Source: Flavobacteriaceae bacterium (GTDB taxonomy: Bacteria; Bacteroidota; Bacteroidia; Flavobacteriales; Flavobacteriaceae). Taken from it: a stretch of 64,000 nucleotides of DNA. The DNA lies in contig JAKMEK010000038.1 in assembly GCA_022425945.1 (NCBI GenBank), positions 1 through 64,000 of the forward strand, read 5' to 3'. Positions 1 to 64,000 of this stretch are shown in pieces. Made by a program: the position numbers and the translations under genes. The stretch's first letter is position 1; the number at the start of each line of letters is the position of its first letter. A model generated the notes under the pieces. The model was not told the origin of the DNA, searched no databases, and saw nothing but the letters and a program-made list of their open reading frames with translations.

Positions 1-14
1 AGTATTTGCTAACA

Positions 15-22
15 TATATTTG
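15..22 (+). promoter_or_regulatory. -7 promoter element of porin gene
   Basis: TATATTTG matches the Bacteroidota -7 consensus TAnnTTTG and lies 33 bases before the porin start codon. The expected -33 TTTG would fall before the window starts, so only half of the promoter is visible. Confidence 0.55.
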
Positions 23-27
23 CGCTA

Positions 28-50
28 TTATTTTAATTTAATCTAAATAA
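28..50. promoter_or_regulatory. Candidate operator, copy 1 (23-bp imperfect dyad)
   Basis: This AT-rich imperfect inverted repeat (outer arms TTATTT and AAATAA) is identical at 21 of 23 positions to the site at 1233-1255; both share the 13-mer TTAATCTAAATAA. It begins 5 bases after the -7 element of the porin gene, so a bound protein would block transcription at its start. The CTAAA half-site resembles operators of DtxR/MntR-type or Fur-type metal regulators, but that assignment is inference. Confidence 0.5.
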
Positions 51-55
51 GGACA

Positions 56-1231
56 ATGACACGAGTTTATATTACTAGTTTATTTATTTCCATTGGATGT
101 GTTTTTTTACACGCCCAAACAACGACTAAGCCAACAGATTCCTTAATTGCAGCACAGCAAATTAATGGATATCAGCGAATTTTAAATAATTTGAGTGGTA
201 TTCCTCAAGGGGTCACCATTGGTGGTTATGGTGAAGTCTTGTACAACCAACCAACAAACTTAAATGGCGAATTGGATGTGCAGCGTTTGGTGATGCTTTT
301 TGGGTATAAATTCGATGATCGTGTACAGTTTGTTACTGAAATTGAATTTGAGCATGTGAAAGAGGTGTATGTTGAACAGGCTTTTGTCAACTATTCTGTC
401 GCAAATGGGCTCAATATTCGCGCAGGTTTGATGTTGGTGCCCATGGGAATTGTAGCCGAGTTCCATGAACCGACTACTTTCAATGGCGTAGAACGTCCGA
501 GTATGGATAAATATATTGTTCCCACAACTTGGAGAGAAATTGGAATTGGTGTAGCCGGTAGGGTAGATGCCCTAAGTTTGCGTTATCAAGCGTACTTGTT
601 CAATGGATTCTTGTCGCACGATGGTGAAGAAGGTAGATTAAAAGGGAGCTCTGGACTACGTGGTGGGCGACAGAAAGGTGCTGAGTCGGTTGTAGATCAA
701 TTCAATCTTTCGGCAAAGCTCGATTATTATGGTATTCCTAACCTTCGTCTCGGTTTGGCAGGTTACGCCGGTCGAACTCAAGCAGTAGATGGTCAGAATC
801 AAATTCCCGGGAGTGATATTGGGGTAGCCATGTTGGGCTTGGATGTACGTTTTAAATGGCAGAATCTCTCCGCTCGCGGACAATTTGTTCACGCAAACCT
901 TACTGATGCCGATGCGTATAACACCCTCACTGGTCGTGATCTTGGAAGCGAATTAGGTGGTTTTTATGTAGAAACTGCCTACAATCTTTTACCCATAGTA
1001 AACCGTCAACGCCTAGATGCATTTGTCCGTTACGAATCCTATGACACCCATAAGAGTGTCGGGTCATCAATCGCGAGAAATGCAGCTTTTGATCGTGAAG
1101 AATGGACACTAGGATTGAGTTATCATATGTCTGTAGGCACAGTCTTTAAGGTTGATTATCAGTCGAAAAGGACAGCAGTTGCCGATTCTCAATATGGTCA
1201 GTTCAACGTTGGAGTAGGGGTATGGTTTTAA
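56..1231 (+). CDS. Outer-membrane porin, phosphate-selective porin O/P type
   Basis: The 391-residue protein has an N-terminal signal peptide (hydrophobic stretch about residues 5-20, ending near HAQ). Alternating amphipathic strands run to a C-terminal phenylalanine (GVGVWF), as expected of an outer-membrane beta-barrel. The opening IGGYGEVLYNQ, a central EFHEPTTFNGVERP and the strand pattern resemble the OprO/OprP porin superfamily in Bacteroidota. The substrate cannot be read from sequence. It is followed by an FMN-binding protein whose upstream DNA carries the same operator-like dyad, so the porin may feed or drain an extracytoplasmic redox system; this is inference. Confidence 0.75.
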   Translation: MTRVYITSLFISIGCVFLHAQTTTKPTDSLIAAQQINGYQRILNNLSGIPQGVTIGGYGEVLYNQPTNLNGELDVQRLVMLFGYKFDDRVQFVTEIEFEHVKEVYVEQAFVNYSVANGLNIRAGLMLVPMGIVAEFHEPTTFNGVERPSMDKYIVPTTWREIGIGVAGRVDALSLRYQAYLFNGFLSHDGEEGRLKGSSGLRGGRQKGAESVVDQFNLSAKLDYYGIPNLRLGLAGYAGRTQAVDGQNQIPGSDIGVAMLGLDVRFKWQNLSARGQFVHANLTDADAYNTLTGRDLGSELGGFYVETAYNLLPIVNRQRLDAFVRYESYDTHKSVGSSIARNAAFDREEWTLGLSYHMSVGTVFKVDYQSKRTAVADSQYGQFNVGVGVWF

Positions 1232-1232
1232 T

Positions 1233-1255
1233 TTATTTAAAATTAATCTAAATAA
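1233..1255. promoter_or_regulatory. Candidate operator, copy 2 (23-bp imperfect dyad)
   Basis: This second copy of the porin-gene dyad (21 of 23 bases identical to 28-50) has outer arms TTATTTA and TAAATAA. It begins one base after the porin stop codon and ends two bases before the -33 element of the next promoter. Two near-identical dyads at consecutive promoters suggest a shared regulator. The regulator is not visible in the window. Confidence 0.5.
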
Positions 1256-1257
1256 AA

Positions 1258-1289
1258 TTTGGTACATAACTGAAGGTAAAATATATTTG
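1258..1289 (+). promoter_or_regulatory. Promoter of FMN-binding protein gene
   Basis: TTTG at 1258-1261 is followed after 20 bases by TATATTTG at 1282-1289, a full match to the Bacteroidota -33/-7 promoter. The start codon follows 16 bases later. Confidence 0.7.
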
Positions 1290-1305
1290 TAAAGAATTTA
1301 AACAA

Positions 1306-1842
1306 ATGCCAAAAGCAACCTCTTTAACGCTCGTACTTTTAGGAATGTTTTTCCTTTCTTTCGGCTTACCAATGCATGAAAATGCTTTGGCCAAGCGCAT
1401 CGAGAAAAAAATCAATAAAGAGATTACCGCAGTGTTTTCTATCGATAGCTACACCTTGGTAGAAGCAAGTATTCAGATTGATCAAAGTCCATATTTATTG
1501 TCACACAACATTCGTAAAATCAATGTAGACGGACAATTGGCAGGCTATGCCTTCACGGGTACAGCACCAAGCAAAACAGATTCATTCGACTATCTAATCC
1601 TGTTCGATCCTTCATTTACTATCAAGAAGGCTACTGTTTTGGTTTACCGTGAGGATTATGGCGGTGAAATTGCCAGTAAGCGATGGCTCTCCCAATTTGT
1701 GAAAAAGCAAGCAGCCAGTTTTGTCTACGGTGATACCATCAGTGCAATTTCTGGAGCTACCATTTCGGTTCAATCCATGACTGCTTCTGTCAACCACGTG
1801 TTTTCTTCCCTAAAGCAAGTAAAATCTAGCGTTGGTCAGTAA
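1306..1842 (+). CDS. FMN-binding domain protein with flavinylation motif
   Basis: The protein has 178 residues with an N-terminal hydrophobic signal or anchor (about 6-22) followed by a small FMN-bind fold. Near the C-terminus the motif S149-G150-A151-T152 (in DTISAISGATIS) matches the site where ApbE-type transferases attach FMN to threonine, as in NqrC and RnfG. This predicts an exported electron carrier with covalent FMN on T152. Its stop codon overlaps the start of the next gene (TAATG), so the two are translationally coupled. No apbE gene is present in the window. The electron donor and acceptor are unknown. Confidence 0.75.
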   Translation: MPKATSLTLVLLGMFFLSFGLPMHENALAKRIEKKINKEITAVFSIDSYTLVEASIQIDQSPYLLSHNIRKINVDGQLAGYAFTGTAPSKTDSFDYLILFDPSFTIKKATVLVYREDYGGEIASKRWLSQFVKKQAASFVYGDTISAISGATISVQSMTASVNHVFSSLKQVKSSVGQ

Positions 1843-2342
1843 TGGAACCCACCTTTCTACTGCGTAACTTTTCAAAACCTTTCAAAAGTTTTCTTTTTGC
1901 TTTCCTCTTCGTGCTCAGTGTAGGCTACTTTACGGGCTTATCTTTTGTAGCCCAAACCAACAGCAATCAGCCAGCAGGTATTGTGGAAAATTACAACGGA
2001 AATGAAAATAGTGAAGAAGTTTCTGTGATGAAATTTAAAAAGGGGCAACGGGAAATGCTTACCATAATACATACCCATGTACTCTCCATTGGCTTTATCT
2101 TTGCGCTACTCGGGCTACTTGTTTGGGGTACGCAAATCTCCACCAAATGGAAAACTTTTTTAACCATTGAGCCATTTTGTTCCATCATTTTTACCTTTGG
2201 AGGAATTTATTTGATTTGGCTAGAATATACGTCAATGGCCTATGTTGTAATGATTTCTGGTCTATTAATGACGTTTAGTTTCTTGGCCGGACTAGTGGTT
2301 ATTTGCCGCGCTTTAATTAAATCGCCAATTGCGTCCCATTAA
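1842..2342 (+). CDS. Four-helix membrane protein coupled to FMN-binding protein
   Basis: I do not recognise a named family. The 166-residue protein shows four hydrophobic segments, roughly residues 15-35, 79-100, 110-127 and 129-153. A polar loop of about 40 residues separates the first two. Two histidines (IHTHVLS) stand at the entry of helix 2; they could be metal or heme ligands, but a second pair on another helix is not obvious. It overlaps the upstream FMN-binding gene by one base. By position it is a likely membrane partner for moving electrons to or from the flavinylated protein; that is inference. Confidence 0.55.
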   Translation: MEPTFLLRNFSKPFKSFLFAFLFVLSVGYFTGLSFVAQTNSNQPAGIVENYNGNENSEEVSVMKFKKGQREMLTIIHTHVLSIGFIFALLGLLVWGTQISTKWKTFLTIEPFCSIIFTFGGIYLIWLEYTSMAYVVMISGLLMTFSFLAGLVVICRALIKSPIASH

Positions 2343-2356
2343 TGGTTGAAATGTTG

Positions 2357-2364
2357 TAAATTTG
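2357..2364 (+). promoter_or_regulatory. -7 promoter element of guaB
   Basis: TAAATTTG matches TAnnTTTG and lies 27 bases before the guaB start codon. No well-spaced TTTG is seen upstream. Confidence 0.45.
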
Positions 2365-2391
2365 CTCGCAACTAATTCTTAAGTAGTTGCC

Positions 2392-3864
2392 ATGAACAAT
2401 CACTCCGATAAATTTTTAGAACAAGGTCTTACATACGACGACGTATTGCTTGTTCCCGCCTATTCAGAAGTATTGCCTAGAGACGTAAAACTCAATACTA
2501 AATTCACCCGTAACATCAGTTTAAACATCCCCATTATATCAGCGGCGATGGATACTGTTACCGAAAGTCAAATGGCCATCGCTATGGCCAGAGAAGGGGG
2601 GATTGGCGTACTGCATAAGAACATGACCATTGCTGCACAGGCAGATAAGGTACGCATGGTCAAACGCGCAGAATCCGGTATGATACTCGATCCTGTTACC
2701 CTTAGCCAAGAAGCTACAGTAGGAGATGCTAAAGAAAACATGTCACGCTATAAGATTGGTGGAATTCCGATAGTAGATTCAATGGGTAAACTCAATGGAA
2801 TAGTTACGAATAGAGATTTACGTTTTGAAAAAGATCTATTGCGCCCCATTACCGAAGTGATGACATCTGAGAATTTAATTACAGTAACCCAAGGTACTTC
2901 TCTTGCAGAAGCCGAAGGTATACTTCAGCAACATAAAATTGAAAAGCTACCCGTGGTGGATGATCAATATCAATTGGTGGGTTTAATTACCTTTAGAGAC
3001 ATCACCAAGCATACCGACAAGCCCATTGCAAATAAAGATTCTTATGGGCGACTACGAGTGGCTGCAGCTGTAGGGGTCACGGGAGATGTTATCGAACGTA
3101 CAAGAGCGCTGGTTGAGGTAGGAGTAGATGCTATTGTCATTGATACGGCACATGGTCATACAAAAGGTGTAGTAACCGTTCTTAAAGAAGTAAAAAAGAA
3201 TTTCCCTCAGCTTGATGTCGTCGTTGGAAACATAGCCACTGCTGCTGCTGCTAAATATTTAGTAGAAAACGGAGCAGATGCCGTAAAGGTAGGAATAGGG
3301 CCTGGGTCAATTTGTACAACACGTATCATTGCAGGGGTTGGTTATCCTCAGCTTTCAGCTGTTTTAGCGGTTGCCAATGCCATCAAAGGGAGCGGTGTGC
3401 CTGTAATTGCTGACGGAGGAATTCGTTACACGGGTGATATTCCAAAAGCCATTGCGGCCGGTGCAGATTCGGTGATGCTTGGATCACTGCTCGCAGGGAC
3501 CAAAGAATCTCCAGGAGAAACCATCATATACGAAGGAAGAAAATTTAAGTCCTACAGAGGAATGGGGTCAGTAGAAGCCATGAAGAAAGGAAGTAAAGAT
3601 CGCTACTTTCAGGATGTAGAAGATGATATTAAAAAGCTTGTTCCTGAGGGCATTGTGGGGCGTGTACCTTACAAAGGTGATTTGTACGAAAGTATTCATC
3701 AGTTTATCGGTGGTTTACGCGCAGGAATGGGGTATTGCGGAACCTCTTCGATTGAGGAGGTGAAAGCGAAAGCTCAGTTTGTACAAATTACGGCTGCTGG
3801 AATCCGCGAAAGTCATCCGCACAATATACAAATCACCAAAGAGGCGCCAAATTATAGTCGTTAA
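2392..3864 (+). CDS. guaB: Inosine-5'-monophosphate dehydrogenase
   Basis: This enzyme oxidises IMP to XMP with NAD+, the first committed step of GMP synthesis. The 490-residue length is usual. A TIM barrel is interrupted by two CBS domains at about residues 98-208. The catalytic loop GPGSICTT places the nucleophilic cysteine at C308, and the flap region contains [10 protein letters not shown]. The N-terminal [16 protein letters not shown] is typical of the family. The gene stands alone with its own -7 element and is followed by a convergent small gene. Confidence 0.97.
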
Positions 3865-3882
3865 AGTTTAGGATTGAAAGGT

Positions 3883-4224
3883 TTATCGAGCTACAAATTT
3901 GAATAGCTTTACCTGACCTTGAGTCTCTATACGCACTATGTACATTGTTCGTAATTCGAGGCTAATGTTACGCTGAAAATTATAAAGGTCTACTTGGTTA
4001 AATGATGCAACTTCGTTGCCAATAATACTGTAGATTTTTACGTTTCCGGAACCTGTCATGCCTTTGATGCTAAATACACCATTTTTATAAATTATGTTGA
4101 CAATTGTTGCGTAATCAGAAGTGTAATTAGTTGAGTTTATGGGGGAGGAAGGCATATTCCCCAACAAGCTGTTTGGAGTTAAAAGAATGGTTACCGAGAA
4201 AAATAGCAGTAAGCGTTGTTTCAT
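3883..4224 (-). CDS. Small secreted protein consisting mostly of a type IX-like C-terminal domain
   Basis: The protein has 113 residues: a signal peptide (about 1-22) and a short linker, then a stretch from about residue 40 that reads like a type A sorting domain of the type IX secretion system. It shows GNVKIYSIIGNEV, a central hydrophobic strand, MYIVRIETQGQV and a terminal KLFKFVAR. Such domains normally sit at the end of large secreted proteins; here there is almost no cargo. It is convergent with guaB. It could be a remnant of a longer gene or a genuine mini-protein. Confidence 0.55.
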   Translation of the reverse strand: MKQRLLLFFSVTILLTPNSLLGNMPSSPINSTNYTSDYATIVNIIYKNGVFSIKGMTGSGNVKIYSIIGNEVASFNQVDLYNFQRNISLELRTMYIVRIETQGQVKLFKFVAR

Positions 4225-4426
4225 TCTCTAATATATGATCACAATTTAGTGTTTTAATTGTTAATAAAAAAATATTTATAAACAATTAAAGCGCTGTTAA
4301 ACAGTCATTTATGTATTTTATTAATAAATCACTGCCTAGTTTTGTTAATAAGACACAATAATTTTGTTTTTTTTCGTTTAAAAGTAATCATTCAAATCAC
4401 CATCTTTAACCAAATCTTTGCATCAA

Positions 4427-5281
4427 ATGAAATTACAAATTATTTTTAGTGGGATTGTTTTGAGTTGGCTATCGACCTGTAATCAATGGACAAGTGTTGA
4501 CCAAGATGTCGTTGTTGCACGCGTTGGAAGTCACTATTTGTATTTATCAGACATTGAGGAACAACTGCCAATGGTCGTTTCAAAGGAGGATAGTATTTTG
4601 CTAGCGCAAAGCACCATCAATACTTGGGCAAAAAAACATTTGTTGTATGATCAAGCTGTTTTTAATCTAGAACAATCTTCTCAAGAAGAACTCAATGCAT
4701 TGGTCGAAGATTATCGTCTCGACTTATGGGCAACAACTTACAAAGAATCGCTGGTCAAATCGGTAATAGATACCATGGTAGATCCCACGTTAATGAGGGC
4801 ATATTACACGAAAAATAAATATAATTTCAAGCTCAAAGAAGACGTGCTGCAGGCGCGTGTAATTGGACTTTCTAGCTCAGCTTCTAATCTGGATGAAGTG
4901 AAAGAGCATTTTCAATTAAATCAAGAAGAAGACAAGCGTTATCTGGATTCTTTGCGTATACAATTTTCGTCTTATCAAAACAATGACTCTATTTGGTTTA
5001 CTAAGCATTCTTTTCAGCAGCGATTTCCAGAAATCCCTTTGTTGAGTTTTGATAATTATTTAAAAAAATCACAATTTTTCTTCATTGAAGATTCATTCGA
5101 AGTATATTTGCTCTGGGTATCTGAGTATCGATTAAGAAATGAAAACGCACCCTATCAGTTGGTAGAAAATACCATTCGTAAAATCGTTTTCAACCAATCC
5201 AAGTTAGAGTTCATTAAACAATTTGACCAAGAAATTTTACAAGATGCAATACAAGCCAACAAGTTTGAAATATATCGTTAA
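4427..5281 (+). CDS. SurA-like periplasmic chaperone lipoprotein, degenerate copy
   Basis: I chose ATG 4427 rather than the in-frame TTG at 4418. The protein is then 284 residues and begins with a lipoprotein signal (lipobox LSTC near residue 20). VARVGSHYLYLSDIEEQLP is the characteristic start of a SurA N-terminal chaperone domain. The downstream segment corresponds to a parvulin region but lacks the clear GxxL/xHIL signatures seen in the next gene, so isomerase activity is doubtful. Its 3' end overlaps the next surA-like gene by 38 bases. It probably assists outer-membrane protein folding. Confidence 0.7.
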   Translation: MKLQIIFSGIVLSWLSTCNQWTSVDQDVVVARVGSHYLYLSDIEEQLPMVVSKEDSILLAQSTINTWAKKHLLYDQAVFNLEQSSQEELNALVEDYRLDLWATTYKESLVKSVIDTMVDPTLMRAYYTKNKYNFKLKEDVLQARVIGLSSSASNLDEVKEHFQLNQEEDKRYLDSLRIQFSSYQNNDSIWFTKHSFQQRFPEIPLLSFDNYLKKSQFFFIEDSFEVYLLWVSEYRLRNENAPYQLVENTIRKIVFNQSKLEFIKQFDQEILQDAIQANKFEIYR

Positions 5282-6632
5282 TCTATGTTTGTTCTTGACG
5301 ACCTTATTAGGTTTCGCTCAAGGACCCAAGGCAGACACTCAAGGACGCATTAAATTAGACGGTGTAATCTCTGTCGTTGGTGACTATGTAATTTTAGATT
5401 CAGACATAGACAAGACCCTGACCGATATGGAGTCACAGGGAATTTCAACAAAAGGAGTTACACGCTGTGAATTATTGGGAAAGTTGATGGAAGATAAGCT
5501 CTATGCGCATCATGCCATACAGGATAGTCTGGAAGTTTCTGATGCAGAGGTGTATTCATATGTTGATCAAAGTATTGATTATTTCACACAGCAGTTAGGA
5601 AGTTTAGAAAAAGTACTAGAATTCTATAATAAAACAGATGAACTTTCCTTCCGTGAAGAATTGTTTGAAATTAATAAAGTGCAGAAGTTATCTCAATTGA
5701 TGCAGGCCGATATTATTGAAAAAGTAGAAATCACACCAGAAGAGGTGCGTGATTTTTTTGAATCCATTCCAAAAGAAGATTTACCTGTTTTTGGAACTGA
5801 ATTAGAGATCGCACAAATCGTTATTGAACCGGCCGTAAAAGAAGAAGAACGAAAGCGTATTATCGCCCAATTGGATGGTTTTAAAAATGATGTAGAGGAG
5901 AAGGGGTTGAGTTTTGCTTCCAAAGCAATCTTGTACTCTCAGGATCCTGGATCACGTTCTAGCGGAGGGAAATATACTCTGCATAGAAAGCGTCCAAGAA
6001 TGGCCAAAGAGTTTAGAAATATGGCTTTTAGTTTAGAGGCAGGAGAGGTTTCTTCTCCTTTTAAAACAGAATTTGGATGGCATATTTTAACTGTTGATGA
6101 AATTCGGGGACAAGAAATTGACATACGGCACATTTTATTAATGCCACAGGTTGATGCAGAAACATTGAACAAAAGTAAGGCACTCCTAGATTCCATTCGG
6201 GTCCGTATTTTGGACGAAGAGATCACCTTTGAAAGTGCAGCCTATAATTTTTCATATGAAAAAGAAACCAGGAATAATGGAGGTAAAATAGTCAATCCTG
6301 TCACTGGCGATACCCGTTTTGAATTAACCAAAATGGATCCTGAATTGTACAACCAAGTGAAAAGTCTTAAAGAAGGCGAAATTTCACTCCCTTTATTAGA
6401 AGAAGATAGAGGAGGAGCAAAGAAGTATAAGATTCTTAAAGTGGTTAACCGCTACGAAGAACATGAAGCAGATTACTCTAAAGACTTTACCAAAATAAAG
6501 GACTTAGCACTACGTGACAAACAAGTACGCACTGTAAAGAAGTGGATCAAAGAAAAAATTGAAGATACTTTTGTGAGCGTAAATAAGTCATTTCGCGAAT
6601 GCGAGTTCTCCAACAATTGGATGAAACAATAA
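5244..6632 (+). CDS. surA: Periplasmic chaperone/peptidyl-prolyl isomerase SurA
   Basis: Starting at ATG 5244, inside the end of the preceding gene, the product has 462 residues with a signal peptide ending near GFAQG. The N-terminal chaperone domain (VISVVGDYVILDSDIDKTL) is followed by two parvulin domains, marked by SRSSGGKYTL...FGWHILTVDE and by DIRHILLMPQ. The protein escorts outer-membrane beta-barrels through the periplasm. It ends three bases before the convergent crtZ. The tandem arrangement with a degenerate paralogue is notable. Confidence 0.9.
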   Translation: MQYKPTSLKYIVNLCLFLTTLLGFAQGPKADTQGRIKLDGVISVVGDYVILDSDIDKTLTDMESQGISTKGVTRCELLGKLMEDKLYAHHAIQDSLEVSDAEVYSYVDQSIDYFTQQLGSLEKVLEFYNKTDELSFREELFEINKVQKLSQLMQADIIEKVEITPEEVRDFFESIPKEDLPVFGTELEIAQIVIEPAVKEEERKRIIAQLDGFKNDVEEKGLSFASKAILYSQDPGSRSSGGKYTLHRKRPRMAKEFRNMAFSLEAGEVSSPFKTEFGWHILTVDEIRGQEIDIRHILLMPQVDAETLNKSKALLDSIRVRILDEEITFESAAYNFSYEKETRNNGGKIVNPVTGDTRFELTKMDPELYNQVKSLKEGEISLPLLEEDRGGAKKYKILKVVNRYEEHEADYSKDFTKIKDLALRDKQVRTVKKWIKEKIEDTFVSVNKSFRECEFSNNWMKQ

Positions 6633-6635
6633 AAA

Positions 6636-7082
6636 TTACTTAAAATATTTTAAGGGAACCCATAGCATTCCGAAACATTCTCCGCCGTTTTTGTGTATGT
6701 TTTTGTGATGCATTTTGTGTGCACGACGTAAACCTTTCGCGTATTTGCTGCTTGAATTACGGAATAATTTAAAACGTTGGTGTATGAAAATGTCATGAAC
6801 CAAAAAATAGGTCATGCCATAGGTGAAAATACCAGCGGCCATAGGAAAACCCGCCCAGAAGCCATATTCCCCCCATAGTACCATTAAGCTCATGCTAACG
6901 GCTGCATAGAAGATGAAAAATAAATCATTGCGCTCAAACCAAGAATCATGGTCCTTTTTGTGGTGGTCTTTATGCCATGACCACAAAAAACCATGCATAA
7001 TGTATTTGTGTGAAAACCAAGCCATAAACTCCATGAATAAAAAAGTGGCTAAATAGGTTAAAAACCAATAGAAAACTTCCAT
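6636..7082 (-). CDS. crtZ: Beta-carotene hydroxylase
   Basis: This is a membrane di-iron hydroxylase that converts beta-carotene to zeaxanthin. The 148-residue protein has the expected histidine clusters: H25-x4-H30, H37-x2-H40-H41, H96-x4-H101 and H122-x2-H125-H126. These are interspersed with transmembrane segments at about 2-22, 53-70 and 76-94. It is downstream of crtB in the same direction with a 5-base gap, so the two form an operon. The length is typical for bacterial CrtZ. Confidence 0.92.
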   Translation of the reverse strand: MEVFYWFLTYLATFLFMEFMAWFSHKYIMHGFLWSWHKDHHKKDHDSWFERNDLFFIFYAAVSMSLMVLWGEYGFWAGFPMAAGIFTYGMTYFLVHDIFIHQRFKLFRNSSSKYAKGLRRAHKMHHKNIHKNGGECFGMLWVPLKYFK

Positions 7083-7087
7083 ATAAA

Positions 7088-7927
7088 TTATAAAAGATTA
7101 AATCTGTAATTTACGTAAGATCGGGCTAAAACCCCCATTTTTTCATAATTTGGAACTCTAATACGTGCAGATGCAATCGCAACTGAGGGCGTTTTTTTAA
7201 GTTTCTTCAAGAGCTTAGAATAGTATTTGTAGGCAGTGTACACTCCAAAACGTGCTGCATTTGGTAGTTGAAAGATACCGTCTAATCCTTTTTCAAAATC
7301 AGCTTCGATTTCACTAATAATTGCCATTTTGTTTTCTTCCGAAAATTCTTTCAGGTTGATGTTGGGAAAATATGAGCGGCTCAATCCCTCAAAATCATCT
7401 TTGAGGTCCCGTAAAAAGTTAACTTTTTGAAAGGCAGATCCCAAGGCCATTGCTGAGTCTTTTAAATGTAAATATGCTTCGTTGTCACCATTGACAAACA
7501 CCTTTAAACACATAAGACCAACAACATCTGCTGAGCCGTAGATGTAGGCTTTATAATCTTCATCAGTTAAATATGTTTTTTTAGATAAATCCCAACGCAT
7601 ACTTCGCATAAAGGCGTTAACCAAAGTACGATCAATCGAATATTTGTGAAAACTATGTTGAAAAGCGTTTAAGATTGGGTTTAAACTAATTTTTTGCTCA
7701 ATAGCTAAGTTTAAGTCTTCTTCAAAACGATTGAATAATTCTTCTTTAGGATAATCATGAAAACTATCTACAATCTCATCCGCAAAACGAACAAAGCCAT
7801 AGATGTTATAAATGTCGCTTCTAATAGAAGTATCTAACATTTTTGTCGCTAAAGAGAAGGAGGTGCTGTACGATTCTGTAACCTCTTTACTGCATTGATA
7901 TGACACTTGATCAAACAACTTTTTCAT
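7088..7927 (-). CDS. crtB: Phytoene synthase
   Basis: This enzyme condenses two geranylgeranyl diphosphates to phytoene. The 279-residue squalene/phytoene synthase fold carries both aspartate-rich motifs: D50-x3-D54 (FADEIVDSF) and D174-x3-D178 (LRDLKDDFEGLSRSYFP). It lies just downstream of a CarH-like regulator on the same strand, separated by 74 bases that hold a hairpin, and upstream of crtZ. Phytoene desaturase and lycopene cyclase genes are not in the window. Confidence 0.95.
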   Translation of the reverse strand: MKKLFDQVSYQCSKEVTESYSTSFSLATKMLDTSIRSDIYNIYGFVRFADEIVDSFHDYPKEELFNRFEEDLNLAIEQKISLNPILNAFQHSFHKYSIDRTLVNAFMRSMRWDLSKKTYLTDEDYKAYIYGSADVVGLMCLKVFVNGDNEAYLHLKDSAMALGSAFQKVNFLRDLKDDFEGLSRSYFPNINLKEFSEENKMAIISEIEADFEKGLDGIFQLPNAARFGVYTAYKYYSKLLKKLKKTPSVAIASARIRVPNYEKMGVLARSYVNYRFNLL

Positions 7928-7946
7928 AACTAAAATAGCATATAGA

Positions 7947-7971
7947 CTAGCTCAGAACAGTTTCTGGCTAG
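7947..7971. promoter_or_regulatory. 25-base inverted repeat between carH-like gene and crtB
   Basis: CTAGC-T-CAGAA pairs with TTCTG-GCTAG around a CAGT loop: ten base pairs with one bulged T. It lies 19 bases before the crtB start. No U-tract follows on the minus strand, which argues against a simple terminator. It could be an operator for the neighbouring MerR regulator or an mRNA hairpin. Confidence 0.4.
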
Positions 7972-8001
7972 CAATTTATTCTAGGTAAAGATAGAAAAAA
8001 G

Positions 8002-8925
8002 TTAAACAAAAACATTTACATTCAGCTGCTCTTCAATAAAGGTCTCAATTTTATCATATACGTTTATTCCTTGCTCAACGAGAGATTTGTCGATATGCTT
8101 TACTTGAGGGCCAAAGATGGACAATTGATTTTCTGTACTTTCAATGAGTTCTTTGTGAAAATGTTTAACGTAGGCATTTATTTCATCTTTGTTGGGTTCA
8201 ACGGTAACATAAGTTACAAAGTGGAGGAAAGGACTGTAGCTCAAAAGTGTTTTTAGGCTCACTGTTGGTATGGATTGTCCCAATAGTATTGTTTTGTAGC
8301 CTTTGCTCAAGATGAAATAATTGATAAAAAGAATACTTAATTCGTGAATTTCATTGTCGGGTAAATACAAGACAAAGGTAGATGCATTGATCTTGGGCAT
8401 AGAATCCCGCTGCATAATTTCTGTCTGGATGTGTATTTTTTGTTTAATCAGATTCGTGATGAAATGCTCATGTGAAGGGGAGATGGCAGCTGTCTGCCAC
8501 AAAATGCCCAATCCGCTCATGAGGGGGACGAAAATGTTTAGGTAAATGAAGTTAAATTCATTTTTGGCCAATAACTCATCATAAGTTGCGTCAAACATAG
8601 TAATGTCGAAGTTGACCATTGATAACTTAAAGGCATTGATGGAAACTTGTTCTGAATTTGATTCTAAAGCAATTTCACGGACCAAAAAAGGGATTTCCTT
8701 TTCTGATAGATTAGCAATCTTGGAAATTTTAATTCCATGATTGTACAGTAATGTGATGTTGAGTAGTTTTCGTAAGCTGTCGAGAGAGTACCTACGGATG
8801 TTAGTATCCGTTCTTTCGGGTTCCAAAAGGTTATACCTTTTTTCCCAAATCCTAATGGTGTGCGCTTTAATTCCTGAGATGTTCTCAAGGTTTTTGATAC
8901 TAAAGCTGTTCTTTATCCTCTTCAT
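8002..8925 (-). CDS. CarH/LitR-like MerR regulator with B12-binding light-sensor domain
   Basis: The 307-residue protein has a MerR-type winged helix-turn-helix at about 8-75 (SIKNLENISGIKAHTIRIWEKRY) and a cobalamin-binding cap and fold at about 95-305. It carries W143-x9-E153-H154, the adenosylcobalamin light-sensing signature of CarH. H194 in E192-x-H194-E-L-S197 matches the lower axial ligand motif ExHxxG, with serine replacing glycine. In known CarH proteins the dark tetramer represses carotenoid genes and light breaks the cobalt-carbon bond. Its position directly upstream of crtB and crtZ fits that role. Confidence 0.85.
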   Translation of the reverse strand: MKRIKNSFSIKNLENISGIKAHTIRIWEKRYNLLEPERTDTNIRRYSLDSLRKLLNITLLYNHGIKISKIANLSEKEIPFLVREIALESNSEQVSINAFKLSMVNFDITMFDATYDELLAKNEFNFIYLNIFVPLMSGLGILWQTAAISPSHEHFITNLIKQKIHIQTEIMQRDSMPKINASTFVLYLPDNEIHELSILFINYFILSKGYKTILLGQSIPTVSLKTLLSYSPFLHFVTYVTVEPNKDEINAYVKHFHKELIESTENQLSIFGPQVKHIDKSLVEQGINVYDKIETFIEEQLNVNVFV

Positions 8926-8954
8926 ATGTCTACATCTATTTAAGAAAGCTTAAA

Positions 8955-8962
8955 CAAAAGTA
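8955..8962 (-). promoter_or_regulatory. -7 promoter element of carH-like gene
   Basis: On the minus strand TACTTTTG matches TAnnTTTG, about 30 bases before the start codon. No clear TTTG partner is seen at the usual distance. Confidence 0.4.
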
Positions 8963-8987
8963 CAAAAAAAATAATGAATATGTTTAG

Positions 8988-9073
8988 TGCGCACGAGAAG
9001 ACTCGAACTTCCACGGGATTTAACTCCCACTAGGCCCTCAACCTAGCGCGTCTACCAATTCCGCCACGTGCGC
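8988..9073 (-). tRNA. tRNA-Leu (anticodon GAG)
   Basis: This 86-base cloverleaf has acceptor stem GCGCACG/CGTGCGC, a D-arm with TGGTAGACGCG, and anticodon stem CTAGG/CCTAG with loop TTGAGGG giving GAG. It also has the long variable arm of class II tRNAs and a GTTCGAGTC T-arm. The 3' CCA is not encoded. Confidence 0.95.
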
Positions 9074-9084
9074 AGAGGGAGTAG

Positions 9085-9157
9085 TGACTTGGCTGGGGCT
9101 CGAACCCAGGACCCTCTCCTTAAAAGGGAGATGCTCTACCAACTGAGCTACCAAGTC
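9085..9157 (-). tRNA. tRNA-Lys (anticodon UUU)
   Basis: This 73-base cloverleaf has acceptor stem GACTTGG/CCAAGTC, D-arm AGCTCAGTTGGTAGAGC, and anticodon stem TCTCC/GGAGA with loop CTTTTAA giving UUU. The T-arm is GGGTTCGAGCCC. CCA is not encoded. It lies 11 bases upstream of tRNA-Leu and is likely cotranscribed with it. Confidence 0.95.
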
Positions 9158-9216
9158 ATTACTTTTTGAGGCTGCAAATATACGTGCAAAAATTAATTAT
9201 TCACTATCATATTGTC

Positions 9217-9224
9217 TAAATTTG
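9217..9224 (+). promoter_or_regulatory. -7 promoter element of aroK
   Basis: TAAATTTG matches TAnnTTTG and lies 25 bases before the GTG start chosen for shikimate kinase. Confidence 0.45.
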
Positions 9225-9249
9225 TAGTCACTTATTAAAACTTTTGTTT

Positions 9250-9771
9250 GTGCATTCAATTTTTCTTTTGGGCTACATGGGGTGTGGAAAATCTACCTTA
9301 GGTAAAAAACTATCGCAACAACTTGATCTACCCTTTTTTGACTTGGATGAATTCATTGAAGAGCAAGAGGGGTGCTCGGTTGCAGATCTGTTTTCTGCAA
9401 AAGGTGAAATTTATTTCAGAAAGGTTGAACGAAAGGCGTTGGATCATTTTATTGAGAATGATCGACCTTCTATCGTAGCATTGGGGGGAGGAACTCCCTG
9501 TTATTTTAACAACATGGAAAGCCTCTTGTCTTCTGCGCATAAAACACTCTATTTCAAGGCGAATATCCCTACATTATCATCAAGATTAGAGGTGGAAAAA
9601 GAGACCCGTCCAATGATTAGCCATTTGAAAACAATGGATCAATTAAATGAATTTATTGGAAAACATTTATTTGAAAGAGCTCCCTTTTATCAGCAGGCAG
9701 AAATAATTGTGACAGTCGATGGAAAGTTAGTCGAGGAGATTGTTCAGGAAGCAGTCAAAGTCTTAGCTTAG
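9250..9771 (+). CDS. aroK: Shikimate kinase
   Basis: This enzyme phosphorylates shikimate in aromatic amino-acid synthesis. The Walker A loop GYMGCGKST, the DLDEFIE substrate motif, FRKVER and ALGGGTPC are all present. No ATG precedes the conserved start. I prefer GTG 9250, which gives the family-typical short lead into FLLGYMG and 173 residues; TTG 9244 is the alternative. The 3' end overlaps the convergent phosphoribosyltransferase gene by 9 bases. Confidence 0.93.
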   Translation: MHSIFLLGYMGCGKSTLGKKLSQQLDLPFFDLDEFIEEQEGCSVADLFSAKGEIYFRKVERKALDHFIENDRPSIVALGGGTPCYFNNMESLLSSAHKTLYFKANIPTLSSRLEVEKETRPMISHLKTMDQLNEFIGKHLFERAPFYQQAEIIVTVDGKLVEEIVQEAVKVLA

Positions 9772-10263
9772 ATAGACACCAACTTCTCCACTAAAGAGAA
9801 CTTCGATATGTTCGTTTAGCGAAGTAGAAAGCGAAAGCCCTTTAAAGTCAGCTTTGATGGGATATTTTTTATGGTTTCGATTAACCAAAACAGCCGTGTT
9901 CAGTTGGGCTAATGGTACGTCCAAAAGGTATTTTACTGCATACATTAGTGTGCTCCCAGTATTGAGAACATCATCTACAACCACGACCGATTGATTACTT
10001 AATTCACTCAAATCATGGGAAGAGCTAATTGCCGATAGCGGATTTTTTTTATCAACCTTTAATTGAATCAAATGCACGGTTAAATTCGAAATATCTTCTA
10101 AATATGCCTTTATTTTTTTTGCATAAATTACCCCGTTATGTGCAATCCCTGCAAGATAGATACTATCCCGGTCAAGGTTGTTTTCATAGATTTGATAGGC
10201 AATTCTAAGCGTACAGTTTTCTATTTTGCTTGCATCAAAAATTAACCCGTTTGTTTTTGGCAT
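9763..10263 (-). CDS. Phosphoribosyltransferase, PyrR/HPRT-like
   Basis: The protein is 166 residues from ATG 10263; the in-frame upstream extension to 10305 is not needed. It carries a type I phosphoribosyltransferase fold with the PRPP-binding loop VVVVDDVLNTGSTL and the early substrate loop LAGIAHNGVIYA. The base specificity cannot be told from sequence; PyrR-like or hypoxanthine/uracil transferases are possible. The nearby -7 element at 10284-10291 supports the downstream start. It is convergent with aroK. Confidence 0.8.
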   Translation of the reverse strand: MPKTNGLIFDASKIENCTLRIAYQIYENNLDRDSIYLAGIAHNGVIYAKKIKAYLEDISNLTVHLIQLKVDKKNPLSAISSSHDLSELSNQSVVVVDDVLNTGSTLMYAVKYLLDVPLAQLNTAVLVNRNHKKYPIKADFKGLSLSTSLNEHIEVLFSGEVGVYLS

Positions 10264-10283
10264 GATGATGGATATGATTATGG

Positions 10284-10291
10284 CAAAGGTA
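10284..10291 (-). promoter_or_regulatory. -7 promoter element of phosphoribosyltransferase gene
   Basis: TACCTTTG on the minus strand matches TAnnTTTG, 20 bases before ATG 10263. It lies inside the longer reading frame that starts at 10305, which argues for the shorter protein. Confidence 0.45.
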
Positions 10292-10350
10292 GAAAGAATT
10301 GTCATTACTCAGTGTAATTTGGTAAATTTACCCTTTAAACTCCTCAAACC

Positions 10351-10797
10351 ATGAAAAAAACATTTTTCAGCTTACTACTATCAGTTTCAGCAATTGCAGT
10401 TGGCCAAAAACTGAATCTCACTAAAAACCAAGTAGCAGTTTCGGGCTATGACTTGGTAACTTACTTCAACAATGAGGCCCCGCTAAAAGGAAGTGAAAGC
10501 CACGCGCTCACATTGAATGATGCAACTTTTTATTTTGTTTCAGAACAAAACAAACGTACGTTTAAAGCAGCTCCTGAAAAGTATTTACCCAAATATGGTG
10601 GCTGGTGTGCCTATGCAATGGCGAAAGGAAAGAATGTTAGTGTTAATCCAGAGGCTTTTTTAATTGACGAAGGAAAGCTGTATCTATTCTACAAAGCAAA
10701 TTGGACGAATACTCGGTTGAAGTGGCTCGATGATGTTGCGGTTTTAAAACCTAAAGCGGATGAGTATTGGGACAAAAAAGAAGCTGAAAATAAATGA
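10351..10797 (+). CDS. Secreted YHS-domain protein
   Basis: The 148-residue protein has a signal peptide (about 1-18, ending AVGQ) and a YHS-like domain: VAVSGYDLVTYFNNEAPLKG, then YFVSEQNKRTFKAAPEKYLPKYGGWCAYAMA. YHS domains occur with metal-handling and redox proteins; the exact role is unknown. The single cysteine in GGWCAYAM is conserved in this exported subgroup as I recall it. Its stop overlaps the next start (ATGA), coupling it to an ATP-grasp protein. Confidence 0.75.
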   Translation: MKKTFFSLLLSVSAIAVGQKLNLTKNQVAVSGYDLVTYFNNEAPLKGSESHALTLNDATFYFVSEQNKRTFKAAPEKYLPKYGGWCAYAMAKGKNVSVNPEAFLIDEGKLYLFYKANWTNTRLKWLDDVAVLKPKADEYWDKKEAENK

Positions 10798-11807
10798 TTC
10801 GCCTAGAACGAATATTGAAATACGAATTTTGGCCATTTTGGCTCTTTTATGTGCCCTGTTATGTCAATTGGGCTCGTTTGGCCATTTTTGCACGCTACAC
10901 AACTTATTTTACAGCAACTAACCCGATCATGAACAACAGTGGGGCTTTAAATGTGTCGAAGTTTGACTATTTGTCTAAACTGCCAAAAAAATGGATTCCA
11001 ACTACTGTAAAAATTGATGCCTCGATTGATCTAAATAACTTGGAAGCTATTTTGAAGGAAAATGGACTTGATTTTCCGGTAATCGTTAAACCTGACCGTG
11101 GGGAAAGAGGAAAGGGAGTGCAACTCGTTTCTTCTCTCTTGAACTTAAAGGAAATTTTATCTTGTACTCACTATTCCGATCTCTTGCTTCAGGCCTATTG
11201 TAGCTTTCCCAATGAAGCTGGATTACTCTATTATCGCTTCCCAAATGCGTCCAAAGGAATAATAAGTTCAATTACCACCAAAGAGTTTTGTAGTGTTATT
11301 GGAGATGGAAAATCTTCTTGGGGAAAGCTGATTGAACAAAACATTCGAGTTACACATCGGATCAAGCTGCTCAAGGTACGTCATGCAGATTGTTGGGAAC
11401 ATTTATCAGTAGTGGGAGAACAGAAACTGATAGAACCCATTGGGAGCCATAATTTAGGCACTAAGTTTTTGAGCGGTCAACACCTTAATTCTCCAGAATT
11501 AGTCGCTTGTTTAGATCACTGGGCAGATCAATTACCTGGCTTCTATTACGGACGTTTTGATATCAAATATGTTTCATGGGAGGCGCTTATTGAAGGTCGT
11601 GATTTTAAAATAATGGAGATCAATGGTGTAAATGCAGAACCAACACATATTTATGATCCTGGCCACAACATCAAAGAAGCTTACAGGGATATTTTTTATC
11701 ATATGAAAGTTATTCATCAAATTAGTCAACAAAACAGATCTTTGGGAATAGTTCCTAAACGTCTCAAACTCTTTCTAGCCGAATTAATACACACAGCAAC
11801 CCATTAA
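10794..11807 (+). CDS. ATP-grasp domain protein
   Basis: The 337-residue protein begins with an aromatic, possibly membrane-associated segment (about 8-35, FWPFWLFYVPCYVNWARLAI). An ATP-grasp fold follows, marked by PVIVKPDRGERGKGVQLV (ATP lysine) and the metal-binding end KIMEINGVNAEPTH. ATP-grasp enzymes join a carboxylate to an amine or thiol, or phosphorylate a carboxylate; the substrate here is unknown. It overlaps the upstream YHS gene by 4 bases and is followed 14 bases later by a DinB-like gene, so the three probably form an operon. Confidence 0.7.
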   Translation: MIRLERILKYEFWPFWLFYVPCYVNWARLAIFARYTTYFTATNPIMNNSGALNVSKFDYLSKLPKKWIPTTVKIDASIDLNNLEAILKENGLDFPVIVKPDRGERGKGVQLVSSLLNLKEILSCTHYSDLLLQAYCSFPNEAGLLYYRFPNASKGIISSITTKEFCSVIGDGKSSWGKLIEQNIRVTHRIKLLKVRHADCWEHLSVVGEQKLIEPIGSHNLGTKFLSGQHLNSPELVACLDHWADQLPGFYYGRFDIKYVSWEALIEGRDFKIMEINGVNAEPTHIYDPGHNIKEAYRDIFYHMKVIHQISQQNRSLGIVPKRLKLFLAELIHTATH

Positions 11808-11821
11808 TAACCCTTACCAAT

Positions 11822-12304
11822 ATGACCCTTCATTTAACGCTTTGGCAGCACATGATCGATTTATGTGAATCACTCAACCAAGACCAGTACTCCTTCAAGA
11901 GTGAATTGCTTAACGGCGCTTCAATAGGAGAACATTTAAGGCATTCTTATGAGTTTTATGTGTGTTTGTTGAAAAGAGAAAATCCAACGATCATTAACTA
12001 CGATGAACGCAAAAGAGATGCAAGAATTGAAACCGATTTAGCGTATGCTGTTGAACAAATGCAATCTTTAAAAACACATCTAAAGCCAATAAAAAATGAT
12101 GTACCCCTAAAGCTTTCTTCCAAAGAAGCGAATGCTCAAATGGTTTCAACTTCACTTGAAAGGGAATTGGTGTATTGTTTGGACCATGCGATACATCATC
12201 AGGCACTCATAAAAATTGGACTGAAAGAGTTGAATCTCTACCACTTGGTCAATGAAAATTTTGGCGTTGCCTATTCGACCATTCGTTTTCGAATGCGTAA
12301 TTGA
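11822..12304 (+). CDS. DinB-like four-helix protein
   Basis: The 160-residue helical protein has the DinB/YfiT pattern of metal-binding histidines: one in GEHLRHSYEF near residue 38-41 and a pair in DHAIHHQALI near residue 123-129. Members are often thiol-dependent transferases or hydrolases. Its stop codon abuts the last base of the convergent S4-domain gene with no gap. Confidence 0.7.
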   Translation: MTLHLTLWQHMIDLCESLNQDQYSFKSELLNGASIGEHLRHSYEFYVCLLKRENPTIINYDERKRDARIETDLAYAVEQMQSLKTHLKPIKNDVPLKLSSKEANAQMVSTSLERELVYCLDHAIHHQALIKIGLKELNLYHLVNENFGVAYSTIRFRMRN

Positions 12305-12688
12305 TTATTCTTCCGAGCTGGGCTCTTCATCAATATACCCATCTAAGCTACGACGATCTTTTTTGGTGGGCCTTCCTTCACCTTTTTCGCGGTAATAGTC
12401 TTGAGAAAGTTGTTGAAGATCTTTACGCTCAAAGGCTTCTCTTGGGGTAGTGTCCATGCGGTAAATATCGACCAATTTTGCGCCAAGTCTAGATTTGGGG
12501 ATATCCATCACCATGCATTGGTAATTGATTTGATCTTTCCGAATCTCAATTTTATCTTGAGGTAAAACTTCTCGCGATGGTTTTACCACCTGCCCATTAA
12601 TTTTTATTTGCCCTTTTTTGCATGCATTACTGGCGATATTTCTCGATTTGAAATAGCGTACACACCAGAGATATTGGTCGATTCTCAT
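12305..12688 (-). CDS. RNA-binding S4 domain protein, Hsp15 type
   Basis: The 127-residue protein has an N-terminal S4 RNA-binding domain (MRIDQYLWCVRYFKSRNIASNACKKG at residues 1-26, given here as MRIDQYLWCVRYFKS plus a basic helix). It has the GQIKINGQVVKPSREV loop and a basic C-terminal tail. Hsp15 binds stalled 50S subunits carrying nascent chains. The length and layout match the Hsp15 (HslR) family. Confidence 0.85.
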   Translation of the reverse strand: MRIDQYLWCVRYFKSRNIASNACKKGQIKINGQVVKPSREVLPQDKIEIRKDQINYQCMVMDIPKSRLGAKLVDIYRMDTTPREAFERKDLQQLSQDYYREKGEGRPTKKDRRSLDGYIDEEPSSEE

Positions 12689-12757
12689 CTTTAAAATTGC
12701 GTTAAAGTTCTACGCTAAAGTAAAGTAAAATTGTATCTTGCACAGCAAATTTTTAGC

Positions 12758-13660
12758 ATGAAAATCAAATCTATTTCATCCCTTTTTCTATTACTCGTTT
12801 TTGTGCTTGCTTTCAACGCATGTAAATCGAATGATGACGATGAAGAGGTAGAATTAAGAGAATACGCAGATCAAGAACTTACCGATGAGCAATTGCTTCG
12901 AGAGTTTTTACAGACACACACCTACAATTATGAAGATTTTCCTCCAGCTGATGGAGAAGACATAAGCATTATCATTGACACCCTAGCCGATGATGCTGCA
13001 AATAAGATACCGCTTATCGATTTGGTCGAGTCTATCGAAGTTCCATTAACTACTGCAGAAGAGGTAGTTGTAAACCATACTCTTTATCATTTAGTCGCTC
13101 GCCAAGGTGTTCGGGTTGAAAGCAAACCGTCGATTGTAGACTCAGTTTACCTTAGCTATTCGGGTAAGTTGTTGGATGGTACGCAATTCGATCAAAGTAC
13201 TTTACCGATTTGGTTCGATACTACTGCTGTAGTGACCGGTTTCCGTTATGGATTGCAACATTTTGCACCTGGGAACTTTGTTCAGACCGAAAATGGTACG
13301 GTAGACTTTATGGATTATGGACAGGGCCTTATTTTCATGCCCTCTGGTTTGGCATATTTTGGTTCGGCACAGGGACAAATTCCTGCTTACGCTCCATTGA
13401 TTTTTGAAGTATCCGTGTTTACCACTAATCAAACGGACCATGATGGTGATGGTATTTTGTCAATAAACGAAGACCCTGACGGTGATGGTAATCCCTATAA
13501 CGATGATACCGACGGAGATGGTATTCCTAATTTCTTCGATGCAGATGATGATGGTGATCAGATTTTAACTGCGAACGAATATGATGAGGATGAGGACGGT
13601 CAAGTTGACGACGAAGACAATGATGGTACTCCAGATTATCTAGACAACGATAACGCTTAG
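12758..13660 (+). CDS. FKBP-like lipoprotein with calcium-binding repeats
   Basis: ATG 12758 opens a 300-residue lipoprotein (lipobox AFNAC). After an acidic linker comes an FKBP-type isomerase fold at about residues 105-222 (VYLSYSGKLLDGTQFDQST, then FMPSGLAYFG and PLIFEVSVF). The last 70 residues are thrombospondin type 3-like calcium repeats (DHDGDGI, DPDGDG, DTDGDGIPNFFDADDDGD, DEDNDGTPD). FKBP lipoproteins in gliding Flavobacteriia assist folding of surface and secretion machinery; the calcium tail is unusual. The upstream in-frame TTG 12731 is unlikely as a start. Confidence 0.8.
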   Translation: MKIKSISSLFLLLVFVLAFNACKSNDDDEEVELREYADQELTDEQLLREFLQTHTYNYEDFPPADGEDISIIIDTLADDAANKIPLIDLVESIEVPLTTAEEVVVNHTLYHLVARQGVRVESKPSIVDSVYLSYSGKLLDGTQFDQSTLPIWFDTTAVVTGFRYGLQHFAPGNFVQTENGTVDFMDYGQGLIFMPSGLAYFGSAQGQIPAYAPLIFEVSVFTTNQTDHDGDGILSINEDPDGDGNPYNDDTDGDGIPNFFDADDDGDQILTANEYDEDEDGQVDDEDNDGTPDYLDNDNA

Positions 13661-13667
13661 GAAAGGT

Positions 13668-14282
13668 TTAGTTAGCGTTTGACTTTGCCTTTAGCTCATA
13701 AGACGCGCTTAACATCCATTGCTTAGCGCGTGCATCTACTTTTCCTCGAATATCTGCCCCATTGTTGCCAATAATGTCTATTTCATTGTCGGTAAATCCG
13801 CGTTCAAAACGAATCCCTAAACCGAAACGACCAAGTTGTAAGCGTGTACCCAGCTGAAGTCCAACCGTGAAATTTTCGCTCACCTCTCCAAGGTCAATAG
13901 CTGTTGCTTTTTCAGATAAAATATATTGAAAAGATGGGCCAGCAAATACACTCAATGGTCCCAAAATCTTGTAACCTAAAAGAACAGGGGCTTCAATTTT
14001 GTTTAGGGCAATTGAGCTATTATCGCTAAAATCACTTCTACTTTGGCTGAATTGTAGTTCGGGACGAAGGTAAAAAAGTAATAAATCAATTTTGCTGTAC
14101 ACACCAACATGAAAAGCTGTTTTCGCATCTGCTTCTAAGCTAGCTAGACTAACATCAGTGGGCTTTAAATCGCCGAATGAATCATAATTCACACCTCCTT
14201 TTACCCCAAATTCAAATTGGGCAAAAAGAGGTGTAATCAATAGAGATAAGAATAAGCTCAGGTATAAATTTCGGGTAAACAT
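13668..14282 (-). CDS. Outer-membrane beta-barrel protein, PorT-like
   Basis: The 204-residue protein has a signal peptide (about 1-21, ending LFAQ) followed by FEFGVKGGVNYDSFG, the usual opening of small eight-stranded beta-barrels in Bacteroidota. LRPELQFSQ, then APVLLGYKIL with LSVFAGPSFQYILS, and FGLGIRFERG also fit. The function is not known. It sits 7 bases downstream of the transketolase pair and may be cotranscribed with it. Confidence 0.7.
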   Translation of the reverse strand: MFTRNLYLSLFLSLLITPLFAQFEFGVKGGVNYDSFGDLKPTDVSLASLEADAKTAFHVGVYSKIDLLLFYLRPELQFSQSRSDFSDNSSIALNKIEAPVLLGYKILGPLSVFAGPSFQYILSEKATAIDLGEVSENFTVGLQLGTRLQLGRFGLGIRFERGFTDNEIDIIGNNGADIRGKVDARAKQWMLSASYELKAKSNAN

Positions 14283-14289
14283 GCTTTAA

Positions 14290-15243
14290 TTATTTTCGTT
14301 CAATTACTTTTTTACTCGCTTTGACAATGGCAGCTGCATTTAAACCGTATTTTTCTAACAATTGTGCAGGAGTACCCGATTCACCAAAGGTGTCTTGGGT
14401 AGCAATAAATTCCTGTGGAGTTGGCTTATTTTCCGATAAGACACGCGCAACACTCTCGCCTAAACCACCAAGATAATTGTGTTCTTCTGCGGTAACGATC
14501 GCTCCCGTCTTTCCGACAGATTTAATGATGATGTCCTTGTCTAGAGGTTTGATGGTGTGAATGTTAATGACTTCTGCTGAAATGCCTGCTGCATGCAATG
14601 TTTTTGCCGCCTCAAGTGCTTCCCAAACCAAATGACCAGTCGCGACAATCGTTACATCTGTCCCTTCTTGTAAGAGGATACCTTTTCCAATTTCAAAGTT
14701 CTGATCTGCAGGGGTAAAGTTAGCCACCTTTGGACGACCAAAACGAAGGTACACAGGACCTTCATAATCTGCAATTGCAATGGTCGCAGCTTTGGTTTGA
14801 TTATAGTCACATGGATTAATAACCACCATTCCTGGAAGCATTTTCATTAAACCGATGTCTTCTAGAATTTGGTGGGTGGCACCGTCCTCTCCAAGGGTTA
14901 CACCAGCATGGGAAGCACAGATTTTCACGTTTTTATCGGAGTAAGCGATGGATTGACGAATTTGGTCGTATACTCTACCGGTTGAGAAGTTGGCAAAAGT
15001 TCCTGTAAAAGGAATTTTCCCTCCAATAGTTAAACCAGCGGCAATTCCCATCATATTGGCTTCTGCGATTCCGATTTGAAAAAAGCGTTCTGGATTTTCT
15101 TCAATGAATTGATCCATCTTAAGGGAACCAATAAGGTCAGCACAAAGTGCGACAACATTTGGATTGGTTCTACCGAGTTCTGTTAGACCTGCTCCAAATC
15201 CTGAACGGGTGTCTTGTGAACCTTGATTACTATATTCTTTCAT
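14290..15243 (-). CDS. Transketolase, C-terminal subunit
   Basis: The 317-residue subunit holds the pyrimidine-binding and C-terminal domains of transketolase: RSGFGAGLTELGRTNPNVV, the catalytic-glutamate region around GIAEANMMGIAAGL, and HNYLGGLGESVARVL. With the upstream gene it transfers two-carbon units in the pentose phosphate pathway. The split into two genes is common in Bacteroidota. The gap to the partner gene is 18 bases. Confidence 0.92.
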   Translation of the reverse strand: MKEYSNQGSQDTRSGFGAGLTELGRTNPNVVALCADLIGSLKMDQFIEENPERFFQIGIAEANMMGIAAGLTIGGKIPFTGTFANFSTGRVYDQIRQSIAYSDKNVKICASHAGVTLGEDGATHQILEDIGLMKMLPGMVVINPCDYNQTKAATIAIADYEGPVYLRFGRPKVANFTPADQNFEIGKGILLQEGTDVTIVATGHLVWEALEAAKTLHAAGISAEVINIHTIKPLDKDIIIKSVGKTGAIVTAEEHNYLGGLGESVARVLSENKPTPQEFIATQDTFGESGTPAQLLEKYGLNAAAIVKASKKVIERK

Positions 15244-15261
15244 TTGTATTGCGTTATTCGA

Positions 15262-16107
15262 TTAATAATCCCCAAGGGTTTCAGGGTTCTGCGCCAAGGC
15301 ACTGGCCAATTGTTCGTCATTGGGTGCTTTTCCGTGCCAAGCATGGGTGTGCATCATAAAGTCAACACCATTCCCCATTTCTGTTTTTAGAAGAATACAG
15401 ATTGGCTTTCCTTTTCCGGTCATGCTTTTTGCATTGTTTAGCGCGCTAACGATTGCTTCCAAGTCATTTCCTTTTTCAACAGTAATAACGTCCCATCCAA
15501 AGGCTAAAAACTTACCTTCAATACTTCCCATGGGTAAGACTTCGTCGGTTGATCCGTCAATTTGTTTCCCATTGAGGTCTACAGTTGCAATAAGGTTATC
15601 AACTTTTTTAGCTGCCGCATACATTAAGGCTTCCCAATTTTGTCCTTCTTGTAATTCGCCGTCTCCCATTAGGGTATAGACCAATTTTGCGTCTTTATTG
15701 AGTTTTTTGGCTTGGGCAGCACCGATAGCTACCGACAAGCCTTGACCTAGAGAACCAGAGGCAATGCGCACTCCCGGTAATCCTTCGTGTGTGGTTGGGT
15801 GACCTTGCAAACGCGAGTCTATCAGACGAAAGCTGTTTAATTCATCTACGGGGAAATACCCTCTACGAGCCAAAACGCTGTAAAAAACAGGCGAGATATG
15901 TCCGTTGGACAAGAAGAAAAGATCTTCGTTTTTCCCATCCATATCAAAACCTTCGTTTAAATCGAGGATTTCATTGTATAGGCTTACAAAAAATTCAGCG
16001 CATCCAAGTGACCCACCTGGGTGACCCGAATTTACTTTGTGAACCATGCGAAGAATGTCTCTCCTTACTTGAGTGACGATATCTTGCATTGAGTGTGTTG
16101 ATGACAT
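15262..16107 (-). CDS. Transketolase, N-terminal subunit
   Basis: The 281-residue subunit holds the thiamine diphosphate-binding domain: HKVNSGHPGGSLGCAEF, LSNGHISPVFYS, the GDGELQEGQNWEALMYA diphosphate/magnesium motif ending in DLNGKQIDG, and HAWHGKAPND. It pairs with the downstream C-terminal subunit. A -7 element lies 18 bases before its start codon. Confidence 0.93.
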   Translation of the reverse strand: MSSTHSMQDIVTQVRRDILRMVHKVNSGHPGGSLGCAEFFVSLYNEILDLNEGFDMDGKNEDLFFLSNGHISPVFYSVLARRGYFPVDELNSFRLIDSRLQGHPTTHEGLPGVRIASGSLGQGLSVAIGAAQAKKLNKDAKLVYTLMGDGELQEGQNWEALMYAAAKKVDNLIATVDLNGKQIDGSTDEVLPMGSIEGKFLAFGWDVITVEKGNDLEAIVSALNNAKSMTGKGKPICILLKTEMGNGVDFMMHTHAWHGKAPNDEQLASALAQNPETLGDY

Positions 16108-16125
16108 ATGATTTATTTTATGCTA

Positions 16126-16133
16126 CAAAATTA
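16126..16133 (-). promoter_or_regulatory. -7 promoter element of transketolase operon
   Basis: TAATTTTG on the minus strand matches TAnnTTTG, 18 bases before the N-terminal subunit start. No clear -33 partner is seen. Confidence 0.4.
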
Positions 16134-16242
16134 AAATTTCATCCTTGTTCTAGCACATTTTTAGGGGAAACTTATTAAACATTACCAACATTTTTTTAGC
16201 CTTCCTAAAGTAGGATTTATGTTGATTTCTTCTGCTTCAAGT

Positions 16243-16272
16243 TTTGCAGTAGGGTGGACTTCCGTATCTTTA
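16243..16272 (+). promoter_or_regulatory. Possible promoter of tgt
   Basis: TTTG at 16243-16246 and TATCTTTA at 16265-16272 are separated by 18 bases; the -7 element has one mismatch. Transcription would begin downstream of GTG 16254, which supports ATG 16290 as the start of tgt. Confidence 0.4.
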
Positions 16273-16289
16273 ACCACTTAAATGTTTTG

Positions 16290-17420
16290 ATGGAATTTAA
16301 ATTACAAAGTACCGACCCCGGAAGCAAAGCCCGCGCAGGAGAAATTACAACAGCTCACGGTAAAATTCAGACCCCAATTTTTATGCCCGTTGGAACTGCA
16401 GCAACAGTAAAAGGGGTGCATCAACGCGATTTAAAAACAGAAATTAATCCCGATATTATTTTGGGAAATACTTACCACCTATACCTACGACCCGGTACAG
16501 ATATTTTGCAGCAGGCAGGTGGTTTACATAAATTCATGGGTTGGGATCGCCCTCTACTCACAGATTCTGGAGGATATCAGGTCTATTCGCTATCAGCTAA
16601 TCGGAAAATCAAAGAAGCCGGAGTGAAGTTTAAATCCCATATTGACGGGTCTTATCATGTCTTTACTCCAGAGAATGCTATCGATATTCAACGCCAAATA
16701 GGGGCAGACATCATCATGGCCTTTGATGAATGTACTCCTTATCCCTGCGATTACAAATACGCAAAACGATCCATGCATATGACCCATCGTTGGTTGGATC
16801 GTTGTATTGCTCAGGACAAGGCAAGTCCGTTTTTATACGGCTACGAACAAACGTTTTTTCCCATTGTTCAAGGAAGTACCTACAAGGATTTGCGAAAACA
16901 GTCGGCCGAGTTTATCGCTTCTCGAGGCGCAGAGGGAAATGCTATTGGAGGATTATCTGTTGGCGAACCCGCAGAAGAAATGTATGCAATGACTGAAGTT
17001 GTTTGCGAAGTCCTTCCTGAAGACAAACCCCGTTATCTAATGGGGGTGGGAACACCGATTAATATTTTGGAAAACATTGCCCTAGGGGTAGATATGTTTG
17101 ACTGTGTTCTTCCCTCACGAAATGCACGAAATGGAATGCTCTACACGGCACATGGTTCGATCAATATTAAAAACAAAAAATGGGAAAATGATTTTTCGGC
17201 CCTCGATTCGGATGGTCATACCTTTGTAGATACCGAGTATTCTAAAGCCTACTTACGCCATTTGTTTTCTGTCAATGAATTGCTCGGAAAACAAATAGCA
17301 ACAATTCACAACTTAGGATTTTACTTGGCACTGGTGCGCCAAGCCCGAGAAAAAATACTCACCGGGGAATTTGCGGCCTGGAAGAATAAAATGGTACAAC
17401 AAATGAATAAACGTCTTTAA
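16290..17420 (+). CDS. tgt: Queuine tRNA-ribosyltransferase
   Basis: This enzyme exchanges guanine 34 in GUN-anticodon tRNAs for the queuine precursor. From ATG 16290 it has 376 residues. D92 in TDSGGYQVYSL is the general base and DMFDCVLPSRNARNG holds the nucleophilic aspartate region. The canonical zinc ligands CxCxxC before YLRHLF are absent: the segment reads LDSDGHTFVDTEYSKAYLRH. I recall the same absence in Bacteroides homologues, so it is probably a lineage trait. An LptF/G permease gene follows after three bases. Confidence 0.93.
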   Translation: MEFKLQSTDPGSKARAGEITTAHGKIQTPIFMPVGTAATVKGVHQRDLKTEINPDIILGNTYHLYLRPGTDILQQAGGLHKFMGWDRPLLTDSGGYQVYSLSANRKIKEAGVKFKSHIDGSYHVFTPENAIDIQRQIGADIIMAFDECTPYPCDYKYAKRSMHMTHRWLDRCIAQDKASPFLYGYEQTFFPIVQGSTYKDLRKQSAEFIASRGAEGNAIGGLSVGEPAEEMYAMTEVVCEVLPEDKPRYLMGVGTPINILENIALGVDMFDCVLPSRNARNGMLYTAHGSINIKNKKWENDFSALDSDGHTFVDTEYSKAYLRHLFSVNELLGKQIATIHNLGFYLALVRQAREKILTGEFAAWKNKMVQQMNKRL

Positions 17421-17423
17421 TAA

Positions 17424-18503
17424 ATGTTTAAAAAAATTGACGCATATATCATCAAGCGTTACTTGGCAACATTCTCTGTCATGCTACTACTGTTTATTCC
17501 TATCGGAATAATGGTAGATGTGGCCGAGAAGATTGATAAGTTCAAGGAAAATGAAATTCCATTTACTGAGATCCTTTCTTACTACATCGATTTTATGTGG
17601 TATTTTGGAAATTTGCTATTTCCGATCTTTCTCTTTTTGGCGGTAATTTGGTTCACTTCAAAATTGGCCAACAACACAGAGATTATTGCGATTTTAAGTT
17701 CTGGAATATCCTTCTATCGATTTTTACGGCCCTATTTAATTTCGGCTTCAATCATTGCGGTATTTGCTTTTTTTGCAGGCATGTTCATCGTTCCTGAAGC
17801 AAGTGAAGGCTTCAATGAATTTTCTTACAAATATTTACAGAAAAGAAAGAACGATCGAAAAACTTCAAATCTATTCAAACAAATCAACGAAAACGAATTT
17901 ATTTACATCAGTAGTTATAATCCAACTCGTATGCGTGGCATGGATTTCACTTTGGAACACTTTGAAAATGATTCATTGAAGTTTAAAATAATGGCACAGT
18001 CCATTCGTTGGGTCGAAAAAGATTCTGTCTTCCGATTGGTTAGCTATAGCAAGCGCACGCTTAGAGGAGATGAAGAGCTTTTTGAAAGAAAGAACCTTTT
18101 CGATACTATCCTTGATTTTGAGGTACAAGATCTCGCTCCGCTAAACTATAAGGCAGAGACCTTGTCTATGTTGCCCTTGAATGATTTTATCAAAGAAGAG
18201 GAGCGAAGTGGCTCGGTATTCATCAACCAGCATTTATTGGTGCGTCACAAACGCTATAGTTTACCAATTTCAGCTTTTGTATTGACCATAATTGCAGTAG
18301 CTGTCTCATCTTTCAAGCGCAGAGGAGGGATGGGGGTTAATTTGGCTTTTGGGATTCTTCTTGGATTTATTTTCATCTTTTTCGATAAAATTTTTGGTGT
18401 CTTGGTTGCCAAGTCAAATTTCTCACCAGCTCTAGCAGCTTGGCTTCCCATCCTTGTTTTTGGTGTGTTGGCCTATGGTCTTTTGAACTATGCAAAAAGA
18501 TAA
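17424..18503 (+). CDS. LptF/LptG family permease
   Basis: The 359-residue protein has the YjgP/YjgQ layout: an N-terminal KKIDAYIIKRYLATF amphipathic start and three membrane helices within about 14-120. A periplasmic beta-jellyroll domain spans about 130-265, followed by three C-terminal helices. These permeases draw lipopolysaccharide out of the inner membrane together with LptB. Which of LptF or LptG this is cannot be told. It lies 3 bases after tgt and overlaps the next gene by 14 bases. Confidence 0.88.
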   Translation: MFKKIDAYIIKRYLATFSVMLLLFIPIGIMVDVAEKIDKFKENEIPFTEILSYYIDFMWYFGNLLFPIFLFLAVIWFTSKLANNTEIIAILSSGISFYRFLRPYLISASIIAVFAFFAGMFIVPEASEGFNEFSYKYLQKRKNDRKTSNLFKQINENEFIYISSYNPTRMRGMDFTLEHFENDSLKFKIMAQSIRWVEKDSVFRLVSYSKRTLRGDEELFERKNLFDTILDFEVQDLAPLNYKAETLSMLPLNDFIKEEERSGSVFINQHLLVRHKRYSLPISAFVLTIIAVAVSSFKRRGGMGVNLAFGILLGFIFIFFDKIFGVLVAKSNFSPALAAWLPILVFGVLAYGLLNYAKR

Positions 18504-19386
18504 TACCAAGAGTTTAGTTCATCTGCATTTTTTAATCTTCCTCTGGGGCTTTACGTCTATATTGGGGGCCCTAATCGATTTGGATTCCATGCCTATTGTT
18601 TGGTATCGAATGGCCATTGCTTCAGGAATGATCGCTGTTTATTTTCTGCTCTTCTCTCCCAAATCGTTCCAAATACACAAAGGAGCCTTGAAGTACTATG
18701 TGCTTGGGGGTTTACTTATTTCGGTGCATTGGGTGTTGTTTTTCTATGCCATAAAAATATCCTCCATCTCATTGACTCTATCCATCTTGTCTTCTGCCTC
18801 TCTGATGACTTCAGTCCTAGAACCACTCTTGTACAAACGACCTTTTCGTTTGTATGAAATCTTTTTTGGTCTATTCGTTATTTTTGGTTTGTACCTGATT
18901 TTTGGGGTGCAAAAAGAGAATATAGAAGGAATTGTTGTCGCTTTAATCTGCACACTTTTATCCGTACTTTTTTCTTTGTTGAATGGAAAGTTGATCCAAC
19001 ATTATCCGGCCAATAACATCTCTTTTTATCAATTGCTTACAGGAGCGGTAGTGCTTTCCATTGCCCTACTTTTTTCCCTTGAAGATGCTAGCTCTTTGGT
19101 AGAATTGAGTTGGGACGATTGGTTATGGCTTTTTCTGTTGTCTTCGGTTTGCACGGCCTATGCCACCATAGGATCGGTAGTGGTTTTAAAACATGTAACC
19201 CCTTTTACCATGATGATTTCGCTTAACCTTGAGCCCGTGTATGGAATATTGTTTTCTCTCTGGATTTTTGGCGAAAAGGAATTGATGAGTACTCAATTTT
19301 ACCTGGGCGTTTTCATCATTTTAGCAGGAGTAGTGGGCAATGGAATTTATAAACGACAACAGAAAAAAAATAGCCCTCCTTCATAA
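18490..19386 (+). CDS. EamA/DMT family transporter
   Basis: The 298-residue protein has ten hydrophobic segments forming two EamA repeats (LHFLIFLWGFTSILGALI opens the first, and LICTLLSVLFSLLNGKLIQ the second). Members export amino acids, metabolites or drugs; the substrate is unknown. It overlaps the LptF/G gene by 14 bases and probably ends the tgt operon, with a fresh -7 element for accA 7 bases after its stop. Confidence 0.85.
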   Translation: MQKDNTKSLVHLHFLIFLWGFTSILGALIDLDSMPIVWYRMAIASGMIAVYFLLFSPKSFQIHKGALKYYVLGGLLISVHWVLFFYAIKISSISLTLSILSSASLMTSVLEPLLYKRPFRLYEIFFGLFVIFGLYLIFGVQKENIEGIVVALICTLLSVLFSLLNGKLIQHYPANNISFYQLLTGAVVLSIALLFSLEDASSLVELSWDDWLWLFLLSSVCTAYATIGSVVVLKHVTPFTMMISLNLEPVYGILFSLWIFGEKELMSTQFYLGVFIILAGVVGNGIYKRQQKKNSPPS

Positions 19387-19393
19387 AAATTTT

Positions 19394-19401
19394 TACCTTT
19401 G
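19394..19401 (+). promoter_or_regulatory. -7 promoter element of accA
   Basis: TACCTTTG matches TAnnTTTG exactly and ends 18 bases before ATG 19420. Confidence 0.45.
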
Positions 19402-19419
19402 TTTGATACACTGAAACCA

Positions 19420-20373
19420 ATGGAATATTTAGATTTCGAATTACCTATTAAAGAGATAAACGAGCAATTGACTAAATGTAAGTTAATTGGCGACGAAAAC
19501 GAGATTGATGTCACTGACACCTGCGAGCAGCTAGAGCAAAAATTGATCACGACCAAAGAAGAAATTTATGGGAATTTGACGCCATGGCAGCGTGTTCAGT
19601 TGTCACGTCACCCCTCAAGACCCTATACACTTGACTATATCAATGCCCTTTGTGGGGATACCTTCCTCGAATTACATGGAGATAGAAATGTCCGCGACGA
19701 CAAGGCCATGATTGGTGGTTTAGGTAAGATTAAAGATCAGTCATTCATGTTCATTGGTACACAAAAAGGATACAACACTGCCACCCGTAAGTACCGTAAC
19801 TTTGGAATGGCCAATCCTGAAGGTTATAGAAAAGCTCTGCGTCTGATGAAGTCTGCAGAAAAGTTTGGTCTCCCTATTGTTTCTTTTGTTGACACCCCTG
19901 GGGCATACCCTGGTTTGGAAGCTGAGGAACGCGGTCAAGGGGAAGCCATTGCGCGAAACATCTATGAGATGTTATCGGTTAAAGTACCGGTGATTGTTGT
20001 AATTATTGGTGAAGGTGCTTCTGGAGGTGCTTTAGGCATCGGTGCGGGAGATCGTATTTTCATGATGGAAAACACCTGGTATTCTGTCATTTCCCCGGAA
20101 TCTTGTTCTTCCATATTATGGAGAAGTTGGGAGTATAAGGAACAAGCAGCTGCTGCCTTGAAACTAACTGCTGCCGACATGAAGAAGGCCAAACTCATCG
20201 ATAAAATCATCAAGGAGCCGCTAGGAGGTGCACACTACAATAGAGAAGAAACCTTCGCCTCTGTACAAGCAGAAATTTTAAAAACATACAAAGTTCTCGA
20301 TAAATTATCTCCGGAGGAATTGGTTGAGCAGCGCCGTCAAAAATTTGATGAGATGGGCGTCTTTAATGGTTAA
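19420..20373 (+). CDS. accA: Acetyl-CoA carboxylase carboxyltransferase, alpha subunit
   Basis: From ATG 19420 the protein has 317 residues. It transfers the carboxyl group from biotin to acetyl-CoA in fatty-acid synthesis. Diagnostic segments are [50 protein letters not shown] and [15 protein letters not shown]. The upstream TTG 19399 overlaps the -7 element and is not a likely start. The beta subunit and biotin genes are not in the window. Confidence 0.96.
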
Positions 20374-20494
20374 TGGGTTTTTCAGCTTTATTAACATTTA
20401 TTTTGACTTATAAACAGCCGTTTGTTTACTCTTAACGGATATTACGCTTGCAAAACATGAGCGCCTACAAAAACATTTAGCCTACATTTAACCT

Positions 20495-22021
20495 ATGGAA
20501 GAACGTAAACCAATCATAGCACCTGCAGTCGGAAAAACTGGCGTTGTAAATCTAGAAAAAGGCAAAATACCCCCACAAGCTGTCGATCTAGAAGAAGCTG
20601 TGTTGGGAGCAATGCTGATTGATAAGAAAGGGGTGGATGAAGTCATTGATATCCTCCAAAAAGATGCTTTTTACAAAGAAGCACACCAACACATTTTTGA
20701 AGCCATTCACGTCCTTTTCGAAACCTCTGAGCCGATCGATTTACTCACCGTTTCTGCACAGTTGCGTAAAATGGAAACCTTGGAAAAGGTGGGCGGTGAT
20801 TTTTACTTAGTACAACTTTCTAAACGTGTATCGACTTCTGCTCATATTGAATTCCATGCCCGTATCATCTTACAGAAATTCATTCAGCGTTCGCTGATCA
20901 AGATATCCAATGAAATCATTGAAAGCTCTTTCAAGGATTCCATCGATGTTTTTGATCTCTTAGACGAGGCAGAGTCTAAACTCTATGACGTTACCCAAGG
21001 AAACATCAAGAAATCATCTGAATCTGCGCAAAACTTAGTGATTCAAGCAAAGAAGCGAATTGAAGATATTGCCAAGAAAGAAGGGCTCAGTGGAATTGCG
21101 ACTGGCTTTGAAAAATTAGATGCCTTAACCTCTGGTTGGCAGCCCAGTGATTTAATCATTGTTGCTGCTCGTCCGGGTATGGGTAAAACGGCTTTGACCT
21201 TGTCCATGGCACGAAACATTGCGGTAATGAAACAAACCCCTGTTGCCTTCTTTTCCTTAGAGATGTCATCAGTTCAGTTGATCACCCGTTTAATTTCCTC
21301 TGAAACAGGCTTGTCTTCCGAAAAGCTTCGTACCGGTAAATTAGAGAGTCACGAATGGGAACAACTCAATGTTAAGGTAAGTGACCTCGAGAAAGCACCC
21401 TTATTCATTGACGACACACCCTCCTTATCCATCTTCGATCTTCGCGCCAAAGCCCGTCGTTTGGCTTCGCAGCACGGAATTAAACTCATCATTGTGGATT
21501 ACTTGCAATTAATGACTGCAGGTTCCAATAATAAAATGGGGAATCGTGAACAAGAAATTTCAACCATTTCGCGTAACCTTAAGGCACTGGCCAAAGAACT
21601 CGATGTGCCAGTGATTGCACTTTCACAGCTTTCACGTGCAGTGGAGACTAGGGGAGGGAATAAGCGTCCAATTCTGTCTGACTTGAGGGAATCGGGAGCA
21701 ATTGAGCAAGATGCCGATATTGTTTCCTTTATCTACCGACCAGAATACTATGGGATTGATGAATGGGATGATGAAGAGCGTACCTCCTCTGTGGGGCAGG
21801 CCGAATTCATCGTTGCCAAACACCGTAATGGAGGTCTAGACAATATTCGTTTGAAATTCATTGGACATTTAGGGAAATTCGACAACTTAGAATCCTTTGA
21901 TTCTCCCTATGAATTCCCCTCTAAAATGAATGAACCTACCATTTCTCCCGATCAATTTCCTTCAGCTGGAGACGCTTTTGGTACTTCCTTTGGTGCCGAA
22001 GACAACGATGTCCCCTTTTAG
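20495..22021 (+). CDS. dnaB: Replicative DNA helicase
   Basis: The 508-residue hexameric helicase unwinds DNA at the replication fork. An N-terminal primase-interaction domain (PPQAVDLEEAVLGAMLIDK) is followed by the RecA-like motor with Walker A ARPGMGKTA, Walker B LIIVDYLQLM and arginine-finger region SDLRESGAIEQDADIV. No intein is inserted. A strong bidirectional terminator follows. Confidence 0.97.
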   Translation: MEERKPIIAPAVGKTGVVNLEKGKIPPQAVDLEEAVLGAMLIDKKGVDEVIDILQKDAFYKEAHQHIFEAIHVLFETSEPIDLLTVSAQLRKMETLEKVGGDFYLVQLSKRVSTSAHIEFHARIILQKFIQRSLIKISNEIIESSFKDSIDVFDLLDEAESKLYDVTQGNIKKSSESAQNLVIQAKKRIEDIAKKEGLSGIATGFEKLDALTSGWQPSDLIIVAARPGMGKTALTLSMARNIAVMKQTPVAFFSLEMSSVQLITRLISSETGLSSEKLRTGKLESHEWEQLNVKVSDLEKAPLFIDDTPSLSIFDLRAKARRLASQHGIKLIIVDYLQLMTAGSNNKMGNREQEISTISRNLKALAKELDVPVIALSQLSRAVETRGGNKRPILSDLRESGAIEQDADIVSFIYRPEYYGIDEWDDEERTSSVGQAEFIVAKHRNGGLDNIRLKFIGHLGKFDNLESFDSPYEFPSKMNEPTISPDQFPSAGDAFGTSFGAEDNDVPF

Positions 22022-22042
22022 CAGATTCAATACCATTAAGAC

Positions 22043-22077
22043 AAAAAAAAAATCAGCCAAGTGGCTGATTTTTTTTT
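22043..22077. terminator. Bidirectional rho-independent terminator
   Basis: AATCAGCC and GGCTGATT form an 8-bp stem around AAGT at 22051-22070, flanked by a run of A on the left and T on the right. It can therefore end both dnaB (plus strand) and rplT (minus strand), which converge here. Confidence 0.9.
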
Positions 22078-22096
22078 GAGTACAATAATGATTTAT

Positions 22097-22441
22097 TTAT
22101 TTGATTTTGTCAACGATGGCTTTAAACGCATCAGGATGATTCATCGCTAAGTCAGCAAGGACTTTACGGTTCAATTCGATATCGTTTGCTTTTACTTTCC
22201 CCATGAACTGGCTATACGACAATCCGTGTAGGCGAGAAGCTGCGTTAATACGTGTAATCCATAAGGAACGGAAATTACGTTTTTTGGTTTTGCGGTCACG
22301 GTAGGCATAAAGCATTGCTTTGTCTACAGCGTTTTTCGCTACGGTCCATACGTTTTTGCGACGTCCAAAGTATCCTTTGGCTTGTTTAAAAACTTTTTTT
22401 CTTCGTGCTCTTGAAGCAACTGAGTTTACTGATCTTGGCAT
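22097..22441 (-). CDS. rplT: 50S ribosomal protein L20
   Basis: The 114-residue basic protein starts [16 protein letters not shown] and contains [17 protein letters not shown] and [11 protein letters not shown], all typical of L20. It is an early assembly protein of the large subunit and in many bacteria represses its own operon. It is the last gene of thrS-infC-rpmI-rplT. Confidence 0.97.
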
Positions 22442-22528
22442 TTCTTGTCTTTTTTTGTTACGAGGCGGTTGATTTTACACTTTAAAAGCCTGCAACAGGG
22501 TTGATGATTAATTAAACCAGAACAAGGC

Positions 22529-22726
22529 TTATTTTAAGCGCAATTGTTCTTTAATGTTGGCGGCATCACTTTCGTGAACCAATCCTGTGTGGGTCAATTT
22601 TAGCTTACGCTTCTTTGACTTTTTGGTCAGGATGTGACTCTTAAAAGCATGCTTTCTTTTGATTTTACCTGTACCTGTAAGCTTAAAACGCTTTTTGGTA
22701 GAGGATTTTGTTTTCATTTTTGGCAT
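22529..22726 (-). CDS. rpmI: 50S ribosomal protein L35
   Basis: The 65-residue basic protein starts [24 protein letters not shown] and ends with an L35-like helix, matching the usual length. It lies 87 bases upstream of rplT and 28 bases downstream of infC. Confidence 0.96.
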
Positions 22727-22754
22727 TGCAAAGGTGTTTATTTATTGTACTCGG

Positions 22755-23309
22755 TTATTTTTTCTTTGGGCTGATGAACATGGTCATGCGTTTCCCTTCC
22801 AGTTTTGGAAGCTGCTCCACTTTTCCAAGATCTTCTAGGTCTTGTGCTAAACGTAGCAACAAGATTTGGCCTTGTTCTTTGAAGACGATCGAACGTCCTT
22901 TAAAGAAAACAAACGCTTTTAGTTTCGCTCCTTCTTTCAAGAACTTTTCGGCGTGTTTCTTTTTAAAGTCATAATCATGCTCGTCGGTTTGTGGACCAAA
23001 ACGAATTTCTTTGATAATGACTTTGGTTGCTTTTGACTTCAACGCTTTTTCACGTTTGCGTTGTTCGTACAAAAACTTTTTGTATTCCAAAATTTTACAA
23101 ACGGGTGGAGTAGCATTGGGAGAAATCTCTACCAAGTCCAATTCCAACTCATCTGCAAGCGCAAGGGCTTTCTTTATCTTGTATAAGCCAATTTCAACAT
23201 TATCACCAACCAAGCGAACTTCGTGTGCAGTGATTTTTTCATTGATCTTGTGAGGATCCTGTTTGATTACTCGGCCTGGACGGTTCGTCCTTCTTCTACG
23301 TATTGCTAT
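22755..23309 (-). CDS. infC: Translation initiation factor IF-3, apparent AUA start
   Basis: IF-3 binds the 30S subunit and checks start codons. The frame carries [18 protein letters not shown], the N-domain signature, then [17 protein letters not shown] and a C-domain ending SPKKK. No ATG, GTG or TTG occurs between the in-frame TAA just downstream of the thrS stop and the conserved INEKI block. The first TTG (23213) would delete most of the N-terminal domain. The frame upstream reads IAIRRRR, and flavobacterial IF-3 typically begins with such a basic stretch, so I infer initiation at ATA 23309 (alternative ATA 23303), giving 184 residues. This parallels the AUU start of E. coli infC. Confidence 0.85.
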
Positions 23310-23327
23310 GGTACTTGCTTTTTAAGA

Positions 23328-25274
23328 TTAAATTTCAAACTTTGAACTACTCGCGTTAATTTCGGCTTGTATCTTTTCGACAAAGGTTTCAAGCGTTAAA
23401 GAACCCGTATCCCCGTCAACACGATTTCGTACAGAAACGGTGTTTTCGGTTGCTTCTTTCTCTCCAACAATGAGCATATATGGGAATTTGCTCAGCTGTG
23501 CGTCGCGAATTTTCTTCCCAATAGTCTCATTTCGGTTGTCGATGAGAGCGCGAATTTCGTTATTTTTCAGCTGATTTGAAACTTTTTCAGCGTATTTTTC
23601 ATACTTCTCACTCACAGAGAGAATAATCACCTGTTCTGGCGTTAACCAAAGGGGGAAATTTCCACCCGTATGTTCAAGTAAAATAGCGACAAATCGCTCC
23701 AAACTTCCAAAGGGCGCACGGTGAATCATGACCGGACGGTGCAACTCATTGTCACTTCCTTTGTAGGTAAGATCAAAGCGCTCTGGCAAGTTGTAGTCTA
23801 CCTGTATGGTTCCCAATTGCCATTTTCTTCCCAAGGCATCTTTTACCATGAAATCGAGCTTTGGACCGTAGAAGGCAGCTTCGCCATATTCTACCACATA
23901 ATTCAAGTCTTTTTCTTTGGCTGCATTGAGAATGGCTTGTTCTGCCAAGTCCCAATTTTCGTCACTACCAATGTATTTTTCAGGCTTTTCCGGATCACGA
24001 AGGGATACCTGTGCGGTAAAGTCTTCAAATCCAAGTGAACTAAAGACATAAAGCACCAAATCGATAACTTTCTTGAATTCCTCGTCTAACTGATTGGGCA
24101 TACAGAAAATATGCGCATCGTCTTGCGTAAACCCACGCACACGCGTTAGTCCGTGGAGTTCTCCACTTTGTTCGTAACGGTAGACCGTCCCAAATTCTGC
24201 ATAGCGTTTGGGTAAATCTTTATAGCTCCACTGACGTGCGTTGTATATCTCACAGTGATGTGGGCAGTTCATCGGTTTCAATAAAAAGCTTTCGCCTTCT
24301 GCCGGTGTTTCGATGGGCTGAAAGCTATCGGCTCCATACTTTTCGTAATGACCAGAGGTCATGTATAATTCTTTGTTCCCAATATGGGGAGAAATCACCT
24401 GCTCATAGCCTGCTTTTTTCTGTGCCTCCTTGAGGAAATTTTCCAAGCGCTCGCGCAAGGCTGCTCCTTTGGGTAACCAGAGGGGAAGACCCTGACCTAC
24501 TTTTTGTGAAAAGGTAAACAGATCCAATTCTTTTCCGAGCTTACGGTGATCGCGTTTTTTGGCTTCTTCGAGTAGGGCCAAGTATTCGGTCAATTCTTTT
24601 TGCTTTGGGAAGGAGATACCATAAATCCGTGTCAATTGCGGTTTGGTTTCGTCTCCACGCCAGTAAGCACCCGCTACGGATAATAACTTCACGGCCTTGA
24701 CAAAACCAGTGTGAGGAATATGTCCTCCACGACAGAGATCGGTAAAGTCGGCATGATCACAAAAGCTAATGGTACCGTCTTCTAGATTTTCAATCAATTC
24801 TACCTTGAAGGGATTGTTTTCTGCTTGGTAGAAAGCCAGAGCATCAGCTTTGCTTGAGGAGCGCATGCTAAAGGCAAACTTTTCACGTGCAAAACTCAAA
24901 AACTGTTTTTCTAGGGCAGGCAAATCTTTGTCTGAGAAACTATCTCCACCGAAATCTACATCATAATAGAATCCGTTTTCGATGGCTGGCCCGATGGTTA
25001 ACTTTGCCTTTGGGTAAAGCGCCAAAAGACTTTGTGCTAGTATGTGTGCAGAGGAGTGCCAAAAAGCAGTTTTCCCCTCATCGTCTTTCCAGGTAAATAA
25101 ACGTAAATCTCCATCCGTTTCGATGCGTGTGCTGGCTTCAACGGTTTCGCCGTTGAATTTTGCAGACAGTACATTTCGGGCGAGACCTTCGCTAATGTCC
25201 GTAGCGATATCAAGTACCGTTAATGGATTTTCGTATTGACGGACAGAGCCGTCGGGTAGTGTGATTGCAATCAT
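23328..25274 (-). CDS. thrS: Threonine--tRNA ligase
   Basis: From ATG 25274 the protein has 648 residues. Order: TGS domain ([17 protein letters not shown]), editing domain with [11 protein letters not shown] and [10 protein letters not shown], and a class II core with [13 protein letters not shown] (zinc cysteine), [15 protein letters not shown] and [11 protein letters not shown]. An anticodon-binding domain closes it. The upstream TTG 25295 is not needed. The promoter -7 element at 25293-25300 would start the whole thrS-infC-rpmI-rplT operon. Confidence 0.97.
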
Positions 25275-25292
25275 GGGTGAATCAATAATGCG

Positions 25293-25300
25293 CAAAGATA
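25293..25300 (-). promoter_or_regulatory. -7 promoter element of thrS operon
   Basis: TATCTTTG on the minus strand matches TAnnTTTG, 18 bases before ATG 25274. A -33 TTTG is not evident. Confidence 0.45.
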
Positions 25301-25336
25301 ATGGGAATCAACAAGGCAGCCAATACAGAAGGGCAA

Positions 25337-25564
25337 TTATCCTTTTCTTTTTTTCCCCAACAGCGCAGTGACCAAGCGACCAATTCCCCAAAAGCCTAAG
25401 CCAATGGCAGCAATAAAGAACAGTAGACCAATAATTAATACTGGCCAATAAAATGGATGTCCTTCGTTTTTAAAGGCTTGCATCACAATGACCGGCCCAA
25501 TAAAACTACAGACAATGGCGTACATAACGCGTTGAAGTCCTTGTTGTAAAGCGATTTTATCCAT
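25337..25564 (-). CDS. Small two-helix membrane protein, DUF6095-like
   Basis: From ATG 25564 the protein has 75 residues with two hydrophobic helices (about 14-31 and 40-65) and a basic tail GKKRKG. It starts inside the last codons of murQ (8-base overlap), so the two are coupled. The family name is from memory of flavobacterial proteins of this size and position; the function is unknown. Confidence 0.65.
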   Translation of the reverse strand: MDKIALQQGLQRVMYAIVCSFIGPVIVMQAFKNEGHPFYWPVLIIGLLFFIAAIGLGFWGIGRLVTALLGKKRKG

Positions 25565-26372
25565 GGGTATAGTGTTCAATTGCAGCACGAATGCTATGGT
25601 GTTTTTCCAATAAGGCTGTTGCTTCGGCTAGGCTTACCCCCACTTTTTCTTGAATGATGGCCAGGGCACGCTGGTGTAATTTTGCATTGCTCAGCTGCAA
25701 ATCCACCATTTTATTACCGTGAATATGCCCCAGACGAATCATGGTGGCGGTGGTAATCATGTTGAGGATCATTTTTTGGGCGCTACCCGCTTTCATACGC
25801 GAGCTTCCCGTCACAAATTCGGGACCTACAACTACCGCAATGGGGTAGTTGGCCACCTTGGTTAAAGGAGCATTTGGGTTACAGCAAATGCAGCCGGTGG
25901 GGATTCCTTGTTCTTGACAGGCTTTTAGTGCATGCACAACATAGGGCGTGGTACCCGATGCGGCAATACCCACCACAATGTCCTTCTTGTTAATGTTGTA
26001 TTCCTCAAGGTCTTTCCAGCCTTGGGTGGTGGAATCTTCTGCATTTTCAACGGCTTTGTACACGGCAGTTTTTCCGCCTGCAATGAGGCCAATAACGGTG
26101 TTGGGATCTGTGCCAAAGGTAGGGGGGCATTCAGAGGCGTCTAAAATTCCCAAACGTCCGCTAGTACCAGCACCCATATAAAACAATCGCCCTCCTGCTC
26201 GCAATTGTGTTTCTACCGCAACAATCAATGCCTCGATTTGAGGGAGCACCTCCCCAATGGCTTGGGTGACCTTTTGGTCTTCAGTATGTATGCCCGCTAC
26301 CAAATCTTTCACCGAATAGGTTTCTAAGTCGGTATACAACGAATCTTGTTCGGTTATTCTTTTAAATTCCAT
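25557..26372 (-). CDS. murQ: N-acetylmuramic acid 6-phosphate etherase
   Basis: This enzyme cleaves the lactyl ether of MurNAc-6-phosphate during peptidoglycan recycling. The 271-residue SIS-domain protein has YMGAGTSGRLGILDASECPPTFG, the sugar-phosphate site GIAASGTTPYVVHAL and VVGPEFVTGSSRMKAGSAQKM. It is somewhat shorter at the C-terminus than the usual 300 residues. A -7 element ends only 5 bases before the ATG. Confidence 0.95.
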   Translation of the reverse strand: MEFKRITEQDSLYTDLETYSVKDLVAGIHTEDQKVTQAIGEVLPQIEALIVAVETQLRAGGRLFYMGAGTSGRLGILDASECPPTFGTDPNTVIGLIAGGKTAVYKAVENAEDSTTQGWKDLEEYNINKKDIVVGIAASGTTPYVVHALKACQEQGIPTGCICCNPNAPLTKVANYPIAVVVGPEFVTGSSRMKAGSAQKMILNMITTATMIRLGHIHGNKMVDLQLSNAKLHQRALAIIQEKVGVSLAEATALLEKHHSIRAAIEHYTHG

Positions 26373-26377
26373 TAGCC

Positions 26378-26385
26378 CAAAGATA
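26378..26385 (-). promoter_or_regulatory. -7 promoter element of murQ
   Basis: TATCTTTG on the minus strand ends 5 bases before the murQ ATG. If used, the transcript would start at or next to the start codon. Confidence 0.45.
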
Positions 26386-26406
26386 GATTAAAATTAAAAA
26401 TTTAAA

Positions 26407-26428
26407 ATTAGGAATTAGGAATTAGGAA
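26407..26428. repeat. Short tandem repeat AATTAGG(A)
   Basis: Three copies of the unit AATTAGGA stand in the 218-base gap between murQ and icd, in an AT-rich stretch followed by GGGGAATGAAG. The rest of the gap holds no reading frame I can support, only the icd terminator at its far end. Confidence 0.6.
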
Positions 26429-26557
26429 TGGGGAATGAAGAATAGAACAGGAGTATCTATCAAAGGTGGAGACAACTGACTGAGGGTATCGGGGTAGTGG
26501 GGGTAGTCTTCAGGATCATTAGCATCGGAGGACAGGCCAGCAGCGAAAAATAAAGGG

Positions 26558-26584
26558 TAAAAAAAACGCTCCCGAAGGAGCGTT
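26558..26584 (-). terminator. Rho-independent terminator of icd
   Basis: On the minus strand AACGCTCC pairs with GGAGCGTT around a TTCG tetraloop (26565-26584) and is followed by a run of T. It begins 7 bases after the icd stop. Confidence 0.9.
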
Positions 26585-26590
26585 TAAGTA

Positions 26591-27817
26591 TTAGGCTAAC
26601 TTGGCGTCGAGATTCTCTTTCAACGCAGACAAGAATTGCTGCGTGGTGAGGTAATGCTCTTTGGACAAGTTTTCTTTGTGAATTAGTAAGGCCAAATCTT
26701 TGGTCATTTTTCCACTTTCAACGGTTTCAACACAAACCGCTTCTAGGGTTGAACAAAAGTCAATCAAAGCTTGGTTATCGTCCAACTTCCCTCGGTGCTG
26801 AAGACCACGTGTCCATGCAAAGATGGATGCAATAGGGTTGGTCGAAGTTTCTTTTCCTTGTTGGTGCTGACGGAAGTGACGGGTCACTGTACCGTGGGCA
26901 GCTTCAGCTTCCATGGTTTTTCCATCAGGTGTAACCAGGGTAGAGGTCATTAGTCCTAAAGAACCAAATCCTTGGGCAACGGTGTCAGACTGAACATCTC
27001 CGTCATAGTTTTTACACGCCCAAACAAAACCTCCGTTCCATTTCATTGCAGCGGCGACCATGTCATCGATTAAACGGTGCTCATAGGTGATGCCTGCTTC
27101 AGCGAATTTTTCGGTGAACTCATTTTCAAAGACCTCTTGGAAGATGTCCTTAAAACGTCCATCATAAGCTTTCATGATGGTGTTTTTGGTCGATAAGTAC
27201 AATGGCCATCCTTTTTTCAAGGCTTGGTTCATACATGAACGCGCAAAACCATAGATCGAAGAATCGATGTTGTACATACACATGGCGACTCCGTTTTCTT
27301 CGAAGTTGTATACTTCCCATGTTTTTACTGGGCTACCGTCTTCTGGTGTAAAGCTCATGGTGAGTTTTCCTTTTCCAGTAGTTACGGCATCCGCTGCTCT
27401 ATATTGATCACCAAAGGCATGACGACCGATACAGATAGGTTTGGTCCAACCTTGTACATAACGCGGTACATTGCTCATGATGATGGGCTCACGGAATACG
27501 GTTCCACCTACGATATTACGGATGGTTCCGTTGGGTGAACGCCACATATTGGATAGCTTAAATTCGGTTACACGATCTTCATCGGGTGTAATGGTGGCAC
27601 ATTTGATTCCTACATTGTGCTCTTTGATGGCATTGGCCGCTTTCACGGTAATTTCATCGTTGGTAGCGTCTCGTGAAGTGACTGACAAGTCATAATACTT
27701 GATGTCAAGATCTAGATAAGGGAGGATCAATTGTTCTTTGATGAATGACCAGATAATTCTCGTCATTTCGTCCCCGTCCATTTCTACAACAGGGTTTACT
27801 ACTTTAATTTTTGCCAT
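26591..27817 (-). CDS. icd: Isocitrate dehydrogenase (NADP+), eukaryote-like type
   Basis: This TCA-cycle enzyme oxidises isocitrate to 2-oxoglutarate. From ATG 27817 it has 408 residues. It begins [16 protein letters not shown] and contains [49 protein letters not shown] and [18 protein letters not shown]. This is the homodimeric IDH subfamily shared with eukaryotes, not the E. coli type. The in-frame TTG upstream at 27853 is unnecessary. Confidence 0.96.
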
Positions 27818-27874
27818 GTTTAATTTGATTGTTGTGTATAAAAAAGGCCGCAACAGCGACCTTTAAAATATTGA

Positions 27875-28225
27875 TTAACGTTGACGCTCTTTGATGCGTG
27901 CTTTCTTACCACGTAGCTCTCTGAAGTAGTAGATACGTGCACGACGAACACGTCCGCGCTTGTTGATTTCGATTTTCTGTAATGCAGGAAGGTTGATTGG
28001 GAAGATACGCTCTACACCAACGGTTCCAGACATTTTACGAATGGTAAAGGTCTTGGCCAAGCCTTGTCCTTTGATTTGGATAACTACCCCGCGATAAAAC
28101 TGCGTACGTACTTTTTCTCCTTCACGGATTTCATAGTAAATAGTAATGGTGTCACCCGCTGAAAATTCAGGAAATTCTTTCTTTTCGATGAATTGGTCCT
28201 GTACAAAATTAATTAAAGATTCCAT
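27875..28225 (-). CDS. rplS: 50S ribosomal protein L19
   Basis: The 116-residue protein has FSAGDTITIYYEIREGEK, FYRGVVIQIKGQGLAKTFTIRK and the C-terminal RGRVRRARIYYFRELRGKKARIKE, all L19 hallmarks. It is downstream of trmD as in many bacteria but has its own promoter in the 207-base gap. Confidence 0.97.
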   Translation of the reverse strand: MESLINFVQDQFIEKKEFPEFSAGDTITIYYEIREGEKVRTQFYRGVVIQIKGQGLAKTFTIRKMSGTVGVERIFPINLPALQKIEINKRGRVRRARIYYFRELRGKKARIKERQR

Positions 28226-28289
28226 GTTTATCTTTTATTGTTTACTACATGCAACATACACGAATCTCGTCAGAGGTTAAATGCGATGG

Positions 28290-28319
28290 CAAAAATACGA
28301 TTAATTTTATTTTCTGCAA
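28290..28319 (-). promoter_or_regulatory. Promoter of rplS
   Basis: On the minus strand TTG at 28319-28317 is followed after 19 bases by TATTTTTG at 28297-28290. The rplS start is 64 bases downstream, leaving a leader long enough for regulation. The 207-base gap holds no reading frame I can support. Confidence 0.55.
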
Positions 28320-28432
28320 GCCCTTATGGCTTTAATTTAATTTGTCATTTACAGGCTAACGATCGGGACCAAAGCGGGTTAAAATAACATCCATCTTCAG
28401 GGAGAGGTTCCACAGCGACTGAAGCAATCTCA

Positions 28433-29110
28433 TTAGTCTTCAAGCAAGTCAGGACGTAAACGCTGGGTGCGTCCTAGGGCTTGGTCTTCGCGCCATTGCT
28501 CTACTGCTGGGGTGTTTCCAGAGGTGAGGATTTCGGGTACTGTCCAGCCTTTGTAGTCTGCCGGACGTGTATAAATAGGGGGTGCGAGTAGTTGATCTTG
28601 GAAACTGTCGCTAAGCGCAGAAGATTCATCGCCCAAGACACCCGGAATCAAACGGATGATGCTATCGCAAAAAACAGCAGCGGCCAATTCTCCGCCAGAT
28701 AAAACAAAATCGCCAATGGAGATTTCTCGTGTAATAAAATGATCGCGAACCCGCTGATCTACGCCCTTGTAATGTCCGCAGAGAAGAATGATGTTTTCGT
28801 ACAGGGAACATTTGTTAGCAATGGGTTGATTCAGGGTTTCGCCATCAGGCGTCATATAAATGACTTCATCATAGTTACGTTGCGCTTTTAGCTTACTGAT
28901 GCATTTGTCAATGGGTTCAATCATCATCACCATTCCTGCGCCACCTCCATAGGGGTAGTCATCGACTTGCTTGTACTTGTTTAGACTGAATTCGCGGAGG
29001 TCGTGAAAATGGATTTCTGCTTTTCCACCCTCAATGGCACGTTTGACAATAGAGGCCTCAAATGGACTTCGCAATAATTCAGGAAACAGGGTGATGATGT
29101 CAATACGCAT
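28433..29110 (-). CDS. trmD: tRNA (guanine-37-N1)-methyltransferase
   Basis: From ATG 29110 the protein has 225 residues, the usual TrmD size; a longer in-frame extension to 29245 runs into the degP end and is not credible. Motifs: [26 protein letters not shown], the deep-trefoil-knot SAM site [24 protein letters not shown] and [18 protein letters not shown]. It prevents frameshifting by methylating G37 in tRNAs. Confidence 0.96.
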
Positions 29111-29147
29111 AGGAATCGCTTTCTGCAAAATTGCGGAATCCTTTTCC

Positions 29148-29176
29148 AAAAAAAAAGCTTTCCCGAAGGAAAGCTT
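29148..29176 (-). terminator. Rho-independent terminator of degP-like gene
   Basis: AAGCTTTCC pairs with GGAAAGCTT around a TTCG tetraloop on the minus strand (29155-29176), followed by a run of T. It begins 7 bases after the protease stop codon. Confidence 0.9.
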
Positions 29177-29183
29177 GTTTTTG

Positions 29184-30563
29184 TTACAAACGCAGGCGAA
29201 TTTTCTCTCCCGACGGATTGATATAGGTGATCCATTCAATTTCATTTGGACTGAAGCCAGCCAAATCTTCCACCGAATAGATGCGTTCTCCGTTAATGTC
29301 TAAAATTAGGGATCCGGTTTCAATTTGTCCGTTGAAATAGGGGCCAGCATCTTCAACCAAAACCCCTTTGTCAATGCCAAAAGCTTTTTTGTCCTCCTTA
29401 GCGAGGTTTTTTAAACTCATGCGCAGAAATGGTACACTTTGGTTTTTCTCCAAGGTAACGCTGAGTCGTTTTTTGGTTCCATTGCGGTTCAAGAGAACCT
29501 CAACAACGTCGCCGGGGCGTTTGCTCTCTAGGTAGCCCGTTAAATCCGAGAATTTTTTGATTCTCACTGCGTCTACTTGTAGCAGTACATCGCCTTCTAA
29601 AATCCCCGCTTTTTCAGCTCCCATGCCCTCGACGGTTTGCGCAACATAAAAGCCTTCGTTTTCAGTAAGGTTCAACTGCTGGTTTTGTTCTTTATATTCT
29701 GGTGAAATGGCGGCTCCTCGTACACCAAGCATTCCTTTTTGAGTGCTCCCGTATTCAATAAGGTCTTCAAAGACTTTGCGCGCGATATTGCTAGGAACTG
29801 CAAAAGAATAGCCCTCAAATCCTCCAGACATGGAGGTAATGGCCGTATTGATACCGATCAATTCACCCGACGTATTGACCAAGGCCCCTCCGCTGTTTCC
29901 AGGATTGACCGCTGCGTCGGTTTGAAGGAAAGACTGATTCTTATCGTCTCGCGCATTTAGGTCACGTGCTTTCGCACTAATGATTCCTGCGGTAACCGTT
30001 GAATTGAGATTAAAGGGGTTGCCAATGGCCAAGACCCACTCGCCAATTTGTGTTGTGGCAGAATTTCCAAAGTAGAGGTAAGGCAGATTTTCTTCAGCCT
30101 TAATTTTAAGGACGGCTATATCTGTATAGGGATCTGTTCCGACCAGTTGAGCCGTGTAGCGCACATTGTCGTTGGTGGTTACCTCAATTTTTGTTGCCCC
30201 ATCGATGACATGATTGTTGGTAATGATGTATCCGTCTGGAGAAACAATGACCCCAGAACCGGTACCGATGCGCTCAGGATTGCTGCGTAAGCCATAAAAA
30301 TAGCTCAATGGAGAATAATCGTTTTCTTGACGTGTGGTATTTTTTACATGTACCACAGCATCGATGCTTTTTCCGGCTGCCTCTACAAAATCTGATGGGG
30401 CAGCGGAGTTGCTGTTGAGATTATACGCATAGCTTGTGGGTTGAACCATGGGTTGGTTTTCTTCTATCGCTACCGTTTTTTTTGGGGTAGAGAAAAAAAC
30501 AAGTTGTATTGTAAGAAAGGAACTTACAAGTGCAACGCAGATCAATTGTAAAGTAGTTTTCAT
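29184..30563 (-). CDS. Periplasmic trypsin-like protease, Do/DegP family
   Basis: The 459-residue protein has a signal anchor (about 5-24) and a trypsin-like domain with catalytic triad H118 (ITNNHVIDG), D148 (YTDIAVLKI) and S224 (NPGNSGGAL). Two PDZ domains follow (about 270-360 and 370-459). It degrades or refolds damaged envelope proteins. It has its own -7 element and a terminator, so it is a single-gene unit. Confidence 0.93.
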
Positions 30564-30581
30564 AGAAATAATATTTTACAC

Positions 30582-30589
30582 CAAAAATA
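30582..30589 (-). promoter_or_regulatory. -7 promoter element of degP-like gene
   Basis: TATTTTTG on the minus strand matches TAnnTTTG, 18 bases before the start codon. Confidence 0.45.
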
Positions 30590-30660
30590 AGAAAAGCTTG
30601 TCCTTCGCTAAAAAGGCTTTAACGTGTCTTTAACAGCCAAAAAAAGCTTAAAATATTCCG

Positions 30661-30668
30661 TAACTTTG
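30661..30668 (+). promoter_or_regulatory. -7 promoter element of dapF
   Basis: TAACTTTG matches TAnnTTTG exactly and ends 6 bases before ATG 30675, implying little or no 5' untranslated sequence. Confidence 0.45.
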
Positions 30669-30674
30669 TACCCT

Positions 30675-31454
30675 ATGCAATTTGATTTTCACAAATACCA
30701 GGGAACAGGAAACGACTTTGTCATGATCGATGACCGTGCAGGTGTTTTTCCTTCCAACGACCGCAGTTTTATTGAAAGCTGCTGCAATCGCCGTTTTGGG
30801 GTAGGTGCTGATGGCCTAATTTTGATTCAAAAAAGTAGTTCAGCTGATTTTAAGATGGTCTACTTTAATGCAGATGGAAGAGAGAGCACCCTTTGTGGCA
30901 ACGGAGCACGTTGTACGGTTGCTTTTGCTGCCTCCCTCGGAATCATTACATCGACCACTCGTTTTGAAGCAATCGATGGCGAGCATACTGCTGTATTACA
31001 TCCAGATGGTAGTGTGGCGCTAAGAATGCACGACATCACTGAGATTAATTGTGCTGAAGGTTACACCTTTTTGGATACGGGTTCTCCGCATCATGTTGAA
31101 ATGGTGGAAAAACTGAAGCACTATCCTGTCAAGGAAAAAGGGCGTTCAATACGTCAAGGTCCCCCTTATTTTGAGGCGGGTTCTAATGTAAACTTTGTCG
31201 AAAAGATAGACGATGGTTTGTTTGCCATTCGTACCTATGAACGTGGTGTGGAAGATGAGACACTTTCTTGTGGCACAGGAGCAACAGCAGTGGCCATTGC
31301 AATGCATGAACGTGGATTTACCCAAGCCAAGCAGCTAACTATACAGGTAGAAGGAGGAAACTTACAGGTTTCGTTTGAAAAAAAAGGAGATCAGTACATC
31401 AACATTGATTTACAAGGTCCTGCTCAGTTTATTTTTGCGGGTAAATTAGCATGA
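30675..31454 (+). CDS. dapF: Diaminopimelate epimerase
   Basis: This enzyme interconverts LL- and meso-diaminopimelate for lysine and peptidoglycan synthesis. From ATG 30675 it has 259 residues, with catalytic cysteines C74 in STLCGNGARC and one in LSCGTGATAV. The longer frame from 30624 overlaps the promoter and is rejected. The last bases overlap the next gene (ATGATGA). Confidence 0.96.
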   Translation: MQFDFHKYQGTGNDFVMIDDRAGVFPSNDRSFIESCCNRRFGVGADGLILIQKSSSADFKMVYFNADGRESTLCGNGARCTVAFAASLGIITSTTRFEAIDGEHTAVLHPDGSVALRMHDITEINCAEGYTFLDTGSPHHVEMVEKLKHYPVKEKGRSIRQGPPYFEAGSNVNFVEKIDDGLFAIRTYERGVEDETLSCGTGATAVAIAMHERGFTQAKQLTIQVEGGNLQVSFEKKGDQYINIDLQGPAQFIFAGKLA

Positions 31455-31966
31455 TGACGGATCAACTCCATCTTCGGGCGCTGGTCGCAGCAGACATTGA
31501 TTTTCTTTTTAAGATTGAGAATGATCCTTCCTTATGGCAGGTGTCCAATACACGCGCTCCTTATTCCAAAGCGCTATTAGAAGATTATATTGCCCATGCC
31601 CACGAAGATATAGCCATGGCCAAACAACAGCGTTTTGTTCTGACCAACAGCGCGCAAGCTCCATTGGGCTTGATCGATCTGTATGATTATGATGCCCTTC
31701 ATTGTCGAGCTGGTGTGGGTATTGTTATCGAAGAAGAAAACCGTGGAAAGGGTTGGGCTAAAGTTGCCCTGACTTTGATAGAGGAAATTGCCTTTTCGCA
31801 CTTGCAGCTCCATCAATTATATGCGGGAGTAGGTGCAGATAATGTAGCTAGTTTGTCCTTGTTTGAAAAAGCGGGCTATGAGCAAACGGCAGTGAAGAAA
31901 GACTGGAATTTTTACAACAATGACTACCATGATGAGGTGGTTTTTCAAAAAATAAATCATGTATAA
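31451..31966 (+). CDS. GNAT family N-acetyltransferase, RimJ/RimL-like
   Basis: The 171-residue GNAT fold opens LHLRALVAADIDFLFKIEND and has the acetyl-CoA loop in VIEEENRGKGWAKVALTLI, then GVGADNVASLSLFEKAGYE. The similarity is to RimJ/RimL and SpeG-like acetyltransferases; the acceptor is unknown. It overlaps dapF by 4 bases and mltG by 8 bases, forming an operon. Confidence 0.85.
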   Translation: MMTDQLHLRALVAADIDFLFKIENDPSLWQVSNTRAPYSKALLEDYIAHAHEDIAMAKQQRFVLTNSAQAPLGLIDLYDYDALHCRAGVGIVIEEENRGKGWAKVALTLIEEIAFSHLQLHQLYAGVGADNVASLSLFEKAGYEQTAVKKDWNFYNNDYHDEVVFQKINHV

Positions 31967-33002
31967 ACGTAAAATAGGCCTCGCCATTGTGTTAATTATA
32001 GCCGGTATTGGGTTGTACTTTGCCTATGCTTTTTATCGGGTGTTCTTTGCACCAAACACCGCCTTTAATAATACTACTTCCTACGTTTTTATTACTTCCG
32101 ATGCCTCTGTCAATGCATTGATGGAAGAATTAACCCCCTTGCTTAAATCACCCGATGATTTTCGGCTAGCTGCTCAAAAGAAAGGCTACCTTGACCGTAT
32201 ACGGGGTGGAAAGTACGCCTTTCGTCAAGGCATGAATAATAACGAAATCATTAATGGTTTACGGGTAAGGCCATTGCCGATAAGGGTTACCTTTAACAAT
32301 CAAGAGCGGTTGGCCAATTTGGCTGGTCGCGTTGCTGACCAAATCGAAGCGGATAGTCTCTCCCTGATTGATCAGTTTTTGGATGCTGATTTCTTGATTG
32401 AAAACGGATTTACTTCTGAGACAGCCTTAGCCATGTATGTGCCCAATTCGTATGAGCTATTTTGGAATACGAGTGCTGCTAAATTTCAACAGCGAATGTT
32501 GAAAGAATACAAGCGCTTTTGGACACCTAAGCGACTTGCAGCAGCAGAAGAAAAAGGATTGACGCCTATTGAAGTCATCACTTTAGCCTCGATTGTTCAG
32601 AAAGAATCTGTTAAGGTAGATGAAAGACCATCCATTACTGGTGTTTACCTTAACCGTTTGAGGAAACGGATGCGTTTACAGGCAGATCCCACCGTAATTT
32701 ATGCCCTGAAAAAGGAGCGCAATGATTTTGATCTGGTCATTCGTCGTGTGCTCAAAAAAGATTTGAAATTAAAATCATCCTATAACACCTACCGCATCAA
32801 AGGTTTACCACCTGGTCCAATTGGGATGCCCGATGTGTCTGCCATTGATGCTGTACTTTTTCCTAAACAGCATAAGTATCTTTACTTTGTTGCCGATCCA
32901 ACCAAACCAGGGTATCATGATTTTTCTACAAATTTACGGGAGCATAACCGGAAAGCAAGACGCTATTACCGTTGGTTAAACGAACAACGATTATATCGAT
33001 AA
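31959..33002 (+). CDS. mltG: Endolytic murein transglycosylase
   Basis: This enzyme cleaves nascent glycan strands and so sets their length. The 347-residue YceG-domain protein has one N-terminal transmembrane helix (about 6-28) and the catalytic-glutamate motif LASIVQKESV. GVYLNRLRKRMRLQADPTVIYAL and YNTYRIKGLPPGPIGMP follow. Its 3' end overlaps the convergent methylase gene by 12 bases. Confidence 0.95.
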   Translation: MYKRKIGLAIVLIIAGIGLYFAYAFYRVFFAPNTAFNNTTSYVFITSDASVNALMEELTPLLKSPDDFRLAAQKKGYLDRIRGGKYAFRQGMNNNEIINGLRVRPLPIRVTFNNQERLANLAGRVADQIEADSLSLIDQFLDADFLIENGFTSETALAMYVPNSYELFWNTSAAKFQQRMLKEYKRFWTPKRLAAAEEKGLTPIEVITLASIVQKESVKVDERPSITGVYLNRLRKRMRLQADPTVIYALKKERNDFDLVIRRVLKKDLKLKSSYNTYRIKGLPPGPIGMPDVSAIDAVLFPKQHKYLYFVADPTKPGYHDFSTNLREHNRKARRYYRWLNEQRLYR

Positions 33003-33731
33003 TTCTTTGTGAAACAGAAAGATAGCTGGCCTTTTTTGAAGGTCTACCTTGATTTTTTTCCATTGTTTTACCGATGCAGTTTTTATCCATTCTGTCGGTA
33101 GGGTTAGGTTGCAAGCAACGCTCAGTTGTGTGCTAGGAGATAGGTTTTTAATAAAGTCATTCAAGAGTTGCTCGTTTCTATAGGGTGTCTCAATGAAGGC
33201 TTGTGTTTGATCGTAATCTCCAGAATGTTTTTCCAAGCGTTTAAGTGCTCTTGAGCGTTCTTGTTTATCGATGGGAAGATAACCGTTGAAGGCAAAGGAT
33301 TGTCCGTTCATTCCCGATGCCATCATGGCCAATAGAATGGAGGAGGGGCCTACCAATGGCTTAACAATAAAGTCCTTAGCATGTGCGCGTTTAACCATTA
33401 CTGCACCGGGATCAGCAATTCCAGGACAGCCAGCGTCGGACAGCAAACCCATAGAGTAACCTTTTTCCATAGGGTCTAGATAGTTTTGCAGTTCCATGGG
33501 GTCACTGAACTTATTTAGAGGAAAGAGCACTAATTCATCTTGTTTTTTTTGGGGAGCAATGCGTTTGATAAAGCGGCGAGCCTCTTTTTCATTTTCAACA
33601 ATAAAATGGTTGAGAGGTTCAATTGTTTTGCGAATGGTCAAAGGAAGCACTTCCATGGGTGGGTTTTCACCTAAAGTGCAGGGGATTAAATAAAGTACTG
33701 GTCTATCTTTTGGTGTTATAATCGGTTCCAT
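32991..33731 (-). CDS. RsmI-like SAM-dependent methyltransferase
   Basis: The 246-residue tetrapyrrole-methylase fold has LYLIPCTLGENP, SDAGCPGIADPGAVMV and PLVGPSSILLAMMASGMNGQ as in RsmI, which 2'-O-methylates C1402 of 16S rRNA. The order of some elements and the short length differ from classical RsmI, so it may be the distinct flavobacterial paralogue. It overlaps the upstream phosphatase gene by 16 bases. Confidence 0.8.
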   Translation of the reverse strand: MEPIITPKDRPVLYLIPCTLGENPPMEVLPLTIRKTIEPLNHFIVENEKEARRFIKRIAPQKKQDELVLFPLNKFSDPMELQNYLDPMEKGYSMGLLSDAGCPGIADPGAVMVKRAHAKDFIVKPLVGPSSILLAMMASGMNGQSFAFNGYLPIDKQERSRALKRLEKHSGDYDQTQAFIETPYRNEQLLNDFIKNLSPSTQLSVACNLTLPTEWIKTASVKQWKKIKVDLQKRPAIFLFHKELSI

Positions 33732-34162
33732 TCTTCAAGAATTTTTTGGCAGGCAGTATGGATTTTTTTATACACAATCTCAAATCCTTCTGGGCCCCCA
33801 TAATAAGGGTCTTCTACCTCTTCTGTTTCAAGTAAAAGTCTGACTTTGTTTTTTTCTGCTGTGGTTGTAGCTAGTGCATGTACATTGCGAAGATTCTCTT
33901 TATCCATTACGTAGATATAGTCGAATGCATCAAAATCTGCTCGACCAAACTGTCTTGCTTTTTGATGGGAGATGTCAATTCCGTGCGCTTTAGCCGTAGC
34001 AATACTGCGTGGATCAGGTGAGGCTCCACTGTGGTAATTTGCTGTACCGGCAGAATCAACCAACACTCTTTTATCATTTAATAAATGTTCAAAAATACCG
34101 TGGGCTAAGGGAGAACGACAAATGTTTCCGAGGCAAACCATCAAAACATTTCCGGCACGCAT
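33716..34162 (-). CDS. Low-molecular-weight protein-tyrosine phosphatase
   Basis: The 148-residue protein has the P-loop C10-x5-R16 (VCLGNICRSP) and the general-acid segment EDPYYGG near residue 115. Such enzymes reverse tyrosine phosphorylation, often linked to capsule or exopolysaccharide control. It follows dnaA after 6 bases on the same strand. Confidence 0.92.
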   Translation of the reverse strand: MRAGNVLMVCLGNICRSPLAHGIFEHLLNDKRVLVDSAGTANYHSGASPDPRSIATAKAHGIDISHQKARQFGRADFDAFDYIYVMDKENLRNVHALATTTAEKNKVRLLLETEEVEDPYYGGPEGFEIVYKKIHTACQKILEEWNRL

Positions 34163-34168
34163 AAAGGC

Positions 34169-35599
34169 TTAAAGTGTTAGCTTCTTGGTGAGATCGTCAA
34201 CGTATTTACGGAACTGTTTGTCGGTAAACGATAGATTGTCTACTGTTTTGCAGGCATGTAAAACGGTTGCATGATCGCGCTTTCCGATTTGTGTGCCAAT
34301 GCTGGCTAAAGAGGCCTTGGTGAATTTTTTTGCAAAGTACATGGCCAATTGACGTGCTTGAACGATGTGGCGTTTACGTGTTTTGGATTGTAGCGTTTCA
34401 ACATCCATTTGGAAGTATTCAGACACAACTTTTTGGATGTAGTCGATGCTGACTTCGCGTTTGGTGTTTTTGACAAACTTATCGACAATTTCTCTAGCCA
34501 ATTCTAGGGTAATGTCCATTTTGTTGAAGGAAGATTGTGCAATCAATGAAATGATGGCTCCTTCCAATTCACGAACATTGCTTTTGATGTTCTTGGCAAC
34601 AAACTCAATGATCTCATCATCTATGACTACACCATCACGGTAGAGCTTGTTTTTTAGGATGGAAATTCTGGTTTCAAAATTGGGTTGTTGCAATTCTGCA
34701 GACAGTCCCCATTTAAAACGAGATAAAAGTCGTTGTTCGATGTCTTGCATGTCTACCGGAGATTTGTCAGAAGTCAAAATGACTTGCTTTCCGTTTTGAT
34801 GCAGATGATTGAAAATGTGGAAGAATACGTCTTGAGTACCCGATTTACCAGAGAAAAATTGTACATCATCAATGATTAAAATATCAATGATTTGGTAAAA
34901 GTGAATGAAGTCGTTACGGGTATTCTTTTTTACCGACTCGATGTATTGTTGGGTAAATTTCTCTGCAGAAATATACAATACCGTCTTGTCAGGGAATTTA
35001 TCTTTGATCTGAATTCCAATTGCGTGGGCTAAGTGTGTTTTTCCTAAGCCAACATTTCCAAAAATCAATAGTGGATTGAACGATGTGCCTCCCGGTTTGT
35101 TAGCAACAGCTATACCAGCTGAGCGAGCTAAACGGTTGGAGTCGCCTTCCAAAAAGTTTTGAAAGTTATAATTGGGATTGAGTTGTGATTCTATTTGCAG
35201 GTTGCGTATTCCTGGTATTACAAAGGGATTTCGCAACTGGGTATTCATGCTACTTAGCGGAGCATCTACTTGTTGTGATTTGACGGCTGCTTGCTGACTA
35301 CTAGGGATACTTTCGGTAAACGGTTGTTTGTTTCCGTAGGTGTTTTCCATTTTGATCACATAAACCAAGCGAGCTGATTCGCCCAATTCTTTGGTGAGCG
35401 CAATTTTGAGTAACTTCACGTAATGCTCCTCTAGCCATTCGTAGAAAAACTTGCTGGGTACCTGAATACTCAATGCATTTTCAGAGAGCTTCAGGGGTAC
35501 AATTGGTTCAAACCAAGTTTTGTAGGCCTGAGGTTGTATGTTATCCTTGATAAAAGAAAGGCAATTATTCCAAGAAGATTCGGCACTTTGTTGCATCAA
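34169..35599 (-). CDS. dnaA: Chromosomal replication initiator protein DnaA
   Basis: The 476-residue protein has domain I (SFIKDNIQPQAYKTWFEPI), a variable linker, then an AAA+ core with Walker A FGNVGLGKTH, Walker B ILIIDDVQFFSGK and LLSRFKWGLS. The C-terminal DNA-binding domain has the signature RDHATVLHACKTV. It opens the origin. I see no cluster of DnaA boxes next to it, so the origin is not evident here. The 161 bases before its start are AT-rich without a clear promoter match. Confidence 0.97.
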   Translation of the reverse strand: MMQQSAESSWNNCLSFIKDNIQPQAYKTWFEPIVPLKLSENALSIQVPSKFFYEWLEEHYVKLLKIALTKELGESARLVYVIKMENTYGNKQPFTESIPSSQQAAVKSQQVDAPLSSMNTQLRNPFVIPGIRNLQIESQLNPNYNFQNFLEGDSNRLARSAGIAVANKPGGTSFNPLLIFGNVGLGKTHLAHAIGIQIKDKFPDKTVLYISAEKFTQQYIESVKKNTRNDFIHFYQIIDILIIDDVQFFSGKSGTQDVFFHIFNHLHQNGKQVILTSDKSPVDMQDIEQRLLSRFKWGLSAELQQPNFETRISILKNKLYRDGVVIDDEIIEFVAKNIKSNVRELEGAIISLIAQSSFNKMDITLELAREIVDKFVKNTKREVSIDYIQKVVSEYFQMDVETLQSKTRKRHIVQARQLAMYFAKKFTKASLASIGTQIGKRDHATVLHACKTVDNLSFTDKQFRKYVDDLTKKLTL

Positions 35600-35760
35600 T
35601 AAAGCTAAAACAGTGGTTTTGAGTATATTTTGTTTGGGTATTTCTCCATCACAAATATTGGGAAAAAAAAATGAAAAAAAAACAGTTTAGGGGTTGATTA
35701 TAAAGTTTTTTTTACTGAAATTATGGCTTACCTATTTGTAACATTAAACCACTTCTAAAG

Positions 35761-36177
35761 TTGAATTCTCATTTTGTCTCCTCTCCAATAATTGTTCGCT
35801 ATGGTGAAACCGATCAAATGGGTGTGGTGCACCACAGTAATTACCTTCGTTATTTAGAGGTCGCCCGCCTAGAATGGCTAACCCAACTAGGGGTTTCCTA
35901 CAACACAATGGAAGAGGAAGGTGTAATGATGCCCGTAATTTCTGCACAGGTTGATTATAAAATGCCAGCAAAATTTGAAGATGCTTTAACGGTACACATT
36001 CATTTGCGTTCTATTCCTTTGGTAAAAATGATTTTTGATTACGAACTAATGAATCAAAAAAATGAACTTGTTTGTAAGGCATCGACCTCACTAGCATTTA
36101 TGCAGGCCACCAGTCGTCGCCCCATTCGCTGTCCAAAGCCCTTTATGGATGTTTTTGCGGCTGTGGTAGAAGACTGA
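35761..36177 (+). CDS. Acyl-CoA thioesterase, YbgC/4HBT type
   Basis: The hotdog-fold protein has the 4-hydroxybenzoyl-CoA thioesterase motif YGETDQMGVVHHSNYLRYLE, whose aspartate is catalytic. No in-frame ATG precedes this motif; TTG 35761 is the only credible start and gives 138 residues, the usual length. Its last 35 bases overlap the convergent ribD gene, a long overlap for convergent genes. Confidence 0.88.
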   Translation: MNSHFVSSPIIVRYGETDQMGVVHHSNYLRYLEVARLEWLTQLGVSYNTMEEEGVMMPVISAQVDYKMPAKFEDALTVHIHLRSIPLVKMIFDYELMNQKNELVCKASTSLAFMQATSRRPIRCPKPFMDVFAAVVED

Positions 36178-37192
36178 TGTATCGATTTTCCACATTTTCT
36201 ATTGTTTTCCCTGTAATGCTGGGAGCTGAAATTCCATCTTGTAGTTTGAGAGGAGAAATAAAAATGCGTGCCTCGTCCCACAAATTTTGATCAATAAAAT
36301 GCTGTAGGGTTTTCGTGCCTCCTTCAACCAGAATAGAAGAAATTCCCTTCTGCTGTAAAAAAATCAAACTGTTTTCTAAAAACTGTATCGGTGAACAATC
36401 CTCATCCATTCCTAATGATTTTTTGGTCAGTTGTAAACTGTTGGCCGTTTCATCAAAAAAATGGGTATTGAGGGGGATTCGACCAGAGGGGTCCAATGCA
36501 ATGCGAACAGGGTTATTCCCTTTCACCAACCGACTAGTCAATTTTGGGTTGTCTGCTAAAATGGTTTGAGTACCTACTAAAATTCCATTCTCTTGGGTTC
36601 GCCATTGATGTACCAGTACCTGATCTTCTTTGCTGCTCAAAAAAACGGGTTTTGTTTCTGAACGTTGGTTGGGTAGAGGGGCGATAAACCCATCGGCACT
36701 CTCTGCCCATTTTAGTATAATATATGGACGTTTTTTTTGATGCACAGTAAAGAAACGTTTATTCAATTCTTGAGCTTCTTTTTCAAGCACACCAACTACT
36801 ACCCTAATGCCAGCTTCTTTCAAGGTGCGAATTCCACTACCGTTTACTTGGTCAAACGGATCTACACAACCAACAACAACCCTTTTGAGCTGATGGGTAA
36901 CGATCAAATTCGAGCAAGGAGGTGTTTTTCCCGTATGATTGCAGGGTTCAAGGTTTACATAGAGCGTACTCTCTTTGAGCAAGGCCTTATTTTTTACGCT
37001 AGCAATTGCATTAACTTCTGCATGTGCCTCTCCAGCTTTTTGGTGCCAACCTTCGCCGATAATACGGTTGTTGTGGACAATGACACTTCCAACTAAAGGA
37101 TTCGGGTAGGTCTTTCCTAGGCCCTTAAGCGCCAGATCAAGGCAACGTTGCATATAGATTTCATGGTCAATATTTTCCTGTTTCAAATCCAA
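36143..37192 (-). CDS. ribD: Bifunctional riboflavin deaminase/reductase
   Basis: This protein carries out the second and third steps of riboflavin synthesis. The N-terminal deaminase has NPLVGSVIVHNN, the zinc motif HAEVNAI and EPCNHTGKTPPCSNLI; the reductase domain starts around RPYIILKWAESADGF. The frame holds TTG 37192 (349 residues), TTG 37186 and ATG 37153. I prefer TTG 37192 because HEIYMQRCLDLA aligns with the usual family N-terminus. Confidence 0.93.
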   Translation of the reverse strand: MDLKQENIDHEIYMQRCLDLALKGLGKTYPNPLVGSVIVHNNRIIGEGWHQKAGEAHAEVNAIASVKNKALLKESTLYVNLEPCNHTGKTPPCSNLIVTHQLKRVVVGCVDPFDQVNGSGIRTLKEAGIRVVVGVLEKEAQELNKRFFTVHQKKRPYIILKWAESADGFIAPLPNQRSETKPVFLSSKEDQVLVHQWRTQENGILVGTQTILADNPKLTSRLVKGNNPVRIALDPSGRIPLNTHFFDETANSLQLTKKSLGMDEDCSPIQFLENSLIFLQQKGISSILVEGGTKTLQHFIDQNLWDEARIFISPLKLQDGISAPSITGKTIENVENRYISLLPQPQKHP

Positions 37193-37244
37193 GGGGAAAA
37201 TGGTATTTTAGCGTAAAATTTAATTTCACCAAAGATAGAAAGAT

Positions 37245-37723
37245 ATGGCAATCATTCGCAGGGTTCGACCAGAAGATGATAAATCACTCGCTGTGATTAT
37301 TCGATCTGTATTGATTGAATTGGGGGTGCCAAAAGTTGGGACTGCATATGCAGATCCAGAGCTAGATCATATGACTTCTGCCTATGAAAAAGCCCGCAGC
37401 GCTTATTTTGTCGTGGAAGTGGAGGGCAAACTACTCGGTGGAGCAGGGATAGCCCCATTGTCAGGGGAAGATCCATCAGTTTGTGAATTGCAAAAAATGT
37501 ATTTTTCTTCCGCGGCACGTGGTTTGGGGTTAGGAAAAGAAATGATTGATACCTGCCTTGATTTTGCAAAAGCGAATGACTTCACCATGTGTTACCTAGA
37601 AACATTACCTTATATGGAGGCAGCCCAAAAACTCTACCTAAAAACGGGTTTCGATTATATAGATGGGCCCATGGGGGATACAGGACATACTTCATGTAAT
37701 GTTTGGTTGACAAAGTCTTTAGT

Positions 37724-37727
<4 letters not shown>
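37245..37727 (+). CDS. GNAT family N-acetyltransferase
   Basis: The 160-residue protein has IRRVRPEDDKSLAVIIRSV, LQKMYFSSAARGLGLGKEMID (acetyl-CoA loop) and YLETLPYMEAAQKLYLKTGF. The substrate is unknown. Its stop overlaps the start of prmC (ATGA), so it is cotranslated with the release-factor methylase. Confidence 0.87.
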
Positions 37728-40554
<2,827 letters not shown>

Positions 40555-40619
40555 ATCTAACATTTACCTTATAAATAAAACTATTTTCGTCAGCTATTTC
40601 ATAGCATCGATCGGTTTGT

Positions 40620-40627
40620 TACATTTG
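40620..40627 (+). promoter_or_regulatory. -7 promoter element upstream of DUF6913 gene
   Basis: TACATTTG matches TAnnTTTG and ends 17 bases before the GTG start at 40645. Confidence 0.4.
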
Positions 40628-40644
40628 CAAAAAAAAAGTAGTTC

Positions 40645-41154
40645 GTGTTTAGAAAATTTTGGCATCGACGTGCATATGCAAAAGACCGCAAAAAAGCGAT
40701 GGCTGCAAAAGACCTTGAACAGTCGTTTAAGGTAAAGAAGATCAGCGTTATTTTGGATGCATCGTTGGGAATAAATCGCGACTTTTTTTTGGACTTAGCT
40801 AAACAATTTTCAATTCCGCAGACCAGTATTTCTTTTCTTGTTTTTGCCTCTGGAGATAATGTTGATAAGGAATATGTTGACTTTTTCAATAAAAGTGAGA
40901 TTAGTTTTTTTGGTAAATTCAGTGATGAACTAAGTCGTTTTTGCGCGAAAGAAGCAGATTTGCAAATCAACTATTTTAATGAAGAAAATCTTTATTTCGA
41001 ATGGGTGGCAAGCGCTGCAAAAAAGAGATTGAGTGTTGGTTTTTCAAAGGCCAACCATAATATAAATGACCTTATTTTGGATATGGATCCGAAGAGTACA
41101 GAATTGGTGAAAAAGGAATTGGTGAAATACCTGAGAATCCTTAAAAAAATATAA
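40645..41154 (+). CDS. Conserved flavobacterial protein, DUF6913-like
   Basis: The 169-residue protein starts at GTG 40645 with a basic helix (MFRKFWHRRAYAKDRKK), then an alpha/beta domain with ISVILDASLGINRDFF and CAKEADLQINYFNE. It has no signal peptide. I place it in DUF6913 from its position between ligA and dapA, as I recall in related genomes. The function is unknown. dapA follows after one base. Confidence 0.75.
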   Translation: MFRKFWHRRAYAKDRKKAMAAKDLEQSFKVKKISVILDASLGINRDFFLDLAKQFSIPQTSISFLVFASGDNVDKEYVDFFNKSEISFFGKFSDELSRFCAKEADLQINYFNEENLYFEWVASAAKKRLSVGFSKANHNINDLILDMDPKSTELVKKELVKYLRILKKI

Positions 41155-41155
41155 T

Positions 41156-42034
41156 ATGCAAGAATTGAAAGGAGTAGGTGTAGCCATGGTAACACCCTTT
41201 GCTGAGGATGGAGGAATTGACTATCCTGCTTTAAAAAATCTGATTGAGTTTTATGTCGAGCAAGGTATAGATTATTTAGTGGTTTTGGGGACTACTGCTG
41301 AATCTGTTACCTTAACTTCTGAGGAAAAAGTAACCCTAATGCGAAAAGTGGTGGATTTCAATCAAAATCGTCTGCCATTGGTTGTTGGTAAAGGTGGAAA
41401 CAATACTGCTGCTTTGGTTAATGAGATTGAACAAACCGATTTTGAAGGGTATACAGCTATTTTGTCAGTTTGCCCTTACTACAACCGTCCCAATCAAGAA
41501 GGGATTTTTCAGCACTTTAGTGCAGTTGCAACTGCCGCCCCATTGCCTGTAATTTTATACAATGTTCCTTCAAGAACTGGTGCATCAATAGCAAACGAAA
41601 CAACCTTGCGTTTAATTGATGCCCACAAAAACATTATTGGAATCAAAGATGCCTCTGCAGACATGGTACTTGGAGAAGCCTTAATCAAAGCTGTTCCAGA
41701 TTACTTTTTGGTTTTATCTGGTGATGATGAAACTGCACTTAATTTGTGTGAGATTGGCGGTCACGGTGTGATTTCTGTCATTGCTGGGGGACTACCAAAA
41801 CAGTTTTCTACCCTAATACATCTGGGATTAAAGGGAGAGTCCACTGCTGCACATGCTGGCTTAGCGCAAATTCTTCCTATGATAAAATTGATTTTTGAAG
41901 AAGGTAATCCAACTGGTCTAAAAGCTCTGTTAGCCCTTCAAGAGCGCTGCAGTAGCCAATTGCGCCTACCTTTGGTTGAGGCGAGTTCTGTCTTGCAAAG
42001 CAAGATTGAAAGTGCTTCTTCGACCCTTGTATAA
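41156..42034 (+). CDS. dapA: 4-Hydroxy-tetrahydrodipicolinate synthase
   Basis: This enzyme condenses pyruvate and aspartate semialdehyde in lysine/diaminopimelate synthesis. The 292-residue TIM barrel has LGTTAESVTL, YYNRPNQEGIFQHF, YNVPSRTG (catalytic tyrosine upstream) and the Schiff-base lysine in GIKDASAD. Its downstream pathway partner dapF lies 11 kb away. Confidence 0.96.
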   Translation: MQELKGVGVAMVTPFAEDGGIDYPALKNLIEFYVEQGIDYLVVLGTTAESVTLTSEEKVTLMRKVVDFNQNRLPLVVGKGGNNTAALVNEIEQTDFEGYTAILSVCPYYNRPNQEGIFQHFSAVATAAPLPVILYNVPSRTGASIANETTLRLIDAHKNIIGIKDASADMVLGEALIKAVPDYFLVLSGDDETALNLCEIGGHGVISVIAGGLPKQFSTLIHLGLKGESTAAHAGLAQILPMIKLIFEEGNPTGLKALLALQERCSSQLRLPLVEASSVLQSKIESASSTLV

Positions 42035-42108
42035 TTAAATGTTAAATCAAAAAGAATACAGAGAAGAAAGCTTCAAGAGTAGTACTTTCCAAATTCGTTT
42101 TATTTGAC

Positions 42109-42116
42109 TAAATTTG
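42109..42116 (+). promoter_or_regulatory. -7 promoter element of bamD operon
   Basis: TAAATTTG matches TAnnTTTG and ends only 4 bases before the bamD ATG, so transcription would start at or inside the start codon. Confidence 0.45.
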
Positions 42117-42120
42117 CCGT

Positions 42121-42951
42121 ATGTTAAAAATCATCCGATTTTCCTTTATTTTCATCGTTCTTCTTGGATTAACGAGTTCGTGTAACGCCTACCAAAAAAT
42201 GCTTAACAACCCAGATATGGCTGAAAAGTATAAGGCTGCTGAAGCTTATTATACTTCGGGTGAATACAGAAAGGCGAATCGCCTATTTGAGCAAATTTTG
42301 CCTTCCTACCGTGGAAAGCCACAGGCACAAAGGATTATCTTCTTTTTTGCTGATTCATATTTTCAGATCAAAGACTACTATTTAGCTGCTTATCAATTTG
42401 AAAGTTTTGTTCGTTCCTATCCCAACAGTGGTCGTTTAGATGAAGCTAATTTTATGGCTGCCAAGAGTTACTACATGCTTTCCCCAAAGTATAGTTTGGA
42501 TCAAAAAAACACGAACGAGGCAATCGATAAACTGCAAATTTTTATTGATAATTATCCGCAGTCCGAATACCTGACCGAGGCGAACGCATTTATACAAGAA
42601 CTGCAAACCAAATTGGAAAAGAAAGATTTTGAGATTTCAAAACAATACCACACCATTCGCGATTACAAAGCATCGATAAGTTCTTCGAATAATTTTATTT
42701 CCTCTTATCCGGGTACACCTTTTAGAGAAGATGCACTCTATTATAAATTCATTTCTTCTTATGAAATTGCGATTAACAGTGTTCCTGCAAAGAAGTTAAT
42801 GCGTTTAAAAGAGCTTAACGAAATTTATCAAACGCTTCTACGTTATTACCCTGAGACGCTATTCATTGAAGATGTAGACAAAAAAATGGAACGCGTTGCA
42901 ACAGAGATTGCCAGTATAGAAAAGAACATCACTAACACGACGACTAAATAA
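42121..42951 (+). CDS. bamD: Outer-membrane assembly factor BamD
   Basis: The 276-residue lipoprotein (lipobox TSSC, residues about 17-20) has TPR repeats: YYTSGEYRKANRLFEQIL, FADSYFQIKDYYLAAYQFE and NEAIDKLQIFIDNYPQSEYL. BamD works with BamA to insert beta-barrels, for which the SurA-like proteins at 4.4-6.6 kb deliver clients. It leads the bamD-rpoZ-coaBC-DUF4835 operon. Confidence 0.93.
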   Translation: MLKIIRFSFIFIVLLGLTSSCNAYQKMLNNPDMAEKYKAAEAYYTSGEYRKANRLFEQILPSYRGKPQAQRIIFFFADSYFQIKDYYLAAYQFESFVRSYPNSGRLDEANFMAAKSYYMLSPKYSLDQKNTNEAIDKLQIFIDNYPQSEYLTEANAFIQELQTKLEKKDFEISKQYHTIRDYKASISSSNNFISSYPGTPFREDALYYKFISSYEIAINSVPAKKLMRLKELNEIYQTLLRYYPETLFIEDVDKKMERVATEIASIEKNITNTTTK

Positions 42952-42956
42952 TCGAT

Positions 42957-43277
42957 ATGACCAAGTACAGAGAATCTAAAGCACCAGCTTCAACCACTAC
43001 CTATGACAAGAACCAGGTAGAAGGCGAAACACAAAACATTTATGAAGCCATTGCTATTATTGCAAAGCGTTCTTCACAAATCAATTTGGACATCAAGAAA
43101 GAATTGCACGAAAAACTTGAGGAGTTTGCAACACACAACGACAGTTTAGAAGAAATTTTTGAAAACAAGGAGCAAATTGAGGTGTCTAAGTTTTATGAAA
43201 GTCTTCCAAAGCCACATGCTTTAGCTGTAGATGAATGGTTGAATGACCAAGTCTACCACCGTAATACAGAGGAATAA
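42957..43277 (+). CDS. rpoZ: RNA polymerase omega subunit
   Basis: The 106-residue protein contains the RpoZ-like core NIYEAIAIIAKRSSQINLDIKKELHEKL. Bacteroidota omega subunits have this divergent form. It lies 5 bases after bamD and 5 bases before coaBC. Confidence 0.88.
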   Translation: MTKYRESKAPASTTTYDKNQVEGETQNIYEAIAIIAKRSSQINLDIKKELHEKLEEFATHNDSLEEIFENKEQIEVSKFYESLPKPHALAVDEWLNDQVYHRNTEE

Positions 43278-43282
43278 GCGCT

Positions 43283-44491
43283 ATGTCAGTGCTTAGTGGA
43301 AAGAAAGTTCTCTTGGGTATTACCGGAGGCATTGCTGCTTATAAAACGCCATTACTGGTCCGTGCGCTAGTGAAAAAAGGCGCAGAGGTTAAGGTAGTCA
43401 TGACACCATCGGCACCCGACTTTGTTACACCACTTACTTTATCAACCCTTTCTAACAATCCCGTTGTATCTACTTTTACGGCTGAAGGAGATTCCGATCA
43501 CCCAGCATGGAATAATCATGTTGAATTAGCCCTTTGGGCTGATCTTTTTTTGATTGCCCCCGCCACATCGAATACCTTGTCCTCCATGGCACACGCTCGA
43601 TGTAATAATTTATTACTCGCCTGTTATCTTTCTGCACAATGCCCAATTTTCATTGCACCAGCGATGGACTTAGACATGTATGCGCATCCAGCAAATCAAG
43701 CAAATATGGAAAAATTGCTCAGTTTTGGGCACAGTATTTTTCCGGCACAAGAAGGTTTCTTGGCTAGTGGATTAGAAGGGAAGGGGAGAATGATGGAACC
43801 CGAAGAAATTATTTGTGGTCTCGAAGAAAACCTTCAAGCTAAAGCACCCTTGAACGGAAAGCAGGTTTTGATTACAGCTGGACCTACCTATGAGGCCATA
43901 GACCCTGTTCGCTTTATCGGGAATCATTCTTCAGGAAAAATGGGCTTTGCCTTGGCTGAAGAAGCTGCTGCCCTTGGCGCTAGGGTAGTGTTGGTTTCTG
44001 GACCTACCGCACTTAGTGTAGAGCATCCAAATATTCACCTCGTTCCTGTAACGTCTGCCGCTCAGATGCATGCGGCTGTTTTTGAGCACTATGCTAAGAT
44101 GGATGTTGCCATCGCTGCTGCTGCTGTTGCAGATTTTAGACCTTCTAGCCCTGCAGAACAAAAGATTAAGAAACAAACTGGTCTTCCGCAAATCCACCTG
44201 ACTGAAACTGTGGATATTCTTGCGCAAATGGGGCATGAGAAGAAAAGCCAATTTCTGCTTGGTTTTGCCTTGGAAACTGAAAATGAATTGAGCAATGCTA
44301 AAGGGAAGTGTGCACGAAAAAACCTAGATGCGATTGTGCTCAACTCTTTGAATGATTCCGATGCTGGTTTTGGAGGAAGTCAAAATAAAATCACCTACAT
44401 TAAAAATGATGGTAGTACAGTTTCATTTAATTTGAAACCAAAGACGGCTGTAGCCAAAGATATTTTCACCCAAATCCTTCCTGCGTTATGA
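43283..44491 (+). CDS. coaBC: Phosphopantothenoylcysteine decarboxylase/synthetase
   Basis: This is a bifunctional coenzyme A enzyme. The N-terminal CoaC flavoprotein has GITGGIAAYKTPLLVRAL, IAPATSNTLSSMAHA and APAMDLDMYAHPAN. The C-terminal CoaB domain has TAGPTYEAIDPVRFIGNHSSGKMG and AAVADFRP. At 402 residues it is a normal fusion. coaE, the last CoA step, is 4.4 kb downstream. Confidence 0.96.
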   Translation: MSVLSGKKVLLGITGGIAAYKTPLLVRALVKKGAEVKVVMTPSAPDFVTPLTLSTLSNNPVVSTFTAEGDSDHPAWNNHVELALWADLFLIAPATSNTLSSMAHARCNNLLLACYLSAQCPIFIAPAMDLDMYAHPANQANMEKLLSFGHSIFPAQEGFLASGLEGKGRMMEPEEIICGLEENLQAKAPLNGKQVLITAGPTYEAIDPVRFIGNHSSGKMGFALAEEAAALGARVVLVSGPTALSVEHPNIHLVPVTSAAQMHAAVFEHYAKMDVAIAAAAVADFRPSSPAEQKIKKQTGLPQIHLTETVDILAQMGHEKKSQFLLGFALETENELSNAKGKCARKNLDAIVLNSLNDSDAGFGGSQNKITYIKNDGSTVSFNLKPKTAVAKDIFTQILPAL

Positions 44492-45369
44492 AAAAGCTAT
44501 TATTGTTATTTCTTTTTTGTTGCCATCCTTTGTTTGCGCAAGTCATCGATTGTCGTTTTGTTGTTAATGCCGACTTAGTGAATCAGACCAATCAACAGGT
44601 TTTTTCTACCCTTGAACAGTCGCTCAATGAATTCATCAATGCAAAAGCTTGGACAGATGAAAACTTAGATAACAAAGAAAAGGTGCGATGTAGCATGATA
44701 TTCAATATCAATGCCTTCAATGGGGCGCGTTTCGAAGGAACGCTTCAAGTGCAGGTCGAACGCCCAGTTTATCAAACAAACTACTATACCCCCTTGTTTA
44801 ACTTCCTCGATAAGGATGTTGTTTTTTCTTATCAAGAATATCAACCCCTTTTTTACAATCCAGCGACCTATGAGTCGAATCTGATCTCATTGATTAGTTT
44901 CTATGTTTTTATTGCCATGGGGATAGAGGCAGACAGTTTTGCATTAAGAAGCGGTACCGATTTTTTTAAGCAAGCTCAGCAAATTCTCAGTTTAGCGCAG
45001 CAAAATGGTGCTAAAGGTTGGAATCAAGCAGATGGAAATAACAATCGATTCTGGTTGGTAGACACCCTACTTTCAAATAATTTTAAAGAATACCGTGATG
45101 TGCAATACAAGTACCATCGCAATGGAATGGATCGAATGTATGAGGACGCTTCAGATGGCAAAGAGGGTATAATGGAAGCCCTCAATGAATTTAATCTTCT
45201 GTATAATCGCCGTCCAAATGCTCTTTTGATACAAACTTTTTTTGATGCCAAGGCAGATGAGATTGTTGATTTATTTTCCTCTGGCCCTGAAGTAGATTTT
45301 AGAGAAACCAAAACTACCTTGAACAGAGTCGCTCCCTTTTTTGGACCAAAGTGGAAAAGAATTAAATAG
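44488..45369 (+). CDS. Secreted DUF4835 family protein
   Basis: The 293-residue protein has a signal peptide (about 1-17, ending LFAQ). A conserved body follows with QTNYYTPLFNFLDKDVVF, FYVFIAMGIEADSFA and a C-terminal TTLNRVAPFFGPKWKRIK. This matches the DUF4835 family as I recall it, found between coaBC and recN in Flavobacteriia. The function is unknown. It overlaps coaBC by 4 bases. Confidence 0.85.
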   Translation: MKKLLLLFLFCCHPLFAQVIDCRFVVNADLVNQTNQQVFSTLEQSLNEFINAKAWTDENLDNKEKVRCSMIFNINAFNGARFEGTLQVQVERPVYQTNYYTPLFNFLDKDVVFSYQEYQPLFYNPATYESNLISLISFYVFIAMGIEADSFALRSGTDFFKQAQQILSLAQQNGAKGWNQADGNNNRFWLVDTLLSNNFKEYRDVQYKYHRNGMDRMYEDASDGKEGIMEALNEFNLLYNRRPNALLIQTFFDAKADEIVDLFSSGPEVDFRETKTTLNRVAPFFGPKWKRIK

Positions 45370-45377
45370 TAAATATC

Positions 45378-45409
45378 TTTGTGGTTGCGCCCATGTCCTA
45401 GTATATTTG
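45378..45409 (+). promoter_or_regulatory. Promoter of recN
   Basis: TTTG at 45378-45381, a 20-base spacer and TATATTTG at 45402-45409 match both Bacteroidota promoter elements. The GTG start is 31 bases downstream. Confidence 0.7.
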
Positions 45410-45440
45410 GGTAAATTAAAACTAAAAATTCCTCACCGCT

Positions 45441-47093
45441 GTGCTGACAGAATTATCAATATCTAATTTTGCCTTGATTGACCAACTTGAGGTCAATTTT
45501 TCCAATGGAATGACCAGTATTACTGGGGAAACAGGTGCAGGAAAATCAATACTATTGGGAGGGTTAGCCCTTGTTTTAGGAAAGCGTGCCGATTTATCCA
45601 CGCTAAAGGATAAATCGAGAAAGTGTTTCATTGATGCTACCTTTTCGATCAGTGCCTATGGTTTGCAAGATTTCTTTCATTCTGTAGATCTGGATTATGA
45701 AGCGATTACCACAGTGCGTAGAGAAATAGTCCCTTCTGGAAAGTCAAGAGCTTTCATCAACGATACACCTGTAACGCTTGATGTACTTCAACAATTGGGT
45801 GAGCGTCTCATAGATGTGCATTCGCAACACCAAACCATGTCATTGGTACAAGAAGATTATCAATTAGACGTTTTGGATGCTTTGGCCAAGAATGCGATCC
45901 CCTTAAAAGAATACAGCGCTGTTTTAAAAACGTACAAAGCAATTACACGAAAAATCGATTCGCTGAGTACAGAAAAAAAAGCCTTGGAAGAAGAACGAGA
46001 TTATAATCGCTTTTTGTTGGACGAGTTAAACGCCGCTCCATTAACAGAGAACTCCATGGAAGATATGGAGAGCGAAATTCAAGAGCTCAGCAGCGTAGAA
46101 GAGTTGGAAGAAAATTTGACCAAGGCCCTTCAAATTATAGAAGAAGAGCAAATGGGTGTTGCTGTTCAGTTGAACGAGGTTCGCGCTTCCTTGCAAAAAG
46201 TAGCTGGAATCAGTGAACGCTACGAACAGCTGTCCTCTAGGGTAGAAAGTTTGCGGATAGAATTGACTGATGTGTCAAGCGAACTTTCCAATGCACAAGA
46301 AATGGTGGAAGCGAATCCTTCTCGTTTAGAAATGTTGAATGGCCAATTGCAACTGCTAAATGATCTGCTGAAAAAGCATCATGTACAATCGCTAGCGGAA
46401 TTGGTTGAACGACGAAATCAATTGGAACAGAAAGTCATTCAGACCGAAAACCTAGAAGAAGATTTACAGTCCTTGGTCAAAGAGCAAAAGGGATTGATTG
46501 TTCAACTTGATACATTGAGTCAAAAATTAAGTGAAAACAGGCAAAAGGCTATTCCTGTTTTTATGGATCAAATGGAGAAAATCCTTTCTCTATTGGGAAT
46601 GCCTAACGCACGATTTAACTTAACACTGATCGCGTCGGATGACTATTTGAGTCATGGAAAAGAAAAACTAGATTTTACCTTTTCTGCCAACCAGGGGAGT
46701 GATTTCGGATCCTTAAAAAAGGTCGCTTCAGGCGGAGAGTTATCTCGAATTATGCTTAGTATAAAAGCTATCTTATCTCAGTTTAAAACCCTGCCTACGA
46801 TCATTTTTGATGAAATAGATACCGGAGTCTCAGGAGAAGTGGCTTATAAAATAGCCGATATTATGCATCATATGGGGAAATACATGCAAGTAATGACCAT
46901 AACGCATTTACCACAAGTAGCGGCCAAAGGAGCTCATCATTTTAAGGTGTTCAAAGAAACTCGGGATGGAAGCACCTTTACCCAACTAAAAAAACTTCAA
47001 AGTCAAGAACGAATTGAAGAAGTCGCTCAAATGCTCGCAGGAGATGCTCTCAGCGATACTGCGCTCCAACACGCAAAAGAGTTATTGAATTAA
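45441..47093 (+). CDS. recN: DNA repair protein RecN
   Basis: The 550-residue SMC-like ATPase has Walker A TGETGAGKSILLGGL, long coiled coils (about 155-365), ABC signature ASGGELSRIMLSIKA and Walker B IIFDEIDTGVSGE. It acts in double-strand break repair. The start is GTG 45441, giving the normal N-terminus LTELSISNFALID. Confidence 0.95.
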   Translation: MLTELSISNFALIDQLEVNFSNGMTSITGETGAGKSILLGGLALVLGKRADLSTLKDKSRKCFIDATFSISAYGLQDFFHSVDLDYEAITTVRREIVPSGKSRAFINDTPVTLDVLQQLGERLIDVHSQHQTMSLVQEDYQLDVLDALAKNAIPLKEYSAVLKTYKAITRKIDSLSTEKKALEEERDYNRFLLDELNAAPLTENSMEDMESEIQELSSVEELEENLTKALQIIEEEQMGVAVQLNEVRASLQKVAGISERYEQLSSRVESLRIELTDVSSELSNAQEMVEANPSRLEMLNGQLQLLNDLLKKHHVQSLAELVERRNQLEQKVIQTENLEEDLQSLVKEQKGLIVQLDTLSQKLSENRQKAIPVFMDQMEKILSLLGMPNARFNLTLIASDDYLSHGKEKLDFTFSANQGSDFGSLKKVASGGELSRIMLSIKAILSQFKTLPTIIFDEIDTGVSGEVAYKIADIMHHMGKYMQVMTITHLPQVAAKGAHHFKVFKETRDGSTFTQLKKLQSQERIEEVAQMLAGDALSDTALQHAKELLN

Positions 47094-47095
47094 CG

Positions 47096-47103
47096 TATAT
47101 TTG
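47096..47103 (+). promoter_or_regulatory. -7 promoter element of fabI
   Basis: TATATTTG matches TAnnTTTG, 3 bases after the recN stop and 25 bases before the fabI start codon. Confidence 0.45.
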
Positions 47104-47128
47104 TATCTCATATTAAATCGAACGAATT

Positions 47129-47938
47129 ATGTCCCACAACTTATTAAAAGGGAAAAAAGGAATCATATTTGGTGCACTAGATCACCAATCAATTGCATGG
47201 AAAACAGCCGAGAGCGTTCATGCTCAAGGAGGTCAAGTGGTCTTGACCAATGCACCTGTAGCCATGCGCATGGGAACCATCAACGAACTGGGTGAAAAAA
47301 TCAATGCACCAGTAATTCCAGCTGATGCATCATCTTTATCGGATTTAGAAAACCTAATTGATAAAGCAACCGAGCATTTTGGTGGAAAAATTGATTTTGT
47401 ATTGCACTCCATAGGTATGTCAGTTAACGTACGAAAAGGGAAACACTATACCGCACTCAACCACGATTGGATGACCAAAGGATGGGATGTTTCTGCCGTG
47501 TCTTTTCACAAACTCATGCAAACTCTATATGCTAAAGATGCAATGAATGAGTGGGGAAGCATTGTCGCATTGACGTACATTGCTGCACAACGAACTTTTC
47601 CAAACTACAATGATATGGCCGACAACAAGGCTTATTTAGAGTCTATTGCACGTAGTTTTGGTTATTATATGGGGAAAGACAAAAAAGTACGGGTTAATAC
47701 CATTTCGCAATCTCCTACACTCACCACAGCGGGTCAAGGAGTAAAAGGATTGGACGGATTTTTAACCTATGCTTCCAAAACATCTCCACTAGGAAATGCT
47801 TCTGCGAAAGAATGTGCTGATTATGCCGTAATGATGTTCTCTGATTTCACCAAAAAGGTTACTATGCAAAACCTCTTTCACGATGGTGGTTTTTCTACCA
47901 CAGGTGTTAGCCAAGAGGTGATAGATTCCTTACAGTAA
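47129..47938 (+). CDS. fabI: Enoyl-[acyl-carrier-protein] reductase
   Basis: This enzyme reduces the enoyl-ACP double bond, the last step of the fatty-acid elongation cycle. The 269-residue SDR protein has GIIFGALDHQSIAWKTA, VLHSIGMS, the Y-x6-K pair in YNDMADNKAYLES, and NTISQSPTLTTAG. It is preceded by its own -7 element and followed by the YbbR and coaE genes. Confidence 0.95.
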   Translation: MSHNLLKGKKGIIFGALDHQSIAWKTAESVHAQGGQVVLTNAPVAMRMGTINELGEKINAPVIPADASSLSDLENLIDKATEHFGGKIDFVLHSIGMSVNVRKGKHYTALNHDWMTKGWDVSAVSFHKLMQTLYAKDAMNEWGSIVALTYIAAQRTFPNYNDMADNKAYLESIARSFGYYMGKDKKVRVNTISQSPTLTTAGQGVKGLDGFLTYASKTSPLGNASAKECADYAVMMFSDFTKKVTMQNLFHDGGFSTTGVSQEVIDSLQ

Positions 47939-47948
47939 ATAATTTCCT

Positions 47949-48908
47949 ATGAAGAAGGAACCAGCCTTTATATCCTCTTTGCAGAAAGCTTCGATGGACA
48001 AAGGGCGGACAAAATTCTTTCTAAGCTTTTTACTACTTTCGTTCATCTTTTGGTTCATTACCAAATTTTCGAAAGAATATACTGAGGTTATGGAATTTCA
48101 GTTAGAGTTGTCGGATCTTCCCGCATCCATTACACCTATTGTGAAACGCGCTCCCCAAATAGAGGTGACCTTAAAGGCTTCTGGTTTTCAATTCTTGTAT
48201 TATCAGCTGGTGGATAGTAGCTTAAAAGTTGACATGAAGAATACCTCTTTTGAGGGAGGGACAGCAACCCTTCCGCTAGCAGGACAGTTTCAGGATTTAC
48301 AAGAACAATTACTGGGCGATACCCAAATCTTGAATTTATTCCCTGCTACATTTGAATTTGATTATCAAATACAGGCCTCAAAACGTATTCCAGTTTCTGC
48401 ACCCAAATTCGAAATGGCCATAGGCTATGCTGTTACAGACGTTCGCTTTTCACCGGATAGCATTGATATTATAGGACCTAAAGAAGTATTAAAAACCATT
48501 AGCGCCTACCGGCCAACGTTTATTGAAAATCAAAAAATAAAAGCTAGTATTGAGCAGTTTATAGCGATATCACCAACCAATGAGCAAACAGCTTTTGAGC
48601 AGAACCGTGTTTTTATGCAAGTTGAGGTAGATCGTTTTTCTGAGCGAAGTTTTTTGTTGCCCATTGATACCGATAACCTTCCTTCTGATAAGGTGTATAA
48701 GTTTTTTCCAAACCACGTTAAACTTACTTTTTTAGCTCCATTGAAACAGTTAAAAAACATTCATCAGGAAGATTTTAAACTAGGTGTTAGCCCCAACAAA
48801 ATAAGTGCAACTAGCAAAAAAATACAGCTGGAGGTTTTGGCAGCACCAGACAATATCATCAAAATGCGGTGGGAGCCCAAAGAGGTAGATTATTTACTTC
48901 GTCAATAA
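47949..48908 (+). CDS. YbbR-domain protein, CdaR-like
   Basis: The 319-residue protein has an N-terminal transmembrane helix (about 24-38) and an extracytoplasmic part with YbbR-like repeats (RIPVSAPKFEMAIGYAVTD, SIDIIGPKEVLKTI). YbbR/CdaR proteins elsewhere regulate diadenylate cyclase; no cyclase gene is visible nearby. coaE starts 5 bases after its stop. Confidence 0.8.
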   Translation: MKKEPAFISSLQKASMDKGRTKFFLSFLLLSFIFWFITKFSKEYTEVMEFQLELSDLPASITPIVKRAPQIEVTLKASGFQFLYYQLVDSSLKVDMKNTSFEGGTATLPLAGQFQDLQEQLLGDTQILNLFPATFEFDYQIQASKRIPVSAPKFEMAIGYAVTDVRFSPDSIDIIGPKEVLKTISAYRPTFIENQKIKASIEQFIAISPTNEQTAFEQNRVFMQVEVDRFSERSFLLPIDTDNLPSDKVYKFFPNHVKLTFLAPLKQLKNIHQEDFKLGVSPNKISATSKKIQLEVLAAPDNIIKMRWEPKEVDYLLRQ

Positions 48909-48913
48909 AACAA

Positions 48914-49504
48914 ATGACAAAAATAATTGGACTTACTGGTGGAATAGGAAGTGGTAAAAGTAGGGTTGCATCCGCCTTTTCGGCCCTCGGCGTTCCTTGT
49001 TATATTGCAGATAGAGAAGCAAAAAAACTCATGCAAGATTCCCCAGAGGTGAAGCAAAAGTTGAGCGCTCTTTTTGGTGATAAAGCCTATCAGGATGAAA
49101 AGTTGAATAGGACACATATTGGCGATATTGTTTTTCGTGATCCTGAAAAATTAAAGGCCCTCAATGCCATTGTTCATCCCGCCGTTGGAAGGCATTTTGC
49201 ACATTGGTTAACACTTCAAGATGCACCTTATATCATCAAGGAGGTGGCTATTTTATTTGAAACCGGTGGTCAGGCCTTTGTTGATAAAAGCCTTCTAATT
49301 ACTGCACCACTAGAAGTGCGTATTCAGCGAGTAATGGAGCGCGATGGATGCTCAAAAGAAGCGGTATTGGCTAGGATAGACAATCAATGGAATGATGAAC
49401 AACGGATTTCTTTAGCTGATTTTGTATTGGAAAATATTGACTGGAGAACAACAGAACAACAAATTCAAGTCTTGCATTCACGCTTTCTATCATTGAATCA
49501 TTAA
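48914..49504 (+). CDS. coaE: Dephospho-CoA kinase
   Basis: This is the last step of coenzyme A synthesis. From ATG 48914 the protein has 196 residues, with P-loop GLTGGIGSGKSRVA, CYIADREAKKLM and EVAILFETGG. The frame extends upstream to 48869 inside the YbbR gene, which is unlikely to be used. Confidence 0.95.
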   Translation: MTKIIGLTGGIGSGKSRVASAFSALGVPCYIADREAKKLMQDSPEVKQKLSALFGDKAYQDEKLNRTHIGDIVFRDPEKLKALNAIVHPAVGRHFAHWLTLQDAPYIIKEVAILFETGGQAFVDKSLLITAPLEVRIQRVMERDGCSKEAVLARIDNQWNDEQRISLADFVLENIDWRTTEQQIQVLHSRFLSLNH

Positions 49505-49569
49505 CAAAGTCTTAGGAAAATCTCTAGAAGAATTTCATCACCTTTGTATCGCTATATTAGGTAATATTT

Positions 49570-51156
49570 ATGAAGAAATCCTACTTTTTGGCTTTAATGA
49601 TATTTATGATACTGTCTGTCACGGGTATTATCATCATTCAATGGTATTTCATCTATACGTCTATTGACAATAGAGAAGAAGAATTCTCTATGGCAGTAAA
49701 ACAGTCAATGAGCACTGTAGCGAGTGAAATACAAGAAAATGAGCTAAGGCATTACATAGAGACCTTTGATCGTTTAAAAGACTCCCTAGGCACACCAGAT
49801 AGTTCACAGTTGAGTAATTTTTTCATGTTCTATGATAGTGATGATGAGTCGAATCTATCCTCTCTATTTACCTTTGGTTTGTTGGAAGAAGATTATTCTA
49901 TTCCGTTTGCAGGAGAAGCCGGCGAGGAGATTTCTAAAGTGAAGGATATTAAAGGCATTGCTACTACACGGATTTTTAAAGAGGCCTTTGATCGAGAAAA
50001 TAATCGACGCTCCTTTTCAACCAATACCTACAAAAGAATAGAGCGTATCAACGCCTTTGACCAAGCGACTTATGCCTCCATTTTTTCAAAAATGGCCAAT
50101 ACTTTTCCTATTCACAAAAGACTCGATACACGCGAGTTGGAGTATTTGTTGAGGCGACAATTGAAAGCTCGTAAGATCAATACACCCTTTGAATTCGGTG
50201 TCTTTAGTGATGGTTTAGCTACCCGGATTGCCACCAATAACTACAAAGAAATGCAGACGGGACCAAGCTATAGTATTCCTATTTTTGATGATGATCAAGC
50301 AAGTAGTTCTTATGATTTGATTGTTTCCTTTCCGCAAAAAAACAGCTATGTACTTTCCTCTATTGTTGGGGTAGCGAGTTTGTCTTTGGTTCTGACGCTT
50401 TTGATTATTATTCTTTGTGGTATTTCCTTGTACCAAATTTTGCAACAAAAGAAAATTTCTGAAATTAAATCAGATTTCATCAATAATATGTCACACGAGT
50501 TTAAGACCCCTATTGCAACCATTAAACTTGCCATCGATGCCATTGAAAGTCCAATGATCATTAACAATAAAGAAAAGGTATCGCGTTATTTGGGAATGAT
50601 GAGAGAGGAGAATAAACGGATGCAAGATCAAGTAGAAACCGTATTAATGATTTCTCAATTGGAAAAGGGATCAACACCAATGGAATGTAGTCCGCTCGAC
50701 GCACACAATATTATTGAGGATGCCATTAGCCATGTTGCTCTAATTGTACAAAATCGTGCGGGTATAATGTATAAAAACTTGCATGCAAAGCCCTCAATGA
50801 TTTCAGCAAATAAGCAACATTTGACCAATGTGTTAACGAATCTGTTGGACAATGCCATCAAGTATTCTGAAGATTCTCCAATCATTGAAATCAGTACCTT
50901 TGTAGTTGAAAATCAGATTGCTATTGAAGTGAAAGATGAGGGAATTGGTATGGATCCAGAGACTCTTCAATTGATCTTTGATAAGTTTTACCGCGAGCAA
51001 GGTGGAAATGTTCACAACATAAAGGGACATGGTTTAGGATTGTCTTATGTCAAAAAAATCCTTAACTTATTAAATGGCACAATTCATGTTACAAGTAAGA
51101 AGGGGAAAGGTTCCTCCTTCCTGATAAAATTGCCCCTTATTGATAACCCAAACTAA
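49570..51156 (+). CDS. Sensor histidine kinase, RprX-like
   Basis: The 528-residue kinase has a transmembrane helix near 8-27, a periplasmic domain (about 30-255) and a second helix (about 262-285). HisKA follows with the phospho-acceptor in MSHEFKTPIATIKL, then HATPase_c (NLLDNAIKYSED, KDEGIGMDP, GHGLGLSYVKKI). The paired regulator starts 6 bases after the stop. The signal is unknown. Confidence 0.9.
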   Translation: MKKSYFLALMIFMILSVTGIIIIQWYFIYTSIDNREEEFSMAVKQSMSTVASEIQENELRHYIETFDRLKDSLGTPDSSQLSNFFMFYDSDDESNLSSLFTFGLLEEDYSIPFAGEAGEEISKVKDIKGIATTRIFKEAFDRENNRRSFSTNTYKRIERINAFDQATYASIFSKMANTFPIHKRLDTRELEYLLRRQLKARKINTPFEFGVFSDGLATRIATNNYKEMQTGPSYSIPIFDDDQASSSYDLIVSFPQKNSYVLSSIVGVASLSLVLTLLIIILCGISLYQILQQKKISEIKSDFINNMSHEFKTPIATIKLAIDAIESPMIINNKEKVSRYLGMMREENKRMQDQVETVLMISQLEKGSTPMECSPLDAHNIIEDAISHVALIVQNRAGIMYKNLHAKPSMISANKQHLTNVLTNLLDNAIKYSEDSPIIEISTFVVENQIAIEVKDEGIGMDPETLQLIFDKFYREQGGNVHNIKGHGLGLSYVKKILNLLNGTIHVTSKKGKGSSFLIKLPLIDNPN

Positions 51157-51162
51157 AGAAAA

Positions 51163-51867
51163 ATGAAAGCAAATAATAGACGAATACTTTTGGTAGAAGA
51201 TGACCCCAATTTTGGGAGTATATTGAAAGAGTACCTCATGATCAATAGCTATGATGTGACTTTGGCCAAGAACGGAATTGAAGGCTTCGAGAAATTTAAA
51301 AAAGAAGATTTTGATTTATGCTTATTGGATGTAATGATGCCTTATAAAGACGGATTTACACTAGCGAAAGAAATACGAGAAAAAAACGAGTCCATTCCTT
51401 TGATCTTTCTGACTGCAAAAACAATGAAAGAAGATGTGTTGAAAGGCTTTAAAATTGGTGCTGACGACTACTTGGCCAAGCCCTTTGATTCTGAAGTGTT
51501 ATTGGCTAAAATCAAGTCAATTCTTGGGCGAAGAGTTGTTTCTGTTTCCACAGAATCTGACGAAATGCAATTTACCATTGGCGATTTTAATCTCAATTCT
51601 AAATTGCGCTTACTGTCTTTTAAAAACGAGGACCCCATTAAACTATCTCCCAAGGAAACTCAATTATTGCGTTTATTGGCCCTGCATATCAACGATCTGC
51701 TTCCTAGAGAAAAAGCCTTGAACAAGATATGGCGCGACGATAATTACTTTACTTCACGTTCGATGGATGTCTATATTGCTAAACTGCGAAAATACCTCAA
51801 GCAAGATAGTAAGGTTGAAATTCTAAATATTCACGGGGAAGGGTTTAGATTGGTCGTGAGTGCTTAG
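51163..51867 (+). CDS. OmpR-family response regulator, RprY-like
   Basis: The 234-residue protein has a receiver with phospho-acceptor aspartate in CLLDVMMPYKDGF, threonine in FLTAKTMKED and lysine in YLAKPFDSEV. A winged-helix trans_reg_C domain follows (SPKETQLLRLLALHIND, RSMDVYIAKLRKYL). It is the partner of the adjacent kinase. Its tail overlaps convergent xerD by 4 bases. Confidence 0.93.
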   Translation: MKANNRRILLVEDDPNFGSILKEYLMINSYDVTLAKNGIEGFEKFKKEDFDLCLLDVMMPYKDGFTLAKEIREKNESIPLIFLTAKTMKEDVLKGFKIGADDYLAKPFDSEVLLAKIKSILGRRVVSVSTESDEMQFTIGDFNLNSKLRLLSFKNEDPIKLSPKETQLLRLLALHINDLLPREKALNKIWRDDNYFTSRSMDVYIAKLRKYLKQDSKVEILNIHGEGFRLVVSA

Positions 51868-52766
51868 TATTTGCTCCGCGGATGAAAATCGATCAATGCT
51901 TTGGTTAAATGACGTGTGTCTACATGCATGTATACTTCTGTGGTGGTGATGTTTTCATGCCCCATCATTAGTTGAATAGAGCGAAGGTCTGCGCCGTTTT
52001 CCAATAAATGTGTTGCAAATGAATGCCGTAAGGTATGAGGAGATATTTTCTTTTTAATGCCAGCATTTTCGGTAGCCTTTCGGACAATTGTAAAAATCAT
52101 TGCCCTGGTTAACTGACGCCCATGCTGATTGAGGAAAACAATGTCCTGATGTTCCTTTTTGATGGGAGTGTGGACACGAACATCATTGATGTAATGTTTT
52201 AATTGTTTTGCACAAATTCCTCCTAAGGGGACCAAGCGCTGTTTATTTCCTTTCCCGGTGACCAATAAAAGCGCGTCCTCGAAATGAATGTCCGAAATGG
52301 TTAGATTGACGAGTTCACTTACCCTTAGACCACTACCATATAGTGTTTCTAAGATGGCAGTATTTCTATGTCCAAGTGGATTACTCAAATCGATTCCAGC
52401 AATGATCTTCTCGATTTCGTTTAACTGTAATACTTCGGGTAATTTGCGTCCAATCTTCGGAGAATCGATCAAATCCAAGGGGGAATCCTCGCGATAACCC
52501 TCGAAAATAATGAAATTGAAAAAGCTCTTTAATCCAGAAATTTGTCTTGCTTGGGACCTTGGATTAACCGTCTTTGCAATAGAATAAACAAAGGTTTGTA
52601 CGTGCTCTTTCGAACAATTCAAAGGAGTGATTTTTTCATAATCTTCTTTGATATGGTCAATAAAGCGTTGCATGTCATAACCATAACTTGCAATGGAGTT
52701 TTCTGACAAACCACGTTCAAGACGAAGGTAAATTTTATAGTCGGTAAGGGCAGTTTCCCACAACAT
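51864..52766 (-). CDS. xerD: Tyrosine recombinase XerD
   Basis: The 300-residue recombinase resolves chromosome dimers at dif. An N-terminal SAM-like domain (LRLERGLSENSIASYGYDMQRF) precedes the catalytic domain with R in YGSGLRVSELV, K in GKGNKQRLV, HTLRHSFATHLLENGADLR, GHENITTTEVYMHV and the nucleophilic tyrosine in that last block. There is no adjacent attachment site or cargo, so it is housekeeping, not an integrase of an element. Confidence 0.92.
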   Translation of the reverse strand: MLWETALTDYKIYLRLERGLSENSIASYGYDMQRFIDHIKEDYEKITPLNCSKEHVQTFVYSIAKTVNPRSQARQISGLKSFFNFIIFEGYREDSPLDLIDSPKIGRKLPEVLQLNEIEKIIAGIDLSNPLGHRNTAILETLYGSGLRVSELVNLTISDIHFEDALLLVTGKGNKQRLVPLGGICAKQLKHYINDVRVHTPIKKEHQDIVFLNQHGRQLTRAMIFTIVRKATENAGIKKKISPHTLRHSFATHLLENGADLRSIQLMMGHENITTTEVYMHVDTRHLTKALIDFHPRSKY

Positions 52767-53678
52767 TTATAAACTTATTTTCATTCCTGTTCGCGCTATA
52801 TGATAGTCCTTTTGGTTCACCAACAAACTTGCTGGGCTGTCTTTTTTTAACAGTGGATTTGTATGGTTGAAGTGAATGAAATAAATCTTATTTCTTTCCG
52901 AAGCAGTTAGTTCATCAAAGCGACGCATACTTTCTTCAACAAAAGGGTGGGGAATGGCATCCATGTCTCGTCCAGGGAGCTCATCGCCGTTAAAAAAGGT
53001 AGCGTCTAAAAAGGCGTAATCGACCTGTTCAATGAACGATTCTATAGCTGTTTCCCATCTTTCCCATTTATCAATGTCAGGGATAAAGAGTGCTTTTTTA
53101 GAGGGCCCTGAAATCAGGTAGCCTACCGTTTCTGAATATTCATCTCGATGGGGGACTTGCAATGGAGTGACAGAGATGTTGCTAGTAATTTGTTCAACCT
53201 TCCCGGATTCCAAGCCTGTTAAAATGATGTTCTGATCGTTTACTAATTGTTCCCATGGGCCATTAGCGCTTAAAAAAGAAGTCATTTTCGGAAGGGCAAA
53301 AACGGGAATTTTATTTCCGCCGAGCGCTTCTTTACCCAAATAGAGTAGCCCTCCATAATGTCCCATGTGCGCATGCGTTAAAAAGACACCACCTAAAGAG
53401 GTGTTCTTTCCTCGGTTGGACAAGTCGTAGAGTTGTTCGCCAATGTCTGGTGTGGCCTCAAAAAGATAGTGACTGTTGTTGTCCTGATCAATTAGGCCAA
53501 GCGCAACAACCCTTTCTTTTTCTCCCGATTCCCAAAGGGATGTACAGCAACTTTTTTGACAGTTGATTTGGGGAGCACCCGCATCTTGGGCAGTACCCAA
53601 AACCACAAGTTGAATCGATTGTGAAAACCCAATTGCATTCAGCAAAAAGAACGCGATAACTGAAAAAAGTCGTTTCAT
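52767..53678 (-). CDS. Secreted metallo-beta-lactamase-fold hydrolase, PqqB-like
   Basis: The 303-residue protein has a signal peptide (about 1-19). VVLGTAQDAGAPQINCQKSCC and the cysteine cluster resemble the start of PqqB. The metal motif reads LTHAHMGHYGGL: the two leading histidines and the last one are kept, but the aspartate of HxHxDH is glycine. Later metal-site candidates are VPHRDE and FIHFNHTNPL. No pqq genes are nearby, so PQQ synthesis is not implied. xerD starts immediately downstream. Confidence 0.78.
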   Translation of the reverse strand: MKRLFSVIAFFLLNAIGFSQSIQLVVLGTAQDAGAPQINCQKSCCTSLWESGEKERVVALGLIDQDNNSHYLFEATPDIGEQLYDLSNRGKNTSLGGVFLTHAHMGHYGGLLYLGKEALGGNKIPVFALPKMTSFLSANGPWEQLVNDQNIILTGLESGKVEQITSNISVTPLQVPHRDEYSETVGYLISGPSKKALFIPDIDKWERWETAIESFIEQVDYAFLDATFFNGDELPGRDMDAIPHPFVEESMRRFDELTASERNKIYFIHFNHTNPLLKKDSPASLLVNQKDYHIARTGMKISL

Positions 53679-53989
53679 TAGAAGGGGAGTTCTGCTGGGA
53701 ATGAAATGGCTAGTGCTCCATCGGTGAGTTCATCCAAACGTAGTTTTTTCAAGGGTGCGTACTCTTCAGAAGCATAAAAATCAAAGGCATCTTTTCCGTT
53801 GGAAAATTCAACCAATACTGTCCAATTTCCCTCTTCTTCTCCCTCAACAATGACTCCTTTTTTGGTGGCAGAGAGGAGTTTCCCATTGTATTTATCTAAA
53901 ATGCTGAGAAAAGGAAGACCGTAGCGTTTGAAATAATCATCGTAATCTTTCACTTTCATTCGTCCAAACGAATATACTTTTTGTCCCAT
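53678..53989 (-). CDS. DUF1330 domain protein
   Basis: From ATG 53989 the protein has 103 residues of a ferredoxin-like dimeric barrel: YFKRYGLPFLSILDKYNGKLL and TVLVEFSNGKDAFDFYASEEYAPL are typical of DUF1330. No catalytic role is established. Its stop overlaps the next start (TAATG). Confidence 0.8.
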   Translation of the reverse strand: MGQKVYSFGRMKVKDYDDYFKRYGLPFLSILDKYNGKLLSATKKGVIVEGEEEGNWTVLVEFSNGKDAFDFYASEEYAPLKKLRLDELTDGALAISFPAELPF

Positions 53990-54067
53990 GTTCACTGTTT
54001 TATTCTCTCTAAATATACTCAATATTTAGCGTTTACTATGGGGGTAAATAAAGTCAAATTTTTACGG

Positions 54068-54075
54068 TATTTTTG
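54068..54075 (+). promoter_or_regulatory. -7 promoter element of aroQ
   Basis: TATTTTTG matches TAnnTTTG and ends 4 bases before ATG 54080, leaving essentially no 5' untranslated region. Confidence 0.45.
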
Positions 54076-54079
54076 TTTT

Positions 54080-54499
54080 ATGAAAATTAGTATAATCAAC
54101 GGACCGAATTTAAACCTCCTTGGTACCCGTGAACCGGGAATCTATGGAAAACAATCTTTTGTAGAATATCTTGAAGTGCTCAAGCAGCAATATCCAGCCA
54201 TTAGTTTCGACTATTTTCAATCGAATATTGAAGGGGAATTGATTGACGAATTGCACCGCGTAGGTTTTAGTTCTGATGGAATTATTTTAAATGCCGCTGC
54301 CTATACCCATACTTCTGTAGGACTAGGGGATGCCATCAAGGCAATTGATACAAATGTTATTGAAGTGCATATTTCCAATACTTTCTCTCGTGAAGATTTT
54401 AGGCATACCTCTTATATAACCCCCAATGCGAAAGGCTTAATTCTAGGCTTTGGCTTGGCTTCCTATCGTTTGGCTGTAGAAAGTTTTTTGCTTGATTAA
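54080..54499 (+). CDS. aroQ: 3-Dehydroquinate dehydratase, type II
   Basis: This enzyme dehydrates 3-dehydroquinate in the shikimate pathway. From ATG 54080 it has 139 residues: IINGPNLNLLGTREPGIYG (with the active tyrosine), QSNIEGELIDELH, NAAAYTHTSVGLGDAI and EVHISN. The upstream extension to 53981 crosses the divergent DUF1330 start and is rejected. Confidence 0.95.
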   Translation: MKISIINGPNLNLLGTREPGIYGKQSFVEYLEVLKQQYPAISFDYFQSNIEGELIDELHRVGFSSDGIILNAAAYTHTSVGLGDAIKAIDTNVIEVHISNTFSREDFRHTSYITPNAKGLILGFGLASYRLAVESFLLD

Positions 54500-54504
54500 G
54501 GAGC

Positions 54505-54732
54505 TTATTGTTTTTTAATGATTCGTTGAATCAATGCGATTACGGATCCAAGGAATATTCCCATCCCCCCAAAGAGTATGGGCATTCCCCATAATGCATT
54601 TAGAGCCAAGTAACTTCCGCTATTGATTCCGGTGTGATAGTAGTCACTGATAAATCCTCCAACGGCATATAGAAACCCTAGGACAAAACCAATGACTGTG
54701 CCTATTATACCGAAATGCTTAATTGTTTTCAT
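54505..54732 (-). CDS. Small two-helix membrane protein
   Basis: I do not recognise the family. The 75-residue protein has two hydrophobic helices (about 5-29 and 42-68) and a basic end RIIKKQ. A small polar loop DYYHTGINSGS lies between them. It sits 20 bases downstream of the alpha/beta hydrolase gene on the same strand and may be the end of that operon. Confidence 0.55.
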   Translation of the reverse strand: MKTIKHFGIIGTVIGFVLGFLYAVGGFISDYYHTGINSGSYLALNALWGMPILFGGMGIFLGSVIALIQRIIKKQ

Positions 54733-54752
54733 GTTAAATGCTACACTAAGGT

Positions 54753-55610
54753 TTATTGTTTTTTTAAAAAAGCACCTATTGTTTCGGCCACAGCTTGGGG
54801 TTGTTCATCACAAATAAAATGACCTCCATCTAAATAAGTGATATTCACTGGATGTACAAAAGCGGTTTCTACCTCCTCCAAGAATTCAGGAATAACTACA
54901 CGGTCCAATTCCCCGTGAATAATGTGACTCGGAACTTCGATTTTTTTGTTACTGTAATTACTCCACCTTGCTCGGTCGATTGGCATACTGCGATAAAAAT
55001 TCGCTCCCGTTGTTATGGTTAAGGGTTTTTTATAGCAACGAATGTATTCCAGTAGTGCCTCTTCCGGAATGTCCTTTTTAATTCCTTTGCAAAAGAAACG
55101 TACCCATACTTCTTCTTTTCCTTCTAGCAATTCCTCTGGAAACTTGGGAATGTTCTGAAAAAATTGGTACCAAGAGGAGCGGAACATATTTTTGCCCAAT
55201 GTTTGGGCAGCTGTTTTCTTTCCAGAACCATGGTTGATGATCATCATATTGATTAAAATCAATTTGAGTATAGGTTTTGGTTGCATAAGTGCCATTTCTT
55301 GCACTACCGCTGACCCCCAATCATGTCCACCTAAATTAAATTCATCAATGTTGAGTGCTGCAGCAATGGCAAAAATGTCAAGCCCTAATTGATCTTTTGA
55401 ATAGGCATCGATAGCAAGCGTTCGCTCACTATCTCCCAAACCGCGTAGGTCAGGCGCAATAATGTGATAAGCGGGTAGATGTTGGGCGATTTCATTCCAG
55501 CAGTAACTGTTTTGCGGCCAGCCATGGACCAAAATTAATGTTGGATTCCCGACGGTACCATAGCTTCGGTAGACAAATGTTCCTCTAGGGGTGACGATTT
55601 CTTTCTTCAT
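54753..55610 (-). CDS. Alpha/beta hydrolase, epoxide hydrolase-like
   Basis: The 285-residue protein has the oxyanion motif HGWPQNSYCWNE and a nucleophile elbow GGHDWGS with aspartate. The acid is near HGELDRVV and the histidine is in DGGHFICDEQPQ. An aspartate nucleophile points to epoxide hydrolases, haloalkane dehalogenases or fluoroacetate dehalogenases rather than esterases. It overlaps the upstream DUF3291 gene by 4 bases. Confidence 0.85.
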   Translation of the reverse strand: MKKEIVTPRGTFVYRSYGTVGNPTLILVHGWPQNSYCWNEIAQHLPAYHIIAPDLRGLGDSERTLAIDAYSKDQLGLDIFAIAAALNIDEFNLGGHDWGSAVVQEMALMQPKPILKLILINMMIINHGSGKKTAAQTLGKNMFRSSWYQFFQNIPKFPEELLEGKEEVWVRFFCKGIKKDIPEEALLEYIRCYKKPLTITTGANFYRSMPIDRARWSNYSNKKIEVPSHIIHGELDRVVIPEFLEEVETAFVHPVNITYLDGGHFICDEQPQAVAETIGAFLKKQ

Positions 55611-56074
55611 CTAAGGCTTGTTTTAGGCATGGGAAAGGGTTCTTTAAAGGTAAAAACTTCTTTTGATGGACCGTTTTCTTGCAGCTGAATGATTTTTCTC
55701 TTGGCATCGGAGGGTGAAGGGTATTGACCCATTGGAATCCACCACAAGGCATAATGAAATCCTGCGATGTGCTTAAACCACTCTTTTCTGCGTTTCATGA
55801 TTTCAGCATGCATACTTTGGTATACGTATTTTTTTAATCCCTCCACAGATTTCCATACAGAAATGGTGACTAGCAGTGAATTGACATCCATAGAATGTTT
55901 TGGCAAGCTAAAATCTACATCTCCTTTAAGGCGCCAAATAAAGTTTTCATCCTTTTCGGCTAGTTCATTTAATCGATCAATATTTGCGACAAAATCAGCC
56001 ATAATAGGATCGTTGATGTCCTTGGCATTCATTCTAGCAATGTTGACCTGTGCAAGTTGATGTTTTTGTCTCAT
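55607..56074 (-). CDS. DUF3291 domain protein
   Basis: The 155-residue protein begins HQLAQVNIARMNAKDINDP and has VTISVWKSVEGLKKYVY, HAEIMKRRKEWF and HYALWWIPMGQYPSPSDA, a pattern I associate with DUF3291, a dimeric-barrel family near monooxygenases. The function is unknown. It overlaps both neighbours by 4 bases, so translation is coupled. Confidence 0.78.
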   Translation of the reverse strand: MRQKHQLAQVNIARMNAKDINDPIMADFVANIDRLNELAEKDENFIWRLKGDVDFSLPKHSMDVNSLLVTISVWKSVEGLKKYVYQSMHAEIMKRRKEWFKHIAGFHYALWWIPMGQYPSPSDAKRKIIQLQENGPSKEVFTFKEPFPMPKTSLR

Positions 56075-56439
56075 GCCTTTGCGTGGAGTCCAATTTTATT
56101 TCCTTCTGTATCCATAATATGTGCCATGAATCCGTTGGGTCCTAAAGCTGTTTTTGGGAGGACTACCGCACCGCCAATGCCTTCAATTTTATCCAAGCTT
56201 GTTTGTAGGTCTTCTCCAGTAGACAGATAAATGATCGTTCCCTCGGCTGAGGGTGTGTAGTGAGGTCCCTGCATCAGGCAAGCCCCACTTTGGTTTTCAG
56301 CGGTATGGGGGAAGAAGGCAGTTTTCATACCCATGGCTTCCATGACCTTCATTTCAATGGATAAAAGTTGGTTGTAAAAAACTACTGCTCGTTCAATGTT
56401 TTCGGTGGGAATTTCTACCCAGTGGATGGTGTTTTGCAT
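56071..56439 (-). CDS. VOC family (glyoxalase-like) protein
   Basis: The 122-residue protein has a single VOC module: HWVEIPTENIERAVVFYNQLL, YLSTGEDLQTSLDKIEGIGG and a C-terminal FMAHIMDTEGNKIGLHA with the metal-ligand position. Members include glyoxalases, dioxygenases and resistance proteins; this one is undetermined. It starts 11 bases downstream of the FAD-DUF2855 gene. Confidence 0.82.
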   Translation of the reverse strand: MQNTIHWVEIPTENIERAVVFYNQLLSIEMKVMEAMGMKTAFFPHTAENQSGACLMQGPHYTPSAEGTIIYLSTGEDLQTSLDKIEGIGGAVVLPKTALGPNGFMAHIMDTEGNKIGLHAKA

Positions 56440-56450
56440 AAGATTTGGAT

Positions 56451-58961
56451 TTATTCGCTCAAGTTAACAATTATTCCTTCTTTTGGCGAACGGCTCCCTT
56501 TACACACTTCTGGATGAATTTTTGCTAGGGCTTCAAGTCCCTGAATTTCATTAAAATCGATCCATTGTCTTGTCTTTGCTGCTGCCACTAGCATAAATGC
56601 ATTGACCTTTTGATCGAAGCTTACCGGTCCCCAATCTTTGAAACGCTTTTCAATGTGCGAAGGCGCGAAGAAAAATTTACTTCGCTCATTAATGATCCCA
56701 TCCTTTGGATTGGTCTTGGCCCAATGCGTTAGACCGACTTTAAGGGTGAATTGCATTTTATCTCCCAGAAGTTGATGCAATTCGGCTAGGAGTTCATTAT
56801 TCCCCGACATATCCACGATGACTGTTGGAATGTCGTGGTCAATCTGATTCAACTTTGTGTAGTTGAGTACATCATCCCATAAAGACAGTTTTTTAACCGT
56901 TTCTTCATTGCGTTGAGAGGTTAAACCAATCGACTTGGGTGCCTTAGGATCGGCTTCTAGCGCATACCCTAATCCAATGCTTGTTTTGCTTGAAGCACTC
57001 AATACAATGATTTGCTCTGCTCCATGCCAATTGTTTTCCTGTAAACTATCCCAAAGACAAAAGGATGTTAGGTAAAGAGGGAACAAGAGCGCACGCTCTT
57101 TGTCAAATGCTTTGTTGTAACCAGTTTCGTTGAGCACTCTACGGTAGAGGTTGTATCCCATGGGTAAAGTTGCCCGATGGGCAGAACCCTCAAAAAAGCG
57201 TTCATCCTGCACTTTAATGGGTTTCATTTTAAGGTGGGAAGCAGGAGGGAAGTAACCGTAAATGCGATCCCCAAGCGGGATTTCATCGGATTTGGTAGCG
57301 ACAACACTTGCAAATCCCCATACAGGGATCACCCCCATACCTTCGCATTTGTCTCCAACTGCAGGAAAGAATTCCCAATAGCGAATAATATCTCCAGTGG
57401 CAGCATAGGTGATGTTGTTTGCAGTATAAGCAAACTGCTCAATTTTCACTAAAACTTCACCTTCCTCCAAAACAAGATTTGCAGGGGGGATTTCTGCCAA
57501 TTGATGTTTGAAGAATAATTTTTTATCAACTTGAAATTGTGGGTGTTTCATAGGGGGATTTTCTTTTGTATCGAGTTCTTGAATGAGCTGTTGTAGTTTC
57601 ATCATGGCCGGAAGCGCATTGTTTTTTAGCCGAGAAAGAATCTCATTTTTTACGGCATCAGTACGGTCAGCTCCTCTAACCAATTGACTAAATCCATCCA
57701 AACGATTTTCTGTCATCCATTGCCGCAGGGGTTTGTCACTTGACCAATTTAATTGGTTCATCATTGTAGCAGCCAATCCGCGCAACCAATCGGTATCCCG
57801 ATCGGGGAGAGGCACAACACCACATAGCGCATTTTTCTCTTTATCTGTATTGTAATTCACTTCTACGTGGGCGATAAAAGCAGCACTAAAGGCAGGTTGA
57901 TATGAGCGTACAGTTTGGGGAATGATGACCTTTTCTTGAAAGATAGGGATGTTGTCAATTTCTTTTGAAATGGGGGTGGCAGAGCAATCGACAAAGTGGG
58001 TGTTTTGGGGTAATTCATGCTTGCCGTCATGGAGGCTAAGTGTTGTTTTACTGATGTGCTGAACTCTCCCTTTACGGATGATATTCTTGATTTTCCGCAA
58101 TTCTTTTAACTCTTCTAAACTTACGGTGGCCCCATGGAATTGACTAGGTTTTACGGCCTTGTCTAGGCGCATTAGCACTCCTTTTTCTTCTAGGCGATCG
58201 AAGAGATCTTCAAGGGAATTGGCTTTTGCCAAAGCTTCAAACTGATTGGCCTGATTCCCAATACTGGAGGAGAAGAAAGGCTCGGTATTTTGAGCGGTAG
58301 CCCTATCGATAACCCAACTATCTCGTGAAATAGCCCAGCTTATGTTATGCGCAGGAATATTGTTTTCTAGCAAGTATAGAATGGCATCCATCCCAGTTTT
58401 CCCTCCACCAATAACGCAGTAATGATCTGGTCCTTCCAAGAACTGTGGTAGTTCGTTGATGGGCTGAAAAGAAACATTTTCTTCTCGACTAAAGTTGGGG
58501 GTGTGGGTAGAAGGCACCTTAGTGGTTAGATGCGTTGCGTTGACTAATTTTTTTTGAACTGCTACCTGAAATTCTTCTCCTGTCGTTAGCGATCGAAAGC
58601 GATGGTCTCCTAAGTATTCACAATTAGGGAAATATTGAACTCGACCAGAGGCCAAGAATTGTTCATGCATTACTGCAGAATAGTAGTCCATTATCTCCGT
58701 CAAAGAAGATAGGTTACCGTACCCTTTGTTGAGTCCTTTATCGTCGATCTTACCATTACTCAATTCTTTTGAACTTACCCCATAAAAAGCCGCAGGTTGG
58801 TGCAGGCGAACAAAGGGGTATGCATGGTTCCAATGCCCCCCTGGCTTTGGGTATTTATCAATTATAATCAGGGTGGCATTGCTTTCTTCTACGAGGATGT
58901 CAGCAAAGGCCATTCCGATGGCTCCACTCCCGACAATCAGATAGTCTGTGGTTAGTTTCAT
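56451..58961 (-). CDS. Fusion of FAD-dependent monooxygenase-like protein and DUF2855 domain
   Basis: The 836-residue protein appears to contain two enzymes. Residues 1 to about 460 look like a flavin monooxygenase: dinucleotide site DYLIVGSGAIGMAFADIL, GGHWNHAYPFVRLH and a second site HYCVIGGGKTGMDAILYL. From about 475 (FQVDKKLFFKHQLAEIPP) to the end it resembles DUF2855, a distant medium-chain reductase-like family (EGMGVIPVWGFASVVAT, DRIYGYFPPASHLKM, IIVLSASSKTSIGLGYAL). It is flanked by an MFS transporter and small accessory enzymes. The substrate is unknown; a combined oxidation-reduction role is inference. Confidence 0.75.
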   Translation of the reverse strand: MKLTTDYLIVGSGAIGMAFADILVEESNATLIIIDKYPKPGGHWNHAYPFVRLHQPAAFYGVSSKELSNGKIDDKGLNKGYGNLSSLTEIMDYYSAVMHEQFLASGRVQYFPNCEYLGDHRFRSLTTGEEFQVAVQKKLVNATHLTTKVPSTHTPNFSREENVSFQPINELPQFLEGPDHYCVIGGGKTGMDAILYLLENNIPAHNISWAISRDSWVIDRATAQNTEPFFSSSIGNQANQFEALAKANSLEDLFDRLEEKGVLMRLDKAVKPSQFHGATVSLEELKELRKIKNIIRKGRVQHISKTTLSLHDGKHELPQNTHFVDCSATPISKEIDNIPIFQEKVIIPQTVRSYQPAFSAAFIAHVEVNYNTDKEKNALCGVVPLPDRDTDWLRGLAATMMNQLNWSSDKPLRQWMTENRLDGFSQLVRGADRTDAVKNEILSRLKNNALPAMMKLQQLIQELDTKENPPMKHPQFQVDKKLFFKHQLAEIPPANLVLEEGEVLVKIEQFAYTANNITYAATGDIIRYWEFFPAVGDKCEGMGVIPVWGFASVVATKSDEIPLGDRIYGYFPPASHLKMKPIKVQDERFFEGSAHRATLPMGYNLYRRVLNETGYNKAFDKERALLFPLYLTSFCLWDSLQENNWHGAEQIIVLSASSKTSIGLGYALEADPKAPKSIGLTSQRNEETVKKLSLWDDVLNYTKLNQIDHDIPTVIVDMSGNNELLAELHQLLGDKMQFTLKVGLTHWAKTNPKDGIINERSKFFFAPSHIEKRFKDWGPVSFDQKVNAFMLVAAAKTRQWIDFNEIQGLEALAKIHPEVCKGSRSPKEGIIVNLSE

Positions 58962-58993
58962 ACCTTCAAGATAGAGAAATTTGTCCCTAGAAC

Positions 58994-60175
58994 TTATCCC
59001 TTCACAGTGATTTTTTTGAACTGTACAGCAGCCAACAACCCAATGATTGAAAAGCCCCCCAATAGCATAAAGACATGTTGGTGTCCCTGGATCCCTGGAT
59101 TGGAATCAAGTAGGTAGCCCATGAGGGGTCCCATGAAAATATCTGGGGTGTATCCAATGAGTGAAATTACTCCCACCGCCGTTCCTGTAATCGCATAAGG
59201 AATATGTCCTTCTTGTATGGCAGCAAAATACAAAGAGCGCAAGCCGTAAGTTCCAATTCCTGTAATGATGACTGAAAAAATAAAAAATCCACTCAATGGG
59301 GCAGCGACCCATCCGGATGAAAACAAGAGGGTGCCCAAAAATAAAACAAAGAAACCTCGAATAAGCCATGTTGCACTATTGCTGCGATCGGCAAAGTAGC
59401 CAACACTTATGCAAACAATAGGGCGAATGTACATTTGATATGAACCTACTTTGGCGGCATCTACCTCATTAAATTCCATCACATCAACCGCATAGAGGGA
59501 TAGGATGTCGGTGACCTTGTAGCCTACATAAGCACAAAGTACCATCAGAATCAATAGTAAAACGGCTGGATACTGAACAACCGTTTTGATGTTTTGCCAT
59601 GCATTTGCTTGACTTCTGCGCTCTTCATTGGATGTATTATCATCCTCTTGAGTTAAACAAAAGAAAACGACAACACCCACGAATGCAACCAAGGCAGAAG
59701 TGACATAAATCACTGTCTGGAAAGCCATTTGGCGTTCTTCGAACGAGGCATCGCTTACTTCTTTGGGCAATAACAGAGCGAAGATGAATACCCCTGTAGC
59801 ACCTATTGAAGCGGCAACAATTCCTCTTCCTCCTTCTAAAAACCCGAAGGCTTTTCCTTGTTGTTTTTCACCACCCCAATTCCGGGTGGCTTTAATCATG
59901 GCTGCCCAAAATAGAAAAATCGTCGAAAATCCCCAATAACCAAAGAGAACTTGCAAAACAGTATAACTGGGAAAATTGGCCAATACCAAGCCACCGGCTG
60001 CCGTCAAAATAAGTGCTGATGCCATTAATTTCCGAGGTGAAAATTGATCAGCGAGCGCACCACCGTATAAATACGATAGGAAAGCAATGATTCCATAGGT
60101 GGTAAAAAGTGATCCCAACTGAAAATTGGTCAATTCAAAAACAGCCAAAAAGGTAGGCCGAAAAATACGCGCCAA
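58994..60175 (-). CDS. MFS transporter, start codon unclear
   Basis: The 393 residues from TTG 60175 show eleven or so membrane helices with the MFS loop YLYGGALADQFSPRKLM. The frame continues upstream without a stop to 60277 and encodes an obvious first helix (FRIILLIFAGESVFLLPFV), but has no ATG, GTG or TTG there. An in-frame ATG at 60292 is cut off by TAA after four codons. Either a rare start codon is used or the gene carries a nonsense mutation. It heads the operon with the FAD-DUF2855 gene. Confidence 0.75.
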   Translation of the reverse strand: MARIFRPTFLAVFELTNFQLGSLFTTYGIIAFLSYLYGGALADQFSPRKLMASALILTAAGGLVLANFPSYTVLQVLFGYWGFSTIFLFWAAMIKATRNWGGEKQQGKAFGFLEGGRGIVAASIGATGVFIFALLLPKEVSDASFEERQMAFQTVIYVTSALVAFVGVVVFFCLTQEDDNTSNEERRSQANAWQNIKTVVQYPAVLLLILMVLCAYVGYKVTDILSLYAVDVMEFNEVDAAKVGSYQMYIRPIVCISVGYFADRSNSATWLIRGFFVLFLGTLLFSSGWVAAPLSGFFIFSVIITGIGTYGLRSLYFAAIQEGHIPYAITGTAVGVISLIGYTPDIFMGPLMGYLLDSNPGIQGHQHVFMLLGGFSIIGLLAAVQFKKITVKG

Positions 60176-60330
60176 AACAAATGGAAGTAAAAAGACCGAT
60201 TCACCAGCGAAGATGAGGAGAATGATTCTGAAAATGGAGGCCCTTTTGTTGGATGAAGTTGAGATATTGATGCAGCTTTAAAGATGAAACATTGCAGTGA
60301 ATTTAAGGTAAATTATCTGAAAGGAAGAAG

Positions 60331-60813
60331 CTAGCTACCTTGGCAATTAGGATTGTCGATGCGCATTGCGATTAAATCGGAGCGAAAGCCTACTTTTTCG
60401 TAGGCTCTAATGGCACTTTTGTTTTCTGCAAAGACTTCAAGTTGCACCTCGGTTAAATTACGTTCAGCAGCCCATTGCATCAGTTGATTAATGATCAATT
60501 GATTGATTCCATTCCCGCGAAAAGCTGGAAGGGTATACATAAAGCCTAAGTAGGCAAAATGAGTTGTTTTTTTGTAGTGGGCGGATTGCTTTACAAGCGC
60601 ATAACCAGAGGCAATTATCGTATCATCTACGGTAGCAACCAAAACACAAATCTCAGGATCTTGAATGTATGCTTCAATATTGTAGTAGCTAATTTCTCCT
60701 TCTTTGATGGTTGGGGTTAAAGGGCGCTCATAGGCAATTAAGGCTTGTTCAAAGGCTAGCAAGGTAGGGAGGTCATCTATATGGGCTTCGCGTATGCGAG
60801 GATTCTTATTCAT
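60331..60813 (-). CDS. GNAT family N-acetyltransferase
   Basis: The 160-residue protein has [19 protein letters not shown], the acetyl-CoA segment [20 protein letters not shown] and [19 protein letters not shown]. The substrate is unknown. It overlaps the end of the GMC oxidoreductase gene by 4 bases. Confidence 0.87.
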
Positions 60814-62435
60814 CTATTGTTGTTTTTTAAGATCATTTCAGCGGCTTTTTCGGCGATCATGTATACAGGAGCATTGGTGTTTCCAGAAACAATTTTAGGC
60901 ATGATAGAAGCATCAACCACCCGAAGGTTTTCAACGCCATGCACCTTCAGTTGTGGATCCACCACTGCCGCATCGTCTATTCCCATTTTACAGCTACCCA
61001 CTGGGTGATAAACGGTCTCTAAGGTCTTTTTAATGTGTTCAATGAGTTCGTTGTCATCTGTTCTGTTGTGCGGTAATCCGTGTGCTTTGGTGTGCTTTTT
61101 AAGTCCTGCTTGCTCCATGATGTCAAAGACCAATTTGCCACCTTTGACCAATTGGTCTAAATCTTCTTGCTCTTCCAAGAAATTGGGCTGAATTACTGGG
61201 GCTTCCTTTGGATTTGCGGAGGCAATGCCTACCGTTCCTCTACTTTTGGGATGCAATAAGGTGGGGAGTATGGTAAATCCGTCTGTTCGGGGATATTTAT
61301 CTATATCATAGGCATCATAGCCGTATTGATTTCCTACCCACATAGGAGAGAAGTGGAGTTGGAAGTTGACTTTTCCCCCTTTTTGATCTAGGTCAAAAAA
61401 GGCCATTCCTTCCAGTGGGCCACTACAGAAAACTCCTTTTCGGTGGATAAAATAGTTCCAGGCAGCTTTGAGTTGTTGTAAAGGAGAAATATAGTGGTTA
61501 ATGCCTTCTTGTGTTTTGGCTTGCCCACATATGGGGTAAAACAAATGGTCTTGTAGGTTTTTCCCTACTCCTTTTAACTCATGTAAACATTCAATACCAT
61601 GTTTATTTAGTGCTGCAGCTTCTCCAATTCCCGATAACATTAGGAGTTGTGGAGAATGAAAAGCACCCGCAGAGAGAATTACTTCCTTGTGTGCGTAAAC
61701 GGTTAGGGTTTCATCGCCAAGCATGTAGTGAACCCCTACAGCCTTTTTGTTGTTTAAGATGATTTTTTCTACCTGAGCATGAGGAATCGCAGTCAGGTTG
61801 GAGCGATTTAAAACGGGCTTCAAGAAGGCCACAGCACCACTCGCTCGTTTCCCTTTTTTTATGGTGCTCTGAACAAGGCTCGCCCCTGTTTGTTTTGCTC
61901 CGTTATAATCGGTGTTTGTGGGTATACCAACTGCCGCACAGGCATTGAGGAATCCGTCTACGAATGGAGATTTGAATTGAGTGGGAAGTGTTACCCCAAG
62001 TTCACCCCTTGAACCGTGGTACCCCTCATCCATTTGCTCGATTTGTGCGTTGTTCTCAGCACGTATAAAGTAGGGGAGTATGTCTTTGTAGCCCCAACCA
62101 ATATTGCCCATTGCTTCCCAGCCGTCATAATCGGCAGCATTTCCGCGCACATAGGCCATGGCGTTTGTAGAACTGCTTCCGCCGAGGGTTTTTCCACGGG
62201 GGAGGTATATTTTTCTCCCTAAAACATGGGGTTGTTCTTCCGTCCAAAAGCCCCAGTCTTCTTTGCTCTTATGAACTTTTGTATAAGCGCCCGGGATGTG
62301 AATGTTCTTGTTTTTGTCTGGTCCACCAGCTTCTAGGACCAAGACTCTGTTTTTTGGATCTTTAGACAGTCGGTTGGCAAGTACACAACCCGCCGAACCA
62401 GCCCCAACAATGATGTAATCGTAAAATTGTCCCAT
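60810..62435 (-). CDS. GMC family FAD oxidoreductase, choline dehydrogenase-like
   Basis: The 541-residue flavoprotein has the FAD site [21 protein letters not shown] signature 1 ([19 protein letters not shown]), signature 2 ([15 protein letters not shown]) and catalytic histidine in [10 protein letters not shown], with asparagine in [16 protein letters not shown]. It oxidises an alcohol; choline or other alcohols are possible. No betaine aldehyde dehydrogenase is adjacent, so a choline role is not supported by context. Confidence 0.9.
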
Positions 62436-62587
62436 AACCGTGTATTTTTTTTAAATGAAATGGGGGCAGAAATCGATACCATTGAGGGTATGCTTCTTTT
62501 CTAAAAATAAGCTTTTATTTATTAGTAGTTCAATTTCCCACAAGATACTTTGTGTATGTCTACTTCTTGACACCACCTTCCTCGGTC

Positions 62588-63505
62588 TTATTTTGACTTG
62601 GGGAAACCCGGAAAAAAGATGTTGACCTTTTCTGTATAAGCCTTGTAATCAGGTCTTTTTTGTAAGGAGTAATATTCTGCAGGTTTAGCGCCTGTAAGGT
62701 GGACCAAACTCATGTACATTAGATAGGATACAAAGAGAAGTCCCAGCCCGAGTAATCCCCAAACAAGAACATGCTCACTCTCTTGAAGACTCAGCCAAGA
62801 GGGAAGAGCCATTAAAATAAGAGCATTCCACACCATCCACTCGGCAAAGTAATTGGGATGTCTAGAGTAACCCCAGAGTCCAACTGTGCAGACTTTATTG
62901 CGTTGCTGTTCCTTTTTCATTTTTCGAAGGAAAGCCAACTTTTGTTGATCAGCAATGGATTCAAATACAAATGCAGCAATCCAGAGTAATAGTCCCCCAA
63001 GTTCAACCAATGAAAAGGAGGAACTAGGGTTGGTTCCCATGATAAAAGCGGGGAAGGAGAGAAATGTGGCATTTGCCAGCCCCTGCACCATAGCATCTAC
63101 TTGCATGGCCAATTGGGTGTTGGTTTTGCCATGGCGTTCCCAACGTAATCGTTGATAGCGGTAGCGGGGTAATTCTTGTTGAAGGTATCCTTTTCGCCAC
63201 AATTGAATGGCGCCAAAACCCATACGCCCACCCATGAAGATATACATTAGTCCAACACCCCAAATTCGCCAGCTAAAGCCTGGGCTTAATGCGATGGTGG
63301 TTATTCCTATACAGACCAAACCCCAAGGCCACCCTATGTCTACAAACGATAGTTTTTCTGTTTTCCAAATAGGATAGAAGACGACCGCTCCAAAGAGGAG
63401 TAATTGAATGCAACCATTGATCCATCCAATGTTAAACAAGTTGGAGGAGCAGGCGAGGAGGAGACAGCCGAATAGGAAAGGAAAGAGTGGTTTGCTGTAG
63501 TTCAT
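62588..63505 (-). CDS. DUF1295 membrane protein, steroid 5-alpha reductase-like
   Basis: The 305-residue protein has about seven hydrophobic segments. The C-terminal region VGLWGYSRHPNYFAEWMVWN and KPAEYYSLQKRPDYKAYTEKV is typical of the DUF1295/3-oxo-5-alpha-steroid reductase and isoprenylcysteine methyltransferase fold. The reaction is unknown. It is tightly linked to the 52-residue protein (8-base gap) and the VF530 gene. Confidence 0.85.
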   Translation of the reverse strand: MNYSKPLFPFLFGCLLLACSSNLFNIGWINGCIQLLLFGAVVFYPIWKTEKLSFVDIGWPWGLVCIGITTIALSPGFSWRIWGVGLMYIFMGGRMGFGAIQLWRKGYLQQELPRYRYQRLRWERHGKTNTQLAMQVDAMVQGLANATFLSFPAFIMGTNPSSSFSLVELGGLLLWIAAFVFESIADQQKLAFLRKMKKEQQRNKVCTVGLWGYSRHPNYFAEWMVWNALILMALPSWLSLQESEHVLVWGLLGLGLLFVSYLMYMSLVHLTGAKPAEYYSLQKRPDYKAYTEKVNIFFPGFPKSK

Positions 63506-63513
63506 GGGTCGAA

Positions 63514-63672
63514 TTATTTTTGTTTTTTATTGCTCATTGTAGCGCCAAATCCAGCACCAAGGGCCACACCTACCGCTACCCAAACGCCCATATTGTCTGT
63601 TGAAGACCCAATGGCAGTTCCTATGGCCACACCAAAAGCGATGCCTAAAGCAATGTTGTTTTCTTTTTTCAT
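63514..63672 (-). CDS. 52-residue glycine-rich membrane protein
   Basis: This short frame reads MKKENNIALGIAFGVAIGT at the start and ends MSNKKQK. It is two glycine-zipper-like hydrophobic helices (about 7-22 and 29-44) with a polar turn STDNMG. It starts one base after the VF530 stop and ends 8 bases before the DUF1295 start, so it fits an operon. The function is unknown; glycine-zipper proteins often insert or oligomerise in membranes. Confidence 0.7.
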   Translation of the reverse strand: MKKENNIALGIAFGVAIGTAIGSSTDNMGVWVAVGVALGAGFGATMSNKKQK

Positions 63673-63673
63673 G

Positions 63674-63913
63674 TTACTTTTTGTTGTTGATTAGTCGAAG
63701 ATAGAGCCGTTCCACCTTGTCTCTTGCCCAAGGTGTTCTTCTCAAAAAGCGAAGACTTGACTTTATGGAGGGGTCATTCTTAAAACAATTGATATTGATC
63801 TTTTCTGCTAAACCATCCCATCCATAGTGTTGGTGTAATGCGTCCAAAATGTCCGCCAATTTAATCCCATGCATGGGATTGTTGATTTGTTTTGGAGGAT
63901 GTTCTTTGGCCAT
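63674..63913 (-). CDS. VF530 family DNA-binding protein
   Basis: The 79-residue protein reads [20 protein letters not shown] and [22 protein letters not shown], the pattern of the VF530/DUF2132 family, a small fold reported to bind DNA. The role is unclear. It is the first complete gene of the VF530-52aa-DUF1295 unit. Confidence 0.85.
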
Positions 63914-63950
63914 TTTTTTGTTTTAGATGATTTAGTTAACTAAGGTTAGT

Positions 63951-64000
63951 TTATTTTTTTGCGTTTTTTCCCCAGCGTTCTTTTCTCCATATTGCTTGTT
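63951..64000 (-). CDS. Partial gene, C-terminal end only
   Basis: An open frame on the minus strand enters at the window edge and ends at TAA 63951, reading QAIWRKERWGKNAKK. The composition looks coding and the gap to VF530 is 37 bases, but the fragment is too short to name. Confidence 0.35.
   Translation of the reverse strand, partial: QAIWRKERWGKNAKK

Follow-up and report, generated by a model that had tools for sequence, protein, structure and literature searches.

Does a reading frame that joins two oxidoreductase folds encode a real protein, and if so, what could the two halves do together? The question is raised by a gene on the minus strand at 56451..58961 of the window, by which we mean the whole stretch of DNA that was analysed (64,000 nucleotides; Flavobacteriaceae bacterium, GCA_022425945.1, contig JAKMEK010000038.1, positions 1 to 64,000); all window features described below are on the same strand. 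The gene runs from an ATG at 58961 to a stop codon at 56451-56453 and encodes 836 aa, with an FAD/NAD(P) oxidoreductase-like half (the N half) followed by a DUF2855 domain. The frame is read through its whole length with no internal stop, and the AlphaFold2 model of the entire chain is confident (mean pLDDT, 92.4; pTM, 0.81). The fusion is found in 9 of the 19 genomes of the genus, in the ninth of which it is split over two contigs, and seven of these genomes carry intact orthologues with the same frame and the same length (66-82% identity).

Because the seven intact orthologues keep both frame and length, we attribute the fusion neither to a missed stop between two genes nor to an assembly error. 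The same frame also occurs at eight loci of other genera. No evidence for artificially joined genes was found, although Met470, in the short linker defined by full-length alignment (residues 465-472; 57546..57569), looks like a relic start codon. This residue is shared with just the two closest relatives, and the more distant orthologues have Leu, Val, or another residue at the position. An internal start at Met470 was rejected, since the residue is not conserved, and the chance that the fusion is an artefact is vanishingly small. The initial annotation of two oxidoreductase folds in one 836-residue chain is thus borne out by the single frame, the Pfam match to DUF2855, the orthologues, and the whole-chain model.

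Searches of both halves for known domains gave very different results. The second half (residues 510-823; 56493..57434) matches PF11017 (DUF2855) with 304.8 bits against a cut-off of 30.9, over profile positions 1-333 of 335 (E, 1.5e-90), whereas the first half triggers only weak Rossmann models. No Pfam or NCBIfam model covers the N half beyond its Rossmann segments, and none spans the full length of the protein.

The DUF2855 half was modeled with a pLDDT of 91.7, and Foldseek matches it to the medium-chain-type (MDR) structures 1zsv, 1v3t, and 4b7x with E of about 1e-15. The 50 best listed fold matches all belong to the enone-reductase type of MDR, with a GroES-like and a Rossmann domain. 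The closest known systems are the LTB4 12-hydroxydehydrogenase/15-oxo-prostaglandin 13-reductase PTGR1 (LTB4DH) and plant double-bond reductases, which match over the whole domain with a TM score of 0.6-0.7. DUF2855 nevertheless differs from PTGR1/LTB4DH in having only 10-17% identity and no sequence-level match: a Pfam search at E 0.1 returned no ADH family, and a PDB sequence search with the DUF2855 profile returned no MDR chain, only chance-level matches. It also has the motif SASSKT (residues 655-660; 56982..56999), invariant in 33 aligned sequences, presumably where MDR enzymes carry their glycine-rich NAD(P) loop (AxxGxxG type), to which the fold match suggests it is equivalent. The altered loop, together with the absence of solved structures related in sequence, would suit DUF2855 as an accessory domain, supplying NADPH or electrons or acting as a scaffold, instead of a second catalyst. 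DUF2855 is, however, present in many genomes that lack the FAD half. This points to an independent activity and makes the accessory role very unlikely. We found no papers that name DUF2855, and PF11017 as a search word matches only malaria gene names.

The N half (residues 1-464; 57570..58961) is a two-Rossmann flavoprotein with a fold like that of the class B flavin monooxygenases. Its first dinucleotide motif, GSGAIG (residues 11-16; 58914..58931), is the predicted FAD site, with G11 and G13 invariant and G16 present in 61 of 64 aligned sequences. The second, GGGKTG (residues 185-190; 58392..58409), is the predicted NAD(P)H site; G185, G187, K188, T189, and D192 are invariant in the same 64 sequences. 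The best fold matches are class B monooxygenases, namely the Stenotrophomonas maltophilia enzyme SmFMO (4a9w and 4c5o), FMO, and CHMO. SmFMO and the class B FMO/BVMO enzymes share the two-Rossmann FAD/NAD(P)H fold with the N half, and sequence similarity extends over residues about 5-63, but identity is only ~13%.

The fingerprints of these enzymes are missing. None of 76 N halves contains the BVMO fingerprint FxGxxxHxxxW[P/D] (PMC4498894), and relaxing the pattern to FxGxxxHxxx[WFY] yields no match either. The FMO fingerprint FxGxxxHxxx(Y/F), which is located between the Rossmann domains (PMC10682829), is likewise found in none of the 76. Where BVMOs have their second fingerprint, [A/G]GxWxxxx[F/Y]P[G/M]xxxD (0 of 76), the N half instead has a signature of its own, GGHWNxAYPFVxLHQP (residues 41-56; 58794..58841), and the corresponding family pattern GxWxxxY[PS][FY]xxLHxP is present in 74 of the 76. 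The alignment identifies invariant residues peculiar to the family (H43, H54, Q55, H153, R213, and R220). The description "FAD monooxygenase-like" for the first half therefore holds for the fold only.

These same observations raise the possibility that the N half is an FAD-dependent dehydrogenase or reductase with a retained two-Rossmann fold and not an oxygenase, and that the pair carries out an isomerisation-like oxidation-reduction without O2. The absence of both FxGxxxHxxx[WFY] and the BVMO motif from all 76 N halves, the invariant residues peculiar to the family, and a fold that also matches dihydrolipoamide dehydrogenase are consistent with such an enzyme. The best fold matches are nevertheless class B monooxygenases, and early-diverging FMO-like sequences with altered fingerprints have been reported (PMC10682829). 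We consider the dehydrogenase a genuine contender, although at less than even odds. Both folds are established by prediction, and the activities that we infer for them are uncertain, given that the fingerprints are absent and SASSKT apparently takes the place of the MDR glycine loop.

Homologues of the N half in a haloarchaeal plasmid and in Actinomycetota (five loci) indicate that this flavoprotein family is broad and spans domains. A homologue on a Rhizobium laguerreae plasmid (locus L024, 6001-7378) is broken into two frames and is unannotated. A distant homologue was found on an IMG/VR contig that is a candidate virus (locus L112, 900-2279); this was the only N-half relative on viral contigs, and the fusion was not found there.

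How often are the two genes fused, and how often are they separate? Scanning named genomes with the N-half alignment yielded 80 loci, each of which was checked for DUF2855 with the profile. Eight of these are fused; they lie outside the window's genus, in Saprospiraceae MAGs, Robiginitalea aurantiaca, a Flavobacteriaceae MAG, a Bacteroidetes MAG, and a Rhodospirillaceae MAG. At 34 loci there are two separate genes that touch or overlap on the same strand, always with the N half first, which is the order in the fusion. Gaps range from -144 to +72 bp, as measured between stop-to-stop frames, so that the overlaps are upper limits. The remaining loci have no DUF2855 neighbor. The adjacent pairs include those of marine Proteobacteria (Psychrobacter, Arenicella, and Porticoccaceae), annotated as "NAD(P)-binding protein" and "DUF2855 family protein"; the families and their order are the same and the genes often overlap, but they are two genes instead of one, and many adjoin a divergent TetR regulator. 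An 817-aa frame in a gammaproteobacterium was considered as a second type of fusion and rejected: DUF2855 there begins at a start of its own, and the extra length comes from a high-GC run-on frame.

Where the N half has no neighboring DUF2855 gene, DUF2855 is encoded elsewhere in 34 of 37 such genomes; in two of the 37, the N half lies at the very end of its contig. The presence of DUF2855 in genomes with a lone N-half gene is far above background. DUF2855 was found in 22 of 220 sampled Alphaproteobacteria but in 6 of the 7 N-half genomes there, and in 8 of 274 sampled Gammaproteobacteria but in all 4 N-half genomes. With the centre genome removed, the comparison is 5 of 6 N-half genomes versus 16 of 213 others for Alphaproteobacteria (Fisher P, 3e-5) and 3 of 3 versus 4 of 270 for Gammaproteobacteria (Fisher P, 1e-5); these P values ignore the relatedness of the genomes. 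In a 396-genome sample of the phylum, the N half occurs only in the window's genome and DUF2855 in one other. The class samples show the wider DUF2855 family to be mostly without the FAD half. Because both enzymes occur next to each other or in the same genome in many bacteria, the fusion marks a genuine, uncharacterised two-protein working partnership.

The DUF2855 tree places the Bacteroidota fusions in one fully supported clade that is nested among the proteobacterial adjacent-gene pairs, and we propose that the genes fused once in the Bacteroidota lineage. Eight sister genomes of the genus, one of them a single-contig genome, encode DUF2855 as a separate protein and lack the N half. Three of these DUF2855 sequences were put in the tree and nest within the fused clade, where they are sister to the fusions of the genus. 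The simplest reading is that the eight genomes lost the FAD half and that the ancestor of their DUF2855 was probably fused. Most of the unlinked DUF2855 copies sit in a clade more divergent than the linked ones, and they may thus not be the same partner.

The fusion from the Rhodospirillaceae MAG groups with the proteobacterial pairs, and the linker of this fusion contains no start codon from which DUF2855 could begin. An AU test on the concatenated data rejects a shared origin for every fusion (P, 0.003), but the N and C halves taken singly do not reject it (P, 0.14 and 0.16). We therefore favor two fusion events, the second represented by one MAG contig.

The initial annotation had explained the fusion by channelling, with an unstable product of one half passing directly to the other. 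Two fusion events and tight gene overlaps do indicate selection for coproduction. However, most pairs are unfused and many are unlinked, and the eight sister genomes retain DUF2855 although they have probably lost the FAD half. Channelling is weakened by these cases and is unnecessary to explain the fusion; we think it quite unlikely.

In the window, the fusion lies in a tight operon that is mostly kept within the genus. Directly upstream, 32 bp away, is a gene for an MFS transporter (58994..60175; PF07690; E, 4.7e-24) that adjoins the fusion in six relatives (L002 to L007) and is likely part of the same operon. Downstream by 11 bp is a gene for a VOC/glyoxalase-fold protein (56071..56439; PF00903; E, 4.1e-05; also in L002, L003, L004, and L009), which overlaps by 4 bp with a DUF3291 gene (55607..56074; PF11695; E, 2.8e-44; also in L004 to L007). 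This in turn overlaps by 4 bp with a gene for an alpha/beta hydrolase of the epoxide hydrolase/dehalogenase type (54753..55610; motifs HGWPQ and GHDWG), the closest solved relative of which is the epoxide hydrolase 5ng7 (E, 4.5e-29). The VOC and DUF3291 genes are variable (window 54753-56439): L002 and L003 have VOC only, L005 to L007 have DUF3291 only, and L004 and the window have both.

The MFS frame (58994-60250) has no ATG, GTG, or TTG before the first transmembrane segment; since the relatives encode this segment, a rare start codon or an error in the start region is likely. Just upstream of the MFS gene, at 60331-62435, are GNAT and GMC (choline dehydrogenase-like) genes with a 4-bp overlap, and the GMC gene possibly supplies another oxidoreductase to this pathway.

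The genes of the window's operon are missing outside the genus, and conserved neighbors were therefore rejected there as a functional clue. Divergent TetR genes beside the N half account for 20 of the 103 neighbors scanned; besides TetR and the partner, no Pfam family is found in more than 4 of those scanned. The stand-alone DUF2855 of the genus has a context unlike that of the fusion, with genes that sequence inspection identifies as acyl-CoA dehydrogenase-like and PhzF-like (three loci). Acyl-CoA dehydrogenase and enoyl-CoA hydratase genes are found at unlinked DUF2855 loci elsewhere, in 3-4 cases.

Our main reading is that the N half and DUF2855 perform two successive redox steps on a single small substrate and have been fused for coproduction, to which we assign a probability of about 0.5. 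The N half would bind FAD and NAD(P)H in its class B monooxygenase-type fold and would oxidise the small substrate, and the DUF2855 half, as an NADPH-dependent enone-reductase-like MDR, would reduce a double bond or a carbonyl, either of this substrate or of its product; here we infer which cofactors are used, what the two reactions are, the order in which they run, and the nature of the substrate. Elsewhere the same two enzymes are separate proteins, often from overlapping genes beside a TetR regulator gene, which fits a small-molecule-induced catabolic or detoxification pair. Fusion would fix their stoichiometry and proximity and would not be mechanistically required. The transporter, VOC, DUF3291, and epoxide hydrolase-like neighbors suggest that the window's operon may serve to take up and break down, or to detoxify, a small molecule that is unsaturated or oxygenated.

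A more specific version of this two-step reading is a natural flavin-monooxygenase and enone-reductase unit that evolved into a single protein at least twice, with coupled chemistry like that of ERED-BVMO systems, in which the N half would represent a new fingerprint-less flavoprotein subfamily and DUF2855 a new MDR branch. We hold this version to be unlikely. An engineered precedent is the enoate reductase-BVMO fusion CHMO-XenB (reviewed in PMC7814890). It resembles the proposed reading in linking a flavin monooxygenase to an enone reductase for consecutive steps, but it is man-made, and the BVMO fingerprints are missing from the natural N half. In addition, XenB is an enoate reductase and does not have the MDR fold. 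We found no characterised natural protein with the N half-DUF2855 arrangement, in agreement with the initial annotation.

For the family, DUF2855 gains a predicted fold class and a partner. The function also becomes testable: the fused protein delivers the two enzymes at a set ratio, and the separate genes of the Psychrobacter or Alteromonas pair provide a genetic system. If oxygenation and enone reduction are indeed combined, the fusion would be nature's equivalent of an engineered biocatalyst. It is in any case more general than first thought, as a pointer to a real two-protein partnership.
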